Part shown: piece by piece, positions 1 to 64,000 of the stretch | Numbering within the stretch: the stretch's first letter is position 1 | Layout: each line of letters opens with the position of its first letter | NCBI GenBank assembly: GCA_020062545.1 | Contig: JAGUWD010000009.1 | Location: 62,001 to 126,000 of the forward strand | Length of the DNA stretch: 64,000 bases | Direction: 5' to 3' | From: Thermodesulfovibrionales bacterium | Lineage (GTDB): Bacteria > Nitrospirota > Thermodesulfovibrionia > Thermodesulfovibrionales > Dissulfurispiraceae | The notes under the pieces: model-generated | Told to the model about the DNA's origin: nothing | Databases searched by the model: none | Seen by the model: only the letters and a program-made list of their open reading frames with translations | Position numbers and translations under genes: made by a program

Positions 1-1044
1 TATATCTATCTTTTTTGATTCCGCCCATTTCCTCGCCTTTTCAGGGTCTGTTATCACGTCATCAGGCACTCCCTTTTGCTTAAGGGCATCGAGCATCGGA
101 ATCCTCGGCCACGGCGGAGTAAGGTCTATTACTGTGTCTCCATAAGGCACCTTTAGCGTGCCAAGAACACGATTTGCGATGTATGAAAATATCTCTTCCG
201 TGAATGACATCAGGAAGTTGTAATCCTTGTATGCCATATAGAATTCGAGCATTGTGAATTCAGGATTGTGCTTGGTAGATATACCTTCATTTCTAAAATT
301 TTTATTCAACTCAAAAACCTTCTCATAGCCTCCTACAAGAAGTCTCTTGAGATAAAGCTCCGGGGCAATCCTGAGATATAAATCCATACCAAGGGCTATG
401 TGATGCGTTCTGAATGGCTTCGCAGCAGCTCCTCCTGGAATGGGGTGCATCATGGGTGTCTCGACCTCGATAAAGCCTCGGGACTCGAAGAAATCTCTCA
501 TTGCCTTCATAATAGCGCTTCTCTTTGCAAATACATCCTTTACTTCGGGATTGACGATAAGGTCTACATATCTCTGTCTGTATCTGAGTTCTATATCTTT
601 AAGACCATGCCACTTCTCGGGCAATGGTCTCAGGGATTTGCTCAGGAAAACAAAGTCATTGACTTCTATAGTAAGCTCATTGGTCCTTGTCCTGAACAAT
701 CTGCCGCTAACACCTATGATGTCTCCGATGTCGAGCTTTTTTATGAGAGAATACTTCTCTCCAAGGACATCTTTCTTGAGGTATATCTGAATCTTGCCTG
801 TTGCATCCTGGATGTGGGCGAATGATGCCTTGCCAAAGTCCCTCATCGCAATAATCCTGCCGGCAACAGAGGTATTTATATTATTGGACTCTAAAGACTC
901 TTTATCGGAATCCCCATGTTTTGCATGAAGTTCTGCAGCGGTTGACTCAGGGTCGAAACGTCCGTCATACGGATCGATTTTGAGGCTGCGCAGTTCATCG
1001 AGCTTTTTAAAACGCTGTTCTATAAGTTCATTTATTTCTTCCAT
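1..1044 (-). CDS. lysS: Lysyl-tRNA synthetase, class II (3' end off window)
   Basis: This enzyme charges tRNA-Lys with lysine using ATP. It is absent from the ORF track because the frame runs off the left edge; 348 N-terminal residues are visible. I translated the minus strand from the ATG at 1044 (MEEINELIEQRF...). The N-terminal half fits the OB-fold anticodon-binding domain (about residues 55-160). The catalytic core follows, with the class II motif 2 region reading FRNEGISTKHNPEFTMLEFY near residue 250, characteristic of LysRS. The C-terminal part including motif 3 is missing. No Shine-Dalgarno precedes the ATG, and a good promoter ends 8 nt before it, so the mRNA may be leaderless. It is divergent from the MgtC-like gene. 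Confidence 0.96.
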   Translation of the reverse strand, partial: MEEINELIEQRFKKLDELRSLKIDPYDGRFDPESTAAELHAKHGDSDKESLESNNINTSVAGRIIAMRDFGKASFAHIQDATGKIQIYLKKDVLGEKYSLIKKLDIGDIIGVSGRLFRTRTNELTIEVNDFVFLSKSLRPLPEKWHGLKDIELRYRQRYVDLIVNPEVKDVFAKRSAIMKAMRDFFESRGFIEVETPMMHPIPGGAAAKPFRTHHIALGMDLYLRIAPELYLKRLLVGGYEKVFELNKNFRNEGISTKHNPEFTMLEFYMAYKDYNFLMSFTEEIFSYIANRVLGTLKVPYGDTVIDLTPPWPRIPMLDALKQKGVPDDVITDPEKARKWAESKKIDI

Positions 1045-1052
1045 AGCTGATG

Positions 1053-1082
1053 ATTATACTTGCCCAAATTCAGCTAAGTCAA
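1053..1082 (-). promoter_or_regulatory. Promoter of lysS, possibly leaderless
   Basis: On the minus strand TTGACT is followed after 18 nt by TATAAT, and the lysS ATG lies only 8 nt beyond the -10 box. Transcription would start at or within about 2 nt of the start codon. The sites are seen directly; leaderless translation is inferred. Confidence 0.6.
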
Positions 1083-1102
1083 CATGTTCTGCGGAAATGT
1101 AG

Positions 1103-1108
1103 TATAAT
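1103..1108 (+). promoter_or_regulatory. -10 box of the mgtC-like gene
   Basis: A perfect TATAAT lies 22 nt before the TTG start at 1131, with a GGAG Shine-Dalgarno at 1121-1124. The -35 is weak (TCAACA around 1078-1083, 19 nt spacer) and overlaps the lysS -35 on the other strand. Confidence 0.45.
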
Positions 1109-1130
1109 TAACTAATATCTGGAGACAATA

Positions 1131-1769
1131 TTGGAAAATTTTTTTAAACTTCTCATTGCTGCAACACTCGGCGGGCTTATAGGGATCGAAAGACAGATCG
1201 GCGGACAGACTGCCGGTTTTCGCACACAGCTTCTTGTCTGCCTCGGTTCGTGTCTATTCACTATCGCCTCCGTTCATGTTTATAAGATCTACGGCGCATA
1301 CACAGACCCCGGAAGAATTGCAGCACAGATTGTAGTTGGCATCGGCTTTCTTGGCGCAGGTGCAATACTGAGGCATGGCATTTCCATAAGGGGACTGACT
1401 ACTGCTGCAACCCTCTGGATAGTCAGTGCAATCGGTATGGCAGTGGGATTCGGAGAATATATTGTAGCCGGCTTCGCGACTTTTCTCGTACTTGTAAACC
1501 TTGCAATCCTTAAAAATATCGAGGATATACTTCCGAAAAACCGTTATTCCATACTGATAATCAAGATAAAGGGCGCAGAGGAATTAAAAATAGCGGAATT
1601 TATCAATGGTTATAACATCAAAATCTTAGATGCTAAAATTAAATTTATGAAGGAACAGAACATCGTCGAACAGGAAGTATCGCTCAGGTATAAGGATTAC
1701 GCACAATTAACAGAGTTTCTAAAGATTTTAAAAGAAATTCCCAACCTCATCGAGCTTCATATTTCTTAA
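1131..1769 (+). CDS. MgtC/SapB family membrane protein
   Basis: This is a 212-residue membrane protein. The N-terminal 130 residues hold several hydrophobic helices and the family hallmark GGLIGIERQIGGQTAGFRT at residues 14-32. The C-terminal 75 residues form a soluble domain with the size and pattern of the ACT-like tail of MgtC proteins. MgtC relatives are linked to magnesium limitation and ATP synthase regulation in pathogens, but most environmental members have no known role. The start is TTG at 1131, supported by GGAG 6 nt upstream and by the short N-terminus usual for the family. It is a single gene divergent from lysS. Confidence 0.88.
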   Translation: MENFFKLLIAATLGGLIGIERQIGGQTAGFRTQLLVCLGSCLFTIASVHVYKIYGAYTDPGRIAAQIVVGIGFLGAGAILRHGISIRGLTTAATLWIVSAIGMAVGFGEYIVAGFATFLVLVNLAILKNIEDILPKNRYSILIIKIKGAEELKIAEFINGYNIKILDAKIKFMKEQNIVEQEVSLRYKDYAQLTEFLKILKEIPNLIELHIS

Positions 1770-1774
1770 TATTC

Positions 1775-2488
1775 CTATGCCTTTCCCTTCTCCCACGCTA
1801 CAACCCTTTCGTAATATTTAAACAATTTCTCACGCCTCCTGAATTCCCTTGAATGCACAGAACGCCTGCCGTTTTTAGTCTCAACATCAATGTCGGCATG
1901 GAGCATCTCATGGTAAACAATGAATTCTACAAAATAAAGCGGAACCGATTTTTTATCGAGTATGGGATTAATCCTTATAGTATTTGTATAGCCGCTGTAA
2001 CTTCCCAGAGTCCTCTTTCTTACAGCATATCTCGGGCTTTTGGTTCCCCATGTAATAGATGCTGAAACCCTTCCGTTAAAATATTCACTGTTCACCTTTG
2101 AATATATTTCACGAAGGTCGTAATATTTTCCCTGTGTCTTAATAGAAAGTTTCTTGGGCAGTTTTTTATTCAGGCAATTGCTGTTCTTCTTTATGAAATC
2201 TCTAATGAGCGGCGTCCTTGCCTTTCTGTTTTTTATGAACTGTGCTATCTCTTCGATTACATCGTTTCCTGCATTAAGAAACATCCTGTGAAGCCTTACA
2301 TCTACAATCCTGCCTTTCGTCTTCAGTGAAAGCATGCTGGCGGAGTTGTCTGTAATCTTCAAGGAAATGCTTTTGCATGTTATCTTCCTGAGATAATCCC
2401 CAAGTGAATCTTCATCGTGAGATAGCGGTAAGGACAACTGCTCTGTAGCCATAAATATAATATACAATAAAAGATTCTGTCTTGACAT
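1775..2488 (-). CDS. SprT-like zinc metalloprotease domain protein
   Basis: A 237-residue protein with a C-terminal SprT-like domain. The zinc-binding motif HEMLH is at residues 193-197 and a third histidine lies near residue 212 in SVHSREFRRR, matching the HExxH...H spacing of SprT/Spartan-type peptidases. The N-terminal 110 residues are not recognised. The start at 2488 is favoured by GGAG about 8 nt upstream; a second Met 12 residues in lacks a ribosome-binding site. The gene is convergent with the mgtC-like gene (5 nt gap) and divergent from tpiA (31 nt). Substrate unknown. The fold assignment is firm, the proteolytic activity inferred. Confidence 0.8.
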   Translation of the reverse strand: MSRQNLLLYIIFMATEQLSLPLSHDEDSLGDYLRKITCKSISLKITDNSASMLSLKTKGRIVDVRLHRMFLNAGNDVIEEIAQFIKNRKARTPLIRDFIKKNSNCLNKKLPKKLSIKTQGKYYDLREIYSKVNSEYFNGRVSASITWGTKSPRYAVRKRTLGSYSGYTNTIRINPILDKKSVPLYFVEFIVYHEMLHADIDVETKNGRRSVHSREFRRREKLFKYYERVVAWEKGKA

Positions 2489-2511
2489 AAACCAGCTCCA
2501 TAAACTAAATT
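2482..2511 (+). promoter_or_regulatory. Possible promoter of tpiA
   Basis: A perfect TTGACA at 2482-2487 is followed after 18 nt by TAAATT, a weak -10. tpiA has no Shine-Dalgarno and its ATG is 8 nt past this box, so a leaderless transcript is possible. The -35 overlaps the start of the divergent SprT-like gene. Confidence 0.35.
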
Positions 2512-2519
2512 ACATACTT

Positions 2520-3263
2520 ATGAGAAGGCCATTTATAGCAGCAAACTGGAAGATGAACAAGACAATCAGGGAGACCGAATCCTTTCTGAACGAATTCATT
2601 TCCCTTGTTCAGGATGCAAAGGATGTAGATATCGTCATTGCGCCGCCATTCACGGCACTCCATACCGCATCAACACTTTTGAAAAATACCAATATCCAGT
2701 TAAGCGCACAGGACATCTTTTATGAAGACAAAGGCGCTTACACAGGCGAAGTATCTCCGGTTATGCTCACAGACATTGGCTGCAAGCATGTGATAATCGG
2801 TCATTCCGAAAGGCGCCAGTATTTCCATGAGACAGACGAAATAATAAACAAAAAGATAAAGGCAGCAAAAAAACACACACTTGGTGTAATCTTCTGCATC
2901 GGCGAATCCCTGCAAGAAAGGGAATCTGGAAAAACCTTTGATGTCCTGAAAAGGGAAATAGAAGAAGGACTGAAAGATATATCTCCTGACGGCATTGTAG
3001 TAGCTTACGAACCAATCTGGGCAATAGGAACAGGAAAGACAGCAACAACAGAACAGGCACAGGATGCCCACAAATATATCCGAGAAAGACTCGCCTCGCT
3101 TTACGGCAATAAGGCAAATGAAATCAGGATACTCTATGGCGGAAGCGTAACGCCTGATAATATAGACGCCTTGATGGCCTGTCCCGATGTGGACGGCGCC
3201 CTTGTCGGCGGTGCAAGCTTAAAGGCTGACAGTTTTGCAAGGATTGTAAAGTTTAAAAGATAA
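2520..3263 (+). CDS. tpiA: Triosephosphate isomerase
   Basis: This enzyme interconverts dihydroxyacetone phosphate and glyceraldehyde 3-phosphate in glycolysis and gluconeogenesis. The 247-residue length is normal. All catalytic residues are visible: N9 and K11 in AANWKMNK, H95 in IIGHSERR, E164 in VAYEPIWAIGTG, followed by the flexible loop TGKTAT and the phosphate-binding LYGGSV and GALVGGASL segments. The start is fixed by the family N-terminus, although no Shine-Dalgarno precedes it. secG follows 15 nt downstream, an arrangement common in many bacteria, so the two are probably co-transcribed. Confidence 0.98.
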   Translation: MRRPFIAANWKMNKTIRETESFLNEFISLVQDAKDVDIVIAPPFTALHTASTLLKNTNIQLSAQDIFYEDKGAYTGEVSPVMLTDIGCKHVIIGHSERRQYFHETDEIINKKIKAAKKHTLGVIFCIGESLQERESGKTFDVLKREIEEGLKDISPDGIVVAYEPIWAIGTGKTATTEQAQDAHKYIRERLASLYGNKANEIRILYGGSVTPDNIDALMACPDVDGALVGGASLKADSFARIVKFKR

Positions 3264-3278
3264 AATGAGGAGGAAGTA

Positions 3279-3623
3279 ATGGCAACCTTTATAATAATCA
3301 TTCATATACTGGCATCGCTCTTTTTGATTGCAGTAGTTCTATTGCAGAGCGGAAAGGGCGCTGAAATGGGAGCAGCATTCGGAGGCTCAAGCCAGACCCT
3401 TTTCGGAAGCAGGGGAGCAGCAACCTTTTTAAACAAGCTCACAACAGTGGCAGCCGTTGTATTCATGCTCACATCCCTTGCACTGACAATGGTCACAACA
3501 AAGACCGCTTCTGTTATTAAACAGACCATGCCTGCAGAGCAACAAAAGGCGATACCGCAGTTGCCGCAGCAACCGATATCACAGCAGCCTCAGCAAATAC
3601 CGCAAAAGCCTATTAATAAATAG
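3279..3623 (+). CDS. secG: Preprotein translocase subunit SecG
   Basis: SecG is the small non-essential partner of SecY/SecE that assists SecA-driven export. The 114-residue protein has two membrane helices (about residues 2-21 and 52-73) and the conserved loop LLQSGKGAEMGAAFGGSSQT with FGSRGAATFLNK. The tail from residue 85 is rich in Gln and Pro and variable in the family. AGGAGG precedes the ATG. It sits directly behind tpiA. A degenerate repeat array begins at its stop codon. Confidence 0.96.
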   Translation: MATFIIIIHILASLFLIAVVLLQSGKGAEMGAAFGGSSQTLFGSRGAATFLNKLTTVAAVVFMLTSLALTMVTTKTASVIKQTMPAEQQKAIPQLPQQPISQQPQQIPQKPINK

Positions 3624-3727
3624 TAAATAAGTGGATGAGTATATGGGTGTATGAGCAAAAAATTTCCATACATTCCCCCATTAACTCATTTCACTCATTC
3701 ACCCATTTGCTCACTTACTCACTTACC
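3622..3727. repeat. Inverted pair of degenerate ~7-bp tandem arrays
   Basis: The stretch after secG holds imperfect units such as GATGAGT, ATATGGGT and GTATGAGC. About 30 nt later their complements appear (CTCATTCACCCATTT, CACTTACTCACTTACCC). The two arms can fold on each other. A close relative of the same words lies at 56239-56323. The rest of the gap to 3826 shows only a small palindrome (GGCATGTGCC). Confidence 0.7.
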
Positions 3728-3826
3728 CGGCATGTGCCGAAGAATAAGGCAGAGTGGTATTAGAATTATTACGCTATAATACTCATAGAAACATATGCGG
3801 AACATAGTAACCAGTCAATTTTATTC

Positions 3827-4246
3827 TTAAGCCCTTTTAATCAAATCCAGCGTACTGTAAACCCTTACTCCTAATCCCTCAAAATCCTTATCATTACTCC
3901 AGATAGGGCAATTTAACTTAAGGGCTAATGCGAGAAGATGCGCATCATCAGGATCTCTTTTCCCAATCATTCTTTTAGCCTGTGTAATTTTGTCCCTATA
4001 AAAATCATCCTCACACACAGAAAGGGGAAGCATGGAAAATGCCATATAAAGGTCTTCAGCTGGTATATCTCTTTTTAATGCAAGAATGGGGATGTATTTC
4101 TCCACTTCTTTGTAATTAAATACAGTGGTATAAAAAGTAGTATTTTCTGCAGTTAAAAATACAGTTCTCGCATTTCCGCCTATTATTGCCGACAAAATCG
4201 GATTAGCGTCTACGACGAGCTTTTCTATGTTTTTCAAAGTCTTCAA
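3827..4246 (-). CDS. PIN-domain toxin
   Basis: A 139-residue PIN-fold protein, predicted to be a Mg-dependent ribonuclease toxin of the VapC type. The acidic pattern is present: VVDANP near residue 13, a central E in NYKEVEKY, and RDPDDAHLLALAL near residue 97 followed by WSNDKDF. It overlaps the upstream antitoxin gene by 44 nt on the same strand, the usual arrangement for a coupled toxin-antitoxin operon. The start could be a few codons further in. RNA cleavage is inferred from the family. Confidence 0.85.
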   Translation of the reverse strand: MKTLKNIEKLVVDANPILSAIIGGNARTVFLTAENTTFYTTVFNYKEVEKYIPILALKRDIPAEDLYMAFSMLPLSVCEDDFYRDKITQAKRMIGKRDPDDAHLLALALKLNCPIWSNDKDFEGLGVRVYSTLDLIKRA

Positions 4247-4466
4247 GTATCTCTTCCTCTGTTATCCCCTTTGACCTTAGGTTTTTCTTTATGGATTCGG
4301 TAAGAGCAACAAAAATATCCTTTTTGAACTCAAAGGGGATTGATTCTAATGGCGTTGGGAAAAAGATACCTGCAACCTCTCCTCGCCGCATAATGATTAA
4401 CGGCTCTTTGCTCTTTAATGCCTTTGTAGCGCTGTCCCTGAACTCCTTTACAGATAAAAGCTTCAT
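4203..4466 (-). CDS. Phd/YefM-like antitoxin
   Basis: An 87-residue protein that precedes and overlaps the PIN toxin gene. The N-terminal 40 residues (VKEFRDSATKALKSKEPLII then RRGEVAGIFFP) resemble the DNA-binding half of Phd/YefM antitoxins. The charged C-terminus ending KHRKARRRR would wrap the toxin. A strong GGAGG Shine-Dalgarno and a TATAAT box lie upstream, and near-palindromic ATATG/CATAT sequence around 4468-4492 could be the autoregulatory operator. The antitoxin role is inferred from size, position and fold resemblance. Confidence 0.75.
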   Translation of the reverse strand: MKLLSVKEFRDSATKALKSKEPLIIMRRGEVAGIFFPTPLESIPFEFKKDIFVALTESIKKNLRSKGITEEEILEDFEKHRKARRRR

Positions 4467-4489
4467 GATATGACCACCTCCATGACCAT

Positions 4490-4520
4490 ATTATAACACT
4501 TAATCATTCTCACTCGTCAG
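4490..4520 (-). promoter_or_regulatory. Promoter of the Phd/PIN pair
   Basis: Minus-strand TATAAT (complement at 4490-4495), with CTGACG 19 nt further upstream as a weak -35. The antitoxin ATG is about 24 nt downstream with GGAGG between. Confidence 0.45.
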
Positions 4521-4557
4521 GATTTTAAATTCATTAAAATGCTAAAATCAAATGCTT

Positions 4558-5547
4558 ATGACTCCAATGATAACAGTAGAAAATCTGACAAAGAAGTTCG
4601 GGAATATCACTGCCGTTGATGGGATATCCTTTGAGGTGGATAAGGGGACGATATTCGGGTTCCTCGGCCCCAACGGCGCCGGAAAGACAACCACTATTAA
4701 TATTCTCTGCACCCTTTTATCTCCAACCTCTGGAAAAGCTTCCATCGATGGTTATGACTGTATGAAGGAATCATCAGAGGTTAGAAAAGAGATAGGCATT
4801 GTGTTTCAGGACAATACTCTCGACAAGGAACTCACAGCTTACGAAAACCTGCTTTTCCATTCATACCTCTACAATGTTCCTAAAAATGAGAGAAAGGGGA
4901 GGATAGAGGATGCACTGAATTTCGTTGGGCTCTATGAAAGGAAAGACGATACCGTGAAAAAATTTTCCGGTGGAATGAAAAGGAGACTTGAAGTAGCAAG
5001 GTCTATAATTCACCAGCCAAAGGTATTGTTCCTCGATGAGCCAACCCTCGGATTGGATCCGCAGAGCAGGACGAATCTATGGGAATTCATTTCAGAGCTT
5101 CCTAAGAAGCATGATGTGACAATATTCATGACAACACATTACATGGAAGAGGCAGAAATTTGTAATAAAATAGCGATAATCGACATGGGCAAAATCATTG
5201 CACAGGGCTCACCCGATGAACTGAAGAAAATGGTGGGAGGAGATGTCATATATTTAAAGACAAAAGACAATACATGGGCGATGAATGAGATTAAAAAAAA
5301 CCTGAATCTCGATGCAGAAGAAAAAAACGGCGAGATATTCATATCCGTATCAAAAGGAGATGCATGCATCCCGAAGCTCATAAATACCCTTGCGGATATG
5401 GTGCTGTCTGTAAGACTGCAGAGGCCGACATTGAACGATGTATTTTTAAAACTCACAGGCAAGGCAATAAGGCCGGAAGCAGTATCCGGCGGCGATGAAT
5501 TAAAAGAGTCCATAAGGTCTTACAGAAGAAAGTTTGAGAGAGGATGA
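4558..5547 (+). CDS. ABC transporter ATP-binding protein (drug/antibiotic export type)
   Basis: The ATPase half of an ABC-2 exporter of the DrrA/daunorubicin-resistance type. Visible motifs: Walker A GPNGAGKTT, Q-loop VFQDNTLD, signature FSGGMKRRLE, Walker B LFLDEPTLGLD and switch histidine TTHYMEEA, followed by an 80-residue C-terminal extension. The track starts at 4552 (MLMTPM). I prefer the ATG at 4558 because the extended -10 TGCTAAAAT at 4540-4548 comes within 3 nt of the first ATG and 9 nt of the second; neither has a Shine-Dalgarno. The stop overlaps the permease start (ATGA). Substrate unknown. Confidence 0.92.
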   Translation: MTPMITVENLTKKFGNITAVDGISFEVDKGTIFGFLGPNGAGKTTTINILCTLLSPTSGKASIDGYDCMKESSEVRKEIGIVFQDNTLDKELTAYENLLFHSYLYNVPKNERKGRIEDALNFVGLYERKDDTVKKFSGGMKRRLEVARSIIHQPKVLFLDEPTLGLDPQSRTNLWEFISELPKKHDVTIFMTTHYMEEAEICNKIAIIDMGKIIAQGSPDELKKMVGGDVIYLKTKDNTWAMNEIKKNLNLDAEEKNGEIFISVSKGDACIPKLINTLADMVLSVRLQRPTLNDVFLKLTGKAIRPEAVSGGDELKESIRSYRRKFERG

Positions 5548-6311
5548 AATCTGATTTGAACTCCGTATATGTAATTGTTGCACGGGAATTCATAAAATTC
5601 GTCCGTGAGAGGGGAAGGCTCGTATCCACTCTCGCAAGGCCGCTCCTCTGGCTTTTTCTTGTCGGAGGCGGGATGTCGAGGATGGTGTCGCCTGACATGG
5701 GAATACCTTATATGCAGTTTATCTTTCCGGGAATCATAGGTATGACCATCCTGTTCAGTTCCATATTCTCATCAATATCCATAATATGGGACAAGGAATT
5801 CGGATTCATGAAGGAGATGCTCGTAGCCCCGGTATCGAGGTTCTCCATTGTGATAGGCAAGGCATTGAGCGGCACTGTTGTATCAACGCTTCAGGCATTA
5901 ATCATACTCTTACTATTTCCTGTCATCGGACTGCAACTCAGCATAATCCAGATATTTTTAATACTCGGCATTTCCATCATTCTGTCGTTCTGCCTTTCAT
6001 CCCTCGGCATACTCATAGCAACATTTTACGAAAGCTTCGAGAGCTTCAGCGTCATCATGAATTTCATCGTAATGCCCATGTTCTTTCTATCAGGGGCAAT
6101 GTATCCTGTAAAGCTCCTGCCGCATGTATTGAGCTTTTTAACAAAGATTAATCCCTTAACCTACGGAATAGATGCATTGAAGTATATGGTATTCCCTGAA
6201 AAGAAAATGCTCACGCACGATTTCACCTTGTCGTTCGACATAGCGGCAATCGTCATTTCATCCATTGTATTCGTCATCATCGCAGCAATTGTGTTTGAGA
6301 GGAGAAAGTAA
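5544..6311 (+). CDS. ABC-2 type transporter permease
   Basis: A 255-residue membrane protein with about six hydrophobic helices and the ABC-2 family features: an amphipathic N-terminus (VIVAREFIKFVRERGRL), the segment IPYMQFIFPGIIGMTIL, and PMFFLSGAMYPVKLLP with PLTYGIDALKY near the end. It overlaps the ATPase gene by 4 nt (ATGA), so the two are translationally coupled and form a two-gene exporter. The cargo cannot be told from sequence; relatives export lipids, antibiotics or polysaccharides. Confidence 0.92.
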   Translation: MKSDLNSVYVIVAREFIKFVRERGRLVSTLARPLLWLFLVGGGMSRMVSPDMGIPYMQFIFPGIIGMTILFSSIFSSISIIWDKEFGFMKEMLVAPVSRFSIVIGKALSGTVVSTLQALIILLLFPVIGLQLSIIQIFLILGISIILSFCLSSLGILIATFYESFESFSVIMNFIVMPMFFLSGAMYPVKLLPHVLSFLTKINPLTYGIDALKYMVFPEKKMLTHDFTLSFDIAAIVISSIVFVIIAAIVFERRK

Positions 6312-6314
6312 TTT

Positions 6315-7307
6315 ATGTCTCACCAGTTTTCAAACAAATTCACCCAATATACACTTGGCCCGCTGCCATGGGATAAAGAGTATTTGGAAAAATTATTTTA
6401 TCGTTCTCCAGTTGATATAACTGAAGCAATTAAAGAACATCCAGGATATATAGCTCATGAAATCCTTGTACAATTACAAGTCTCACTCGATTTATTTTTG
6501 GATTGTGTGCAGGATATTCTAAATACTATTTCACAATTCAGATTATCAAGCGAAAATCCAGATTTTTGGTACAGACCATCAGAGCGTCTTTTAGTCGATT
6601 ACGAAAAAAATATCCGCAAAGGACTTTTTGCCTCAGCAGCAAGTGCTATGGCATTAGTCCATAATTCTGGAAGAATTGCTGGACGTAATGGAAAGATCGT
6701 TATTGATGGTTATCAAAATAAAGTTGAACATATGTTTGCAAAAAATGAGCAACATATATTCATTCAAGGTCTAAGAAATTTTGTTTCACATAGTCACATT
6801 TTACAGCCCAACTGGACAGTTCATTATTCTGTTGAAGGTCGTTATGCAACTTTCAGATTGAAATCAGATGTACTGTTTCGATACAAAAAATGGGGGCCTC
6901 TTGCGATAAAGTTTATTAAGAAAAATAAAGAAGGCATAGATATTGACATTCTTTTTTCTACCTATCGAGAAAAAGTTATTGAGTTTCACAACTGGTTCCA
7001 TAGCGAAATTATAAAAGTCTCAGAACCTCAACTTTCCGACTATAGGAAGTACGAAAAATGGTTAAAACAATTCAGTTTGCAAGCAGGTTGGAATTTTTTA
7101 CTCTCAGAGGCAATAAAGCGCAACATAAACCCATATGACTATCTTAATAGATATTTTACAAAGGACGAACTTTCAGAGATAAACTCACTACCACACAGAT
7201 CTCAGGCACAGGTTGATAGAATAATAGAAATACTCGACGATGCTAATGCTTGCGACGATAAAATTCGAAGGTTAGCATATAAGTTATTTGGTCTCATTAG
7301 CGATTAA
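6315..7307 (+). CDS. Hypothetical protein with HEPN-like RX4H motif
   Basis: A 330-residue soluble protein that I do not recognise as a named family. It is largely helical by composition. The segment QGLRNFVSHSH (R154, H159) matches the R-x4-H motif of HEPN-domain ribonucleases and lies between predicted helices, as in that fold. It follows the ABC permease by only 3 nt but is clearly more AT-rich and stands tail-to-tail with a restriction-modification pair. This suggests a horizontally acquired defence or stress gene rather than a transport partner. The HEPN assignment is an inference from a short motif and context. Confidence 0.5.
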   Translation: MSHQFSNKFTQYTLGPLPWDKEYLEKLFYRSPVDITEAIKEHPGYIAHEILVQLQVSLDLFLDCVQDILNTISQFRLSSENPDFWYRPSERLLVDYEKNIRKGLFASAASAMALVHNSGRIAGRNGKIVIDGYQNKVEHMFAKNEQHIFIQGLRNFVSHSHILQPNWTVHYSVEGRYATFRLKSDVLFRYKKWGPLAIKFIKKNKEGIDIDILFSTYREKVIEFHNWFHSEIIKVSEPQLSDYRKYEKWLKQFSLQAGWNFLLSEAIKRNINPYDYLNRYFTKDELSEINSLPHRSQAQVDRIIEILDDANACDDKIRRLAYKLFGLISD

Positions 7308-8235
7308 TTTTACTATTTTTCTTCTTCACCGCATACCCCTCCTTATCCTCCCCCACCATCATCGCCTTCTTTTTCTTTTCTCTTTTAACAAACTCAATCC
7401 TTGTCTCTCCGGAAAGTCCCTTGTGTTCGCTATACAACCGTTCCAGTGCCATCTTGCAATACTCCTCGTCAACCTCAATCCCAATGCTGTTTCTTTCACA
7501 TTTCATAGCAGCAAGCATTGTTGTTCCAGTTCCACAGAAAGGATCAAGAACAGTATCGCCCCAGAAGGAAAACATCCGCACTAAGCGATACGCAAGCTCA
7601 AAAGGGAAAGGCGCCGGATGTTTTTTAGTGGATGCGCCTGTGATGGTCCAAAACTGGCGGAACCATTGGGTATAGTCGTCTTTGTCAATCATGCTTTTTC
7701 TGCGCTGCTCCTCTGAGGGTTGGCGGTAACCGCCGGGTTTGCGCTGCATTAAAATGAATTCAATATCGTTTTTAATGATTGCATTGGGCTCATACGGCTT
7801 ACCTAAAAATTTGCTGCCGGTATTAGCCTCAAATTCGGCATTTGAGATTTTATGCCAGATGATAGGATTGAGATTATCGAAACCGATTTTGCGGCATATG
7901 ACGGCTATATCGGCGTGGAGAGGCATTACCAAATGGCGACCATACTCTCTTCGCGACAGACACACATCGCCAACTACACAGACAAGCCTACCGCCGGGGA
8001 CAAGCACACGATAAGCCTCTTTCCATACTTCGCCAAGATGTTGAAGGAAAAGCTCATAGTCAGCTATATGGCCCAACTGTGCCTCGTTTTCATTGTATTT
8101 CTTGAGCGTCCAGTAAGGCGGTGAAGTAACAACGAGATGCACTGATTGATCTGGAATGAACCTCATTGACCGAGCATCAGCGTTAATGAGCCGGTGAGTT
8201 GTCGCTGTGGTTTCTTCTGTCAATTGAACATGCAT
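7297..8235 (-). CDS. Site-specific DNA methyltransferase (beta class)
   Basis: A 312-residue modification enzyme. The catalytic motif TSPPYW is at residues 37-42 and the AdoMet-binding motif DPFCGTGTTMLAA begins at 231, the order that defines the beta class. TSPPYW is most common in N4-cytosine methylases but also occurs in N6-adenine enzymes, so the modified base is uncertain. A basic tail (KREKKKK) ends the protein. It lies 5 nt downstream of a PaeR7I-like endonuclease gene on the same strand and is taken as its protecting partner. The 3' end overlaps the convergent HEPN-like gene by 11 nt. Confidence 0.9.
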   Translation of the reverse strand: MHVQLTEETTATTHRLINADARSMRFIPDQSVHLVVTSPPYWTLKKYNENEAQLGHIADYELFLQHLGEVWKEAYRVLVPGGRLVCVVGDVCLSRREYGRHLVMPLHADIAVICRKIGFDNLNPIIWHKISNAEFEANTGSKFLGKPYEPNAIIKNDIEFILMQRKPGGYRQPSEEQRRKSMIDKDDYTQWFRQFWTITGASTKKHPAPFPFELAYRLVRMFSFWGDTVLDPFCGTGTTMLAAMKCERNSIGIEVDEEYCKMALERLYSEHKGLSGETRIEFVKREKKKKAMMVGEDKEGYAVKKKNSKINR

Positions 8236-8240
8236 TGTAG

Positions 8241-8969
8241 CTATCTCCCGAAAGCGCTGACATGCGCCATCAGAGAACGGACAAATAATTCAAAAGTTAA
8301 ATCGTCGGCTGGTTCTGTAAAGAAACCCTCTATGCCTCTTGCACGATTAGACAGCAAAAAGGCTGATGCATTATAATGTCGCTCCCTTATCAATTTCCGG
8401 CAAAACAATTCATATCGTTTTGCATACGAAGCCTTTTTGAACTCTTCAAAAACCTCGAAGTGCGGCTCTTTGACTCTAACCGGAGTTCGCGATTCTTTGC
8501 AGTCCTCCAACAAAAACACATATCCGAGCCACGGACTGACAGTTTTATTGAATTTTCCTTCACGGAAGGCAGTCCACAAATCCAGAGCACTTCCCATCGC
8601 CTCTTCTGTGCGATTGTTGAAATTGTTTCCAAAAGATGGGCCAACCTGCGACTTTGCTTCAAGGGCTAAAATCAGTTGTTCGTCTCTAACTACCAGCAAA
8701 TCCCATTCTTTGGTAGGACGGAAAAATCCGGGCAACTCAAGATTTTTATTGTAGAATATATACCTTTCATCAACACCTGCTTCAAGAATTATTTCAGTTA
8801 TCAGTGAGATAAAGCCGTCCATCTGTGCGCCTCCAGTAACGGCGCTTCTTAATCCCTGATCAACTCGTCCAGAATTCTTTTGCCTATTGGCTTGTTGTTC
8901 CCGTGTCAGCCAATAATGGCCTACAGCTTTTGCAATGCGTTCATGTAGATTGACAAGAATTCTATCCAT
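8241..8969 (-). CDS. PaeR7I/XhoI-like type II restriction endonuclease
   Basis: A 242-residue endonuclease, close to the length of PaeR7I. The segment KEWDLLVVRDEQLILALEAK carries the PD-(D/E)XK-type catalytic residues (D90, E104, K106) and is followed by SQVGPSFGNNFNNRTEEA, a stretch I recognise from the PaeR7I family, which cuts CTCGAG. The endonuclease gene comes first and the methylase second in the operon. At least nine CTCGAG sites are visible in this window, so the host chromosome needs methylation if the specificity is retained. The family is well supported, the exact target inferred. Confidence 0.87.
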   Translation of the reverse strand: MDRILVNLHERIAKAVGHYWLTREQQANRQKNSGRVDQGLRSAVTGGAQMDGFISLITEIILEAGVDERYIFYNKNLELPGFFRPTKEWDLLVVRDEQLILALEAKSQVGPSFGNNFNNRTEEAMGSALDLWTAFREGKFNKTVSPWLGYVFLLEDCKESRTPVRVKEPHFEVFEEFKKASYAKRYELFCRKLIRERHYNASAFLLSNRARGIEGFFTEPADDLTFELFVRSLMAHVSAFGR

Positions 8970-9085
8970 ATTTATCCTACAACAGCATAAGATACAATTT
9001 ATTATAGTATAACAAAAGCATCTCTGATTTGAAGAAAAATGCTATGGTCGGTAATAATAATACAAATTTTTGAAAGACGAAAATA

Positions 9086-9877
9086 GTGAACACAATCGAA
9101 CTCTATAAAAAACTCCCTAAGAAAAACTGCGGGAAATGTCCGCAGAAAGCGTGCATGCCGTTCGCGCTCTCCGTGATAAAGGGGGATGCGGAACTTTCCG
9201 AATGCCCCTGTCTGACCGAAAAAGAAATAGAGGAGTTGAAAGGCGTTATAAAAAAATCGGACTGGCGTGAGGAGTTGATATTAAGCCTTAAAGAAGAGGC
9301 CAAGAATATGAATTTCAAGGACATTGCAGATGGCATCGGTGCTGAATTAAAAAAAGACAACAGCATCGCCATCAAATGCATGGGAAGGGATTTTATTGTA
9401 TCTCCTGATGGAGAAATAACAACACACGGACACATGACCCCCTGGATCAAGATATTGCTATTGCATTATATCAGGACTGCCGGCAAAGGCGAACTGTCGG
9501 GTAAATGGGTATCATACAGTGAACTCAAAAGCGGCATGGTAAAGGCATCGTCATTTCAGAGGGACTGCGAAGAGCCGCTTAAAGAACTCTTCGAAAGGGA
9601 TTTTGCCCAAACAGAAAAAATATTTATCAGACTCGGAGCACAAAGGCGTGAAGGATTCCCTACAGAAAATGCATGGCATCTTTACCTCCTCCCCAAGCTG
9701 CCGGTTATGATCCTCTACTGGCCGCCGGAAGACGAGTTCGAACCAAAGGCAAAGGTTATTTTCGACTCAACAGCGGATAAATTTCTCGATGCAGAATCAA
9801 TAATATTCCTCGTCGAAGGACTTGTTAAAAACATAGAGGCTAATTTATTTCTTGACAAGAAACAGCATAAATGTTAA
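9086..9877 (+). CDS. DUF3786 protein with N-terminal Fe-S cluster domain
   Basis: A 263-residue protein beginning with a four-cysteine cluster (C15, C18, C23, C40, plus C42) in CGKCPQKACMPFAL...ECPCL. This resembles the [4Fe-4S] domain at the N-terminus of the corrinoid iron-sulfur protein large subunit. The rest matches the DUF3786 pattern, including HMTPWIKILLLHYI and LPVMILYWPPEDEFEP. Such proteins are common in anaerobes with corrinoid or acetyl-CoA metabolism, but their function is unknown. The start is GTG at 9086, placing the cysteines near the N-terminus as in homologues. The gene stands alone. Confidence 0.8.
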   Translation: MNTIELYKKLPKKNCGKCPQKACMPFALSVIKGDAELSECPCLTEKEIEELKGVIKKSDWREELILSLKEEAKNMNFKDIADGIGAELKKDNSIAIKCMGRDFIVSPDGEITTHGHMTPWIKILLLHYIRTAGKGELSGKWVSYSELKSGMVKASSFQRDCEEPLKELFERDFAQTEKIFIRLGAQRREGFPTENAWHLYLLPKLPVMILYWPPEDEFEPKAKVIFDSTADKFLDAESIIFLVEGLVKNIEANLFLDKKQHKC

Positions 9878-9941
9878 TAATTGAGTTGGTAAAATTACCC
9901 CCAATTTTTGGCACAAATTTTGGAAGGAGGTGACTAAAAGA

Positions 9942-10139
9942 ATGAAGAAGGTATTAGCTTTTATACTTTCCCTTATGCTCCTGGTAGCATTTACCTTTGC
10001 AGTAGGCTGTAAGAAGGCTGAAGAGCCAAAGGCTCCTGAGGCACCAGCACCAGCACCAGCACCAGCTCCGGCACCAGCACCAGCTCCTGAGCAGCCAGCT
10101 CCGGCTCCTGAGAAGCCAGCAGAAGCTCCAAAGAAGTAG
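9942..10139 (+). CDS. Small Pro/Ala-rich lipoprotein
   Basis: A 65-residue secreted protein. The signal peptide MKKVLAFILSLMLLVAFTFA is followed by VGC, a lipobox-like site with C23 as the likely lipidated residue. The mature part is a charged stretch, an (AP)n run and Pro/Ala/Lys. The track starts at GTG 9930, but GGAAGGAGG at 9922-9930 is a ribosome-binding site for the ATG at 9942, which also opens a normal signal peptide. A perfect 13-bp terminator follows the stop. The strong translation and termination signals suggest an abundant product. No function can be assigned; a structural envelope spacer is one possibility. Confidence 0.8.
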   Translation: MKKVLAFILSLMLLVAFTFAVGCKKAEEPKAPEAPAPAPAPAPAPAPAPEQPAPAPEKPAEAPKK

Positions 10140-10149
10140 TGCTTATAAA

Positions 10150-10195
10150 AACACCATGAGGGATATATACAAACCCTCATGGTGTTGCTTTTTTA
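10150..10195 (+). terminator. Rho-independent terminator after the lipoprotein gene
   Basis: A perfect 13-bp stem (AACACCATGAGGG / CCCTCATGGTGTT) with an 11-nt loop is followed by GCTTTTTTA. It lies 10 nt past the lipoprotein stop and is the clearest intrinsic terminator in the window. Confidence 0.93.
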
Positions 10196-10241
10196 GGGCA
10201 AAAACTGTTATATTTTAATATCTTTTATTATTTACAAATGC

Positions 10242-10270
10242 AAAGAGTGGGTCTTCCCACTCTTTTGTTT
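10242..10270 (+). promoter_or_regulatory. Terminator-like hairpin in the rimP-nusA leader
   Basis: AAAGAGTGGG / CCCACTCTTT forms a 10-bp stem with a TCTT loop and a following T-rich run (TGTTTT). It ends about 10 nt before the rimP ribosome-binding site (GGAG at 10275-10278). Similar leader hairpins upstream of rimP/nusA operons are known in other bacteria and may allow autoregulation by NusA. It could act as an attenuator or block ribosome access. Confidence 0.7.
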
Positions 10271-10281
10271 TACCGGAGCAT

Positions 10282-10755
10282 ATGGATAAAACAATGGATA
10301 AAAACACTATAAAACAAAAAATTTCTGAACTCGCATCTCGGGTTGCAGAGGACGAAGGACTGGAGCTTGTCAGCGTTGAGCTTTTAGGCAGCGGCAAAAG
10401 AACAATGTTAAAGGTGGTTGTGGATAAAGAAGGCGGGGTAACCGTTGGGGACTGCGAAAAGATGAGCAGGAGCCTTGAGGCACTGCTGGATGTGGAGGAT
10501 CCGATAAAAGGGCCCTATGTGCTGGAGGTATCATCTCCGGGGCTTGACAGACCGCTTGCAACACAGGCCGATTTCGAAAGGAACATAGAAAAGCTTGCAC
10601 GGATTGTCACAACCGAGAAAATAGACAATCAGACATTCTTCATTGGCAGGATTATCGATGTCGGAGAAGGCTGGATAAGGCTTAAGCTCGATAAGAAAGA
10701 TATTTTTATCCCTATGGATAAAATTTCTAAGGCAAGGCTTGAAATAGAATTTTAA
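10282..10755 (+). CDS. rimP: Ribosome maturation factor RimP
   Basis: RimP assists maturation of the 30S ribosomal subunit. At 157 residues it has the normal length, with an N-terminal alpha/beta domain containing KVVVDKEGGVTVGDCEKMSR, the conserved YVLEVSSPGLDRPL near residue 80, and a C-terminal SH3-like domain. GGAG precedes the first ATG; a second ATG four codons in is also possible. It heads rimP-nusA-recG, with a hairpin leader upstream and nusA 14 nt downstream. Placement before nusA is universal enough to support the assignment. Confidence 0.96.
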   Translation: MDKTMDKNTIKQKISELASRVAEDEGLELVSVELLGSGKRTMLKVVVDKEGGVTVGDCEKMSRSLEALLDVEDPIKGPYVLEVSSPGLDRPLATQADFERNIEKLARIVTTEKIDNQTFFIGRIIDVGEGWIRLKLDKKDIFIPMDKISKARLEIEF

Positions 10756-10769
10756 GAGAGGTATTGACC

Positions 10770-11885
10770 ATGTCAAAGGAACTCTGTTATGTAATAGACC
10801 AGATCAGCAGGGAAAAAGGCATCTCACGGGATTCCTTATTAAAGGTGCTGGAGGCAGCCCTTCTCTCCGCTGTCCGTAAGAAATTCGGCGGCAGGACCAA
10901 TATAGATCTGCGCATAGAGCCGAAAACATGCAACATACAGGTCTTCGAGCTTAAGCAGATAGTGGAAAAGGTCGCAAACAAAGATGAAGAGATCCAGTTA
11001 GAAAAGGCAAAGGAATTATTTCCCGACAAGAAAATAGGCGATACAATTGAAATCCCGATCCCCTTGCAGGACTTCGGGAGGATAGCAGCGCAAACAGCAA
11101 AGCAGGTCATATTCCAGAAGGTAAAAGAAGCCGAAAGGGATATTATCTACGAGGAATATAAAGATAAGACGGGACAGATAATCAGTGGCACCGTACTGAG
11201 GAAGGAAAAAGGAAATTATTACATCAGCCTTGCAAAGACAGAGGCGTGTCTTCCCCAAAGGGAAACACTTCCTAATGAAACCCTGAAAAGAGGGGATATT
11301 GTTAAGGCATATCTTTCCGAGGTAAAACTAACATCAAAGGGCCCTGTCATAATGCTCTCGAGGACAGACCCGAACTTTGTCGTAGCCCTGTTCAAAATGG
11401 AAGTTCCAGAGATTCATGACGGTGTTGTTGTTATAAAAGGGATTGCGAGAGAGCCTGGAGAAAGAACGAAGATAGCAGTATACTCTAAAGATAGTGCTAT
11501 AGATGCAGTGGGCGCTTGCGTCGGCATGAAGGGAACAAGGGTTCAGTCCATTGTAAGGGAGTTGCGCGGAGAAAGGATTGATATAATACCATGGAGCGAT
11601 GACCCCCGCATATTTGTTGCAAGGGCGCTCACACCCGCAACTGTAGACAGGGTCGGAATAAATGAAGAGGAAAAGACCGCAATGGTAATTGCAGATGACC
11701 AGCAGTTGTCCCTTGCCATAGGGAAACGCGGGCAGAATATAAAACTGGCAACAAAGCTTACAGGCTGGGAGATAGAGATATTAAGCGAATCCGAGTATTC
11801 AAAAATCAAGATGGAAGAAGCAGACAAATCACTTGATAAGGCTATAAAGAGAGAATCAGAGAAATCTGATAAAAATGAGCAGTAA
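10770..11885 (+). CDS. nusA: Transcription termination/antitermination factor NusA
   Basis: NusA binds RNA polymerase and nascent RNA and modulates pausing, termination and antitermination. The 371-residue form has the N-terminal polymerase-binding domain, an S1 domain (about residues 135-200) and two KH domains, with the KH core signatures GACVGMKGTRVQSIVREL and LAIGKRGQNIKLA. It lacks the long acidic repeats of E. coli NusA. The track starts at TTG 10764; AGAGAGG at 10755-10761 sits at a good distance from the ATG at 10770, which I use. The 3' end overlaps recG by 11 nt. infB, the usual next gene, is absent. Confidence 0.96.
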   Translation: MSKELCYVIDQISREKGISRDSLLKVLEAALLSAVRKKFGGRTNIDLRIEPKTCNIQVFELKQIVEKVANKDEEIQLEKAKELFPDKKIGDTIEIPIPLQDFGRIAAQTAKQVIFQKVKEAERDIIYEEYKDKTGQIISGTVLRKEKGNYYISLAKTEACLPQRETLPNETLKRGDIVKAYLSEVKLTSKGPVIMLSRTDPNFVVALFKMEVPEIHDGVVVIKGIAREPGERTKIAVYSKDSAIDAVGACVGMKGTRVQSIVRELRGERIDIIPWSDDPRIFVARALTPATVDRVGINEEEKTAMVIADDQQLSLAIGKRGQNIKLATKLTGWEIEILSESEYSKIKMEEADKSLDKAIKRESEKSDKNEQ

Positions 11886-14016
11886 TGATTTATCATCCCC
11901 TGTTCAGTACATAAAGGGCGTCGGGCCCAGGAGGGCAAGGCTGCTTGACCGTCTTGGAATAAAGACAGTAAGAGACGCCCTTTTTTACCTGCCTTACAGA
12001 TACGAAGACAGAAGCTCCATTAAAAAAATAGCACATCTCAGGCCAGAAGAAATAAATACCGTTACAGGCAAGATACTAAAAGCTGATGTCATTATCCCGA
12101 ACCCAAGAAGGCCGAAACTAAAGATATTCGAGCTTGCCGTATCAGATGGAAGCGGGCTTCTCAGGGCAAAGTGGTTTAATCAGACATACCTTAAAAAGAT
12201 ATTCAAACCGGGACAGGAAGTAGTATTGTACGGGACAGTAAAATACAATTACTGGGGAACCGGTTTCGAGATAATCAATCCGGAATACGAAATACTCGAT
12301 GATACCGATGACGAATCCAATCCTTCAGCCTTCAGCCTTCAGCCTTCAGCCTCCTGTATACACACCGGCAGGATAGTACCTATATATCGGTCAACCGAAG
12401 GTCTGAGCCAGAAGCAATTGAGAAACATCATGTATTCAGTCCTTAACAGTTCGGTATCAGCCATATCAGACCCGATGCCTTCAGAGATAATAAAGGAATA
12501 CAACCTGCCAGACCTGCAGGAAAGCATATCTAATGTGCACTTCCCTTCTCCAACATCTTCGCCAACATTTTCGATAACCGATTTAAACAGAGGGACAAGC
12601 CCTTATCATCAGAGACTATCATTTGATGAACTCTTCACACTTCAATTGGGACTTGCAGCCATAAAAAAGGGAGAGGTGCTTGAAAAAGGCATTGTTTTCT
12701 CTCCAGACGGCAGACTAATAAACGGATTGCTTAACAAACTGCCTTTTAAACTCACCTATGCCCAGGAAAGGGTATTTAAAGACATACTTAAAGACATGCA
12801 GTCGTCTGCCCCCATGAACAGGCTCTTACAGGGAGATGTGGGTTCAGGAAAGACAATAGTTGCCCTTATGTCAATGCTTGCTGCTGTGGAATGCGGCTAT
12901 CAATCCGCATTGATGGCACCCACAGAGATACTTGCAGAGCAGCATTATATCAACATTCACAGGCTTGTTGAAGACTTAGGATTAAATACCCATCTTCTTA
13001 CAGGAAGCAAGAAGGATAAGGAAGTCGATGTTATCGCATCAGGAGATGCGGATATTGTCATCGGAACACATGCCCTGATTCAGGAAGGCGTATCGTTCAA
13101 AAAATTGGGGCTTATTGTGATAGATGAGCAGCACAGGTTCGGCGTAATGCAGAGGGCAATATTAAGAAAAAAGGGGATCAACCCAGACACATTGATAATG
13201 ACGGCAACCCCGATTCCGAGAACCCTTGCCCTGACCCTTTACGGAGACCTCGATTATTCCATAATCGACGAGCTTCCTCCAAACAGAAGTCCTATCATCA
13301 CAAAACTCTTTTTTGAAAAAAACAAAAATCGGATCTACTCTTTAATCGAAGAGGAGACAAAAAAGGGAAGACAGGCATATGTGGTCTATCCTGTAATCGA
13401 GGAGTCGGAAAAGACAGACCTTAAATCCGCAATTACAGGGGCAGAGGGGCTCCAGAAAATATTCCCTCATCTCAAAGTAAATCTGATTCACGGAAGGATG
13501 AAACCCGTCGAAAGGGAAGAAGTGATGAGGGAATTCAAAAATGGCAATGTACACATCCTTGTCTCGACAACCGTAATAGAAGTTGGAGTAGACGTGCCAA
13601 ATGCAACATTGATGGTTATAATACATGCAGAGAGATTCGGCCTTGCCCAGTTGCACCAACTCAGGGGAAGGGTCGGAAGGGGGAGCAATCAATCTTACTG
13701 TATTCTCTTGAGTTACGGCGGAAGTGAGGATGCAAGGAAGAGGCTTGATGTAATGGTTAAAACAACAGACGGCTTCAGGATAGCAGAAGAGGACTTGAAT
13801 ATCAGAGGTCCCGGAGAATTTTTTGGCACAAGGCAGTCGGGCATGCCTGACTTAAAAGTTGCAAATCTTTTAAGGGATGCTAAAATACTTGAAATGGCCC
13901 GCAAAGAGGCATTCTCCCTTATAGAAAGGGATTCAGCACTTGCAGGCTATCCGCAGCTCAGAAAATCCATCGAGGATTTCTGGGGGAAAAGGCTTGAGCT
14001 ATTTAAAACTGCATAG
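11875..14016 (+). CDS. recG: ATP-dependent DNA helicase RecG
   Basis: RecG remodels stalled replication forks and branched recombination intermediates. The 713-residue protein has an N-terminal wedge/OB domain and two helicase lobes: Walker A GDVGSGKTIVAL, motif II DEQHRFGV, motif III MTATPIPRTLAL, and motifs V-VI STTVIEVGVDVPNA and QLRGRVGRG. Around residue 150, in the loop after the OB fold, the tandem array CCTTCAG x4 encodes SAFSLQPSAS, an in-frame insertion. It overlaps the nusA end by 11 nt, implying coupled translation and an unusual nusA-recG operon. Confidence 0.97.
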   Translation: MSSNDLSSPVQYIKGVGPRRARLLDRLGIKTVRDALFYLPYRYEDRSSIKKIAHLRPEEINTVTGKILKADVIIPNPRRPKLKIFELAVSDGSGLLRAKWFNQTYLKKIFKPGQEVVLYGTVKYNYWGTGFEIINPEYEILDDTDDESNPSAFSLQPSASCIHTGRIVPIYRSTEGLSQKQLRNIMYSVLNSSVSAISDPMPSEIIKEYNLPDLQESISNVHFPSPTSSPTFSITDLNRGTSPYHQRLSFDELFTLQLGLAAIKKGEVLEKGIVFSPDGRLINGLLNKLPFKLTYAQERVFKDILKDMQSSAPMNRLLQGDVGSGKTIVALMSMLAAVECGYQSALMAPTEILAEQHYINIHRLVEDLGLNTHLLTGSKKDKEVDVIASGDADIVIGTHALIQEGVSFKKLGLIVIDEQHRFGVMQRAILRKKGINPDTLIMTATPIPRTLALTLYGDLDYSIIDELPPNRSPIITKLFFEKNKNRIYSLIEEETKKGRQAYVVYPVIEESEKTDLKSAITGAEGLQKIFPHLKVNLIHGRMKPVEREEVMREFKNGNVHILVSTTVIEVGVDVPNATLMVIIHAERFGLAQLHQLRGRVGRGSNQSYCILLSYGGSEDARKRLDVMVKTTDGFRIAEEDLNIRGPGEFFGTRQSGMPDLKVANLLRDAKILEMARKEAFSLIERDSALAGYPQLRKSIEDFWGKRLELFKTA
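12322..12352 (+). repeat. Heptamer array CCTTCAG inside recG
   Basis: Four perfect units of CCTTCAG and the start of a fifth, encoding low-complexity residues in frame in the loop after the OB fold. Flanking sequence is normal recG coding. Confidence 0.88.
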
Positions 14017-14025
14017 GGAGGTCTT

Positions 14026-14337
14026 ATGTTTAGCAGGATAAAAAAGGATTTTGACGAAGGCATTGAAAAGATCAAGTGGTTCTCATCCCTGCTTTCAGAG
14101 AGGATAAGGGTTGAGATTACGGTCTTCAAACTGCTGTATAAATCAGAAGAGTTGAAAAGACGAAGGGATGAGTTGATGAGAAAGATCGGGGAAGAGGTTT
14201 ATGCGATGAGGGGGAAAGAAAAAAATATTTATGCAAATCAAGAAGTAATGAATGCGATTAAGGAACTCGAAACACTTGAGCCTGAAATAAAAGAGACAAT
14301 CGAAAGGGCATCGGAGATAAGCAGGATAGTTGCATGA
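14026..14337 (+). CDS. Small coiled-coil hypothetical protein
   Basis: A 103-residue, highly charged protein with no signal peptide or membrane helix. It is probably mostly coiled coil: KSEELKRRRDELMRKIGEEV and a long Glu-rich C-terminus. GGAGG precedes the ATG, 9 nt after the recG stop, so it likely belongs to the rimP-nusA-recG operon. I do not recognise the family. Good ribosome binding and codon use like its neighbours support a real gene. The next accessory block begins just downstream. Confidence 0.65.
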   Translation: MFSRIKKDFDEGIEKIKWFSSLLSERIRVEITVFKLLYKSEELKRRRDELMRKIGEEVYAMRGKEKNIYANQEVMNAIKELETLEPEIKETIERASEISRIVA

Positions 14338-14396
14338 GCGAGGCTGATGAAGATTGGCTGGCAGCAGACATTTTCACTGAAAAATAATCTATAATT

Positions 14397-14582
14397 ATGA
14401 AGATGCTTATATACGACAGGGGGCGGCATGGCAAAGGGGAAAAGGCCGAATTTTCAGAAAAATGCATACCATCTGCCAACATCACTTCCCTGCCCTTCAA
14501 ACCCGGCAAAGAAAAACGCATCGCCATCAAAGTCATTGACCATAGAGGGAATGAGGTAATGGTGGTGAGGGAAATGGAGTAG
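14397..14582 (+). pseudogene. Short ORF, possible gene remnant
   Basis: A 61-codon ORF ending KEKRIAIKVIDHRGNEVMVV. The sequence has the look of the C-terminal end of a larger enzyme, possibly a DNA methylase or helicase, without an N-terminal domain; that link is a low-confidence impression. TATAAT at 14390-14395 lies directly before it and there is no Shine-Dalgarno. The stop is one base before the next ORF. It may be a remnant, or a small partner of the following gene. Confidence 0.3.
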
Positions 14583-14583
14583 A

Positions 14584-15699
14584 ATGACAGAGCCAGCACA
14601 AAAAATATTAGTTAGAAAATACTTAGATTGGGACAGGGTGAGTAATCGTCTTTCCCGATATGAATATATAGGAAAGTATTACGACTTTAAAGCCCTTCAA
14701 GACTGCTCAGAGAAAAGTCCTTATTACTGCCATTATCTTGCATGGAGGCTTGGAACATGGCTCAATGAAAACGTGTTTATTTTTTTAAATGAGCTTTTAA
14801 AAAATGGAAGTAAATTGCCCAATTGGAAGGAAAAAATAGAGAACGAACCTCCAAATAAAAGATATGGATATGAAAACTTTTTTCATTTTTTATGGGAGCT
14901 GCAAGTTGCCAATTTCTTTTCAGAAATAAAAGGAGTTTCAGTCGAATGGACGACATCTGGCCCAGATATAAAAATAAGTAGCAATGGTAAAACTTTTTAT
15001 ATTGATTGTTATACTTTTACAAAATCCTTTGCTATTGAATTGTTCATTGAAGAACTCTTACTCCAAATCCATCCCAGCATAAGGGTTCTGCATACACCAC
15101 GTATCAAATTTAGTCTGCCAAAAGATAACGGGGTCAACAATTTTCTTGATGAAATATTTAGACCGTATCTTGACCCACATTTCATAGAAAGCAAAGTTAA
15201 AGAAACTGAAAAAGAATATCCTGTTCTATTGCCACCTCAAGGCATAAATAATTTATATATTTATATTGAGGGAAATAATCCAGATAATTATATTCCGGAC
15301 AGATTGCCAAATGCTTCTGGCATACCAGAAGATTATTTGCGGATATGCTTGAAAGAGGCAATTTGCTCAAAACAAAAGCAGTTAAGCAATTATCATCCCA
15401 ATATTTTAGCCGTGAATTATCTATTAAGCGGAGATTTTCAAATAGCGGCTAATCGGCAAAAAGATTTAAATAAATTAGGTTTATCAGAACAAATTTCCAC
15501 CCTCAATTTCTTTAACAAAATAGACGGACTCTTTTTCTCTGCCTGCGGAATTAATGATGTTCCTTCTCTGAAAAACAGTTATTTAAAAATAAAAGATGGC
15601 GTAACGCATCCAATCTTATTAATTGATCAGCAGTTTAATTTGTTAGCTGCTAAAGGAGATGAATTCCTATGTAGTATGCCAATGGCAACCCAATCCTGA
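14584..15699 (+). CDS. Hypothetical protein, possible PD-(D/E)XK-like nuclease fold
   Basis: A 371-residue soluble protein with no family I can name. In the middle, FLWELQVANFF, then WTTSGPDIKISSNGKTFYID, gives an alpha-helix with Glu followed by GPD-x10-YID. This spacing is like the E...PD...(D/E)xK core of restriction-type nucleases, although the usual lysine is not evident (IDCYT). The DNA is AT-rich relative to the housekeeping genes, and the neighbours are accessory genes. The start is one base after the preceding short ORF. Function unknown; the nuclease fold is an inference from a weak pattern. Confidence 0.5.
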   Translation: MTEPAQKILVRKYLDWDRVSNRLSRYEYIGKYYDFKALQDCSEKSPYYCHYLAWRLGTWLNENVFIFLNELLKNGSKLPNWKEKIENEPPNKRYGYENFFHFLWELQVANFFSEIKGVSVEWTTSGPDIKISSNGKTFYIDCYTFTKSFAIELFIEELLLQIHPSIRVLHTPRIKFSLPKDNGVNNFLDEIFRPYLDPHFIESKVKETEKEYPVLLPPQGINNLYIYIEGNNPDNYIPDRLPNASGIPEDYLRICLKEAICSKQKQLSNYHPNILAVNYLLSGDFQIAANRQKDLNKLGLSEQISTLNFFNKIDGLFFSACGINDVPSLKNSYLKIKDGVTHPILLIDQQFNLLAAKGDEFLCSMPMATQS

Positions 15700-15756
15700 A
15701 TCCATGCCCCGCACATTGAGGCAGGCAAAAGGCTTTTGAGAAAAGAGAAAAGAACT

Positions 15757-15864
15757 ATGGTTTTAAAATCGCTTGAATCGCAAAATGTGGAGTTCAAGTC
15801 CAACTGGCCGAAGGCTCGTTTAGAGCGGGATAAATATTTCAAATGCTATGGATTGAAATTGTAA
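15757..15864 (+). pseudogene. Fragment of an AlbA_2/Schlafen-type ATP-binding protein
   Basis: A 35-codon open stretch reading MVLKSLESQNVEFKSNW. The ExxxVEFKSNW pattern is typical of the start of the AlbA_2 (divergent AAA-4) domain in putative transcriptional regulators. The reading then runs into unrelated sequence and stops. It is taken as a decayed remnant between two accessory genes. Confidence 0.4.
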
Positions 15865-15886
15865 AGAGAGGGAGAAAGGTAATTAA

Positions 15887-16906
15887 ATGTCATCGGTAGT
15901 GACCACCGAATATAAGACATTTCTTAAAGAGATAAAAGAGCGCATATACAAAGCTCAATATGACGCTCTCAAAGCTGTAAATAAAGAACTTATAAATCTG
16001 TATTGGGACATAGGTAGATCAATAGTGGCAAAGCAGGAAAAGCTCGGCTGGGGCAAGGCAATCGTGGAGACACTCGCAAAAGACCTGCAAAAAGAATTTC
16101 CGGGGATACAAGGATTTTCCAGTGCAAATCTTTGGAGAATGCGAAACTTCTATCTCACATACCGTTTGAATGAAAAACTCGCACCATTGGTGCGAGAAAT
16201 TAGCTGGACAAAGAATGTCATTATCATGGAGCGTTGCAAAGAGGACATCCGGCGCGAGTTTTACATCAAGACAACAAAGAAATTCGGATGGACAAAAGAT
16301 GTTCTGATAAACCAGCTTGAAGCAGGAGCATTTGAACGGTATATGGCGAATCAAACAAACTTTGATAAATCCGTTCCGGGAAAATACCGTCATCAAGCAA
16401 AGCTGGCTGTAAAGGATGAATACTCATTTGACTTTTTGGAACTCGGCGAAGAGCACTCAGAAAAAGAGCTTGAGATGGCTCTCCTTGAAAATGTGAGAAA
16501 ATTCCTGATAGAGATGGGCGGCTACTTTGCATTTGTGGGCAACCAATACCGACTGGAGATAGACGAGCAAGAGTTTTTTATTGATTTGCTGTTGTATCAT
16601 CGACAACTGCGGTGCCTTGTGGCGATAGAGTTGAAAGTAGGCGCGTTTAAGCCTGAATATGCCGGAAAGATGCAGTTTTATCTCTCTGCCCTGAACGATA
16701 TAGCAAAGCTTCCTGATGAGAATCCCTCAATCGGAATTATATTGTGCAAGGACAAAAGCCGGACGATTGTTGAGTATGCCTTAAAAGATACAAAAAAGCC
16801 GATAGGCGTATCTACTTACAAGTTGACGGAGAAGCTGCCTCGTGAACTGAAAAAATATCTACCGTCTCCCGAAGAGATTATAGAAAGGATGAAGTATCTG
16901 AAATAG
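15887..16906 (+). CDS. YhcG-type PDDEXK nuclease (DUF1016)
   Basis: A 339-residue protein of the DUF1016/YhcG family. The N-terminal half holds the conserved LINLYWDIGRSIVAKQ and GFSSANLWRMRNFY segments. The C-terminal half holds the nuclease core: GNQYRLEIDEQEFFIDLLLY, then LVAIELKVGAFKPEYAGKM, with the catalytic D and E-x-K. These proteins are widespread in accessory regions and near restriction systems; their target is unknown. GAGGGAGAAAGG precedes the ATG. Its position among other accessory genes fits a defence role, but this is inferred. Confidence 0.88.
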   Translation: MSSVVTTEYKTFLKEIKERIYKAQYDALKAVNKELINLYWDIGRSIVAKQEKLGWGKAIVETLAKDLQKEFPGIQGFSSANLWRMRNFYLTYRLNEKLAPLVREISWTKNVIIMERCKEDIRREFYIKTTKKFGWTKDVLINQLEAGAFERYMANQTNFDKSVPGKYRHQAKLAVKDEYSFDFLELGEEHSEKELEMALLENVRKFLIEMGGYFAFVGNQYRLEIDEQEFFIDLLLYHRQLRCLVAIELKVGAFKPEYAGKMQFYLSALNDIAKLPDENPSIGIILCKDKSRTIVEYALKDTKKPIGVSTYKLTEKLPRELKKYLPSPEEIIERMKYLK

Positions 16907-17007
16907 CGCTTATTTAAAATACATTCGGCTTTTGCGGAATAAAGCGGGAAAAGCATTAAATAGATAGTTGCTGCACTATTGAAAGAAAGAGCAGGGAAGA
17001 TTTCTAT

Positions 17008-17223
17008 ATGATGATGATAATAATTATTTTTTTATTTGGCCTCATAGTCGGCTCATTTCTCAATGTCTGTATATACAGATTGCCGAGAAACATCTCGATA
17101 ATAAAACCATCTTCATCATGTCCTGCCTGCAGAAAAACGAAAATGGGACAGGTACATTTATTTTGTCTGGCGATAAGAAAAAGGCACATGCACATTATCT
17201 GGAAATGCAGATGTAGAGATTGA
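17008..17223 (+). pseudogene. Truncated 5' copy of prepilin peptidase gene
   Basis: The first 41 codons (FGLIVGSFLNVCIYRLPRN..., through SSSCPAC) match the start of pilD at 18024. A 47-nt run from 17062 to 17108 is identical, and identity continues to about 17132 with one change. Upstream of 17062 the two copies differ at many synonymous sites. After CPAC the frame runs into unrelated sequence (KTKMGQVHLF...) that includes a REP-like GGGACAGGTACATTTA. The product cannot be a peptidase because the catalytic aspartates are absent. Confidence 0.85.
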
Positions 17224-17278
17224 GATAGTGGAAGGAGAAAGAGTAAAATTTAAGACAAGCTAAATTAAGGGGGCTAAA

Positions 17279-17581
17279 ATGGGTAAGACAATGTCTGCAT
17301 CGGAGATTCTTCAGGTTCTAAACGGACTAAAAGCAGAGGTCAGGCAGAAATACAAGGCTGAGATAAAGGGCATTTTCGGTTCTTATGTAAAAGGCGAGCA
17401 AAAAGAAGGGAGCGATATCGATGTGTTGGTAGAATTTGATGAAGGGGCCAATCTTTTAGATTTTACAGGACTCTCTTTATTCCTTGAGGAAAAATTAAAT
17501 TGCCGCGTTGATGTTGTCCCTGAAAGTGCTCTCAGAATGGAAATTAAAAGCAGCATATTAAAAGAGGCGGCATACTTATGA
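17279..17581 (+). CDS. mntA: MntA-like nucleotidyltransferase antitoxin
   Basis: A 100-residue minimal nucleotidyltransferase. The motif GSYVKGEQKEGSDIDVLVEF gives GS-x10-DxD, the polymerase-beta-fold active site, and VDVVPES supplies the third acidic strand. In characterised MntA/HepT pairs this enzyme silences the HepT toxin by AMPylating its Tyr. The gene overlaps hepT by 4 nt (ATGA). AAGGGGG precedes the start; a second Met lies five codons in. The pair sits between a broken and an intact pilD, so it probably arrived by recombination. Confidence 0.9.
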   Translation: MGKTMSASEILQVLNGLKAEVRQKYKAEIKGIFGSYVKGEQKEGSDIDVLVEFDEGANLLDFTGLSLFLEEKLNCRVDVVPESALRMEIKSSILKEAAYL

Positions 17582-17919
17582 GAGATTATTCACTTTATCT
17601 GAAGGACATCTTAGAGGCACTGCAGGCCATTGAGAAGTTTGTTGAAAACATGGACTTTGAAGACTTTCAGAAAAACGATATAATATCAAGTGCTGTTATT
17701 AGGAAGTTTGAAATTATTGGCGAAGCCACAAAAGGATTACCAGAAACGATAAGAAATAAATATCCTCAAGTTCCATGGAAAGCAATGGCTGGAATGAGGG
17801 ATAGATTGATTCATTTTTATTTTGGAATTAAATACGATCTTGTCTGGCATACAATCAAGGATGTCATTCCGCAGGTTAAACCCATTATTCAAGAAATACT
17901 AAAGGATATCATCAAGTAA
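17578..17919 (+). CDS. hepT: HepT-like HEPN toxin
   Basis: A 113-residue HEPN protein of the DUF86/HepT family. The catalytic motif R-x4-H-x-Y is complete in MRDRLIHFYFGI: R and H form the ribonuclease site and Y is the residue AMPylated by MntA-type partners. FEIIGEATKGLP and VPWKAMAGMRD are typical of the family. It overlaps mntA by ATGA, and expression is coupled. The role as an RNA-targeting toxin held in check by the upstream gene is known for the family and inferred here. Confidence 0.92.
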   Translation: MRDYSLYLKDILEALQAIEKFVENMDFEDFQKNDIISSAVIRKFEIIGEATKGLPETIRNKYPQVPWKAMAGMRDRLIHFYFGIKYDLVWHTIKDVIPQVKPIIQEILKDIIK

Positions 17920-18023
17920 TGTCATTATCTGTTGATAATCAAATTTTAAATAATCCCTGTTATTCACTTCAGAGCCCCATCCTTATCGCTGGATCACAGA
18001 ATTTATTTGTTTGAAAGGTGGTT

Positions 18024-18812
18024 ATGACAGCAATTATTTTTATATTCGGCCTTATAGTCGGGTCGTTCCTGAATGTCTGTATATACAGATTGCCGAGAAA
18101 CATCTCGATAATAAAACCCTCTTCATCATGTCCTGCCTGCAACACGCCTATTAAGCCGTGGGACAATATTCCCATACTCAGCTATCTATTTTTAAAAGGC
18201 AAATGCAGGAAATGCGGTGAAAGGATTTCCATTCGCTATCCCATAGTTGAATTACTGAATGGAATCCTTTACTGGTCGGTTTTCAATTTTTTTGGATATG
18301 GATGGCATCTGCCTTTTCTCTTTGTCTTTGTGTCTGCGATGATTGTGATAACCTTTATTGATCTGGATTTTCAGATAATACCTGATGTAATAACACTTCC
18401 GGGAATTATCATTGGATTGATAGGTGCATTCTTTCTCCTTCCAGATCCATTCACTCCATTACTCCATTACTCCACCACTCCACTACTTCCCGTCGTTGGC
18501 TTTAAAAACTCCATTGCAGGCTTGTTTATAGGCGGCGGATTATTTTATCTCATTGCAATCCTCAGCAGGGGAGGAATGGGAGGCGGAGATATCAAACTCA
18601 TGGCCATGGTAGGCGCATTCATGGGATGGAAGGCTATTTTCCTTACAACATTCATAGGAAGCCTTGTTGGCTCTTTGGTAGGGATATTTCTCATGGTTTT
18701 TAAGGGAAAGGGAAGAAAGACAAAGATACCATTCGGTCCGTTTCTATCTTTCGGCTCAATCATTACCCTGTTTTTCGGCGGCGAGATACTGAAGTGGTAT
18801 TTTCGCATGTAA
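18024..18812 (+). CDS. pilD: Type IV prepilin peptidase/N-methyltransferase
   Basis: This membrane aspartic protease cleaves and N-methylates type IV prepilins and type II secretion pseudopilins. The N-terminal methylase loop has two CxxC pairs (CPACNTPIKP... and CRKCGER). The catalytic aspartates lie in ITFIDLDFQIIPD and in GGGDIKLMAM. There are about eight membrane segments. I use the ATG at 18024, since AAAGG lies 5 nt upstream; the track begins two codons earlier at GTG. A period-8 tandem array encodes TPLLHYSTTPLL in a loop. No pilin genes are in the window. Confidence 0.95.
   Translation: MTAIIFIFGLIVGSFLNVCIYRLPRNISIIKPSSSCPACNTPIKPWDNIPILSYLFLKGKCRKCGERISIRYPIVELLNGILYWSVFNFFGYGWHLPFLFVFVSAMIVITFIDLDFQIIPDVITLPGIIIGLIGAFFLLPDPFTPLLHYSTTPLLPVVGFKNSIAGLFIGGGLFYLIAILSRGGMGGGDIKLMAMVGAFMGWKAIFLTTFIGSLVGSLVGIFLMVFKGKGRKTKIPFGPFLSFGSIITLFFGGEILKWYFRM
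18447..18490 (+). repeat. Period-8 tandem array inside pilD
   Basis: Units TCCATTAC, TCCATTAC, TCCACCAC, TCCACTAC follow CCATTCAC. They encode a Thr/Pro/Leu-rich stretch between two membrane segments, in frame. Confidence 0.8.
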
Positions 18813-18912
18813 ATAGGTTAAAATAAAATGTCCGCAGTTAAAATCATGCATCTGTAAAGCTTTTTACCGTATGCACACCTGCGTTTACCAAACAACTAAA
18901 AGTGAGGTTTTG

Positions 18913-20718
18913 ATGAAGAGAGAAGATTTAAGAAACATAGCTATTATCGCCCATGTCGACCATGGAAAGACAACCCTTGTTGACGGGATGCTGAAACAGG
19001 CTGGAATATTCCGCTCCAACCAGCAGGTTCAGGAAAGGGTCATGGATAACATAGACCTTGAGCGTGAGCGCGGGATCACAATAATGGCAAAGAACACAGC
19101 AGTTGAATACAACGGCGTAAAGATAAATATTGTCGATACACCCGGTCATGCTGACTTCGGCGGCGAGGTGGAAAGGACTTTGAAAATGGTTGACGGCGTG
19201 CTTTTGCTGGTTGATGCTTCAGAAGGCCCTTTGCCGCAAACAAGGTTTGTACTCAAAAAGGCTCTTGAATTAAAATTGCCACCGATCTTAGTAATAAATA
19301 AGATCGACAGACCCGATGCAAGGATTCAGGGAGTTTTAAACGAAGTCTATGATTTATTCATAGACCTTGACGCATCCGAAGAGCAGTTAGAATTCCCCAT
19401 TGTTTATACAAATGCCAAAAGGGGTATCGCAACGCTTAATACGAACGATGAATCAGAAAATTTGAAGCCCCTCTTTGACCTCATACTCAAAACCATTCCT
19501 TCACCTGAAGGCAAAGGGGATGGCGTCTTACAGCTCCTTGTCACGAATATAGACTACAACGATTATGTGGGAAGACTTGCAATCGGAAGAATCTTTTCAG
19601 GCACAGTAAAGGTAGGAGATGCAGTGGCCATGATAAACGGCAACAGCGATGCAGTAAAAACAAAGATAACCTCCATTTACACATTCCAGGGATTGGAAAG
19701 AATAGAGACAAAAGAGGCATCTGTTGGCGACATCGTTGCCCTTGCAGGCATTGAAGGCATTAATATAGGAGATACAATCACAGACGTTGAAAGGCCTATG
19801 CCTCTTCCGAGAATAAAGGTGGATGAGCCTACAATATCCATGGTCTTTTCTGTCAATACATCTCCCTTTTCAGGAAAAGAAGGGAAGTTCGTGACATCGA
19901 GGAATCTAAGGGAAAGGCTCGAAAAAGAGCTCCTCTACAATGTCTCTATTAAAGTGGGTTTTGATAATACTGATTCATTCAAGGTAATGGGACGTGGGGA
20001 ATTGCAGCTTGCAATCCTTATCGAAATGATGAGAAGGGAGGGATACGAACTCTCTGTATCCATGCCGGAGACAATAACAAAGGAAATAAACGGCGTCCTT
20101 CATGAACCGATGGAATTGCTTGTCATAGATGTGCCTGAAGAATTTGTCGGCGTTGTAACGCAACAGGTCGGAATGAGAAAGGGAAAGATGCAGAAGATGC
20201 AGAATAACGGTCATGGTAGAGTCAGGCTCGAATTCAGGATTCCATCTCGTGGATTAATCGGCTTCAGATCCCAGTTTTTAACAGATACAAAGGGAACAGG
20301 ACTTTTGAATCATCTCTTTGATGGATACGAGACATGGCACGGCCCAATGTCAAAGAGGCAGACAGGAGCCCTCGTTGCAGACAGGGCAGGCAAATCAACC
20401 ACATATGCGCTCTTCCATTTGCAGCCGAGAGGCACACTCTTTATAAAAGAGAATACTCCTGTTTACGAGGGAATGATTATTGGAGAGAACTCAAGGGACA
20501 ATGACATGGATGTAAATGTCACAAAGGAAAAGAAGCTCACAAACATGCGTGCTGCAAGCGCTGATGATACAATACAACTGATACCACCGAGGATATTGAA
20601 TCTGGAGCAGGCGCTGGAGTTCATCAAGGAAGATGAGCTTGTTGAGGTAACACCGCAATCCATAAGGCTCAGGAAAAAGGTATTAGAGGCGAATAAAAGG
20701 CCGAAGGCAAAAAACTAA
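18913..20718 (+). CDS. typA: Translational GTPase TypA/BipA
   Basis: A ribosome-associated GTPase of the elongation-factor family, involved in stress responses and 50S assembly. The 601-residue product has G1 AHVDHGKTT, the switch I segment [13 protein letters not shown]3 DTPGHADF and G4 NKIDRPDA, then beta-barrel, EF-G-like and C-terminal BipA domains ([20 protein letters not shown]). The track starts at 18871, but GTGAGG at 18902-18907 sits 5 nt before the ATG at 18913, which gives the family N-terminus [18 protein letters not shown]. It is probably transcribed with mtgA, 14 nt downstream. Confidence 0.97.
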
Positions 20719-20732
20719 AATCACAGATACAG

Positions 20733-21509
20733 ATGTGCAAACCCAAGACAATTGTAATACTCCTCATTTCTGTAATATTCCTGAGTGTTGCTTATTATTT
20801 CATCTTCCCTGATGTCTCGAAGCTCAAAAAAGAAAACCCAAAAAAGACCTCGTTCATGGAGTATCGCGAAAGGGAATGGAAGAAAAAAGGCAAGAAAATA
20901 AAAATCAGGCAAATATGGGTTCCCATTTCGCATATATCACCTTATCTTGTAAAGGCAGTCCTAATCGCAGAGGACGACAAGTTCTGGCATCACGAAGGAT
21001 TTGATTTTGAGGCAATAGAGAAAGCAGTCGAAAAAAATATCAAGGCAGGAAAATTCAAGGCCGGAGGAAGCACCATAAGCCAGCAGCTTGCAAAAAATCT
21101 TTATTTGACGCCTTCAAAAAATCCGGTTAGAAAAATAAAAGAGGCAGTCCTCACATGGCGTATAGAAAAAAAGCTCTCTAAAAAGAGAATCCTTGAGTTG
21201 TATCTCAATGTGGCTGAATGGGGAGAAGGAATATTCGGCATCGAGGCTGCTGCACGCCATTACTATGGCAAACCTGCCTCTGCCTTAAGTCCTGAAGAGG
21301 CTGCAAGGCTCGCATCGGTGCTTCCCAATCCGAGGAAATATAATCCACTTGGAACATCGAGATATGTGGAGAACCGCTCAAGGATTATCTATAACGTTAT
21401 GGTGAAGAGGGGCATAGTAATACCAGAATACGAAGATGTTATGGAAAGCCAGCAGGAAGAAAGTCAAAAGGAATCGCCACAACTGTCAATAAAAAATAAT
21501 GAACAATAA
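20733..21509 (+). CDS. mtgA: Monofunctional peptidoglycan glycosyltransferase
   Basis: A GT51-family enzyme that polymerises lipid II into glycan strands at the membrane. One N-terminal membrane helix (residues 5-24) anchors the domain. The catalytic glutamate is in AVLIAEDDKFWHHEGFD, followed by KAGGSTISQQLAKNLYL and RKIKEAVLTWRIEKKLSKKRILELYLN, with GIEAAARHYYGKPASALSPEEAA. At 258 residues it lacks a transpeptidase domain. The 3' end overlaps the convergent membrane-fusion gene by 24 nt. Confidence 0.95.
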   Translation: MCKPKTIVILLISVIFLSVAYYFIFPDVSKLKKENPKKTSFMEYREREWKKKGKKIKIRQIWVPISHISPYLVKAVLIAEDDKFWHHEGFDFEAIEKAVEKNIKAGKFKAGGSTISQQLAKNLYLTPSKNPVRKIKEAVLTWRIEKKLSKKRILELYLNVAEWGEGIFGIEAAARHYYGKPASALSPEEAARLASVLPNPRKYNPLGTSRYVENRSRIIYNVMVKRGIVIPEYEDVMESQQEESQKESPQLSIKNNEQ

Positions 21510-22184
21510 AAGGGTGAGTCCGGACCCTAAAACTGCACCTGCGATCACCTCAAGGGGCGTATGAGCCTTTACCGCTATCCTGCTCTGGGCTATGAGAACG
21601 GACAACAGAAAACTTAAGAGAGAGGCAATAAAACTCTCTGTGATATATGTAACAGCAACCCATGCTGAAAATGCTATCGCAGAATGGCCGCTTGGCATGC
21701 CTCCGCGCAGGGGATGCCCCTTGCCTGAATATGCCTTGAGCACCACCACGATAATCAAAACGAGGATGACAGCGATAAGCGTGATCTCTTCCTTCGAATG
21801 CTTGGCAATATAGATACCCTGCTCAAATGCCCTGCTGAAATAGGGGAACAGTATGATGTATCCGAGGACTGCAGCGCCAAATGCAGTGATTAAAACCGCA
21901 CCGGCTGCCACATCCTTTGCGACCCTTGCTTTTTCGCTGTGTTCCTGTGAAATCATATCCACAACATATTCTATGGCTGTATTAATCATCTCTGAAAGCA
22001 GGACAAGGATAACGGCAATGGAGATTATCAGAAAATCCGTCCGTCCCACGCCGAGTATATAGCTTAAAACAAGAATCGCAACGGCTGAATAAAAATGATA
22101 CCTGAGATGCCTCTGTGTCTTCGCAGCATACAGAATTCCCTCTATGGCATTATTTGCGCTGTCTATCCATTTTCTTAAAGGCAT
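21486..22184 (-). CDS. Diacylglycerol/undecaprenol kinase fused to PAP2 phosphatase
   Basis: A 232-residue membrane protein with two domains. Residues 1-115 match the small DgkA-type kinase: RHLRYHFYSA, then LSEMINTAIEYVVDMIS and ARVAKDVAAGAVL, which bind ATP and Mg. Residues 130-232 resemble a PAP2-type lipid phosphatase: HPLRGGMPSGHSAIAFS and SRIAVKAHTPLEV, the latter with Glu where Asp is usual. Both domains act on lipid phosphates, so a combined undecaprenol kinase and pyrophosphatase is plausible. It is convergent with mtgA, overlapping by 24 nt. Confidence 0.86.
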   Translation of the reverse strand: MPLRKWIDSANNAIEGILYAAKTQRHLRYHFYSAVAILVLSYILGVGRTDFLIISIAVILVLLSEMINTAIEYVVDMISQEHSEKARVAKDVAAGAVLITAFGAAVLGYIILFPYFSRAFEQGIYIAKHSKEEITLIAVILVLIIVVVLKAYSGKGHPLRGGMPSGHSAIAFSAWVAVTYITESFIASLLSFLLSVLIAQSRIAVKAHTPLEVIAGAVLGSGLTLLLFIIFY

Positions 22185-22206
22185 AGTCTATTATAGCTTA
22201 AAAATA

Positions 22207-22215
22207 TGCTATCAT
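22207..22215 (+). promoter_or_regulatory. Extended -10 of ku
   Basis: TGCTATCAT is an extended -10 (TGn plus TATCAT) ending 6 nt before the ku ATG. No Shine-Dalgarno lies between, so transcription would begin at about the start codon. No good -35 is visible, as is common with extended -10 promoters. Confidence 0.5.
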
Positions 22216-22221
22216 TAGAAT

Positions 22222-22995
22222 ATGAAAGCGCTATGGAAAGGCAATATAAGCTTTGCCCTTGTAAATATCCCTGTAAAGCTCTACGGCGCAACACACAAAA
22301 GGGATATAAACTTCCACCTCCTTCACAAAAAATGCTCAACACCCATGACCTATGAGAGATACTGCACTACATGCAAGACCGATGTGGCATGGGAAGATAC
22401 CACACACGGTTATGAATACGAAAAAGGGAAATTTGTCGTTATATCAGATGAGGAGATCGAACATATCCCTGTCAGAACATCAAAGAGCATAGACATCTTG
22501 CGATTTGTAGATGCAAAAGAGATAGATCCTATCTATTACGACAAATCATATTACCTCGAACCTGTCGAGGGAGGAGAAAGGGCATACGCACTCTTGAGGG
22601 AGACAATGAGAGAGGCAGGAAAAGTCGCCCTATCAAAGATTACATTCAAGGATAAAGAACACATAGCTGTTCTGAGGGTATTCCACGATACACTCATGTT
22701 ACACACACTATTTTATGCAGATGAGATTGCAAAAACAGAGGCCTTGAATATCCCCAAAAAGGTTGCTCTTGACAGCAAAGAATTTGCCCTCGCAACGGAA
22801 CTCGTAAGGCACTTTATCGGTAAATTTAACATCGATGCCTATCACGATGAATTCAGGGATTCTTTAATGGAATTAATCAGGGCCAAGATAGCAGGCAGGG
22901 AGATTAAGATTGCTCCGAAAAAAGAAGTAGAGAAAGTCATCAGCCTGATGGATGCCCTGAAGAAGAGCCTCGAAAAGAAGAAAAAAGCGGTTTAA
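22222..22995 (+). CDS. ku: Non-homologous end joining protein Ku
   Basis: Bacterial Ku forms a homodimeric ring on DNA double-strand ends and recruits the ligase. The 257-residue protein has the family opening MKALWKGNISFALVNIPVKLY, the HKKC...RYCTTC metal-like cysteines near residues 35-50, and the core LPRE-equivalent and bridge regions. The Lys-rich tail ends KKKKAV. It meets the ATP-dependent DNA ligase gene tail-to-tail with a 4-nt overlap, making a compact end-joining pair. It carries a promoter with an extended -10 only 6 nt upstream. Confidence 0.97.
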   Translation: MKALWKGNISFALVNIPVKLYGATHKRDINFHLLHKKCSTPMTYERYCTTCKTDVAWEDTTHGYEYEKGKFVVISDEEIEHIPVRTSKSIDILRFVDAKEIDPIYYDKSYYLEPVEGGERAYALLRETMREAGKVALSKITFKDKEHIAVLRVFHDTLMLHTLFYADEIAKTEALNIPKKVALDSKEFALATELVRHFIGKFNIDAYHDEFRDSLMELIRAKIAGREIKIAPKKEVEKVISLMDALKKSLEKKKKAV

Positions 22996-23936
22996 ATTAT
23001 ACACTCTTCCGGCCCCTTATCATCCCTTATGCCTTTAAATACAGGAATCCTCAATCTGTTATCCTTAGTCCATTCATGATACCCTATCCTTACAACCATT
23101 TCAGGCCTGCACCAGAATGCCCTTCTCCTTAATTCAGGAATCGTATCAAAGGGAGACCTGTCTGTTTTCATACTGCTCAATATATTGAATAAACGTTGCA
23201 TCATCTTCTCATCGATTCCGGTGCCCACCTGGCCTATGTGTATGAGTTTTCCCTTATCATAAACACCAAGGATTAGCGAGCCGAAATACTCTTTTCTGCC
23301 CCCCTCGCCTTCGAGATAACCGCATACAATAGCATCAATATCAAAGGACTTCTTAATTTTTAACCAGTATCCTGACCTTTCACTAGGCAGATAGGGACTC
23401 GTCTTCTCCTTTGCCATAATGCCTTCGAACCCCTTTTTTAAAGCCATTTTAAACAGCTTTTTCCCTTCACTGTAGGATTCAGACAATATGACATTATCAG
23501 ACAAGGAGAATAAGCCTCTTAACAGATCCCTTCTTTCTGCAAGCGGTTTATGCATTATTGACTTTCCGTTCAGATACAGGAGGTCGAAAACCACATATGT
23601 GGCAGGGATAAGGCCTGATAATATCTCGATCCTTCTAACATCTTCTATATGCTCCCTCTGCTGGAGTTTTTCAAAGTTTGGAATGCCTTCTTTTAAAACG
23701 ACAATCTCTCCGTCAAAGACTGCAGATTTTACTCTGAGATATTTTTTAAATTGTTGAAATTCCGGATACCTGAAGGTTATATCCAGCAGTCTCCTGTTCT
23801 GGAGCCTTACATTGTTCCTATCTACAAAGGCAATACAGCGTGTACCATCCCATTTCAATTCAAAAATGTGATCCTCTGAGTCAAAGGGACGGGACGATTT
23901 TGCGAGCATGGGTTTGATGTTTAGGGTACAGGTCAT
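22992..23936 (-). CDS. ligD: ATP-dependent DNA ligase (LigD ligase domain only)
   Basis: This ligase seals breaks in end joining with Ku. The 314-residue product holds the adenylation domain with the nucleotidyl-lysine motif ELKWDGTRCIAF, then FDGEIVVL, YVVFDLLYLNG and GFEGIMAKEKTSPYLPSERS, plus the OB domain (DAIVCGYLEG...). The polymerase and phosphoesterase domains of full LigD are absent, so these would be separate or missing. The track starts at 23969 inside ybeY. I use the ATG at 23936, because the earlier residues come from a tandem array and MTCTLNIKPMLA fits the family start. Confidence 0.92.
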   Translation of the reverse strand: MTCTLNIKPMLAKSSRPFDSEDHIFELKWDGTRCIAFVDRNNVRLQNRRLLDITFRYPEFQQFKKYLRVKSAVFDGEIVVLKEGIPNFEKLQQREHIEDVRRIEILSGLIPATYVVFDLLYLNGKSIMHKPLAERRDLLRGLFSLSDNVILSESYSEGKKLFKMALKKGFEGIMAKEKTSPYLPSERSGYWLKIKKSFDIDAIVCGYLEGEGGRKEYFGSLILGVYDKGKLIHIGQVGTGIDEKMMQRLFNILSSMKTDRSPFDTIPELRRRAFWCRPEMVVRIGYHEWTKDNRLRIPVFKGIRDDKGPEECII

Positions 23937-23951
23937 AGGTGATAGGTTACC
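23924..23951. repeat. Heptamer array at the ybeY/ligD junction
   Basis: Units GGTCATA, GGTGATA and GGTTACC follow GGGTACA. The array spans the ybeY stop and the ligD start codon, and is the source of the spurious ligD N-terminal extension. The word GGTCATA recurs at 31751-31776. Confidence 0.75.
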
Positions 23952-24420
23952 TGATACCCATGACCTCAAGCAGTTCCTTTTCCATCTCCCTCATCTTCCT
24001 TGCCTGGTGTTTATTCTTCTCATGATCATATCCAAGGAGGTGGAGAAGGCCGTGGATCAAAAGCCATGCGATCTCAGCGTAAAATGTGAAACCATGTTCC
24101 TTTGACTGCCTTTTTGCCTGATGTAGGTTGATAACTATATCGCCGAGAGAAGTTAATCGTTCAAACTGTTTGAACCGTTTGAACTGTTCAATTTGCGGGA
24201 ACGACAGGACATCGGTAGTTTTATCTTTCCCGCGATATTGCAGATTCAGTTCCCTCATCTTCCTGTCATTTACAAAGAGTACGCTTATCTCGGCAGACTC
24301 GATAAAACTGTATCTGCGGCGATTAAGGGTTAGATGTTTCAGGACTTTTTTCAGGATGCTCTCTATACGGCGCTGGTTTATCCTTATCAGTCTTTGGCTG
24401 TTCCTTATTGTTATTTCCAT
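23947..24420 (-). CDS. ybeY: Endoribonuclease YbeY
   Basis: YbeY is a zinc endoribonuclease for 16S rRNA 3' maturation and ribosome quality control. The zinc motif HGLLHLLGYDH is at the C-terminal side, and RELNLQYRGKDKTTDVLSFP is the conserved central segment. The 157-residue length includes a non-family stretch QIEQFKRFKQFERLTS encoded by a period-9 tandem array. The 5' end overlaps the HD-protein gene by 98 nt in another frame. The start MEITIRNSQRLIRINQRRI matches the family, so the overlap appears genuine. It lies in the phoH-HD-ybeY order typical of many bacteria. Confidence 0.95.
   Translation of the reverse strand: MEITIRNSQRLIRINQRRIESILKKVLKHLTLNRRRYSFIESAEISVLFVNDRKMRELNLQYRGKDKTTDVLSFPQIEQFKRFKQFERLTSLGDIVINLHQAKRQSKEHGFTFYAEIAWLLIHGLLHLLGYDHEKNKHQARKMREMEKELLEVMGIR
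24159..24194. repeat. Period-9 array in ybeY
   Basis: Units GTTCAAACT, GTTTGAACC, GTTTGAACT, GTTCAATTT. The 9-bp period keeps frame and encodes repeating Gln/Phe/Lys residues between the two conserved YbeY blocks. Related words occur at 28024 and 35017. Confidence 0.85.
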
Positions 24421-25993
24421 TGTTCTGTAATAATGACATCACAAAAGAACCCCTTTCTGCAGGATTCTTGCGGATGCCGGCTTCAAAGATTGTTTTTTCG
24501 GGATTGCGCAAGCCCTTTATATCAAGCTCGGGATATTCTATCCTTCTGTGGAAGATGCTGGTCAGGATATATGTAAACCGCTTCTTGATTTCCGAGATAT
24601 CCTTCAAGGTAAGCTCGCACTCATCTATCTGCCCGTCAAGGAAGATACTATTTATTATCCTGTCCACGAGGGCTGAAATCCTTGCAGGTGTGGGGTCTGT
24701 AAGTGCGCGGGAAGCTGCCTCAACTGCATCGGCCATCATGACAAGGGCTGCCACCCTTGTCTGCGGCTTTGGTCCGGGATAACGATAATTCTCATGGGAT
24801 ATGTCTGCAGCCTGCTCTATAGCCTTCTGGTAAAAATATGTTATGAGACTTGTGCCGTGATGCTGCTGTATGATGTCTGCAACCAACCTCGGCAATTTAT
24901 ACTGTTTAGCCAGTTCAACACCCTCTTTAACATGGGAGATAAGTATCATGCTGCTCATATGGGGCGTTAGCTTCTCATGCTTGCTTGCTGCACTCGTCTG
25001 GTTTTCCACAAAATACTCGGGCATCTTTATCTTGCCAATGTCGTGATAATAGGCCGTTACCCTCGCAAGGAGGGGATTGGCATCCACAGCCTCTGCCGCT
25101 GCCTCGGCAAGGTTTCCGACAATAACGCTGTGATGATATGTCCCAGGGGCAGCTATCATAAGATTGCGCATTAATGGCTGATCAAGGTCGAGCAACTCCA
25201 CAAGGCTTATGTCGGTTGTTATTCCGAAAATATATTCGATAACAGGCAACATTATGGAGACCGTTGCAGAAACCATAATTCCGGACAGGGCAGCAAACAG
25301 GAAAGCAGAAGGCAACATCTGGGAGATGAGATTCCCGTTGAGAAGCAGGATTATGGCGGTATTAACAACATTTACAACACTTACATACATGCCGCCCTTT
25401 ATAAGGGCCGAGCGCCTTTTACATCTCATAACACTAAATGCAGCCGTCAGACTTCCAATGAATACATATACCGTATAGAGCGGGTCGTTGAGCCATATTC
25501 CTGCCAAAAGGCTTATGGCAAATGAGAATATTATGGATGTGTGAAAGTCAAATATAAGTTTTACGAGCATGGCTCCTATGGGGATAGGTATGCCGTAGAT
25601 AAAGGCATTGCCATCAGGAAAGTTGAGACCTCTGTGGAGTCCTGCCAGCAGGTATTCATATACCCTCCCAAACAGGAGCGTGCCTGTCACAAGGAGGCCT
25701 AAAAGAAGCAGCATCTTGTAATCCCCCATGTAACCCGGCTTATAACGCCTTATGTCTTTATAGAAGATGAACAGGATTACTGCTGCTATAAGGAAGCTGC
25801 CGACAAAGCGATCGATACCTATCTTTTCCTGAATTATCAGGGCAGAGATAAGACCGAGGGTTATCAGGACAATAATCTTGTATATATCGTCCCTATGCCT
25901 TCCCATGTATTCCCTGAGCCTGCTCCAGATATCCTTTGCTTCAAAGGCTTTCTGGAGGCCTTTACTGCTGCTCTTCTGTGTCCCGTTTTTCAT
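24323..25993 (-). CDS. HDIG-domain membrane protein, PgpH-like
   Basis: A 556-residue protein with about seven to eight membrane helices (residues 35-250) followed by a cytoplasmic HD phosphohydrolase domain: AYYHDIGKIKMPEYF, HMSSMILISHVKEGVELA and IQQHHGTSLITYFYQKA. The arrangement matches PgpH (7TMR-HD) proteins, which hydrolyse cyclic di-AMP, but the large extracellular domain is missing. The last 35 residues are low complexity (QNNGNNNKEQPKTDKDKP) and are encoded within the overlap with ybeY. It overlaps phoH by 32 nt. The c-di-AMP role is inferred from family. Confidence 0.9.
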   Translation of the reverse strand: MKNGTQKSSSKGLQKAFEAKDIWSRLREYMGRHRDDIYKIIVLITLGLISALIIQEKIGIDRFVGSFLIAAVILFIFYKDIRRYKPGYMGDYKMLLLLGLLVTGTLLFGRVYEYLLAGLHRGLNFPDGNAFIYGIPIPIGAMLVKLIFDFHTSIIFSFAISLLAGIWLNDPLYTVYVFIGSLTAAFSVMRCKRRSALIKGGMYVSVVNVVNTAIILLLNGNLISQMLPSAFLFAALSGIMVSATVSIMLPVIEYIFGITTDISLVELLDLDQPLMRNLMIAAPGTYHHSVIVGNLAEAAAEAVDANPLLARVTAYYHDIGKIKMPEYFVENQTSAASKHEKLTPHMSSMILISHVKEGVELAKQYKLPRLVADIIQQHHGTSLITYFYQKAIEQAADISHENYRYPGPKPQTRVAALVMMADAVEAASRALTDPTPARISALVDRIINSIFLDGQIDECELTLKDISEIKKRFTYILTSIFHRRIEYPELDIKGLRNPEKTIFEAGIRKNPAERGSFVMSLLQNNGNNNKEQPKTDKDKPAPYREHPEKSPETSNP

Positions 25994-26945
25994 ACCTTTC
26001 GTATGCCCTTACAATCTCCTGAACAAGCCTGTGTCTGACAACATCTCTTTCGGAAAAGTATACTATCTTTATATCTTCAACGTCTTTGAGTATCTTTAAT
26101 GCCTCGACAAGCCCGGACATCCTGCCGGCTGGAAGGTCTATCTGCGTTATATCGCCTGTAATTACCGTCTTTGAACCGAAGCCGAGCCTTGTCAGGTACA
26201 TCTTCATCTGTTCTGACGTCGTGTTCTGTGCCTCGTCAAGGATCACAAAGGAATCGTTTAACGTCCTCCCCCTCATAAATGCAAGGGGTGCTATCTCGAT
26301 AATGCCACGCTCTATCAATTTTGATGCCTTGTCTATCTCCATCATGTCAAAGAGGGCATCATACAGTGGCCTGAGATAAGGGCTGACCTTTTCCGCTATA
26401 TCACCCGGCAGGAAACCCAATTTCTCGCCTGCCTCAACAGCAGGTCTTACAAGGACGATCCTCGATACCTGTTTTGTGAGAAAGGCATTGATGGCCATTG
26501 CCATTGCAAGGTACGTCTTGCCGGTGCCAGCAGGTCCGATGCCGAAGACTATATCGTACTCATTTATCGAGTCTATATATTGTCTCTGTGTTTCTGTCTT
26601 AGGGATTATAAATCTCTTCTTTGAAGAGACAGGGATACTGCCCTTAAAAAGATCCCTGACAGAAACATCTTTGCCTTCTGACAGGGATTTAATGGCATAG
26701 CTTATATCTTCGGGCTTTAGAATGTATCCGTTTTTATTTACTTCCCGTATTTCCTGGATTACCTTCTCCGCCCTTTCAACATTTCCGTCATTTCCCTGGA
26801 TGAGGAGTTTATTGCCCCTGACACTGATAGCAACCCCGAGGGAATTCTCTATAACCTTAAGGGTCTTGTCTATTCCACCGTGAAGAAAAGGATATTCTCT
26901 TTCTTCGTCCAGTTCGATCTCTATAGTTCTCGTAAATGCCTCCAT
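25962..26945 (-). CDS. phoH: PhoH family ATPase
   Basis: PhoH-like proteins are ATPases with a possible RNA role, often linked with ybeY. The 327-residue protein has an N-terminal KH-like region (residues 20-85) and a P-loop domain: GPAGTGKTYLAMAMAIN, VRPAVEAGEKLGFLPGD, then FVILDEAQNTTSEQMKM and GDITQIDLP. It is the first gene of phoH-HD-ybeY-ligD on the minus strand, each overlapping or nearly touching the next. A hairpin of repeat origin lies between it and the SPOR gene upstream. Confidence 0.95.
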   Translation of the reverse strand: MEAFTRTIEIELDEEREYPFLHGGIDKTLKVIENSLGVAISVRGNKLLIQGNDGNVERAEKVIQEIREVNKNGYILKPEDISYAIKSLSEGKDVSVRDLFKGSIPVSSKKRFIIPKTETQRQYIDSINEYDIVFGIGPAGTGKTYLAMAMAINAFLTKQVSRIVLVRPAVEAGEKLGFLPGDIAEKVSPYLRPLYDALFDMMEIDKASKLIERGIIEIAPLAFMRGRTLNDSFVILDEAQNTTSEQMKMYLTRLGFGSKTVITGDITQIDLPAGRMSGLVEALKILKDVEDIKIVYFSERDVVRHRLVQEIVRAYERYEKRDTEEQQ

Positions 26946-26962
26946 AATATAGCTAATAGTTC

Positions 26963-27019
26963 ATAGCTGATTGCTCATAGCAAAAGAATTAAAAATATGA
27001 GCTATGAGCAATCAGCTAT
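26963..27019. repeat. Perfect 19-bp inverted repeat from heptamer words
   Basis: ATAGCTGATTGCTCATAGC at 26963-26981 is matched exactly in reverse at 27001-27019, with a 19-nt AT-rich loop. It fills the gap between the SPOR stop and the phoH start. The arms themselves are built from 7-bp words (ATAGCTG, ATTGCTC). No T-run follows on the minus strand, so it is not a typical terminator. A sister hairpin lies at 35207-35256. Confidence 0.9.
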
Positions 27020-27022
27020 CAG

Positions 27023-27811
27023 CTATTTTGTTGTTACAAAATTCTGCATTCCTGTTCTCTTCTGCAATGATACTGCTGCCAGATCAGCCTCTCTCTTGGT
27101 TTTATAAGCACCTACCCTCACCCTGAAATAGGAATCGCTCTTGGTTCTGCTGACAATGTATGCCTTAATACCCTTTGATCTCAGGTTTTGCCGGAGTTGC
27201 TCAGCCCCTTCTTTACTGGGAAATGCCCCAAACTGTATAGCATAAAGTTTTACGGACTTTGATGTTTTTGGAAATGTATTCTTTTTTGCTGCACTCTTTG
27301 CTGTATTTTTTTCTTTATTGACAGCAGGCGTATTCTCCTTTGTTTTGGCCTTTGTTTTGTCCTTTGTTTCGGCCTTTACTTCAGGCCCTTTCACCTCTGA
27401 GGAATCCTTCTCTGCCTGCTCACCCCTGCCCTCTGCGATCTCTACCCCATGGCTTTTATCTGCTTTGCTCTCGGCAGTTTTCTGCTCCCTGGGCACCTCC
27501 TTTTCAGGCCCTGCTGACTTTTGAGGCGTGGTCTCCTGAGGAAACTCGGGAGGCTTTATCGAAGGTGCTATAGGAGCCTCCTTTGGAGTGGTTGGAGTAG
27601 TCTCCAACACCCTTTTGTCCTCGGGAAGAACTGTCACCTTCTGTCCTGTATCTTTTTTAACATCGTCCTCTGTTTGGGAAACGTCACTTCCCTTATATCC
27701 CCAGAAGTATCCAATTCCAAAACTCAGGACAGTTATGACAATGGCGCCGATAATTACGGTGCTTCTGCCAAGTAGCAAAATAGATGATCTTTCCGGTCCT
27801 CTAAGCCTCAT
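27023..27811 (-). CDS. SPOR-domain membrane protein
   Basis: A 262-residue protein with one N-terminal membrane helix (about residues 17-36), a long charged and Pro/Lys/Glu-rich periplasmic linker, and a C-terminal SPOR domain (KSVKLYAIQFGAFPSKEGAE... SYFRVRVGAYKTKREADLAA). SPOR domains bind peptidoglycan stripped of stem peptides, usually at division septa. It overlaps queA by 4 nt and lies in the spoIID-queA cluster, so it may act in cell-wall remodelling together with the SpoIID-like protein. Confidence 0.92.
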   Translation of the reverse strand: MRLRGPERSSILLLGRSTVIIGAIVITVLSFGIGYFWGYKGSDVSQTEDDVKKDTGQKVTVLPEDKRVLETTPTTPKEAPIAPSIKPPEFPQETTPQKSAGPEKEVPREQKTAESKADKSHGVEIAEGRGEQAEKDSSEVKGPEVKAETKDKTKAKTKENTPAVNKEKNTAKSAAKKNTFPKTSKSVKLYAIQFGAFPSKEGAEQLRQNLRSKGIKAYIVSRTKSDSYFRVRVGAYKTKREADLAAVSLQKRTGMQNFVTTK

Positions 27812-28911
27812 AAAATGAGCATAGCATCACCATAGGAAAAAAATCTATAACCCATGGCAATTGCCTCCTTGTAAGCATGTAATATTTTCTTGGAATCGCT
27901 TAACGCAGATACAAGCATCATCGGGGTGGAACGCGGGAGATGGAAATTGGTTATAAGACTGTCCACTGCATTGAATTTATACCCTGGATATATAAAGATG
28001 TCAGTGCAGCCTTTTAAAGAGCCGTTCAAACCGTTTAAACTGTTCAAACCATTCGAAATGTTCTTTTTACTGCCGACCGCTGACCACTGACCACTAACCA
28101 CTGCTTCTATTGCCCTTGTTGCTGTTGTTCCTACTGTTATAAGCCTGCAGCCGGACTCTTTTGTCTCCTGTATTTTATTCGCCAGAGATGATTCTATCTC
28201 AAAATATTCTGAATCCATCCTGTGATCTTCTAAGTACTCTGCCTTTATGGGTCTAAATGTGCCGGTACCTACATGAAGTGTCAATGCCTCAACAGATACC
28301 CCTTTATCTTTTATTTTATTGAGGAGTTCTTCGGTAAAATGGAGGCCTGCAGTTGGGGCAGCTATCGACCCCTGATGTTCTGCATAAACGGTCTGGTATC
28401 TCTGTTTATCTGCATCGTCGGGCATGCGGTTTATATATGGAGGCAAAGGCATGCTACCATACTGCCAGAGAACATCATTAACCTTCGATGGCTCTATGTT
28501 TAAAAACTTGAGAAACTTTTTTGACCTTTGACTCCTGACTCTTGACTCCTGACTCGTGACTTCTTCTGTCCACACCTCTGCCCTGACCCCATCACCAATT
28601 GTTACCATGCCATTAAACCTGCCCCTGCACATTATCTCCCATGTACTATCCTCATTTGTATCCTTAACGAGCAGAACATCGATCTTCCCGCCTGAAGGTT
28701 TTGTTGCAATAATCCTTGCAGGAAATACCTTTGTATTGTTGAGCACAAGCATGTCCCCTTCGTTCAGGTATTCGGCAATATCAAAAAACCTCCTGTGCTC
28801 GATGCTTCCATCCCTGTGCAGGACGAGGAGCCTCGAATTATCCCGTTTCTCCGAAGGTCTTAATGCAATTAAATCCTCTGGCAGGTGAAAATCAAAGTCA
28901 GCGGTTCTCAT
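27808..28911 (-). CDS. queA: S-adenosylmethionine:tRNA ribosyltransferase-isomerase QueA
   Basis: QueA transfers and isomerises the ribosyl group of AdoMet to make epoxyqueuosine in tRNA. Family blocks are clear: FDFHLPEDLIALRPSEKRD, GDMLVLNNTKVFPAR, YGSMPLPPYINR, YQTVYAEHQGSIAAPTAGLHFT, TLHVGTGTFRPI and FIYPGYKF...NSLITNFHLPRSTPMMLVSA. Two family loops carry insertions encoded by tandem arrays: around residues 120-135 (SQESRVRSQRSKK) and 280-300 (the NSLNGLNG region). It overlaps the spoIID-like gene by 14 nt. QueH, which completes queuosine, is encoded two genes upstream. Confidence 0.97.
   Translation of the reverse strand: MRTADFDFHLPEDLIALRPSEKRDNSRLLVLHRDGSIEHRRFFDIAEYLNEGDMLVLNNTKVFPARIIATKPSGGKIDVLLVKDTNEDSTWEIMCRGRFNGMVTIGDGVRAEVWTEEVTSQESRVRSQRSKKFLKFLNIEPSKVNDVLWQYGSMPLPPYINRMPDDADKQRYQTVYAEHQGSIAAPTAGLHFTEELLNKIKDKGVSVEALTLHVGTGTFRPIKAEYLEDHRMDSEYFEIESSLANKIQETKESGCRLITVGTTATRAIEAVVSGQWSAVGSKKNISNGLNSLNGLNGSLKGCTDIFIYPGYKFNAVDSLITNFHLPRSTPMMLVSALSDSKKILHAYKEAIAMGYRFFSYGDAMLIL
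28024..28059. repeat. Period-9 array in queA
   Basis: Units GTTCAAACC, GTTTAAACT, GTTCAAACC, ATTCGAAAT. It encodes GLNSLNGLN in frame and is followed 15 nt later by a second array with a different word. Related to arrays in ybeY and the uracil-DNA glycosylase gene. Confidence 0.87.
28075..28102. repeat. Heptamer array GACCACT in queA
   Basis: Units GACCGCT, GACCACT, GACCACT, AACCACT. It encodes VVSGQWSAV on the minus strand and lies beside the period-9 array, together making an insertion of about 20 residues. Confidence 0.85.
28523..28564. repeat. Heptamer array GACTCCT in queA
   Basis: Six units: GACCTTT, GACTCCT, GACTCTT, GACTCCT, GACTCGT, GACTTCT. Read on the minus strand it encodes SQESRVRSQRSK with no stop; read on the plus strand every unit boundary makes TGA. 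A related word forms the ruvC array. Confidence 0.92.
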
Positions 28912-29983
28912 ATAACTCTATAACAGTACCAGGATAAAACTTAGACAATATATCCCTGTAACTCATTCCCTTCTTTGCCATGTCGAGGGCACTCCACTGG
29001 CACATCCCGACACCATGCCCGTAGCCTTTACCCTCAAATATGAATGCATCTTCATCCTTTGTGATATTTGTTATCATGGTGCTCGGCAGTCTGTCCCAGC
29101 CAAGGCTCTTCCTTAATTCCTTGGCAGGAATTTTATGTTCACCGTTCTCTGTAATAATCCTAAAATCCCTCGCACGGTTGGAAACCGTCAGATCATCTAT
29201 CATAATCTCTTTTATGCCTGTCACATTTGATGCCCGCTCAATTTCGGACACGGGTATGCGTTTCTCCCACATAAAATAAGGAGACAGTTCGCAACTCGTC
29301 TCCACCGGCTTCAAGTACGGATAACTCTTTCCAAACACCTCGGCAGGGTCCTCTGTCATGCCACCGCTTGTGGAATGATAGTATGCGATTATCGGCTTGC
29401 CTTCGTAAGTCAATATCTCGCCTCTTGTATCATTAACCGCCTTTGCTATATTTTCCGGTATATTGCCGCTTCTGTAAACCTGGTGAATGACCGATGATGT
29501 AAGGTCATACGGCATTTTGCCGTTATGCAGTTTTTGATACAGGGCATATGTCCTCGCAACAACAGCCTGCGCCTTCAGCGCCTCTATATCCCAGCTATTT
29601 CCCACCTCTCCGGCGACAACGCCCTTTATATAATCCTCAAGCGGCACCTCATTTACAATGTAAAGACCATTTTCTCCTTTCCAGACCTCTATAGAACCTG
29701 AATACTTCAGTCCGCTCAAAAGCACTTCTCCCTTTGCATTGCCGAACCTTTCAATCTTTTCGCCCTTTTTGGGAAGCTTTGTATTCTTGCCGTCAACAAG
29801 CAATACCCTTATGGTGGTCTCGGCGTAAGCAGTGAATGGTAAACAGTGAATAGTGAATAGTGAAATAATAACAGTGCAGAAGACCAGAAAAGCAGAAGAC
29901 CAAAAGTTTTTTAATGAAAATAACTTATCCCATAATGTAACTGCTGCACTACTGCGCTTCTGCTCTACTGGTCTGTTCATCAT
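28898..29983 (-). CDS. SpoIID/LytB-domain cell-wall protein
   Basis: SpoIID-family proteins are lytic transglycosylases that trim denuded peptidoglycan. The SpoIID domain is clear: VPLEDYIKGVVAGEVGNSW, EALKAQAVVARTYALYQ, YHSTSGGMTEDPAEVFG and GKGYGHGVGMCQWSALDMAKKG. The track starts at 30109, inside DUF2905. I place the start at the paired ATGs 29978-29983, directly after GGGAGGAG and overlapping the DUF2905 stop. The signal peptide (FSSAFLVFCTVIISLFTIHCLPFTAYA-like) is largely encoded by tandem-array DNA. It is the neighbour of the SPOR protein. Confidence 0.88.
   Translation of the reverse strand: MMNRPVEQKRSSAAVTLWDKLFSLKNFWSSAFLVFCTVIISLFTIHCLPFTAYAETTIRVLLVDGKNTKLPKKGEKIERFGNAKGEVLLSGLKYSGSIEVWKGENGLYIVNEVPLEDYIKGVVAGEVGNSWDIEALKAQAVVARTYALYQKLHNGKMPYDLTSSVIHQVYRSGNIPENIAKAVNDTRGEILTYEGKPIIAYYHSTSGGMTEDPAEVFGKSYPYLKPVETSCELSPYFMWEKRIPVSEIERASNVTGIKEIMIDDLTVSNRARDFRIITENGEHKIPAKELRKSLGWDRLPSTMITNITKDEDAFIFEGKGYGHGVGMCQWSALDMAKKGMSYRDILSKFYPGTVIELYENR
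29831..29865. repeat. Heptamer array AGTGAAT in the spoIID-like signal peptide
   Basis: Units AGTGAAT, GGTAAAC, AGTGAAT, AGTGAAT, AGTGAAA. On the minus strand they encode ISLFTIHCLPFTAY, the hydrophobic core and cleavage region of the signal peptide. Confidence 0.87.
29876..29976. repeat. Foldback of GCAGAAGACC words in the spoIID-like gene
   Basis: GCAGAAGACCAGAAAA is followed by GCAGAAGACCAAAAG at 29876-29906. An approximate complement (CTTCTGCTCTACTGGTCTG) lies at 29958-29976. Both arms lie within the N-terminal coding part. Confidence 0.6.
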
Positions 29984-30204
29984 CTCCTCCCTATAATCCA
30001 AAAGATAATGGTCAACAAAATACTGATTAATATGCTTGTTGCCAGCGGGAAATAAAATGTGAAGTCCTTCCTCTGTATTACTATATCTCCTGGAAGTCTG
30101 CCGAGCCATGGAATCTTCCCCGAAAACATTAGCAGACCGCCTATGGCAGCAATAACAACACCCATGATTATTAAAAATTTACCTATGTGCTGAATTCCGT
30201 CCAT
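29980..30204 (-). CDS. DUF2905 small membrane protein
   Basis: A 74-residue protein with two membrane helices and the DUF2905 signature GKFLIIMGVVIAAIGGLL, then KIPWLGRLPGDIVIQRKDFTFYFPLATSILIS. Function unknown. It is regularly found between ruvB and spoIID/queA in Nitrospirota and deltaproteobacteria, which supports the neighbourhood assignment. The track starts at 30309, but the first 35 residues lie in the queH frame-shadow. The ATG at 30204 gives the family N-terminus. It overlaps the queH end by 26 nt and the spoIID-like start by 4 nt. Confidence 0.9.
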   Translation of the reverse strand: MDGIQHIGKFLIIMGVVIAAIGGLLMFSGKIPWLGRLPGDIVIQRKDFTFYFPLATSILISILLTIIFWIIGRR

Positions 30205-30721
30205 ATCGCTCCATTTCCGAATATATGCACCCGCAATACTTCTGCCTATAGAGTTCCAGTTCCTTCGACATCCTCCTGCCCTCGTTAAACCCATTCCTGA
30301 AGTCCTCAATAAAAAACTCCACGGAATACCGTTCCTGCATCATCCTGCCTATATCTATAATCATATCAAATTTCTGGTAAGGGCTCACCAATAATGATGT
30401 AGTAAAGGCATCGGCATTAATATCTCTGGCCCTTTTAGCAGTTTCCTCTAATCTGACAGAGTAGCAATATTCGCATCGATTATCTTCATTGCCAACCACA
30501 TTCCTTAGATATTCCTTTAATCCATAGTAATCAACATATTCAATATTTAGATTCCACAGAGTTTCAAGTTTTTTTAAGGCATCCAGTCTGCTTTTGTATT
30601 CTGTCAATGGATGGATATTCGGATTAAACCAGAGGCCTTTCACGTCGATATCCCTCTGCTTGATAACAGTCAAAGGATACAGGGCACAATTGGCACAACA
30701 TATATGCATCAGCAATTTCAC
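30179..30721 (-). CDS. queH: Epoxyqueuosine reductase QueH
   Basis: QueH (formerly DUF208) reduces epoxyqueuosine to queuosine in tRNA and replaces QueG in many anaerobes. The 180-residue protein opens with MKLLMHICCANCALYPL, has EDNRCEYCYSVRLEETA in the middle and RQKYCGCIYSEMER at the end, which supply the conserved paired cysteines for the Fe-S and metal sites. It lies 2 nt after ruvB and in the same run of genes as queA, so the final two steps of queuosine synthesis are encoded together. Confidence 0.95.
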   Translation of the reverse strand: MKLLMHICCANCALYPLTVIKQRDIDVKGLWFNPNIHPLTEYKSRLDALKKLETLWNLNIEYVDYYGLKEYLRNVVGNEDNRCEYCYSVRLEETAKRARDINADAFTTSLLVSPYQKFDMIIDIGRMMQERYSVEFFIEDFRNGFNEGRRMSKELELYRQKYCGCIYSEMERYGRNSAHR

Positions 30722-30723
30722 TT

Positions 30724-31746
30724 CTAAAATAATCCCTGCGGCAGACTCTTCCCCAAATGCTCATAAGCCAGCCTGGTGGCAAGCCTCCCCCTCGATGTCC
30801 TTTCGATTAAGCCTTCCTGCAAGAGATAAGGCTCATACACATCCTCTATCGTCTCCCTGTCTTCTCTTAAAGATGCAGCAATGGCATCTATTCCGGCAGG
30901 ACCTCCGCTGAATTTTTCTATTATTGTGAGAATGAGCTTTCTGTCTATCTCGTCGAGGCCGAGGACATCCACATTTAAGGCATGAAGGGCATCCTTTGTT
31001 ATATTCATATCGATGATTCCGTCGCCTTTTACCTGTGCAAAATCCCTCACCCTCTTTAAAAGTCTGTTCGCAATCCTTGGCGTGCCGCGGGATCTCTTTG
31101 CAATCTCTATAGCAGCATCACCCTTTATCTCTATCTCGAGCAGATGGGCAGAGCGGTTTACTATCTCCTTCAACTCTTCAGGATTATAAAACTCGAGCCT
31201 GCATATGACTCCGAACCTGTCCCTCAATGGTGATGTCAGAAGTCCTGTCCTCGTTGTTGCGCCTATAAGGGTAAATCTCGGGAGATTTAATTTCAGCGTC
31301 CTTGCATTTGGCCCCTGTCCTATGATTATGTCGAGCTTATAATCCTCCATTGCCGGATACAGCACCTCTTCCACAATCCGGGGCAATCTGTGGATTTCAT
31401 CTATAAACAGGATATCCCTGTCAGAGAGATTGGTGAGTATGGCAGCAAGGTCACCCGGTCTTTCAAGAACAGGGCCTGATGTAGTCTTTATGTTTACCAT
31501 AAGTTCATTGGCTATTATTGTGGCAAGGGTAGTCTTTCCAAGCCCGGGAGGGCCGCAGAAAAGCACGTGGTCGAGGGGTTCCTTTCTGAGGCGTGCTGCG
31601 GCAATGAATACTTTCAGGTTTTCCTTTATCCGCTCCTGCCCTATAAATTCATCAAGGGAGCGGGGTCTGAGGTTTATCTCATATGTCAGCTCCTCCTGGC
31701 TTACCTCAGGAGAAAGCGGACTTAGTTCGTTATCTTCTATTCTCAT
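30724..31746 (-). CDS. ruvB: Holliday junction branch migration helicase RuvB
   Basis: RuvB is the hexameric AAA+ motor that drives branch migration with RuvA. The 340-residue protein has the family start ...[22 protein letters not shown], Walker [12 protein letters not shown], Walker [11 protein letters not shown], sensor [20 protein letters not shown] and the C-terminal winged helix ([20 protein letters not shown]). It follows ruvA by 66 nt, a gap filled by a heptamer array, and is followed by queH. Confidence 0.98.
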
Positions 31747-31750
31747 ATTT

Positions 31751-31822
31751 CGTTAGGTTATAGGTCATAGGTTATAATTTATCTTCGTGTTCTTTTTCAC
31801 CTTGCCCATTACCTATTCTTTA
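31751..31822. repeat. Heptamer array between ruvA and ruvB
   Basis: Units GGTTATA, GGTCATA, GGTTATA at 31756-31776, with an approximate complement (CCCATTACCTATT) at 31804-31816 that includes the ruvA stop. The same word GGTCATA occurs at the ligD start. Confidence 0.7.
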
Positions 31823-32382
31823 GTAAGATATTTTAATGACTCCCTGAGTAAACTTTCAATATCCTTATGGCCGCTGTCATACGCCTTTTCAAGGGCTTCC
31901 TGCGCTGTATTCTTTTTATAGCCGAGGTTTACGAGTGCGGACAGGGTATCGTCATAAATAGTGTCTTTCTTTTCTTTAATGGATGGAAGCTTTCCCTTCA
32001 GCTCAAGGATTAACCTGTGGGCTGTCTTCTTGCCGAGTCCCGGCACCTTGCAGAGGACATCCACATCTTCGGAATTTATTGCATTGTGAAAATTATCCGG
32101 CGGAATAGTCGAGAGTATATTTAATGCTACCTTCGGCCCTATTCCTGATATGCCTATGAGCGTGGTAAATATCCTCTTCTCATCCTCTGTCTGAAATCCA
32201 TATAGATGTATAGCATCTTCTCTCACATGTGTGTGTATATACAGAAAGACATCTCTGTTTTCTTCAGGCAGGGATGAAAGCAGCGTTAAAGGCACCTGAA
32301 CACTGTAGCCTACGCCACCCACATCTACTGTCAGGCTCTCCGGCCTTTTTGAAATCAGTTTTCCACGCAGCGATGCAATCAC
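31813..32382 (-). CDS. ruvA: Holliday junction DNA helicase RuvA
   Basis: RuvA binds four-way junctions and loads RuvB. The 189-residue protein carries the OB domain (VIASLRGKLISKRPESLTVDVGGVGYSV), the two helix-hairpin-helix motifs (LIGISGIGPKVALNIL and LCKVPGLGKKTAHRLILEL) and the C-terminal UBA-like domain III. The track starts at 32421 with MLTTGCCLLYTNV, which comes from a heptamer array. I use GTG at 32382, which gives the family start. No Shine-Dalgarno is clear for either. It lies between ruvC and ruvB, separated from ruvC by a 310-bp foldback element. Confidence 0.93.
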   Translation of the reverse strand: MIASLRGKLISKRPESLTVDVGGVGYSVQVPLTLLSSLPEENRDVFLYIHTHVREDAIHLYGFQTEDEKRIFTTLIGISGIGPKVALNILSTIPPDNFHNAINSEDVDVLCKVPGLGKKTAHRLILELKGKLPSIKEKKDTIYDDTLSALVNLGYKKNTAQEALEKAYDSGHKDIESLLRESLKYLTKE

Positions 32383-32394
32383 AACATTAGTATA

Positions 32395-32422
32395 CAGCAA
32401 ACAGCAGCCAGTAGTCAGCATT
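32395..32422. repeat. Heptamer array CAGCAAA upstream of ruvA
   Basis: Units CAGCAAA, CAGCAGC, CAGTAGT, CAGCATT, directly before the ruvA GTG. It makes a false in-frame N-terminal extension in the ORF track. Confidence 0.78.
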
Positions 32423-32436
32423 TAATAATACCCAAA

Positions 32437-32746
32437 TCCAGCAATAAGGATAGGTCTCTGGAGTGAATAGCTATGTTTTGGTAACAGTTCTTTGCGACTG
32501 GAGCGTCAGGCAATGGTATAATCTTTCCGCTTCATTCTCGAATGGCATCCAGCCATTCTCCGAAGCAAAGACAGCCCGCTTAGGCATCCATTCCACGCTT
32601 GGGCTGTCCAAGTCGCTTCAAGACCATACCATTGCCTGACAGACGCAACTGTTTGAGCGAAGCGAGTTTTGCGGCTGTAGCGAAAGAAGCATTAGAACTG
32701 TCAAAACAGAGCTCCTGAACGAAAGAGACTTATACTTATTGCTGGA
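32437..32746. mobile_element. 310-bp nested foldback element (element D) between ruvC and ruvA
   Basis: The 383-bp gap between ruvC and ruvA holds one large palindrome with no ORF. The outer inverted repeats are 23 bp with two mismatches (TCCAGCAATAAGGATAGGTC at 32437, complement ending at 32746). A second tier pairs AGCTATGTTTTG...ACAGTTCT (32469-32491) with 32694-32713. A third tier is a perfect 15-bp pair, GTCAGGCAATGGTAT (32505-32519) with 32626-32640. Two central hairpins follow: GAATGGC/GCCATTC (32540-32558) and GACAGCCC/GGGCTGTC (32570-32608). It looks like a MITE-type insertion or a structured RNA; no transposase is present. Confidence 0.85.
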
Positions 32747-32765
32747 CGCGATATCAGGTTATCAT

Positions 32766-33245
32766 CTATCTGCTATTCGCATGACAGATTGCCAATGCAA
32801 GCGCATCTGCGCTGTCTGGAGATAATGAATGCTTAATGTTTAATATCTCCACTACCATCTTCTGCACCTGATTCTTATCAGCCCTGCCGTAACCCACTAC
32901 TGCCTTCTTCACCTCAAGGGCGCTGTACTCATAGATTGGAAGTCCGGTCAAAGAAGCAGCAAGAAGCACCACTCCTCTTGTATGCCCGAGACTGAGGGCT
33001 GCCTTTGTCCCTTTTGCAAAGAATATCTTCTCTATCGCTATTTCATCAGGTTTATATTCAGCAATCACATCCACAAGGGACGTGTAAAGCTCCGTGAGTC
33101 TTACGTGAAGTGGCTTGTTTGCAGGCAAAACTATCCTGCCTGAGGAGAGGTATTTAACTTCTGACTTCTGACTTCTGACTTCTGACTTCTGAATAAGTCC
33201 ATATCCGCAGTTTATACTTCCGGGGTCGATTCCGAAAATTTTCAT
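32766..33245 (-). CDS. ruvC: Crossover junction endodeoxyribonuclease RuvC
   Basis: RuvC resolves Holliday junctions. The 159-residue protein opens with MKIFGIDPGSINCGYGLI (first catalytic Asp), then AIEKIFFAKGTKAALSLGHTRGV, ALEVKKAVVGYGRADKNQVQKMV and SPDSADALALAICHA (last acidic pair). Between the first and second strands a heptamer array encodes QKSEVRSQKSEVKY, a seven-residue repeat not part of the family. It is the first gene of the ruvC-ruvA-ruvB run, and yebC, often upstream, is absent. Confidence 0.97.
   Translation of the reverse strand: MKIFGIDPGSINCGYGLIQKSEVRSQKSEVKYLSSGRIVLPANKPLHVRLTELYTSLVDVIAEYKPDEIAIEKIFFAKGTKAALSLGHTRGVVLLAASLTGLPIYEYSALEVKKAVVGYGRADKNQVQKMVVEILNIKHSLSPDSADALALAICHANSR
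33156..33193. repeat. Heptamer array GACTTCT in ruvC
   Basis: AACTTCT followed by four perfect GACTTCT units. On the minus strand the 7-bp period reads through all three frames in 21 nt, giving the seven-residue repeat KSEVRSQ with no stop. Confidence 0.95.
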
Positions 33246-33246
33246 G

Positions 33247-33325
33247 GTTTCTTGAGTTTCTTGGATTTGTTGAGTTTTTGAGTTAACGCTATAAACACAA
33301 TAAACTCGATAGACTCAACAGACTA
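33247..33325. repeat. Period-9 foldback array between ruvC and gmhA
   Basis: Units CTTGAGTTT, CTTGGATTT, GTTGAGTTT, TTGAGTT (33251-33284), with an approximate complement AACTCGATAGACTCAACAGA at 33303-33322 reaching the gmhA stop. It fills the whole intergenic gap. Confidence 0.7.
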
Positions 33326-33907
33326 TCTTTTTCTCGGTGCTTCAAAGAGTATCTCTTCCACCATCTGGCAGATTATATGTCCGAGCGTTATATGAGTTTC
33401 CTGAATGCGGGGAGTGTCTTCCGATGGGACGATAAATGCGTAATCACACCTTGCCGCAAAATCAGCGCCTTTGAGGCCGGTGAATGCTATAGTCTTTATC
33501 TTTTTGCGTTTGGCAGCGTCCACAGCCTTCAAAATATTTTTGGAGCTTCCGCTGGTGCTTATGGCAACAGCAATATCGCCTTCGTTGCCAAGGGTTTTTA
33601 TCTGTCTGGCAAATATGTCGTTATAGCTGTAATCATTGGCAATGGATGTAATTATCGCAATGTCGGTATTTAACGAAAGCGCAGGCAGTCCGGGTCTGTC
33701 CATTTTAAACCGGTTTACAAATTCACCTGCGATATGTGAAGCGTCGCAAGCACTGCCGCCGTTGCCAAAAAGGAGAATTTTTTTACCGTCATTGAATGCA
33801 TCGGCTATCAGTTTTGATACCCCTGCAATAAGAGATACGTTTTCCTTAACGAATTTTCCCTTTATGTTTATGCTGTCTTCAAAAGCCTTGGCAATCTTTC
33901 TTTCCAT
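33323..33907 (-). CDS. gmhA: Phosphoheptose isomerase (SIS domain)
   Basis: GmhA converts sedoheptulose 7-phosphate to D-glycero-manno-heptose 7-phosphate for lipopolysaccharide core. The 194-residue protein has a single SIS domain: KKILLFGNGGSACDASHIAGEFVNRF, LNTDIAIITSIANDYSYNDIFARQ, AISTSGSSKNILKAV and the C-terminal RIQETHITLGHIICQMVEE, which carries catalytic Glu and His. A promoter with TTGACT and TAGACT (18-nt spacer) ends 6 nt before the ATG, without a Shine-Dalgarno. This suggests a leaderless transcript and an outer-membrane lipopolysaccharide-bearing cell. Confidence 0.93.
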   Translation of the reverse strand: MERKIAKAFEDSINIKGKFVKENVSLIAGVSKLIADAFNDGKKILLFGNGGSACDASHIAGEFVNRFKMDRPGLPALSLNTDIAIITSIANDYSYNDIFARQIKTLGNEGDIAVAISTSGSSKNILKAVDAAKRKKIKTIAFTGLKGADFAARCDYAFIVPSEDTPRIQETHITLGHIICQMVEEILFEAPRKR

Positions 33908-33913
33908 GCGATT

Positions 33914-33943
33914 AGTCTACTAAAGATAAAACTCCATAGTCAA
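33914..33943 (-). promoter_or_regulatory. Promoter of gmhA, possibly leaderless
   Basis: Minus-strand TTGACT (33938-33943), 18-nt spacer, TAGACT (33914-33919), then 6 nt to the ATG. No ribosome-binding site lies between. Confidence 0.45.
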
Positions 33944-34431
33944 GGAGAGGATAGGGAATTTAAAATAGGGTAAAGCTTGTCATAGGTCTCAAGTATATGC
34001 TCCGGGATAACCCTCACTTCGCCGAGCACTGTCATGAAACTCGTATCCCCTGCCCATCGTGGGACAATATGGATATGCATATGCTCCTCGATTCCTGCAC
34101 CTGCAACCTCTCCAAAGTTAATGCCTATATTAAACCCTTCAGGATTAAAGGCTTTTCCAAGACACTCTACAGAATACTTTGTAATCTTCATAAGCTCTGA
34201 AAGAGCGGTATCGGAAAGACCGTCAAATGAGGATGTATGAAAATAGGGAACAACCATGAGGTGACCGTTATTATAAGGATACTTATTCATGATCACATAG
34301 ACATGTTCCGACCTGTAAAGGATAAGGTTATCCCTGTCGTTATTCTCCTTAGGCTTTACGCAAAACAGACATTCCCTTTCTTTCGCTGAAAGGATATACT
34401 CCATCCTCCAAGGCGCCCATAGTGTTTTCAT
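33940..34431 (-). CDS. HIT family nucleotide hydrolase/transferase
   Basis: A 163-residue histidine-triad protein. The triad HMHIHIVPRW is complete, and the N-terminal MKTLWAPWRMEYILSAKERECLFC is typical of the Ap4A phosphorylase-like/HIT branch common in anaerobes. NNGHLMVVPYFH is also conserved. Such enzymes split dinucleoside polyphosphates or nucleoside phosphoramidates. It overlaps the uracil-DNA glycosylase gene by 4 nt, so the two are translationally coupled. Confidence 0.9.
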   Translation of the reverse strand: MKTLWAPWRMEYILSAKERECLFCVKPKENNDRDNLILYRSEHVYVIMNKYPYNNGHLMVVPYFHTSSFDGLSDTALSELMKITKYSVECLGKAFNPEGFNIGINFGEVAGAGIEEHMHIHIVPRWAGDTSFMTVLGEVRVIPEHILETYDKLYPILNSLSSP

Positions 34432-35195
34432 TCTTCACCTGCCGTTGCTTTCAATCTCTTCAATACTGCCTGTGCATCCTCCCATGTAAGCCACTTATCC
34501 TTTGGATTTCTTAAAAGATACGCCGGATGAAATGTGGGCATCACAGGAATTCCCTTGTATTCATAAAATCTTCCACGGACCTTCGTAATGGAGAATTTGC
34601 TTATAGGGCCTTTAACTCCCATAAGCATGTATGCTGATATCTTTCCGAGGGACACTATCACCTCTGGAGATATTATATCTATCTGCCTATCGAGAAAAGG
34701 GAAACATGTAGACATCTCATCGTCCTGTGGATCCCTGTTCATGGGCGGCCTGCATTTCACGATATTTGCAATATACACATCTTCTCTCTTAAAGCCCATC
34801 CTCTCGATGAGTCTTGTCAGAAGCTGTCCTGCATCGCCTACAAAAGGCCGTGCCTGCAGATCTTCTTCCCTTCCCGGGGCCTCGCCGATAAACATGATTT
34901 TTGCATTCGCATTGCCCTCGCCAAAAACAATATGAGTCCTTCCCTTTGAGAGCTTACACCTCTGGCAGTCGCCGATTTCATCGCGAAGGGCATTGAGCAT
35001 AGCCTCTTTGTGACTATTTGAACTTCTTGAACGGCTTGAACCGCCTATATTAGTAATTCGTTCAAAGGGTTCAGCTCGTTTAACGCCCTGATTGCTGACT
35101 GCTGACTGCTGACTGCTGTAATTAAGCGGCAGTCTCTCAAAGCCGAGTTCTTTATAAAACTCAAGAACTATTTTTAAACCATCAATTGTATTCAT
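34428..35195 (-). CDS. Family 4 uracil-DNA glycosylase (Fe-S)
   Basis: Removes uracil from DNA to start base-excision repair. Four cysteines for a [4Fe-4S] cluster are present in CQRCKL, KCRPPMNRDP and TCFPF. Catalytic and uracil-binding blocks are GEAPGREEDLQARPFVGDAG and PTFHPAYLLRNP. The first about 75 residues before the Cys pair are not conserved in the family and are mostly encoded by three tandem arrays (YSSQQSAVSNQ..., SRSRSS). It is the 5' gene of a pair with the HIT protein. Confidence 0.95.
   Translation of the reverse strand: MNTIDGLKIVLEFYKELGFERLPLNYSSQQSAVSNQGVKRAEPFERITNIGGSSRSRSSNSHKEAMLNALRDEIGDCQRCKLSKGRTHIVFGEGNANAKIMFIGEAPGREEDLQARPFVGDAGQLLTRLIERMGFKREDVYIANIVKCRPPMNRDPQDDEMSTCFPFLDRQIDIISPEVIVSLGKISAYMLMGVKGPISKFSITKVRGRFYEYKGIPVMPTFHPAYLLRNPKDKWLTWEDAQAVLKRLKATAGEE
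35017..35086. repeat. Inverted pair of period-9 arrays in the uracil-DNA glycosylase gene
   Basis: TTTGAACTT, CTTGAACGG, CTTGAACCG at 35017-35043, then the complementary words GTTCAAAGG, GTTCAGCTC, GTTTAACGC at 35060-35086. The two arms could pair. They encode the low-complexity linker before the glycosylase domain, in frame. Confidence 0.83.
35094..35121. repeat. Heptamer array GCTGACT in the uracil-DNA glycosylase gene
   Basis: Three perfect GCTGACT units and GCTGTAA, encoding SSQQSAVSN on the minus strand. On the plus strand the word would contain TGA in every frame. Confidence 0.9.
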
Positions 35196-35206
35196 AATTC
35201 ACATAA

Positions 35207-35256
35207 TTAGCTGATAGCTCATAGTCTTTAATTAGCATCCATGAGCTATCAGCTAA
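35207..35256. repeat. Perfect 16-bp inverted repeat upstream of the glycosylase gene
   Basis: TTAGCTGATAGCTCAT at 35207-35222 is matched exactly in reverse at 35241-35256, with an 18-nt loop. The arm shares the words AGCTGAT and GCTCAT with the hairpin at 26963-27019. Confidence 0.9.
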
Positions 35257-35278
35257 ATTGAGCAGTGTCTGACATATA
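35255..35278. repeat. Partial copy of the element A foldback
   Basis: AAATTGAGC joined to AGCAGTGTCTGACATATA. The second part matches the right arm of element A (37926-37942) with one change; the first part matches the outer end of elements A and B. Confidence 0.7.
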
Positions 35279-35286
35279 GTTATGAT

Positions 35287-37977
35287 TCAATTGGTCCTCA
35301 TACTTTTATATTTTTCAACCCTCAGATAATCTTTATTCTTCTCAGAATTGCTAATAAGATCGTCTATGAAATTATTCTTCATCCCGAACTTCTCAGCACG
35401 ATTGAGATTATCTTCAAGGAGTTTTATTGCCGATGGGTATTCAGACTGCAATGCATAGTTGTCCGCCATCTCCCACAGACCGACAACCTCACCTCCTTCA
35501 TTCCCCAATTCCCTGAAGATATTAATAGCAATGCCTATACTCTTTTCCGCATTTTTATAATCACCAAGCTTTTTCAAAACACGCCCGATGCTCATGTATG
35601 CCTGGGCAATTATATGCCTGACAGTCCCTATCTCAAGGCTGACCTTTAACGAGTCTTCATAATATTTAAGGGCATCCCTGTATTCACCCTTATCCATCAA
35701 GACATTTCCCATATTGCTTAATGCCACTGCTTCTCCTTCCCTGTTCCCTGTCCTCTTCACGCTGTCAAAGTATTTATTGTAATAATACATGGCCTTTTCG
35801 TATGACTTCTTCTGCTTGAAGATGTTGCCAATGAGGTTATAAACCATACCGAGCCTTGTCTCGTCATTGCCTTTTTCTGATAGCTCCTGGGCAAGAAGTG
35901 CATGGTCTATTGCCTTATCATATTCATCCATGCTTATAAGGGACATCGCAATATAATAATTACCTCCGAACATACCTCTTTTATAACCCATCTTCTTTGC
36001 CCTTTCCACAGCAATCCTCGAAACCCTTTCCATGCCCTTGTAATCGCCCTTCTCGTAAAATGTCCATGCCTCATCGAGCATATCATTTATGCCTGATAAC
36101 TCCGTGTGTGCCTTAGACCCTGCTGATTTCAATGTGTTTATAATATTTTCCTCAAGCTTGAAATCATTGTTTACCATCAATGCATATTCCAGCCTTTCTT
36201 TTGCCCCCTCCTTGTCTCCCATGTCCAATAAAACACCGGCCATCTGCATGGAGACCAGTGCCCTTACATAATCTTTTACTTCAATATTCAAAAATATTTC
36301 CTTATTCGCCCTGTCCGAGACCATCCGAAAAACTTCAGCAGATCCCTTTTTGTCTCCTTTGGCATTAAGCACCCTGCTCCTGTCTATCAGTGCGAGGATT
36401 TCCAGTTCAAGGTCTTTTATCCTTGCTCCAATATTTATGGCACTGCCAAGATGCCTTTGTGCATCGTCATATCTGTTTAACCTTGCGTAGCACTCTGCCA
36501 CATTGTAATGCAGCCGCCCCTGAACAGGCAGATTATTTTGCTTCGAGGCTATTTCAATGGCCTTCTCATTGACATTTATAAAGTCTTCACACTTGCCTTC
36601 CCTGTAAAAGGCATTTGCCTCATCAAGCAGATCTGGAAGGGATTTTTTAACCGATTTTCCCCCGACACCATTTTCCTTAACCTTTACAATCTTTTCAATA
36701 ATCCAGTACTCCTTGCCGTCTTTTCTTACTTTATACCATTTCCTGCCGTTGCCCTCCTTGAATTCTCCTGCAACTTCGAGAACTGCACCTTTATTAACCG
36801 AGGCAGCAGGATCGGAATCAAGGGACGGTTTACGTCTCAGATTTGCAGTATGAACATTGACTATAATATTTTTTGCAGCCTTATCTTTCTTTGTACTGTC
36901 GTCTGTTTTTTCGATTATCGGCTTATTTTCGGGTTCTTGTTTAATCTTCTCTTCAGTAGCCTTTTCTTTCTTTTCCTCCAGAGGTTTTTCTGGCTTTATA
37001 TCAGTTTTCGAAACCAGCATATCGGCAGCGGTATCCTGTTGCAAAATATTGACTGCTATCCCTTTAATCCAGCCCTCTCTGCCATCCGATGTCTTCACCC
37101 TATACCATTTCTTACCTTTGCTGTCTGCAGTCTCGCCTAATACATCAAATACTGCTCCTTTTACAGCCCATGTGACAGGCCGGGAGTCAAAGGATGGTCT
37201 TGACCTCAGAGTTGCGGAGTTGGTTATGATTTTTATGTTTTTTTTGCCCTCTGATTTCGGTTCTTCAATCTTCGCATCTTTTTGCTTTTTTGCAGCAGGC
37301 ACTATATCTTCTTTCGAGTTTTTATTCTCTTTTGATTCCATCTTCAGTTCTTCTTCAGCCCTTGCTGTCTTTTTCTTATCCATCTGTGCGCCGACAGATA
37401 CCCTTGCGCCTCCCGGAAGAAGAATCAGATAGTTACGGACATCTTCAGGCACTTCGAATACTACGGCATCTTCTATTCCCTTATCCGCACTTATTTCCAT
37501 ACGTCCGAAGCTCTCGGTGCCGAGCCTCATGGAACCTGTAGCGCCAAGAGACTGATCCCAGCGTCTCTTTTTATTGTCGATGAGCACGAGGTCTGTTAAT
37601 ACATCTGAAGGGATCGGATTATTGCTTTTATTATGGACCTTAAATCTCACGATAATGAACTTTCCATCGGCTCTCTTTGCAAATACCCCTTCTCCTATAG
37701 ATTTTGTCTCTTTAACCTCCGTTATCGTATACACGGCTTTGATTATCTGTTCCTGTTTACCGTCAATGTACCGTATTTTCTGGAGGATTGTCTGGTTTAG
37801 TGCGTATTCTGCTGCAACAGTACTACATAAGGGAAATACTATCAAAAAAAGAGATAATAAACCTGAATTGAGCGATTCTAATCTAAAAATATATGTCAGG
37901 TGCTGCGAAAAGGGGGAGCCTTTAAGCAGTGTCTGGCATATAAAATTACTTGACTTAATCCTTATCTTTCGCCCCAT
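35287..37977 (-). CDS. Exported TPR protein with two SH3b domains
   Basis: An 896-residue envelope protein. After a hydrophobic segment (about residues 40-55, SLFLIVFPLCSTVAA) comes a DUF4352-like beta domain (residues 80-190) and a charged linker. Two bacterial SH3 domains follow (ATLRSRPSFDSRPVTWAVKG and ANLRRKPSLDSDPAASVNKG), and then at least ten TPR repeats (such as YNLIGNIFKQKKSYEKAMYYYNKYF). Such proteins scaffold assemblies or bind peptidoglycan. The first about 38 residues are encoded by foldback element A and overlap nadK by 16 nt. The true start is probably nearer the hydrophobic segment but no good codon or ribosome-binding site is evident. Confidence 0.75.
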   Translation of the reverse strand: MGRKIRIKSSNFICQTLLKGSPFSQHLTYIFRLESLNSGLLSLFLIVFPLCSTVAAEYALNQTILQKIRYIDGKQEQIIKAVYTITEVKETKSIGEGVFAKRADGKFIIVRFKVHNKSNNPIPSDVLTDLVLIDNKKRRWDQSLGATGSMRLGTESFGRMEISADKGIEDAVVFEVPEDVRNYLILLPGGARVSVGAQMDKKKTARAEEELKMESKENKNSKEDIVPAAKKQKDAKIEEPKSEGKKNIKIITNSATLRSRPSFDSRPVTWAVKGAVFDVLGETADSKGKKWYRVKTSDGREGWIKGIAVNILQQDTAADMLVSKTDIKPEKPLEEKKEKATEEKIKQEPENKPIIEKTDDSTKKDKAAKNIIVNVHTANLRRKPSLDSDPAASVNKGAVLEVAGEFKEGNGRKWYKVRKDGKEYWIIEKIVKVKENGVGGKSVKKSLPDLLDEANAFYREGKCEDFINVNEKAIEIASKQNNLPVQGRLHYNVAECYARLNRYDDAQRHLGSAINIGARIKDLELEILALIDRSRVLNAKGDKKGSAEVFRMVSDRANKEIFLNIEVKDYVRALVSMQMAGVLLDMGDKEGAKERLEYALMVNNDFKLEENIINTLKSAGSKAHTELSGINDMLDEAWTFYEKGDYKGMERVSRIAVERAKKMGYKRGMFGGNYYIAMSLISMDEYDKAIDHALLAQELSEKGNDETRLGMVYNLIGNIFKQKKSYEKAMYYYNKYFDSVKRTGNREGEAVALSNMGNVLMDKGEYRDALKYYEDSLKVSLEIGTVRHIIAQAYMSIGRVLKKLGDYKNAEKSIGIAINIFRELGNEGGEVVGLWEMADNYALQSEYPSAIKLLEDNLNRAEKFGMKNNFIDDLISNSEKNKDYLRVEKYKSMRTN
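37862..37946. mobile_element. Foldback element A at the start of the TPR gene
   Basis: TATATGTCAGGTGCTGCGAAAAGG (37890-37913, arms quoted in part) pairs imperfectly with 37919-37942, leaving a 5-nt loop. The mismatches are mostly G-U compatible. The outer flank CCTGAATTGAGCGATTC (37862-37878) and the word GTCAGGTGC-GCGAAAAG are shared with element B at 51379. It forms the 5' end of the TPR ORF. Confidence 0.78.
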
Positions 37978-38813
37978 TTGAGCTTTGTCCTTAAGACCTG
38001 AAAATAATCACGTTCGCACGGCATGAGAAGCTTCGTTGTAAACTCGGACTTTTTAACTTCGACGGTATCATTCTTTCTCAGAGAGAATCCAACCTGTCCG
38101 TCAAGGGTAAGAAAGACGTCTTCACTTTCCGATCTCATCATGATCTCGATAGTGAAATCATCGGGAAGGACAATGGGCCTGTTCGTAAGGGTATGCGGGC
38201 ATATAGGTGTGAGGACAATGCTGTTCAATGTAGGATACAGTATAGGACCGCCGGCTGACAGGGAATACGCCGTTGATCCAGTTGGTGTTGAGATGATCAG
38301 ACCGTCAGCCTTAAAGGTTGTAACATAAGAATTGTTGACGTACGTCTCGAGGTCTATAATCCGTGCAAGCGCCCCTTTATTGATAACGACATCGTTTAAG
38401 ACTACAAAATCGGCAATCCTTTCTCCATGACGATGTACAGCAGCAGTCAGCATTATCCTCTCTTCTACGGAGCATCTGTCTGCAAGCGCCTTTTCCACGG
38501 CCTCGAATATCTCGTCTCTGTTAACCTCTGTGATAAAACCGAGACCTCCGAGGTTTACGCCGAGTATTGGAACTCCTCTATCTCCAACAAGGCGCGCAAC
38601 ACCCAGCATCGTCCCGTCGCCGCCGAGGACTATAATTACATCTGCCATCGAGGGTATCTGTGACCTCGAATAGCCCTCCATATTAAGAAGCCCGGCTGTC
38701 TCGGCGTCCAGAAACACCTCATAGCCCTTATTCCTCAGCCACGGGAGAAACTCCTTCAATATCTCAACCGGCTCGGGTCTTCCAATCTTACATATTATGC
38801 CAATCTTTTTCAT
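37962..38813 (-). CDS. nadK: NAD kinase
   Basis: Phosphorylates NAD to NADP. The 283-residue protein has the glycine-rich VLGGDGTMLGVAR near residue 70, VNLGGLGFITEV, VLNDVVINKGALAR, the DGLIISTPTGSTAYSLSAGGPI block and PHTLTNRPIVLPDD. All are family signatures. The start overlaps tsaE by 26 nt. It sits in a tsaE-nadK-TPR run on the minus strand. Confidence 0.97.
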   Translation of the reverse strand: MKKIGIICKIGRPEPVEILKEFLPWLRNKGYEVFLDAETAGLLNMEGYSRSQIPSMADVIIVLGGDGTMLGVARLVGDRGVPILGVNLGGLGFITEVNRDEIFEAVEKALADRCSVEERIMLTAAVHRHGERIADFVVLNDVVINKGALARIIDLETYVNNSYVTTFKADGLIISTPTGSTAYSLSAGGPILYPTLNSIVLTPICPHTLTNRPIVLPDDFTIEIMMRSESEDVFLTLDGQVGFSLRKNDTVEVKKSEFTTKLLMPCERDYFQVLRTKLKWGER

Positions 38814-39231
38814 TTATCCCTTCTATAATTACCTCTCTCGAATTTTCGTCAACATAATTCATCCTTACTTTAATTGCATCTTCAGGAAGTTCGGAAAGCC
38901 TTTCGGCCCACTCGACTACGGCAATTCCACCCGATCCTATATATTCCCATATGCCCAGATCATCTATATCATTTTCCCGTTCAACCCTGTAAAGGTCTAT
39001 ATGATAAAAAGGGGGTGTGGTTTCATATTCTGCTACTATGACAAAGCTTGCACTGCCGATATCCCTTTCAGGAATACCGAAAGCCAATGCAATCCCCCTG
39101 ATTAATGTAGTTTTACCTGCTCCAAGGTCTCCATAAAGGCAGACCGTAGCGCCTCTTTGTGCTTTAAGAATATTACCTATCTTTAACCCAATTTCCTCCG
39201 TTTCCCCCGGAGACCTTGTTATTATTTTCAA
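38788..39231 (-). CDS. tsaE: tRNA threonylcarbamoyladenosine biosynthesis ATPase TsaE
   Basis: TsaE is the ATPase of the bacterial complex that makes t6A in tRNA with TsaB and TsaD. The 147-residue protein has Walker A YGDLGAGKTTLIRGIA, the conserved SASFVIVAEYE and FYHIDLYRVE, and IAVVEWAERL. It overlaps nadK by 26 nt. TsaB and TsaD are not in the window. Confidence 0.95.
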   Translation of the reverse strand: MKIITRSPGETEEIGLKIGNILKAQRGATVCLYGDLGAGKTTLIRGIALAFGIPERDIGSASFVIVAEYETTPPFYHIDLYRVERENDIDDLGIWEYIGSGGIAVVEWAERLSELPEDAIKVRMNYVDENSREVIIEGINEKDWHNM

Positions 39232-39257
39232 TCCTCAACCTCAACCTTTATCTGTCT

Positions 39258-39707
39258 TTATTTCACCATCCCCTTAATTAAATCCATCTTGCCGATTATG
39301 CCGCGAACATTTCTGCCCTCAACAACAGGGATAAGATGCACCTTTTTCTCCGACATTATCGTGGCTATGTCTTCCACAGGGGTATCTTCCGCAACTGTTA
39401 TGACATCCCTGACGCATATATCGGCCACTGTAACCGCAGCCATCTTCTTGATTTCCTTTTCTATCCTGCTCGGACTCTCGAGCATTATAAAGGCATCGAA
39501 CAGCCTCACAACAGTCGGAATATGCAGCCTTTTATTCTGGCTTATGAGGTCGTTCTCTGTGACAATACCAATCAAATCGCCATTATTATCAACAACAGGC
39601 GCACCGCTGATATTCTTCTCTATAAATATCCGTGCCAGATCTTCTATGGTGGTGGTTGGTTTGACTGTTATAACATCCTTTGTCATTATATCTTTTGCTT
39701 TTAGCAT
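39258..39707 (-). CDS. CBS-domain pair protein
   Basis: A 149-residue protein made of two CBS domains and nothing else. AKDIMTKDVITVKPTTTIED opens the first, and VADICVRDVITVAEDTPVED opens the second, each closed by a GIVTENDL or GIIGKMDLI segment. Such stand-alone pairs sense adenine nucleotides or similar ligands. AAGGAG precedes the ATG. The target is unknown. Confidence 0.92.
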   Translation of the reverse strand: MLKAKDIMTKDVITVKPTTTIEDLARIFIEKNISGAPVVDNNGDLIGIVTENDLISQNKRLHIPTVVRLFDAFIMLESPSRIEKEIKKMAAVTVADICVRDVITVAEDTPVEDIATIMSEKKVHLIPVVEGRNVRGIIGKMDLIKGMVK

Positions 39708-39727
39708 GGTATCTCCTTTTTATTCTT

Positions 39728-39762
39728 GATTACACAGATTTTATCAGATTACACCGATTAAA
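39728..39762. repeat. Degenerate array before the CBS gene
   Basis: GATTACACAGATT followed by ATCAGATTACACCGATT, an imperfect direct repeat of about 17 bp. It lies in the gap between the CBS and pgeF genes. Confidence 0.6.
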
Positions 39763-39769
39763 ATACAAA

Positions 39770-40474
39770 TCATGTTACAATTCCTATAAATCCGCACTGT
39801 CTTCCGGTAGTCCCCTTTGCATACCTGTATGAATAATATTTTTCAGGAAGGCAGAATGTGCATTCATCGGACATCCATATATTTTCTAATGGAACACCTA
39901 AAGAAAGTGCCTGATATTTATTTGCAGTCGGTAAATCAAGACAGTATTTCTCACCCTTTTTAATTATATACTCTTTTGACTTTGTATCCCCATAACTCGT
40001 CACCTTCTTAACTGCCTCTATTACTTCGTAACCAACCCCGTAACAGCACCATCTTATTGCCGGGCCTATAGCAATCACTATATCAGACGGTATCGAGCAA
40101 AATCTATCCATCATTGCCTTTACTGCCTTCTTCAGAATTTCTTGTGCAGTTCCCCGCCATCCTGCATGGACGGCTCCAACAACATTCTTTTGCATATCAT
40201 ATAAAAGAACAGGCACGCAGTCTGCAACCTGAATTCCAACCAAGATGCCTTTCCTGTTGGAAATAGCAGCATCTGCTATTTTGGGTTCAAAGTCATAATC
40301 CACTATTAAAACCTTGTCCGTATGTTTCTGGATGGGAAGATATATACTATTGGATGCAATGCCGGCTATCCTTGAAACAATATCCTTATCGCTGCCCGAT
40401 GTCTTTGTGGTGAAAAATGCCTTTACAGGAAATCCACTGAAAATAGTAGGGATAATTATAGGGTCATAGCTCAT
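39770..40474 (-). CDS. pgeF: Peptidoglycan editing factor/laccase-domain purine phosphorylase
   Basis: A YfiH/LACC1-type multicopper-like fold. These enzymes act on purine nucleosides, and in E. coli PgeF corrects peptidoglycan composition. The zinc-binding residues are seen in QKHTDKVLIV, ADCVPVLLYD, GAVHAGWRGTAQEI and IGPAIRWCCYGVG. The 234-residue length is normal. It lies 3 nt after the histidine kinase gene, so they may be co-transcribed, and a short array of GCTCAT words spans the junction. Confidence 0.93.
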   Translation of the reverse strand: MSYDPIIIPTIFSGFPVKAFFTTKTSGSDKDIVSRIAGIASNSIYLPIQKHTDKVLIVDYDFEPKIADAAISNRKGILVGIQVADCVPVLLYDMQKNVVGAVHAGWRGTAQEILKKAVKAMMDRFCSIPSDIVIAIGPAIRWCCYGVGYEVIEAVKKVTSYGDTKSKEYIIKKGEKYCLDLPTANKYQALSLGVPLENIWMSDECTFCLPEKYYSYRYAKGTTGRQCGFIGIVT

Positions 40475-40482
40475 GGCTCATC
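40462..40482. repeat. Short heptamer array at the pgeF start
   Basis: GGTCATA, GCTCATG, GCTCATC, spanning the pgeF start codon and the kinase stop. Only three units, so support is modest. Confidence 0.45.
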
Positions 40483-42706
40483 TTGCCATTGCCTCCTCAA
40501 CCTTGCTCAGCAGTTCTGTATGTTGAAAAGGCTTTTGTAGGAAGCCGGCTGCCCCGGCCTCGAACAACTCATAAAAATACTGCTCCTCGCCATATCCGCT
40601 GCATATCAGCACCTTTGCATCAGGCTTTAGAGTTCTTATCTCCTTAAATGTCTGCCTGCCGCCTTTCTCAGGCATTACCATATCGAGGATAACGAGGTCG
40701 ATCCTGTCTTTATATTCGTTGAACATACGCACTCCTTCGTTTCCGTGGATAGCAAGGAGTACTTCATAATCGTACGCCTCAAGGATATCTTTCCCGAGTT
40801 CCCTTACCACCTCCTCGTCATCGATAAGAAGGATCGTACCTTTTTTAGGTCTTTCGTTCATAATTTTGTCCCTCCTTTTTTCCTCCACTGTACCGTCTCC
40901 CTTTGGCAGATATAAACGGACAGTAGTACCGAGACCAGGCTCGGAATAAACAGTAATATAACCTCCGTGGTTTTTTATTATCCCGTAAACCATTGCAAGA
41001 CCGAGACCTGTCCCCTTGCCAATACTCTTTGTTGTATAGAAAGGCTCGAATATCTTCTTCTTCACATCAGCAGTCATTCCAACGCCGGTATCCGTAACGC
41101 TCACACGGACATACTCGCCCGGAGGAATCTGGAAATAGTCGACAACCTTTTCGTCATGAAGCAGATAGAATTCGGTTTTTATATAAAGCCTGCCGCCTTC
41201 AGGCATTGCGTCCCTTGCATTTATGCAGAGATTCATGAGCGCCTGATAGAGTTGGTTGCTGTCCCCTTCCACAGGCGGAAGATTTTCTTCGGTATCCACA
41301 ACAATTGTTATGCTCCTGTCAAAGGTCTCCTTTAAAAATGAAGTCATTTCCTTCACAAGGTCATTGATCGATAATTTCGTCATAACGTATTTGCCTTTTC
41401 TCGCAAAGCCCAGGAGTTGCTGTGCAAGATTGGCTGCTCTCGATGCGGATTTTTCTATGACATCGATATACTTATACATCTTGTCCGTCTCCGGCACCAC
41501 GGTCTTCAATAACGATGCATATCCCAGAACACCTGTCAGAATATTATTAAAGTCATGGGCGATTCCACCTGCAAGCATTCCGAGGCTGTCCAGCTTCTGG
41601 GTCTGAACAAGGGTCTCTTCCAGTCTCTTCTTTTCCGTTATATCGACGAAATAGCCGTCAAACCCTGTTAGCTCGCCCTGTTCGTCAAACTCAGGGTATA
41701 CGCTCATAATGACAATAAGCTCATTGCCGTCTTTTCCCATAATCCTTTCCTCTGCATTTTTCAAACCTCCGGCAGATATGACCTTTTGCAATCTATGCCC
41801 TTCCATGTCAGATGTAAACAATCCACAGAATCTATTTGCGCCACCGCAGAGTTCGTCGAATTTTCTGTTTGTCTCGATTATATTGCCGTCTTTATCGAGC
41901 CTGAAAATGGCATGTTCGACCCTTTCGAAGAGGTCTCTTATCTTCTTTTCGGATTCCGCTATTTTTGATTCTCTATCCTTTATTGCAGCGGTCATTGTAT
42001 TAAATTCCATAGCGAGTTCACCGATCTCGTCGCCTGTGGGCTTTATCTTTATTTCAGGATACTCTCCTTCCCTTATCCTCTTTACCGCACCAGAGAGCAC
42101 TGCAAGAGGAGATGTGGCTATGGTAATCAGGAAGTAGACGACAACACTGCTGCCTGCCGCAAAAATCAGCGCAAGCATGAGCCCTCTGAAAACAATCCTG
42201 TTCTCGGTCTCTTTCATTGCAGATTTTGAAAAGCCTACCCTTACCCATCCGATATTCTCCGTGGTTTGCTTCGCCGTCTCTTCCTGAAATATGCCGATAT
42301 CTTCAGATGCCCTCACTGTAAATACAGGGGCATAAAAGATGAAGAAGTCGCTGTCTTCGAAAAATGACAGCGGCGAATTGGAAGACAGCAGAGGAAGCCT
42401 CCCGGAGAATGGACTGCCTTCGTGCATCAGCAGGTTCTCTTTTTTGTCATAGAAAGAGACAAATGCAACGTCAGGAGAATTCTTGATAAATACTGCTGTC
42501 TTCTTCAGGAGATCTGCATTTCCAGAAAGGATCGGCAGTTCTACAGTCTTGCTCGCCAATGTAGTTACAACCTCGGATCTCTTTATAATCTCCTTCCTCG
42601 ATATATCCTTTTCTGTCCTTATTGCATCATAGGTATATGCCATGGAAACAAAGATAAGAATCGGGATCATTAATATAAGCGCCTTTTTTCTGAATGTCAG
42701 TCTCAT
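40478..42706 (-). CDS. Hybrid sensor histidine kinase with C-terminal receiver
   Basis: A 742-residue membrane kinase. Two membrane helices (about residues 8-26 and 178-198) bracket a periplasmic sensor region. HAMP follows (SPLAVLSGAVKRIREGEYPE), then a PAS domain (residues 255-365), the HisKA H-box GMLAGGIAHDFNNILTGVLG and the HATPase boxes NLCINARDAMPEGG and GTGLGLAMVYGIIKNHGG. A receiver domain completes it (LLIDDEE...LVILDMVMPEKGG). It overlaps the gene for a periplasmic binding protein by 4 nt (ATGA), so that protein is probably its ligand sensor. No separate output regulator is nearby. Confidence 0.95.
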   Translation of the reverse strand: MRLTFRKKALILMIPILIFVSMAYTYDAIRTEKDISRKEIIKRSEVVTTLASKTVELPILSGNADLLKKTAVFIKNSPDVAFVSFYDKKENLLMHEGSPFSGRLPLLSSNSPLSFFEDSDFFIFYAPVFTVRASEDIGIFQEETAKQTTENIGWVRVGFSKSAMKETENRIVFRGLMLALIFAAGSSVVVYFLITIATSPLAVLSGAVKRIREGEYPEIKIKPTGDEIGELAMEFNTMTAAIKDRESKIAESEKKIRDLFERVEHAIFRLDKDGNIIETNRKFDELCGGANRFCGLFTSDMEGHRLQKVISAGGLKNAEERIMGKDGNELIVIMSVYPEFDEQGELTGFDGYFVDITEKKRLEETLVQTQKLDSLGMLAGGIAHDFNNILTGVLGYASLLKTVVPETDKMYKYIDVIEKSASRAANLAQQLLGFARKGKYVMTKLSINDLVKEMTSFLKETFDRSITIVVDTEENLPPVEGDSNQLYQALMNLCINARDAMPEGGRLYIKTEFYLLHDEKVVDYFQIPPGEYVRVSVTDTGVGMTADVKKKIFEPFYTTKSIGKGTGLGLAMVYGIIKNHGGYITVYSEPGLGTTVRLYLPKGDGTVEEKRRDKIMNERPKKGTILLIDDEEVVRELGKDILEAYDYEVLLAIHGNEGVRMFNEYKDRIDLVILDMVMPEKGGRQTFKEIRTLKPDAKVLICSGYGEEQYFYELFEAGAAGFLQKPFQHTELLSKVEEAMAR

Positions 42707-43629
42707 GGATATATCCTCTTTGCCTTTCTTAAAAGTTCAGCAGGGATATGTATCCCCATCCTCCTCGCTGTATTCGTATTAATGTACAAATCGAATTCAT
42801 TGGATGGCGACGGAGGGATTGTCCCCATATCCACCCCCTTAAGCGCCCTTGCTGCCTTTTCACCGAGATGTCTTCCGACATTGGCAGGGTTAAAGGTTAG
42901 TGCAAGCAGTGCTCCATGCTTTACATGTTTTTCCGATATCCCGAGTATCGGGATATTTTTTCTGAAGGACGCCAGAAAGACCTCTTCTATGGCTGTATCA
43001 GTAAGCAACCCCACATCTGGTAGAAGCAAAATAGCCCCGGCTGAATCAACCTGTTTGACGGTATGCACGAACTCAAACGAATTTCTCACGCTGTAGGCCG
43101 AGACATGCGGGTTGGCAGTTCCATCAAGTATCCTCATCAAACCATGACTGCCAACAACCGCTATCCGCCTGATTTGCGGCAGGTAGCTCTTAATAAGGTC
43201 AACATACTCCTTCACAGGCGTCGCCATATAAATGCCTGTTGTGTTAGGCCTGTCAATCTCGGGTGGCGTTATGACAAGGTCATAAATAACGGCAATGGAT
43301 GATGGAAGCTTAAGCGATTCTTCAAGTGCATCCCTTCCAAGCGCTATAACAACCCTTGCCTCTTCCCTTGCTGCAATGCCGTTCAGCCTGCCTTTCACAT
43401 CAGAAGGCAAGTATATCTTTAAAATAGAATCCAGATTTTCTCTTATCCCTGATATGATTTCATTTACCGGCCTGAGTTGCGTATCGCCTATAATAATTAC
43501 ATCGGCAGATTCACAAAAAGAAACAGAAAAGAACATGACGTATGCAGCAATGAAAATGAAGACGAATAGAAACAAAAGATATTTTCCGCTTTTGCAAGCA
43601 CTGTACTGTCTAATTATAAAGTCTTTCAA
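42703..43629 (-). CDS. ABC-type periplasmic substrate-binding protein (sensor partner)
   Basis: A 308-residue exported protein. A hydrophobic signal (residues 18-38) is followed by a two-lobed binding-protein fold of the ABC_sub_bind (TrpX-like) type: VVIALGRDALE, TTGIYMATPVKEYVDLIKSYLP, IRRIAVVGSHG, AILLLPDVGLL and ALLALTFNPANVGRHLGEKAARAL. No transporter permease or ATPase is adjacent; instead the hybrid kinase gene overlaps its stop. I infer a sensing role. The start overlaps the end of the thiamine-diphosphate enzyme gene by 20 nt. Confidence 0.85.
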   Translation of the reverse strand: MKDFIIRQYSACKSGKYLLFLFVFIFIAAYVMFFSVSFCESADVIIIGDTQLRPVNEIISGIRENLDSILKIYLPSDVKGRLNGIAAREEARVVIALGRDALEESLKLPSSIAVIYDLVITPPEIDRPNTTGIYMATPVKEYVDLIKSYLPQIRRIAVVGSHGLMRILDGTANPHVSAYSVRNSFEFVHTVKQVDSAGAILLLPDVGLLTDTAIEEVFLASFRKNIPILGISEKHVKHGALLALTFNPANVGRHLGEKAARALKGVDMGTIPPSPSNEFDLYINTNTARRMGIHIPAELLRKAKRIYP

Positions 43630-45310
43630 TCGTCTCCGTCCTTGATTGTATTGGCGGAACCTCCTCCGGATCTATAATTACATCCAATACCGTAGGAACT
43701 CCCGATGATATTATATCATTCATAAACTTTTTACTTATCTCTCCAGGCCTGGTAATCCTGATCCCCCTCGCTCCAAGCCCCTCTGCAATTTTAACAAAGT
43801 TCACCTGTTTAAATCTCGGCTGGAAACCTTCAGGACTGCAAAGAAGCTTCCATCCATGGTAGACCATACCGAGCATGGAGTTGTTCATTACAACCCATAT
43901 AACAGGAATATTATAATTAACTGCAGTTGCCACCTCCATGCCGTTCATCAAAAAAGAGCCATCGCCGACTATGGCAATAACAGGCCTCTCAGGCGCAGCC
44001 AGTTTTGCACCGATGGGTGCTGCCACAGCATATCCCATTGATGCAAAACCGAGACCGACATAAAAAGAATAAGGTTTTGCACTATTGATATATCGTATCG
44101 CCCATGCCATACTGTTACCGTTATCCACAAAGTATATAGTGTCATCAGGGAGACTGTTCACAAGGTCTTTCATCAATCGCTGCGGTTTATAAGGCATTCC
44201 GTTTTTCTGCGAAAGTTCCCGCTTATCCATAACATCAAATTTCTCTTTTATTTTTTTTATTTCCCGTTGTCTCTTACTCTTACGCAGACTTTTCGTGCCC
44301 CGTTGTCTTTTGATCTCATAAATGAGTTCACGCAGGACAATCCTGGCATCGCCTATAATACCGGCAGTCACATTATAGTTTTTCCCGATCTCACCGGCAT
44401 CTATATCGATTTGAATGAGTGCTTCCCTTGGAAGCAGTCTTTTATCCCAGCCCGATGTCATCCATTCGTTGAAACTTGTACCTATGGCGAGCATAACATC
44501 AACGCCATTTTCGGTTATGTATTTCTTTGTCACAGGCGACCCCGCAAATCCGAAAACTCCAAGGGAAAGTGGATGAAGTTCGTTAAAAATGCCCTTTCCT
44601 TTAGGTGATGTAGCAACGGGGATATCCATAATCTCGGCGAGTTCCCTGATTTCTGCATCTGCCCGAGAAAGCACGGTACCCCATCCGGCTATAATCACTG
44701 GCATCTGAGCATTAAGGAGAAGTCTTGCGGCTTGCTTTACACCCTCTCTATCAAAGACTGCTGTTTGTCCTATAGGAATAGTTCTATCTTTTTCAGGAAC
44801 TTCGCGCTTCATTATATCGATGGGAAGATTTAGATGTACAGGCCCCGTCCTGCCTGTTAAAGCCATCCTTAACGCCTTTGAGACAACTTCCTGAACCCGC
44901 TGTTCATTTATTATGATATCGCTGTATTTTGTAATTCTCTTGAACATATTAACTATACTCAAACTCTCACCCACAAATTCCTGCACCGCTCCCTTGCCGA
45001 ATACAGACGTGGCAACCTGTCCTGTAAGGGCAAGCACAGGAATAGAATCGGCGTATGAAGATGCAATGCCTGTAGTAAGATTTGTAGCACCGGGACCTGC
45101 AGTACCACAGCACAAACCGATTTTGCCGCTCACCCGCGCATACCCGTCTGCCATAAATGCAGCGCCTTCCTCGTGTTTTGTAACAATGGCTTTTATCTTG
45201 CTTTTGTAGAGGGCTTCATTGATAGGTGTCAGAGCCCCTCCAGGAATGCCGAAAAGATATTCTACTCCATGCTTTTCGAGGCATTTGATTATAATCTCGG
45301 CTGCAGTCAT
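43610..45310 (-). CDS. Thiamine-diphosphate-dependent enzyme, acetolactate synthase-like
   Basis: A 566-residue enzyme with the three-domain layout of acetolactate synthase. The N-terminal pyrimidine-binding domain holds the catalytic Glu in IVTKHEEGAAFMADGYAR. The central domain has RLLLNAQMPVIIAGWG. The C-terminal diphosphate domain has IVGDGSFLMNGMEVATA...NN. It lacks an adjacent regulatory subunit, so it could be another pyruvate or benzoylformate-type decarboxylase. I use the ATG at 45310: the track start at 45328 lies inside the promoter -10. Confidence 0.88.
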   Translation of the reverse strand: MTAAEIIIKCLEKHGVEYLFGIPGGALTPINEALYKSKIKAIVTKHEEGAAFMADGYARVSGKIGLCCGTAGPGATNLTTGIASSYADSIPVLALTGQVATSVFGKGAVQEFVGESLSIVNMFKRITKYSDIIINEQRVQEVVSKALRMALTGRTGPVHLNLPIDIMKREVPEKDRTIPIGQTAVFDREGVKQAARLLLNAQMPVIIAGWGTVLSRADAEIRELAEIMDIPVATSPKGKGIFNELHPLSLGVFGFAGSPVTKKYITENGVDVMLAIGTSFNEWMTSGWDKRLLPREALIQIDIDAGEIGKNYNVTAGIIGDARIVLRELIYEIKRQRGTKSLRKSKRQREIKKIKEKFDVMDKRELSQKNGMPYKPQRLMKDLVNSLPDDTIYFVDNGNSMAWAIRYINSAKPYSFYVGLGFASMGYAVAAPIGAKLAAPERPVIAIVGDGSFLMNGMEVATAVNYNIPVIWVVMNNSMLGMVYHGWKLLCSPEGFQPRFKQVNFVKIAEGLGARGIRITRPGEISKKFMNDIISSGVPTVLDVIIDPEEVPPIQSRTETIERLYN

Positions 45311-45318
45311 TTGAGGGA

Positions 45319-45347
45319 AATATAACAAAAAACTTCAGACAAAGCAA
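45319..45347 (-). promoter_or_regulatory. Promoter of the thiamine-diphosphate enzyme, possibly leaderless
   Basis: Minus-strand TTGCTT (45342-45347), 17-nt spacer, TATATT (45319-45324), then 8 nt to the ATG at 45310. No Shine-Dalgarno. This placement also rejects the earlier start at 45328. Confidence 0.55.
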
Positions 45348-45408
45348 TAATTTATATGTTTTCTGATAAAATATCTATTAACTATATAAATATAAAAAGG
45401 AGTATCTG

Positions 45409-46431
45409 ATGGAGATGAGAGCCGCAGGGATAATTGGAACAGGTCTTTATCTACCTGAAGAGATAAGGACAAATGAGTGGTTCAAACAGTTTGAGCTGTT
45501 GCCCTTTGACGAGCTTTTCGACAATGCCGGGGTTATGGAAAGAAGGGTCTGCGCAAAAAAAGAAAAGTCTTCGGACATGGAAACAAAGGCATTGTTGGCA
45601 GCCGTTGAAAATGCCGCCATCAGTATAGAAGATGTAGAGCTTATCCTCGACGGCCCCAATCTCCGTGACCAGCCCCAGCCCGGCAATGCCGCACTCGTAC
45701 AGTATAAGTCAGGAGCGAAAAATGCTGCTGCGATAAATGTGGAGAGCGCATGTACATCTTTGCTTTCGCAGATTACTATAGCTTGGGGATTAATACGAAG
45801 TGGTATTTATAACACCATTGCATGTATAGGAGCGACAAACTGGACAATAGCTGCTGATTATACTGAGAAAAACTGTATGTTCGTGGGCGACGGTGCAGCA
45901 GCCCTGATAATGCAACCAGTGAGTGAAGGCAGGGGCATATTGAGTGCCCACCTTGAAACAGACGGAAGTTGCTATAACGCAGTAGGCAGAAATCTGAGGC
46001 TTCCGAGGGCGCTCATTGAGAACTATACTGCAGGCAATTATCTTGAGGGACCGAGGGAAAAGATATATCTTTATATAGACCGCGGAGACGCTGGCATCGA
46101 AAAAATAAGGCGTTACGGCCCTATAAAAATTCCGGAAGCTGCTAAAAAGGCCCTTGCGAAGGCAGGGTATATAGAGAAGGACATAGATTTTCTCATAACT
46201 CACAATCCTGCTCCGGCCCTTGTTGATGCATGGCAGAAGGCATTGAATGTGCCGCCTGAGAAAACCCATATCACATTTGAAAAATACGGAAACATGAGCG
46301 CAGCAAGCATAGGTGCAAATCTCCACGAGGCTGTCATGATGGGCAAGATAAAGGACGGTGACCTTGTGGTTATGTGCGGTCCTGGGGCTGGATTCCATTA
46401 TTCTGCTGTTGTCATGAGATGGGGAGTCTAA
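45409..46431 (+). CDS. 3-oxoacyl-ACP synthase III-like enzyme
   Basis: A 340-residue thiolase-fold condensing enzyme of the FabH type. The catalytic triad is visible: C115 in VESACTSLLS, H265 in LITHNPAP and N295 in KYGNMSAASIGAN. The C-terminal GDLVVMCGPGAGFHYSAVVMRW is typical. AAGGAG precedes the ATG. No fatty-acid genes are adjacent, so it may serve a secondary pathway rather than primary synthesis. It is divergent from the thiamine-diphosphate enzyme and convergent with the TonB receptor, overlapping it by 4 nt. Confidence 0.88.
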   Translation: MEMRAAGIIGTGLYLPEEIRTNEWFKQFELLPFDELFDNAGVMERRVCAKKEKSSDMETKALLAAVENAAISIEDVELILDGPNLRDQPQPGNAALVQYKSGAKNAAAINVESACTSLLSQITIAWGLIRSGIYNTIACIGATNWTIAADYTEKNCMFVGDGAAALIMQPVSEGRGILSAHLETDGSCYNAVGRNLRLPRALIENYTAGNYLEGPREKIYLYIDRGDAGIEKIRRYGPIKIPEAAKKALAKAGYIEKDIDFLITHNPAPALVDAWQKALNVPPEKTHITFEKYGNMSAASIGANLHEAVMMGKIKDGDLVVMCGPGAGFHYSAVVMRWGV

Positions 46432-48551
46432 AATTTATAGCTGACAGTTACTAAAGCAGAAATTCCTTCCCTCGGAAAGTCGTTAGGTATCAGTTTTGAA
46501 GACCCTGATGTATCAGGGTCTTTATATCTCTTGTCAAACAGATTATAGACGGAGGCTTTTATCTCAAGGTCTTTGCGGATATTCTTGCCAATGATTGTTA
46601 AATCCACAGTAGTATATGCAGGCGTTTTTCCCCTTGTGTCTCCAGATGCCCTCGGCCTCGATCCTGTCCATAACACATCGATATGTGAATTTATATATTT
46701 TGAGAGTTCATAGTTCAGGCTTGCATTTGCCCTCTTGGATGGCACATCTGCAAGTCTCTGCTTCGTGTCCCGGTCCTTTGGCTCCTGATAGGCATAAGAC
46801 AGCTTCCAATAATTTGAGGATGTGTACTGCCCTATAAAATCAATCTCGATGCCCGTGACCCTTGCTCCTCCTTTGTTTGCATACTGGGCAGGTGAGACCG
46901 TTGCATCCCGTGCAATAAGGTCGTCAACCAGGCTGCTAAAGTAGTCCGCTTCGATCCTGAATTCATCCGTAACTCTGTAACCTACACCCGCCTCGTATGT
47001 CCGTATTTTTTCCGGCTTCAGATTGATATTGCCCACAACAGTGGGATTATTTGCATTGTACAACTCAACAAAGCTCGGTGCCCTGAATGCCTGCCCGTAA
47101 AGCAACTTCACATCCATATTATCTCTAATGCCCCATACAACACCTACCCTCGGATTAACTGTATCTCCAAATTCGCTGTAGTGGTCGTATCTGGCGCCTG
47201 CTGTAATATTCAGATTGTCTCTTATTCCCCATTCATCCTGAATAAAAGCTGCCCATACTTCTCTTCTTGCATCCCTATTGAAGTTTGCCCAGTATGTCAC
47301 CTCCTGGAAAGAGCCGAGCGGAAGAAGGCTTGCTGTCGTAGTTCTTGGATCATAGTTTGCATACATTTTCACATCAAACTGCCTTATATTTTCATAGAGG
47401 CCGCCGATAATTAAATGGTTATCCTCAAAAGGCTCGTATTCAAACTGCATCTCTGTGCCGAGGGTTCTGTTTTTGAGAATGGCCTGTGCAAATGCACCGT
47501 CAGGGAATGTGCCTGCAGTTGATGTGAATCCTTCAGGGAAAAGTTCGACCTTTGCATCCTGTTCAAATTGGTCAAAGTATATCTTGAGATTTGCGGAGAG
47601 ATCATTGGTAATTTTCTGACTGTAATTCAATTCATTCCAGAGGTTTTTGTATGCAATAAAGTTTTCATCCGTAAGGGCATAGGCATTGCCGATATATGCA
47701 CCCCTGTCTTTGCCTACATACTGCCCTTTGAATGTCAAATTGCCATAAGAAGCCTTCAAAAACACATCCGTCTTCTCGAGACTGAGGTCTGTTCGTCCAG
47801 GTGCCTTTGTATACGACTGTCCTGCAAATCTGTCCTTATCTATAACCAGTTTTGGGCCGTTTGTATTCAGATAATCGATGCTCCCTGATACCTTCAGTTT
47901 TTCATAAGAACTGCCTGCAAGGAGATTGAATTTTTTCGTATCAAAACTTCCGCCTGTGGCTGATACATCCACACCCTTTATATCATCCGCATTTTTTGTA
48001 ATTATATTTATGACAGCTACAAATGCATTAGCTCCGTAAAGGGCAGATCCAGGACCTCTTACTACTTCTATCTGCTTTATATTCTCCACAGGCAGGTCAT
48101 TATAAATATTTGCGAGGGCGCTTCCTGTGTAGGATTCGTTCAGCCGATGCCCGTCGATCATAACGAGTATCTTTTCTGATGTTGCCGTCCTTATGCCCCT
48201 TACCTCAAACATGTACCTGCCAAACTCGTTTATGGATATTCCTATCCCTGGAACCATTTTCAATACATCCATGATATTCCTTGCACCCATATTTTTTATT
48301 TCGTCAGCGGTTATGATTGTTGCGATTGCAGGAGCTTTACTGAGGGGTATTTTTCGCTTTGTAGCCACCACAAGGTCTTTCTCCTCATAAAATAAGAGCA
48401 GTTCTTCCTTTGTGCTGTCTTTAGCTTGGGAGTTTTTTGATGCAAATTTTATTCTATCCTGAGATGAATTATCCGAGGCTTCTGATATGATGCTGATACC
48501 GGAGAATAATAAGGCAAAAACTATCGATAAAAACCATAATGCTCCTGCCAT
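46428..48551 (-). CDS. TonB-dependent outer-membrane receptor
   Basis: A 707-residue outer-membrane transporter. A signal peptide (MAGALWFLSIVFALLFSGIS) is followed by a TonB-box-like DLVVATKR, the plug domain (SKAPAIATIITADEIKNMGA, GIRTATSEKILVMIDGHRLN, IEVVRGPGSALYGANAFVAV) and a 22-strand barrel ending in TVSYKF with terminal Phe. The plug resembles the vitamin B12 and siderophore receptor group. No TonB, ExbB or uptake genes are adjacent, so the substrate is unknown. AAGGAGG precedes the ATG. Confidence 0.94.
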   Translation of the reverse strand: MAGALWFLSIVFALLFSGISIISEASDNSSQDRIKFASKNSQAKDSTKEELLLFYEEKDLVVATKRKIPLSKAPAIATIITADEIKNMGARNIMDVLKMVPGIGISINEFGRYMFEVRGIRTATSEKILVMIDGHRLNESYTGSALANIYNDLPVENIKQIEVVRGPGSALYGANAFVAVINIITKNADDIKGVDVSATGGSFDTKKFNLLAGSSYEKLKVSGSIDYLNTNGPKLVIDKDRFAGQSYTKAPGRTDLSLEKTDVFLKASYGNLTFKGQYVGKDRGAYIGNAYALTDENFIAYKNLWNELNYSQKITNDLSANLKIYFDQFEQDAKVELFPEGFTSTAGTFPDGAFAQAILKNRTLGTEMQFEYEPFEDNHLIIGGLYENIRQFDVKMYANYDPRTTTASLLPLGSFQEVTYWANFNRDARREVWAAFIQDEWGIRDNLNITAGARYDHYSEFGDTVNPRVGVVWGIRDNMDVKLLYGQAFRAPSFVELYNANNPTVVGNINLKPEKIRTYEAGVGYRVTDEFRIEADYFSSLVDDLIARDATVSPAQYANKGGARVTGIEIDFIGQYTSSNYWKLSYAYQEPKDRDTKQRLADVPSKRANASLNYELSKYINSHIDVLWTGSRPRASGDTRGKTPAYTTVDLTIIGKNIRKDLEIKASVYNLFDKRYKDPDTSGSSKLIPNDFPREGISALVTVSYKF

Positions 48552-48598
48552 TAAGCCTCCTTGTAATGTAAATTGTGTTTAACATATCATGAAATGCC

Positions 48599-50137
48599 TT
48601 ACCTGTCAAGCAATTGCACAAATACGTCCGGCAAGGAATCTATAATATCTGTAGCAATCAAGGAATGCTCCCCTTTTCCCTTTGCTGCCATATCCCCTGC
48701 AAAACCATGAATGTAGACTCCAAGCAAAGATGCATTAACAGGATTTAAACTTTGCCCTAACAGCGAAGCTATTATCCCTGTTAAGACATCACCGGAGCCG
48801 GCAGTGGCCATTCCGGGATTGCCTGTTGTATTTATGAATGCCCTGCCTTCAGGTTCTGCAACAACAGTAGGCACTCCTTTCAAAACAAGATATGTCCCTG
48901 CCTCTTTTGAAAATGACATTGCTGTATTCATTCTGTCTTTGGCTGCTGACTGCTTGAGAAGCCTTGACATTTCACCTGGATGCGGCGTGAGGATAATGGG
49001 CGCTTTTGCTTTTCTGAAGATTTCGCTCAACGCTCGACGTTCTGCGCTAAACGCTATCGAGTTTATTCCATCCGCATCTATCACAAGCGGGATAGATGAT
49101 CTCCGAATAAGTTCCAGCACAACCTTTTCAGTGTCATGTGAAACTCCAATGCCCGGGCCGATTGCAATAACATCGATTTTCTTAGCAGCAAAATTCAAAA
49201 TGGCATCTATCGCCTTTGATGAAAGCATTCCGCTGCCGTCATCCGGTAATGGTAATGTCATTTCCTCTGTAACCCTGCCCTGGAAAATATTTATCAATGA
49301 TTCCGGAACAGCCAGAGTTACAAGGCCGGAGCCGCTTCTGAGACACGCCTTTGCAGCCATCAGTGCAGCGCCTGTCTTGCCTTTTGAACCGGCTATGACC
49401 AAAACATGACCGTAATCGCCTTTGTGTGAATATTTCGGTCTTAGAGGAATCAAGCCTGACACCATTTCCCTGTCAATCATATCAACATTTATTCTGTCCG
49501 ATGTAAGGAGCTTCGCAGGGAATCCTATGTCTTCGACAAAAAGCCTGCCCGCATATTCTGCTCCGGGATAGAGGAGATGCCCTCTCTTCGGCAATCCAAA
49601 GGTAACGGTGCAATCAGCCATTATGGCCTCTCCTAAAACCTCTCCTGTATCGGAAGAAATACCTGATGGAATGTCCACTGCAACAACAGGAATATCAGAA
49701 TCGTTTATAAGGCTAAAAATTCTGGTGAGACTTCCTTTTACAGGGCGGCTGAGACCAGTGCCGAAGATTGAATCAACAACAACAGCGCCATGAACATCCC
49801 TCTCATTCAAATCCTTACGGAATTCAACTGGAATACCAATCTTTTTAGCTATCTGATATTGTGTATTGCAATCAGGACTCAGGGCATTCTTTTTTGCAAA
49901 TATTAATGCATTAACCTTAAATCCCCAGTTATGCAGATTCCTTGCAGCAACAAGCCCGTCTCCGCCGTTATTTCCGCCCCCGCAAAGGACGAGCACCTTC
50001 TTATCCGGATAAAACTCTCTGACCTTCGATGCAACCGCAAGCCCTGCCCTCTCCATAAGGACAAGGCCGGAAATGCCATAGTCTTCTATGGTAATCCTGT
50101 CGATTTCTCTCATTTCTTGAGCTGTAACGACTTTCAC
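48599..50137 (-). CDS. nnr: Bifunctional NAD(P)H-hydrate epimerase/dehydratase
   Basis: Repairs damaged NAD(P)H. The N-terminal domain (residues 1-210) is the epimerase: VTAQEMREIDR, VLVLCGGGNNGGDGLVAARNL and PSGISSDTGEV. The C-terminal domain is the ADP-dependent dehydratase: GHVLVIAGSKGKTGAALMAA, AIGPGIGV, LTPHPGEMSRLL and TAGSGDVLTGIIASLLGQ. The track starts at 50164; I use GTG at 50137, which overlaps the receiver gene stop (GTGA) and gives the family N-terminus. A heptamer array encodes SIAFSAERRALS in the second domain. Confidence 0.95.
   Translation of the reverse strand: MKVVTAQEMREIDRITIEDYGISGLVLMERAGLAVASKVREFYPDKKVLVLCGGGNNGGDGLVAARNLHNWGFKVNALIFAKKNALSPDCNTQYQIAKKIGIPVEFRKDLNERDVHGAVVVDSIFGTGLSRPVKGSLTRIFSLINDSDIPVVAVDIPSGISSDTGEVLGEAIMADCTVTFGLPKRGHLLYPGAEYAGRLFVEDIGFPAKLLTSDRINVDMIDREMVSGLIPLRPKYSHKGDYGHVLVIAGSKGKTGAALMAAKACLRSGSGLVTLAVPESLINIFQGRVTEEMTLPLPDDGSGMLSSKAIDAILNFAAKKIDVIAIGPGIGVSHDTEKVVLELIRRSSIPLVIDADGINSIAFSAERRALSEIFRKAKAPIILTPHPGEMSRLLKQSAAKDRMNTAMSFSKEAGTYLVLKGVPTVVAEPEGRAFINTTGNPGMATAGSGDVLTGIIASLLGQSLNPVNASLLGVYIHGFAGDMAAKGKGEHSLIATDIIDSLPDVFVQLLDR
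49025..49059. repeat. Heptamer array GCTCAAC in nnr
   Basis: Units GCTCAAC, GCTCGAC, GTTCTGC, GCTAAAC, GCTATCG. It encodes SIAFSAERRALSE on the minus strand in a loop of the dehydratase domain. Confidence 0.75.
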
Positions 50138-50559
50138 GGCTTCATCCCTGTTTGCATATACCATGGAACCTCTGAAGGCTTCTGAAAACCGCAGAGCTTG
50201 TAAATATAATCGCTCACCTGTTCTGCAGTAAAAGGCCTTATAAGGACTCCGCTCACAATCTTTGATTGGATAAGTCCGATTATCTCTTCCTTTGTAGTTC
50301 CCGATGAGGCTATTAGAAGAATTTTCAGAGACGGCTTATCATGCTTTATCTCCTTTGCAAAATCAAGGGTCGATTCATCACCAATGTTGGAATCGAGGAT
50401 TACTGCGCAGCAGTTCTCCACATCTCCAAGAACCATTCCAAGCTGCTTTGTATTGTCGAGATACCTCACACTTATCTGCTTTTCAAATTCCCTCAATGCC
50501 CAGCTTATTGGATGGACAATATCCTTTTTCACGCACACCAAAACAGATTTCTTTACCAT
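50134..50559 (-). CDS. Receiver-like protein
   Basis: A 141-residue stand-alone domain with a response-regulator-like pattern: KKSVLVCVKKDI first strand, CAVILDSNIGDEST with a possible phospho-Asp, LKILLIASSGT with conserved small residue, and IRPFTAEQVSDYI in the place of the KP loop, here RP. The acidic pair at the first strand is missing, so phosphorylation is doubtful. It overlaps nnr by 4 nt at its stop and follows panB by 9 nt. Function unknown. Confidence 0.65.
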   Translation of the reverse strand: MVKKSVLVCVKKDIVHPISWALREFEKQISVRYLDNTKQLGMVLGDVENCCAVILDSNIGDESTLDFAKEIKHDKPSLKILLIASSGTTKEEIIGLIQSKIVSGVLIRPFTAEQVSDYIYKLCGFQKPSEVPWYMQTGMKP

Positions 50560-50568
50560 TATACACCT

Positions 50569-51363
50569 CTAAAATGAATGTTCTTTACCTGGAAACAAAC
50601 CCTTCTCGACTTCTTCCTTATACTGCTTTATTGCTTTTAAAGCATCATCCTTGAGATTTGCATACCTCTTAACAAACTTCGGCACAAACCTCTCAAACAG
50701 TCCGAGAACATCATGAATAACCAAAACCTGTCCGTCGCAGTGAGGGCCTGCGCCTATGCCGATTGTTGGTATGGACAAATCTTTTGTTATCTGTGCTGCA
50801 AGTCCAGCAGGAATCGCTTCAAGGATCAGGGAAAATGCGCCTGCATCCTGAAGTATCTTTGCATCCTCCACAAGCCTTTTTGCTGCTTCCTCTGTCCTGC
50901 CCTGCACCTTGTATCCTCCCATCCTGTGAATAGCCTGAGGGGTAAGCCCTATATGCGCCATCACAGGGATTTCCGCCTTTGTCATCGCCTCCACCTTCTC
51001 CGCCACTTCTCTGCTGCCCTCGATTTTCACTGCATGGGCGCCTGCTTCCTTTATAAACCTTCCTGCATTTCTTACAGCATCATCAATACTCAAATGATAG
51101 GAAAGGTAAGGCATATCTCCTATAACCATCGCATTCTTTACTCCGCGGGATACCATCTTTGTGTGGTAAATCATCTCGTCCATTGTTACAGGAAGGGTAT
51201 TTTCAAGCCCCTGAACGACCATCGCCAGCGAATCACCCACAAGAATGGCATCTATGTCTGCCTCATCAACAATCTGTGCAAAAGGATAATCATAGGCAGT
51301 AAGCATCGTGATCTTCCGCCCTTCCTGCTTCTTTTTCAAAAAATCGTTAATTGTAACTTTCAC
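50569..51363 (-). CDS. panB: 3-methyl-2-oxobutanoate hydroxymethyltransferase
   Basis: First step of pantothenate synthesis: transfers hydroxymethyl from methylene-tetrahydrofolate to ketoisovalerate. The 264-residue barrel has [74 protein letters not shown] and [18 protein letters not shown]. All metal-binding residues are in place. The start is GTG at 51363 with AAGGAG upstream. A foldback element fills the gap to recJ. Confidence 0.96.
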
Positions 51364-51378
51364 CTAAAAATACTCCTT

Positions 51379-51591
51379 CCTAAATTGAGCGATTCTTACA
51401 CTTAAATTGCATGTCAGGTGCGGCGAAAAGACTTTAAACCCCGCACTTGTATCAACATTTATCTTATATCCGTCATCTACTACATTGGATGCTTATTTGG
51501 TGATGCATTTATAATCGTCTATAATACACTTGAAACAGCACTTTTTAAAGTCTTTGAGCCGTGCCTAACATGCAATATCGCTCATATTAGG
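51379..51591. mobile_element. 213-bp foldback element B between panB and recJ
   Basis: The left arm CCTAAATTGAGCGAT...TTGCATGTCAGGTGCGGCGAAAAGACTTTAAA (51379-51437, quoted in parts) pairs with the right arm TTTAAAGTCTTTGAGCCGTGCCTAACATGCAATATCGCTCATATTAGG (51544-51591, in parts). The centre of about 105 bp holds TATAAT twice and no ORF. The left arm is nearly identical to element A, and the inner arm words match element C. Confidence 0.85.
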
Positions 51592-51593
51592 TA

Positions 51594-53330
51594 TTAGGTC
51601 GCCGGCCTTATCGCCTTCAGATTCAACTGCACATATCTACCGCCGTCCCACTCATTTATTATCGGCAAAAACACAGCATCAATCAATGCATTATCTTCAA
51701 CAACATTCAAAAGCCCTCCAAAATCAAATCCTATGCTGTCTATCCTGCGTCCGTTTTGCCTCAGACGCATCTTGAGATGATTATTTCCCACGATCCTCGG
51801 TTGTATTACTTCCAGTCCTCTTGCGCCGAATAATGGTTCCTCATTGCCGTAGCCGAAAGGTTCAAGTCTCGTAATTTCATCTATAAGTCCTGTACTGATA
51901 TCGGACATATTTACGGCAGCATCGATATTTAAGACAGGAACAAAATCATGGTCAGAAAGGGTGCTCATAACGATTTCAGAGATCGCTGTCCTGAACTTTT
52001 CAATATCCCCCGATGAAAGACTCAACCCTGCCGCCTGTTTGTGTCCACCGAATCCTTTAAGGATACCATTGCAAAGCGTAAGGCCGTGATATATATCAAA
52101 AGGAGGAATGCTCCGCGCAGAGCCTTTAGCAACGCCGTTTTCTATGGAGAGTATAAATGTTGGCCTGTAGTATTGTTCTGCAATCCTCGATGCCACAATA
52201 CCAACCACACCGTGATGCCATCCTTCTGATGCAAGGACAATGGCTCCACCATCTTTCAATTTCGAATTTTGAATTCCGAATTTTTGGAGCATCTCCAAGG
52301 CTTCTTTATAAACAGACTCCTCTACTTCCTGTCTTTTTGAATTCAAATCATGGAGCCATTTGGAAAGTTCTCCTGACTCTGCCTCTGATTTTGTGGTTAA
52401 AAGCCTGACAACGTCGTTCGCATCTGACATCCTGCCTGCAGCGTTAATTCTGGGTATGAGAATATAGTACAAAAATGAAGTTTTAAAAAAGTCCGATCGA
52501 ATTCCGGATGCATCCTTCAAAGCCCTGATGCCGACCCTCTCACCCGACTGTATTAGTTTAATGCCTTCCTTGATGATGATCCTGTTGTCTCCGATCACAG
52601 GTACAACATCGGCAGCAGTCCCGATCGCAGCGAGGTCTAAAAGCTCATATACATCATCGATATTATTCTCAAAAAGGGCTGTTACGAGTTTAAAAGCAAC
52701 ACCTGCACCGGATAAGTTTGAGAGTTCGGAGTTATGTGTTAAGAGTTTAGGGTTTACTATTGCCAGCGCATCCGGCAATTCGTATTCCCCTATTGCCTCT
52801 TGCCCATTGCCTATTGCCTTTTTTGCAGGTTCATGATGGTCTGTAATTATCACATCTATTCCGAGGGAATTGGCAGTGGAGACAGCATCAAATGATGTAA
52901 TTCCGCAGTCCACAGTGATTATGAGCTTCGAATCCACCTCTTTTGCCTTTTCAATTCCTGCACTACCAAATCCATAACCGTGGGCTATTCTGTTTGGGAT
53001 AAAATATTGGACATCAATGCCTATTTTTTTCAGACCCTCGACCATTATTGCCGTTGCAGTAACACCGTCTGCATCGTAGTCTCCGTGGACAAGAATCCGT
53101 TCTCCGTTTTTTTTTGCCTCCCTGATCCTGTCTATGGCGATTTTAATATGAGGCAGTTCAAATGGGTCTGACAGCCTGTCAATAGCAGGATTGAGGAAGG
53201 CATAAATATGGTCGGGTGTTTTAATCCCCCTGTTTATTAATACCTGTGCAAATGCAGAAGATACAGAGGCAATCCTCGAAATATAATCAATATATTCGGG
53301 GTTGGTTCTGTTTACCAACCACTTCTTCAT
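51594..53330 (-). CDS. recJ: Single-stranded-DNA-specific exonuclease RecJ
   Basis: RecJ degrades single-stranded DNA 5'-3' in recombination and repair. The 578-residue protein has the DHH phosphoesterase motifs: VHGDYDADGVTATAIM, ITVDCGITSFDAV, ITDHHEPAKKA, and NAAGRMSDANDVVRLL with the DHHA1 region FGGHKQAAGLSLS. Three tandem arrays lie in its variable loops. The first follows DHHEP and encodes AIGNGQEAIGEYELP; the second encodes LLTHNSELSNLSG; the third encodes FGIQNSKLKD. It follows secF by 2 nt. Confidence 0.97.
   Translation of the reverse strand: MKKWLVNRTNPEYIDYISRIASVSSAFAQVLINRGIKTPDHIYAFLNPAIDRLSDPFELPHIKIAIDRIREAKKNGERILVHGDYDADGVTATAIMVEGLKKIGIDVQYFIPNRIAHGYGFGSAGIEKAKEVDSKLIITVDCGITSFDAVSTANSLGIDVIITDHHEPAKKAIGNGQEAIGEYELPDALAIVNPKLLTHNSELSNLSGAGVAFKLVTALFENNIDDVYELLDLAAIGTAADVVPVIGDNRIIIKEGIKLIQSGERVGIRALKDASGIRSDFFKTSFLYYILIPRINAAGRMSDANDVVRLLTTKSEAESGELSKWLHDLNSKRQEVEESVYKEALEMLQKFGIQNSKLKDGGAIVLASEGWHHGVVGIVASRIAEQYYRPTFILSIENGVAKGSARSIPPFDIYHGLTLCNGILKGFGGHKQAAGLSLSSGDIEKFRTAISEIVMSTLSDHDFVPVLNIDAAVNMSDISTGLIDEITRLEPFGYGNEEPLFGARGLEVIQPRIVGNNHLKMRLRQNGRRIDSIGFDFGGLLNVVEDNALIDAVFLPIINEWDGGRYVQLNLKAIRPAT
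52253..52287. repeat. AT-rich array in recJ
   Basis: Words TTTCAATTTCGAATTTTGAATTC and CGAATTTTT, a degenerate period of 8-9, encoding FGIQNSKLKD. Confidence 0.6.
52716..52757. repeat. Degenerate heptamer array in recJ
   Basis: Units GTTTGAG, AGTTCGG, AGTTATG, TGTTAAG, AGTTTAG, GGTTTAC. It encodes LLTHNSELSN on the minus strand. Stop-containing words occur, but not in the used frame. Confidence 0.72.
52791..52820. repeat. Heptamer array TATTGCC in recJ
   Basis: Units TATTGCC, TCTTGCC, CATTGCC, TATTGCC. On the minus strand the consensus GGCAATA carries TAG; the first and fourth units are 21 nt apart and keep it out of frame, and the two middle units have lost the A. Confidence 0.85.
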
Positions 53331-53332
53331 CC

Positions 53333-54229
53333 TTACCTCTTTTTACCAAGAAGCACAACAACAGGGCTTGCAACAAAAATAGAGGAATATGTTCCGATTA
53401 CCACACCTAATAGCATGGCAAGGGCAAAATCATGTATAACCTCCCCGCCAAACAGAAATAGCGCAAGGGCAGAAAGAAAAACAGTCAATGATGTTATGAT
53501 TGTCCTCGATAGAACCTCATTGATGCTCCTGTTTATAACAACCTCCACAGGCTCCTTTATATATTTCTTTATATTCTCTCTTATCCTGTCGAACACGACA
53601 ACGGTATCGGTGAGGGAATATCCCGCAATGGTGAGCAGCGCACTCAAAAGGATGAGATTCATTTCCTTATTGAGTATGTAAAAAATTCCGAGCACTGCAA
53701 GGACATCATGGAATGTTGCAATGGTTGCGCCCACCCCAAATCTGAACTGAAATCTCCATGCAACATATATTAGTATGCCTGCAACAGCTACAAGGATTGC
53801 CCATAGGGCATCCTTCCTCAGTTTCGAGCCAACCTTTGGGCCTATTTCTGTTGTGGAATCAATTACAGGCTTTTTATCAGAAAACTTCTGGGATAATATC
53901 TGAGTAATCTTTTCTGAAAAACCGCCCAGTTTCTCTTCCTGTTTTTTTACCCTTATGAGGACCTTATTTTCAGTTGGCAGATCCTGAAGGTCGAAGTCTT
54001 TAAGCCCTTCTTCTTCCAGCGCCAGCCTTACATCGTGAAGCTGAACAGATTGTGCAAACTTAATCTGGACTGCTGTACCGCCTGCAAAATCGACTCCAAG
54101 GTTTGCCTTGCCAAGCCCTATCTGGACTATAGCTATAATACCGAGCAGAGAGAAAACACCTGAAATTATGAATGCGTATATTCTTTTGCTCATAAAATCT
54201 ATTTTTGTGCCTTTTACTAACTCAATCAT
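53333..54229 (-). CDS. secF: Protein translocase subunit SecF
   Basis: SecF works with SecD to pull proteins across the membrane using proton motive force. The 298-residue protein has six membrane helices, the N-terminal [16 protein letters not shown] and the RND-type core [39 protein letters not shown] and [19 protein letters not shown]. It overlaps secD by 4 nt (ATGA). Confidence 0.97.
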
Positions 54230-55848
54230 ATACTCAACCTCTTGACCTCTTTCTTGGATTGGATAATGTCAAAGACAGTCTTTGTCCCTATGAGCGCTGT
54301 GAAGAGATTTATGGCAACTCCGAGGCTCAATGTAACTGCAAAGCCTTTTATAGGGCCGGTTCCAAACTGGAACAACACGGCAGCAGTGATAAGAGTAGTT
54401 ACATGTGAATCGAATATTGTCCAGAATGCCTTTTTATATCCGCTCTCAACCGCTGCCCTCGGCGTCTTTCCTGCCCTTACTTCTTCCCTCATTCTCTCGA
54501 ACATCAACACATTGGAATCAACAGCCATACCTATTGCCAGAATTATACCCGCAATGCCGGGCATGGTAAGGGTTGCATTAAGGGATGCCATTGCACCCAG
54601 TAAAAGCACTATATTCAAAACGAGTGCAAAATCAGCTATAACCCCTGAAAGCCTGTAATAGAAAATCATGAATACAACAACAAGTATTGTGCCCACAATA
54701 CCCGCCATACTGCCTGCCTCGATTGAATCCCTTCCGAGGGATGGCCCGACCGTAACATTCTGGAGGGTCCTGAGAGGCGCAGGCAGGGCGCCTGCCCTTA
54801 ATACAATAGCGAGGTCCTTTGCCTCATCCATGGCGAAGCTCCCTGTTATCTGGGCATTGCCGCCGCCTATCCTTTCCTGTATGACAGGCGCGGAATAAAC
54901 ATTTCCATCAAGGATTATGGCCAGCCTCTTTTTAACATTCTGTGCCGTTATATCCTCGAATATCTTTGCTCCTGCACTGTTAAAGGTAATGGAGACATAT
55001 GGCTCGTTAAACCTCTGGTCTATATTGACCCTTGCCTCTGTCAAAAGGTCTCCTGTAAGCAGGGTCTCTTTTTTCAGGAGGATCGGTCTTTTGGTGACAA
55101 CGCCTGTCTCTTTATTTATAACCTTCTGGAAGAGTATCTCATCTCCCTCGGGGATCCTGTTTTTGAACCTTTCGAAAATCTGTGTCTCTTCTCCGGGCAT
55201 TATGGAAGCAGGCAGTTCTGCAGCAAGGGGTGATTCGTCATCGGCAAGCTTGAATTCAAGCAATGCAGTCTTACCTATAATCTCCACCGCCCTTTTTGGA
55301 TCCTTTACTCCTGGAAGCTGGACAACGATTTCATTCTCCGCCTGCCTGTGTATAACAGGCTCTGCAACGCCGAACTGGTCTATCCTGTTCCTTATAATCT
55401 CCAGCACCTGATCCGTGGCCGTATCCTTGATCCTCTGGACCTCCTTCGCAGAAAGCCTGTATTTAAGCACACCACTGCCTTCCGCAAGTGTTAATACAGG
55501 ATATGTATCCTCTATCACCTTTCTTATATCCATATTGGCAGGAGTCACAACCACAAAGAGTCCGTCCTTTTTTACGCTTGCCTGAATCTTTTTTCTTTCG
55601 AGGATGCCTGTCAAAGAGGATGCAATCCTTTCGGTGGCGATCTCCACGGCTTTATCTCCTTCCACCTCAAAAACCAGATGCAATCCGCCCTGAAGGTCAA
55701 GACCGAGGACTATGCCCTTGCCCGGCATGGTCTTCTTCCACCAATCAGGCATGCCCTGAAACAACGGGGTGTTCGGCAAAAAGAAAATTGCAGCGACAAC
55801 TACAGTTAGAGCTATAAGGATTACCCTCCAGAATACACCCTTCTTCAT
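54226..55848 (-). CDS. secD: Protein translocase subunit SecD
   Basis: Large partner of SecF. The 540-residue protein has one N-terminal helix, [16 protein letters not shown], the periplasmic P1 domains ([30 protein letters not shown]) and five C-terminal helices with [24 protein letters not shown]. It lies between yajC (18 nt) and secF (overlap). The yajC-secD-secF-recJ order is conserved in several phyla. Confidence 0.97.
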
Positions 55849-55866
55849 TTATATCCTGTCCTCCAA

Positions 55867-56220
55867 TTAGTCTTCGTCTGTTGCCGGTCTTACGGCAGAG
55901 ATATAGCCTTTTCCGAGTTTCACTTTTACATTCTCGGCTATCTTTACGACAATGGTGTTATTGCCAACGCTGTCGACAACACCGTAGACTCCGCCTGCAG
56001 TGATAACCTTATCGCCCTTTTTGAGGTTTTCGAGCATCTGCCTGTGCTCTTTTGCCTTTTTCTGCTGCGGCCTTATGAGTAGAAAATAGAAAACCACAAA
56101 GATAAGTATCAATGGAAGCAGACTTGCGATCATACCCTGAATACCACCGGGTTGTCCTCCGGCCTGCGGAGCAGGACCCATTGCATAGGCCTCTGTAACA
56201 AAATTTAATAGGGAAAGCAT
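55867..56220 (-). CDS. yajC: Preprotein translocase subunit YajC
   Basis: Small accessory subunit of the SecDF complex. The 117-residue protein has a short periplasmic start, one membrane helix (MIASLLPLILIFVVFYFLLI), the hallmark RPQQKKAKEHRQMLENLKKGDKV and a cytoplasmic beta domain (TAGGVYGVVDSVGNNTIVVKI). It is the first gene of the secretion operon. GGAGGTG precedes the ATG. Confidence 0.96.
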   Translation of the reverse strand: MLSLLNFVTEAYAMGPAPQAGGQPGGIQGMIASLLPLILIFVVFYFLLIRPQQKKAKEHRQMLENLKKGDKVITAGGVYGVVDSVGNNTIVVKIAENVKVKLGKGYISAVRPATDED

Positions 56221-56238
56221 TCGACACCTCCAATTATT

Positions 56239-56323
56239 TTTGAGTTAATGAGTAAAAGAGTTAATGCGTATATGGGTTAAAAAACTCCGCTCATATACCC
56301 ATTCACTCATACGCCCATTCACA
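56239..56323. repeat. Inverted pair of heptamer arrays upstream of yajC
   Basis: Left words GAGTTAA, TGAGTAA, AAGAGTT, then GCGTATATGGGTT. Right arm CTCATATACCCATTCACTCATACGCCCATTCAC. They pair approximately, and closely resemble the array after secG at 3622-3727. The yajC promoter must lie within or beyond this structure. Confidence 0.75.
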
Positions 56324-56389
56324 TTTTAAATTGACTTATATACTAACAGTCTTATATAAAAATCTCAAGGTTTTTAGATAGATTCCAGA

Positions 56390-57175
56390 TTAGAAATAAG
56401 ATAGTTCCTTTAAATACCGATAAAACAAATCAAGCCCTCTTTTATGCTCTGGTGTAAACCCATAATCAATCCTTTCCCAGTATGATACAATATCACCCTC
56501 TGACATGAACTCTTTCATCGGCGAGTGCTGTGCAATCTCTACAAACTTCTTTAAAGCAATCTCTTTTGCTGTATTCAAATCTCTGACAAGTTTATTCAAC
56601 AATTCCTGCTTACCAGATATATCCATCCTCGCAATCCATAAAGCAAAGACAAATGGCAAACCTGTTTTTTCATACCAAATCTCTCCGAGGTCGTAAATTA
56701 ACCGTGAACCGTACGTAAACCGTAAACCGTATTTAAGCGCATCATCACCTATAAGCAGAAATGCCTCAGCACCTGAGTTTTCAGGATTCCGTGACACCTG
56801 CATCTTACACTGAATCCCATAAAATTTTTTAAGGATAATATCAAGCAAGGCAACGGATGTTTCTGACTGGGAAGATACGTATATTGTGCCTCCATTTAAT
56901 TCCACAATCGGTATTTTACTGAAAAGCAAAATACTCTTAACATGACCTTTAGAGCTTATGGAATGGCCGTCAATTATCCGGTAAAGGGATGGATTTCTAA
57001 GATACTCTATTGATGAAGAAGGGCTTACATCTATTTCTCCATCTCTGAGCATTTTATTTAGTACAGAAGGAACGCCTTCAACAAATTCGTAAGACGAGCA
57101 GTCGCACTCTTTTTCCAGCATATAGAATATGGGGAAAAGATTTGCATAAGGAATCTTGCCTATTCTAAGCTTCAC
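56390..57175 (-). CDS. mqnA: Chorismate dehydratase MqnA (futalosine pathway)
   Basis: First enzyme of the futalosine route to menaquinone; it dehydrates chorismate to 3-enolpyruvylbenzoate. The 261-residue protein opens with KLRIGKIPYANLFPIFY, has DVSPSSSIEYLRNPSLYRII, the GGTIYVSSQSETSVALL block and IGDDALKYG. The later GEIWYEKTGLPFVFALWIAR is a family hallmark. A heptamer array encodes YGLRFTYGSRLIYD between these last two blocks. The other mqn genes are not in the window. It points to menaquinone-based respiration. Confidence 0.92.
   Translation of the reverse strand: MKLRIGKIPYANLFPIFYMLEKECDCSSYEFVEGVPSVLNKMLRDGEIDVSPSSSIEYLRNPSLYRIIDGHSISSKGHVKSILLFSKIPIVELNGGTIYVSSQSETSVALLDIILKKFYGIQCKMQVSRNPENSGAEAFLLIGDDALKYGLRFTYGSRLIYDLGEIWYEKTGLPFVFALWIARMDISGKQELLNKLVRDLNTAKEIALKKFVEIAQHSPMKEFMSEGDIVSYWERIDYGFTPEHKRGLDLFYRYLKELSYF
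56700..56732. repeat. Heptamer array in mqnA
   Basis: Units ACCGTGA, ACCGTAC, GTAAACC, GTAAACC, GTATTTA. On the minus strand GGTTTAC words encode KYGLRFTYGSRL, with no in-frame stop. Confidence 0.85.
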
Positions 57176-58617
57176 CCTTTTATCACTCCCATCGGCCTCA
57201 GCCTCGCAACCTTTAAAGAAATCCCTGCATTATGCACAACCTCAACAACATTGGAAACATCCTTATAAGCCTCTGACATCTCCTCTGCAAGCGTTTCCCT
57301 TCCTGCTGCCCTCACAATTATGCCTCTATCCTCCATCTCGCGCCATATAGCCCGTCCCTTTGCCTGTCTGATTGCCTGATGCCTTGACATTACCCTTCCT
57401 GCTCCATGGCATGTGGAGCCAAATGTCTCATTCATCGCCCTTTCTGTGCCGATGAGAACAAATGATGCCCTGCCCATATCGCCAGGGATAAGGACAGGCT
57501 GTCCTAAGTTTCTATAAACCGCAGGCAGTTCGGGGTGTCCAGGTGGAAAAGCCCGTGTAGCGCCCTTTCTGTGAACCACCAATTTTTTCTTTTTCCCATT
57601 AACAATATGCTCTTCTATCTTCGCTATGTTATGGGCAACATCATAAATCAGTGTCATGCCGAGTTCTGAGGGCGAAACATTAAATACAGACATAAAAACA
57701 TCTCGAGTCCAGTGCATAAGGCATTGCCTGTTGCCCCATGCATAATTTGCAGCAGCCTTCATTGCAGCAAAATAATCCTGCGCCTCGGGGCTGTTAAACG
57801 GTGCGCATGCAAGTTCCCTGTCAGGCAGTGAAATATTATATTTCTGGACAGCCCTGCCCATCACCTCAAGGAAATCCGTGCATACCTGATGGCCGAATCC
57901 CCTCGAACCTGAATGTATCATAACAGTTATCTGATCTCTAAAAAGACCGAGGGCATTTGCTGTCTTTTCATCGTATATCTCATCCACATACTGAACCTCG
58001 AGAAAATGATTACCCGAGCCTAAAGTTCCCTGCTGAGACCTTCCCCTTTCGTATGCCTTCTGGCTGACAATGGATGGGTCTGCTCCTTCAAGGCATCCTC
58101 CAGACTCGATCTTTTCAAGGTCTGATATGTCTCCAAGCCCCTTTTCAACAGCCCATCTCGCGCCCTTTAAAAGCAGTTTTTCTTCGTCTTCCGGGCCAAG
58201 TCTAATTTTGCCTTTTGAGCCAACACCCGATGGTATTTCATTGTAAAGGGCATCGATCAACTCTTTCAGCCTTGTAATCACTTTGTCCTTTTTGAGATTG
58301 CTCCTTAAAAGCCTTACCCCGCAGTTTATATCATAACCGACACCGCCCGGAGAAATTATTCCCTCTTTAATATCAAATGCAGCAACGCCTCCTATTGGAA
58401 ACCCATAGCCTGTATGTATGTCAGGCATTGCCAATGATACGCCAACAATACCCGGTAATGTCGCCACATTTGCCACCTGCTCGATGGACTCGGATTCCAG
58501 TTCCTTTTCAAGAACATTATCCACATAAATAATCCCTTTCGTCCTCATGCCTGGCTTGTAGTCGCCGGGGACTTCCAGCCTGTTTTCATCTATCCTTTTA
58601 AGTCTCTCAATGGACAT
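57172..58617 (-). CDS. rtcB: RNA-splicing ligase RtcB
   Basis: Joins RNA 2',3'-cyclic phosphate or 3'-phosphate ends to 5'-OH ends using GTP. The 481-residue protein has the metal-binding YDINCGVRLL, GSGNHFLEVQ and MIHSGSRGFGHQV. The guanylylation histidine is in TCHGAGRVMSR, and RPMGVIKG closes the protein. The archease cofactor gene lies 12 nt upstream, so the RNA repair pair is complete. mqnA overlaps the end by 4 nt. Confidence 0.97.
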   Translation of the reverse strand: MSIERLKRIDENRLEVPGDYKPGMRTKGIIYVDNVLEKELESESIEQVANVATLPGIVGVSLAMPDIHTGYGFPIGGVAAFDIKEGIISPGGVGYDINCGVRLLRSNLKKDKVITRLKELIDALYNEIPSGVGSKGKIRLGPEDEEKLLLKGARWAVEKGLGDISDLEKIESGGCLEGADPSIVSQKAYERGRSQQGTLGSGNHFLEVQYVDEIYDEKTANALGLFRDQITVMIHSGSRGFGHQVCTDFLEVMGRAVQKYNISLPDRELACAPFNSPEAQDYFAAMKAAANYAWGNRQCLMHWTRDVFMSVFNVSPSELGMTLIYDVAHNIAKIEEHIVNGKKKKLVVHRKGATRAFPPGHPELPAVYRNLGQPVLIPGDMGRASFVLIGTERAMNETFGSTCHGAGRVMSRHQAIRQAKGRAIWREMEDRGIIVRAAGRETLAEEMSEAYKDVSNVVEVVHNAGISLKVARLRPMGVIKG

Positions 58618-58629
58618 AACGCACCTCCA

Positions 58630-59052
58630 TTAAATATCAAACACAACCTCTATCTCCCATCTGCTGTTTATCTTCTCAACCATGATATTGTGATAGGTCG
58701 CTGCCTTCACAAGCAGCCTTCTCTCATGCCTATTGGGATCAAACTCCTCACCGTATACCTTTGCCTTAATAAAAGCCATCGGCTGATTGCTAAAAGTGAT
58801 TATCTCTATTCTCTTGCCGATGAATCCATAAGTGTCAAACTGGAATATCAATTCATTGAGATATGAAACAAGTAATCCTTCCAAGGAGTCCCCTTTAGTC
58901 TCTATATCTATCGTCTGTTTTTCATCAATCCTTTCAATATCCGTAATCAGGCTGTACATGCCGATGCCTGCATTCACAAACGACTCTTCGCAACTTTTTC
59001 CGTAAGCCCTTATGCCCACATCACCAGATATGTCCATTACTTCGAATTCCAT
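58630..59052 (-). CDS. Archease, activator of RtcB
   Basis: Archease speeds guanylylation of RtcB and allows multiple turnover. The 140-residue protein has DISGDVGIRAYGKS near the start, YLNELIFQFDTYGF in the middle and LLVKAATYHNIMVEK at the end; these contain the acidic metal-binding residues of the family. The track starts at 59172 with 40 extra residues that come from foldback element C. The ATG at 59052 matches the family N-terminus MEFEVMDISGDVGI. It is followed by rtcB. Confidence 0.92.
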   Translation of the reverse strand: MEFEVMDISGDVGIRAYGKSCEESFVNAGIGMYSLITDIERIDEKQTIDIETKGDSLEGLLVSYLNELIFQFDTYGFIGKRIEIITFSNQPMAFIKAKVYGEEFDPNRHERRLLVKAATYHNIMVEKINSRWEIEVVFDI

Positions 59053-59103
59053 ACTAAATAATACCATAATGCAACTGTTCCATTTTCTGTTTTGACCTGT
59101 TCC

Positions 59104-59311
59104 ATAATCCGCAATGAAGCTTTTGAATACATGGATAGCGGGTGTGCCGAAAAGCCTTAAATAGCGATGCATTAGAGCCGAATCCTCCCGCTGTTTAAGG
59201 GCAACTTCAGTATCGCCTTTTGCATTCAGCAGAAAAACAGGCAGAAAAATAATCTCATCGCATTATTTAAGGCTTTGAGCGCATACCCGCTATCCATGCT
59301 TGCGGATTATC
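59104..59311. mobile_element. 208-bp foldback element C upstream of archease
   Basis: Left arm blocks AATCCGCAA, CATGGATAGCGGGT, AAAGCCTTAAATA and GCGATG (59106-59169) appear in reverse at 59256-59310. Direct repeats of CCTGTTC(C)ATAATCC flank it (59096-59110 and 59313-59327), like a target-site duplication. The gap of about 390 bp between archease and the AbrB gene holds this element, its flanks and the AbrB operator, and no ORF of note. Confidence 0.85.
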
Positions 59312-59372
59312 ACCTGTTCATAATCCATAATAATAGATTTTGAGATGGCTGGCTAACGGACAGATTATGGGT

Positions 59373-59420
59373 TTGACAATATTGTAAAAAAGTTATACAT
59401 TAAAATTATTAGTATAACTT
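59373..59420 (+). promoter_or_regulatory. Promoter and palindromic operator of the AbrB/PIN pair
   Basis: TTGACA at 59373-59378 and TATACA at 59394-59399 (15-nt spacer) form a promoter. A perfect 9-bp inverted repeat, AAGTTATAC (59390-59398) and GTATAACTT (59412-59420), overlaps its -10 and start site. AbrB-type antitoxins usually bind such sites to repress their own operon; that use is inferred. Confidence 0.72.
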
Positions 59421-59440
59421 CCATAAGAAAGGAGAAATTT

Positions 59441-59671
59441 ATGGCAACCGTAAGGGCATTAGCAAAAGGGCAGGTGGTCATACCTGTCGAGATAAGGAAG
59501 AAATACCATATAGAGCCCGGCACAGAAATGCAGATTATGGAATATGGCGGCATTATATACCTTATTCCTCCTGTTGAAGACCCTATAAAAACAGCATGTG
59601 GCATTTTACCTGCTAAACCTTCGCTTTCGGAAAACCTCCTCAAAGAACGGAAGAAAGAGTTCCGGCAATGA
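59441..59671 (+). CDS. AbrB/SpoVT-type antitoxin (VapB-like)
   Basis: A 76-residue protein with an N-terminal swapped-hairpin AbrB domain: RALAKGQVVIPVEIRKKYHI, then PGTEMQIMEYGGIIYLIP. The flexible C-terminus would bind the toxin. AAAGGAG precedes the ATG. It overlaps the PIN gene by 4 nt (ATGA). The palindrome over its promoter suggests autoregulation by the toxin-antitoxin complex. Confidence 0.92.
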   Translation: MATVRALAKGQVVIPVEIRKKYHIEPGTEMQIMEYGGIIYLIPPVEDPIKTACGILPAKPSLSENLLKERKKEFRQ

Positions 59672-60072
59672 AGAAGGGGCCATTTATTTTCGACAGTTAT
59701 GCATTATTAAAGCTATTTCAAAAAGAAGATGGCTATGAAAAAATTGCCAGCCTTCTTGCAGAGATAAGAAAAACGGGAACGGACAAATACATCAACGCCA
59801 TCAATCTCGGTGAAATTATCTACTCAACAAAAAGAGAGTTCGGCGATCAAAAGAAAATAGAGGTGCTCGCAAATATTGAACGACTAAACTTTAGCATTTT
59901 ACCGATTCCAAACAGTTTGATATTCCAGGCTGCAGAATATAAGGCCCAGTATAGCATCTCCTATGCAGACTGCTTTACTCTTGCCTCCGCTGTTGAACAT
60001 AAGGCTGTTATAGTTACAGGGGATCCCGAGTTCAAAAAAGTGCAGCATTTGGCAAATATTGTGTGGGTATAA
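59668..60072 (+). CDS. PIN-domain toxin (VapC-like)
   Basis: A 134-residue PIN ribonuclease. Acidic active-site residues are seen in FIFDSYALLKLFQKE, NAINLGEIIYS, SYADCFTLASAVEH and VTGDPEFKKV. It is translationally coupled to the AbrB antitoxin gene. It is the second PIN pair in the window, not closely similar to the first. The RNA target is unknown. Confidence 0.93.
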   Translation: MKKGPFIFDSYALLKLFQKEDGYEKIASLLAEIRKTGTDKYINAINLGEIIYSTKREFGDQKKIEVLANIERLNFSILPIPNSLIFQAAEYKAQYSISYADCFTLASAVEHKAVIVTGDPEFKKVQHLANIVWV

Positions 60073-60081
60073 AAGGCACAC

Positions 60082-61239
60082 ATGACCAGCACATTCACAG
60101 CCCATGCCATCGAAAAGATATTCAAAGGCAAATTTTCCTCTGCCACCAATATTAACCTTCTCTGGAAAGGGAATGAGTCATTTCAAACCATCTTTGATGA
60201 AATCAGGAATGCAGAGAAACTAATATGCCTTGAGTTCTACATATTCAGAAATGACGAAACAGGCACAGAGTTATCTGAATTATTAAAACAAAAGAGCAGG
60301 GAAGGAGTTAATGTATATCTGCTCTACGACCATTTCGGCTCTTTTGGAACTCCGAGGAGTTTCTGGAAGGACATGAAAAACTCTGGCATAAAAATAAAGG
60401 CGTCCAGGCCATTTAAATGGACATCTCCGTTCAATTATGTGCATAGAGATCACAGAAAACTCATCGTAATAGATAACCAAAAGGCATTCACAGGTGGATT
60501 GAACATCGCCAATGAATACAGCGGATTTCATCTGCGGACCAAAGGGAGGGGATGGCGTGACACTGGAATAATGCTCGAAGGCCCGATAGTGGATGAACTT
60601 TTTATGGCATTTAAGAAATGGTGGTATATATGGGGAGGGGAACCAATCGAAATTCCAAATTTCAAATCCCAAATTACAAATTTGAAGGAGGGAATTCCTG
60701 CAATTCCTATTTTTGTTGCCTCTGCACGGGGAAGACGGAGAATGCGGAGACTTCTTTACTATAGCATCAACCATGCACAAAAAAGCATCTCTTTAACGAC
60801 TGCCTATTTCACGCCAAGCAGGAGAATGGTGGAGACTCTTGAAAATGCAGTAAACCGTGGAGTAAAGGTAAAACTCCTCGTTCCCGGTATCAGCGATGTA
60901 CCTGCAGCATCTTATGCAGGCAAGGCGTTCTTTTCAAGGCTTTTAAAGGCAGGGGTTGAGATATACAACTATATGGGCGAAATACTTCATGCAAAGACAT
61001 CTATATTCGACGACTGCTGGAGTGTCATAGGCTCAACAAATCTCGATTTCCAGTCATTGAGGTACAATGACGAGGGCAATGTGGGGATCCTCGATACTGA
61101 TTTTACAGCACGAATGAAAGAGGTATTCGAAGAGGATCTAAAACACTCAATCAGGATAACCCTTGATGAGTGGCATAAAAGGCCATTCAAGGAAAAATTG
61201 AAAGAACACTTCTTTTCGCTATTCAGAAGAAGGCTCTGA
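60082..61239 (+). CDS. Phospholipase D-type cardiolipin synthase
   Basis: A 385-residue enzyme with two HKD motifs, HRDHRKLIVIDNQKAFTGG and HAKTSIFDDCWSVIGSTN, of the cardiolipin synthase/ClsB branch. It lacks the N-terminal membrane helices of ClsA. Its likely role is condensing phosphatidylglycerol or similar lipids at the membrane. A heptamer array encodes EIPNFKSQITNLKEG in the loop between the two halves. It follows the PIN gene by 9 nt and may be read from the same promoter. Confidence 0.9.
   Translation: MTSTFTAHAIEKIFKGKFSSATNINLLWKGNESFQTIFDEIRNAEKLICLEFYIFRNDETGTELSELLKQKSREGVNVYLLYDHFGSFGTPRSFWKDMKNSGIKIKASRPFKWTSPFNYVHRDHRKLIVIDNQKAFTGGLNIANEYSGFHLRTKGRGWRDTGIMLEGPIVDELFMAFKKWWYIWGGEPIEIPNFKSQITNLKEGIPAIPIFVASARGRRRMRRLLYYSINHAQKSISLTTAYFTPSRRMVETLENAVNRGVKVKLLVPGISDVPAASYAGKAFFSRLLKAGVEIYNYMGEILHAKTSIFDDCWSVIGSTNLDFQSLRYNDEGNVGILDTDFTARMKEVFEEDLKHSIRITLDEWHKRPFKEKLKEHFFSLFRRRL
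60650..60684. repeat. Heptamer array AAATTYC in the cardiolipin synthase gene
   Basis: Units AAATTCC, AAATTTC, AAATCCC, AAATTAC, AAATTTG. It encodes IPNFKSQITNL in frame. The same word forms arrays at 61664 and 63142. Confidence 0.92.
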
Positions 61240-61241
61240 AA

Positions 61242-61652
61242 CTATCGAGGAATCTTTCTCTCGGCTATCTGAATCCTGATAGATGCCCTTTCAAGGGCTG
61301 CCATTGCCCTTGCAAAGTCATATTTTTCAACCTGTGCAAGCCTTTCCTCTGCACGCTTCTTTGCTGAGAGCGCCCGCTCAACATCTATATCCTCTGCGCG
61401 CTCTGCGCTGTCAGCAAGTATTACTACCTTGTCAGGAGAAACTTCGGCATAGCCAGAATTTACAAACACATACTCCGTCTTGTTGTCCTTTCTTAATATG
61501 AGCATCCCCACCTTCAGCGTTGTAATGAAAGGCACATGCCCCGGCAGTACGCCAAATTCCCCTTCGGTGCCTGCTGCGGTTACTTCATCAACGTCCTCGC
61601 TCAGCACAAGGCCATGCGGTGTAACAATATCCAACCTCAATTTATTCTCCAT
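61242..61652 (-). CDS. atpC: ATP synthase epsilon subunit
   Basis: Subunit of the F1 central stalk that couples and regulates the ATP synthase. The 136-residue protein has the N-terminal beta-sandwich ([38 protein letters not shown]) and the C-terminal helical hairpin ([20 protein letters not shown]). It is the last gene of the atpG-atpD-atpC end of the operon, 48 nt after atpD. Confidence 0.96.
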
Positions 61653-61663
61653 ATCCTATCCTT

Positions 61664-61697
61664 AATTTGAAATTTCAAATTTCAAATTTGAAATTTA
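61664..61697. repeat. Palindromic heptamer array between atpD and atpC
   Basis: AATTTGA, AATTTCA, AATTTCA, AATTTGA. The array is nearly its own reverse complement and fills the atpD-atpC gap. Confidence 0.85.
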
Positions 61698-61700
61698 ATG

Positions 61701-63165
<1,465 letters not shown>

Positions 63166-63169
<4 letters not shown>

Positions 63170-64000
63170 TGTTTTAACGCCTCGACACCGCCGACAATAT
63201 CCATAAGTTCTTTTGTAATGGATGCCTGCCTTGCCTTGTTATATTGCAGTGTCAGGCTTGCTATCATGTCATCGGCAGCCTTTGTAGCATTCTCCATTGC
63301 GGTCATCCTTGCTGCCTCTTCCGATGCCTGCGATTCGAGCAATGCCCTGAAGACCTGTATTTCAAGGTTCTTCGGCAGCAGGTTGTCGAATATGGCCTGC
63401 TGTGAAGGCTCATACAGGAATGCTGCTGTTAGCTCCTGTGACTCAGCTTCCTCGGCCTTTACCGGTGCGAGCGGTAAAAGTCGAACAACAGAAACCCTCT
63501 GGACAAGGGCGGATTTAAACTCATTGTAAATGAGTACTACCTCGTCAAATGTCTCATTGATATAGTTTTCTATAATATTGCCGGTGATTTCTTTTGCATT
63601 CAGGTAAGACACCCTTCCAGAGATGCCAAGCCATGACTGGCGCGGTGTGAATCCTCTCCTCTTTAAAAGATCTGTTCCTTTTTTCCCGATGGCACTGACG
63701 CTCACATCTATGCCTTCTGACTGGATTTCCTTAATAAGTTTGAATGCAGCCTTCATTATGTTGGTGTTGAATGCACCGCAGAGCCCCTTGTCGCCGGTGA
63801 GGGCAATAACCTCGATCTTTTTCCTCGGTCTGATTTCGAGCAATGGATGCCCTATCTCCACCGTCTTTGCAAGGGATGTAAGTACCGAATTCATCTTGTC
63901 GGCATAAGGACGAAGCTCGAGTATCCTCATCTGTGCCTTTCTGAACTTGGCTGCTGCAACCATCTTCATGGCCTTGGTGATCTGTTTTGTGCTCTTGACA
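63166..64000 (-). CDS. atpG: ATP synthase gamma subunit (5' end off window)
   Basis: Central rotor shaft of F1. The visible part reads TKQITKAMKMVAAAKFRKAQ at the window edge and continues to TLQYNKARQASITKELMDIVGGVEAL at the C-terminus, the universal ending. The track starts at an internal Met (63969), but the frame stays open to 64000 and the preceding residues match the family, so about 15-20 N-terminal residues lie outside the window. atpA and atpH are expected beyond the edge. Confidence 0.97.

Follow-up and report, generated by a model that had tools for sequence, protein, structure and literature searches.

Bacillus bcr1 and ERIC-type repeats are mobile elements of 100–200 bp whose conserved fold shows compensatory changes. 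To our knowledge neither locus-specific arms nor an inversion of the core have been described for them, and they differ from the two repeat families reported here in sequence and in the phylum in which they occur. REP, REPIN and BIME elements are hairpin doublets that are present in intergenic regions in high copy number and nested in palindromes (PMC3733652), as is the inner of our two families. The palindromes enclosing REP dimers have a consensus sequence (PMC3733652), unlike the arms of the inner family. Template switching has been described to homogenise the arms of short inverted repeats and to invert the spacer between them (PMC8604942), and it has been proposed that hairpins are maintained by simultaneous change on both sides via template switching (PMC8794818).

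In the present analysis we investigated a fold-back element located between ruvC and ruvA in a 2.62 Mb genome of a Thermodesulfovibrionales bacterium. The window, i.e. the whole stretch of DNA analysed, comprises 64,000 nucleotides. Both neighboring ORFs are located on the minus strand, with ruvC upstream (32766–33245) and ruvA downstream (31813–32421) of the element; according to the tblastn alignment of relatives the true start of ruvA is probably near 32382 (...VIASLRGKL). An earlier note on this DNA had placed nested inverted repeats in a segment of 310 bp, and this is where we found them: the outer inverted repeat (32437–32459 and 32724–32746) is 23 nt long and 91% complementary, the inner one (32505–32525 and 32620–32640) 21 nt long and 90% complementary, and the shared terminal sequence TCCAGCAATAAG is present at either end of the 310-nt element. 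The fold-back was thus confirmed, but the outer unit is slightly longer than noted and spans about 32431–32750, since the family consensus starts with CCCAAATCC and finishes with GGATCACAG. The folding energy of the 310 nt is -129.2 kcal/mol versus -87.1 +/- 5.6 kcal/mol in 100 dinucleotide shuffles (z -7.6), none of which folded as well. In agreement with the description of the element as free of ORFs, no ORF of at least 60 aa overlaps with it.

Two families of dispersed, non-coding repeats make up the 310-bp segment, the inner nested within the outer. The earlier note had treated it as a single element; the inner repeat, however, is found by itself as well, with strong covariation in its stems. 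Searching the same genome for further copies we obtained 47 BLAST matches that fall into three classes: near full-length composites, copies of the flanks only and copies of the middle only. There are four near full-length composites (the ruv copy, C29, C6 and C3) and about 22 solo inner copies; solo outer copies are present as well. The latter read GGAGCG-TTAA-ACAGCCG (in the longer form ...CTGGAGCG-TTAA-ACAGCCG...) where the composites hold the inner element of ~132 bp. The solo outer form was also detected in G001, G002, G014 and G023, and in G012, where a short additional insert occupies this position. Due to its presence in several genomes the solo form is likely to be the ancestral state. 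One composite was found in G015, a genome of another genus, with 84% identity overall and nearly identical inner arms, which indicates that the composite spreads as a unit.

All parts of the ruv composite are given on the plus strand. The left half of the outer element (32431–32506) begins with the family end CCCAAATCCAGCRATAAGGAT... and aligns with the solo outer copies of its own genome and of G001, G002, G012, G014 and G023. The right half (32639–32750) runs to ...ATACTTATTGCTGGA, the family end ATCCTTATCGCTGGATCACAG being eroded here to CGCG, and includes an apical hairpin at 32639–32679 (family form ACAGCCGCAA...TTGCGGCTGT). Between the two halves lies the inner element as inserted (32507–32638), which is missing from all solo outer copies and which is matched by the R1 covariance model with 150.9 bits. 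Its left arm (32505–32525, GTCAGGCAATGGTATAATCTT) and right arm (32620–32640, AAGACCATACCATTGCCTGAC) enclose the conserved core of ~95 nt (32527–32621), common to 26 loci in this genome and 98 in G015. Within the core, hairpin 1 (32540–32558) is of the type GAATGGC-ATCCA-GCCATTC with the loop ATCCA, and hairpin 2 (32570–32608) is of the type GACAGCCC...GGGCTGTC.

Members of the outer family are about 200 bp long with the consensus ends CCCAAATCCAGCGATAAGGAT and ATCCTTATCGCTGGATCACAG. Four solo outer copies are flanked by 5-bp target duplications, namely AATTA (L012), TTTTA (L015), TAAAT (L011) and AGAAA (L036, in G001); the ends of the ruv copy are eroded and no target duplication is visible there. 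As a short non-coding element that ends in inverted repeats and has dispersed intergenic copies, 5-bp duplications and empty sites, the outer repeat resembles the MITEs of bacteria. It differs from them in two respects: its interior folds and covaries over the whole length, with a common consensus fold of 60 pairs and compensatory changes in 25 pairs among 12 solo copies, and no parent insertion sequence carrying its ends was found in the five genomes searched, where paired outer-type ends gave short derivatives and no recognisable transposase. One candidate for an autonomous outer element in G002, with ends 2.6 kb apart, was rejected as the sequence between them contains host genes, among them one similar to nadA. 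For neither family did we find a transposase or autonomous partner. In the outer alignment (A3) G.U pairs exceeded A.C mismatches by about 51 to 6, as counted by hand over columns that are not independent, unlike in the inner family; going by this excess, the outer family may be constrained on one strand.

To see whether the ruvC-ruvA site is occupied elsewhere we made use of 12 relatives in which RuvC is 68–97% identical. In eight of them ruvA follows, and the composite is absent from all eight, so that the empty sites asked for in the earlier note do exist. The two genes overlap by 14 bp in G015 and are separated by 5 bp in G012, both relatives at the family level, and by 78 bp in G002 and about 129 bp in G001; in G003, whose RuvC is 97% identical, 238 bp of other sequence lie between them. 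The assumption that the operon is normally tightly packed consequently applies to two relatives (-14 bp and 5 bp) but not to three genomes of the same genus (about 78 to 238 bp). The insertion of the composite at the ruv locus is recent and lineage-specific, which disfavors a regulatory RNA specific to ruv. With eight relatives lacking the composite at this position, it is a mobile repeat and not an RNA of the ruv operon, and we assign it no specific role in the expression of ruv. Of the two readings offered in the earlier note, the MITE-like one is therefore supported, by the further copies, the empty ruv site and the 5-bp duplications at other outer copies, while the structured RNA of the ruv operon is not, the site being empty in relatives.

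The inner family is characterized by the ~95-nt conserved two-hairpin core and flanking complementary arms of ~20 bp. An alignment of 16 copies yielded a branched fold of one stem and two hairpins, in which 21 of 38 pairs are compensated within one genome. A covariance model built from these 16 copies detected family members mostly within one taxonomic family, with 26 copies in the own genome, 98 in G015, 46 in G004, 28 in G012, 17 in G007 and 12 in G001. By a pattern scan of named genomes the same architecture was also found in Desulfurivibrio sp. AMeS2, Desulfobulbaceae, Desulfobacterales and other Nitrospirota, where the sites show variable complementary arms and a hairpin 1 with ATCC loop, followed by a second hairpin. 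In Desulfurivibrio there were 14 such sites versus none with a reversed control pattern. At four loci in other Nitrospirota (L212 in JdFR-86, L232, L245 and L267) hairpin 1 and the variable arms are kept and the second hairpin is different, and the inner core therefore looks modular. Furthermore, half copies and core-less copies exist which resemble internal deletions. Longer terminal repeats (TCATAAACTTTGTTATG) were considered as an autonomous form of the inner element and rejected, as only full, half and core-less deletion copies were found. Plasmid and phage records gave no matches. When empty sites of the inner family were compared by eye, no clean direct repeat that would represent a target duplication was recognised.

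Within a subfamily the inner cores are ~95% alike. The arms vary by locus and yet remain complementary: among 79 inner copies 94.8% of the cells were paired, versus 80.4% after shuffling and 32–47% after sliding. In this set 27 of 38 pairs had changed on both sides, almost all of them from one Watson-Crick pair to another. Since there are almost no G.U intermediates, the covariation of the inner family looks like a process at the DNA level. The eight arm columns at the outer end contain as few G.U as A.C cells (12 each, of about 630), so there is no hint on either strand of the G.U tolerance that an RNA helix would show. An excess of A.C over G.U across the arms (81 versus 18) was rejected as a strand signal, because a small number of columns with common ancestry account for most of it, and it is gone in the most variable columns (12 versus 12). 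The earlier note had taken covariation as the mark of an RNA. Covariation is indeed there, but in a mobile element and with the appearance of a DNA-level process, and does not amount to proof of an RNA.

Next to the comparison between loci, copies at the same locus can be compared between genomes. At 17 intergenic sites the inner element is present in at least two genomes, flanked on either side by genes that match. At six of these (L093, L098, L100, L092, L118 and L108) the core is inverted in at least one genome. For the L093 site the arms are nearly identical between G000, the genome studied here, and G001, and the flanking proteins are 97–98% identical, with the core reversed. At the L066/L067 and L097/L117 sites the arms are shared but the subfamily of the core differs between genomes, which suggests an exchange of cores between copies or concerted evolution. 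The arms at shared sites are mostly related and have changed together: over 18 comparisons with 297 arm pairs, 46 pairs had changed on both sides versus 12 expected if the sides were independent, and 36 of the 46 were Watson-Crick pairs before as well as after the change. Leaving out three doubtful comparisons, 29 doubly changed pairs remained versus 6.4 expected. Adjacent double changes did not qualify as a multi-base signature (8 versus 5.1, p 0.10), and since the double changes are not significantly clustered, template-switch events spanning several bases are not proven. For L092/L214/L238 and L118/L265 the arms are so unlike that independent insertions at one spot are possible. A different arrangement was seen at the L101 site, where the inner element of this genome is replaced in L190 (G003), L193 (G001) and L202 (G002) by an ordinary hairpin that resembles a terminator and precedes a run of T.

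Taken together we regard it as likely that the ruv element combines two MITE-like, non-autonomous repeats which are mobilised in trans, and in which template switching matches the arms and flips the core. According to this model the ~132-bp inner repeat would have entered the ~200-bp outer repeat, and the pair would then have dispersed as one unit, with one copy landing between ruvC and ruvA. The repeats would be moved by a transposase acting in trans that recognises the conserved core or the ends. After insertion, template switching during replication would keep the drifting arms complementary and occasionally flip the core. For the contribution of template switching between the arms taken by itself we have moderate confidence; both of its known behaviors, arm homogenisation and spacer inversion, are seen here. 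The described cases (PMC8604942, PMC8794818) are alike in these two processes, both of which we infer for our copies, and unlike in that they concern individual short inverted repeats as well as RNA genes, and not a dispersed mobile family.

Where the arms are concerned, the leading alternative is selection: if the transposase requires a DNA hairpin, the arms could be kept paired for that reason, and selection on a hairpin of DNA or RNA would hold them paired in the same way; selection alone, however, leaves the flipped cores unexplained. A dedicated enzyme acting on the core hairpins, an invertase or transposase which rewrites the arms and flips the core in place of template switching, appears rather improbable to us. 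If true, it would represent a new class of mobile elements with a conserved center and disposable ends, occurring in Nitrospirota and Desulfobacterota. A function of the inner element as a structured RNA (an intercistronic mRNA stabiliser, an attenuator or an sRNA), with the composite acting on ruv expression, is suggested by the very strong covariation of the inner pairs and by the many copies located 5–25 nt from genes and between co-directional genes, in the own genome with 15 ++ versus 5 -- orientations. Over all loci, however, the orientation is mixed (43 ++ and 30 --), cores are inverted at 6 of the 17 shared sites, the variable arms have few G.U pairs and no preference for G.U over A.C, relatives lack the composite at the ruv site and Rfam has no match for the 310-nt segment, so that we consider this function unlikely.

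The arms could also be target DNA, acquired by insertion into existing palindromes or by duplication of the target in inverted form. Locus-specific arms around subfamily cores that are ~95% alike would fit, as would the terminator hairpin in place of the inner element in three relatives at the L101 site, the inner elements nested inside other palindromes and the reported REP dimers within palindromes (PMC3733652). We therefore searched with the flanks of 16 inner loci of the own genome in four relatives. The empty sites of L103 (in G001, G002 and G005), L078 (in G002), L095, L097, L114 and others contain neither arms nor core, and the outer element acting as host contains no arm sequence either; the arms thus belong to the inserted unit and not to the target. 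In addition, related arms recur at different loci, as in L095 (G000) and L157 (G001) or in L100 and the composites, and so travel with the inner element. An origin from the target has accordingly a low probability. Mobilisation of REPIN/BIME-type elements by a RAYT (Y1) transposase is lower still in our estimate: the copies are short intergenic hairpin doublets and Y1 transposase genes occur in seven of the eight genomes checked, but no inner element lies within 1.5 kb of the 27 Y1 loci and G005 has inner copies yet no Y1 gene. Unlike REP, REPIN and BIME elements, the consensus of the inner family shows neither a GTAG nor a CGTC tag at the hairpin base, and it is the center that is conserved, with variable, locus-specific ends. 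Finally, on the complementary strand both hairpins expose GGA in the loop (GGCUGGAUGCC, ACAUGGAUGU), as decoys for CsrA/RsmE would. The ATCCA-type loops are nearly invariant, and CsrA is encoded in the own genome and in G015. In the own genome, however, the strand with GGA usually runs antisense to its neighboring genes, and there is no CsrA in G012 (96% complete, 28 copies) or in G013 (66% complete, 1 copy), making a decoy function extremely unlikely.

The proposed composite of trans-mobilised repeats with template switching at the arms would have consequences beyond this locus. Compensatory base changes are usually taken as proof of a functional RNA. In the inner family massive covariation occurs in a mobile element whose arms and orientation change at fixed sites, so a process of DNA replication may mimic the conservation of an RNA, and the family serves as a warning for RNA discovery based on covariation. 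Template switching at inverted repeats could be studied in this family under natural conditions, since some lineages have about 100 copies in each genome. In the open-access literature on repeats of Nitrospirae or Desulfurivibrio we found a description of neither the inner nor the outer family, and going by this literature both are apparently uncatalogued. The inner family, a variant with a conserved core and disposable covarying arms, reaches at least two phyla.

Several further observations were made on the outer family and in the window. Contigs C13, C14, C34 and C47 of G000 each end within outer-family copies, i.e. the assembly breaks at the outer repeat, and its copy number in G000 is probably higher than counted. 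A second kind of nesting was seen in L359 (G000:C22:1295-1424), where outer-type ends surround a different palindrome (TCATTGCGAG...CTCGCAATGA). Outside the ruv locus the window contains a truncated second outer-family piece on the minus strand (17962–17999), in which a right-type terminus (CTGTGATCC) is fused to left-half sequence, as if recombined. Within ruvC itself, an in-frame tandem ACTTCTG repeat (33158–33192) specifies the residues SEVRSQKSEVK close to the RuvC N-terminus.
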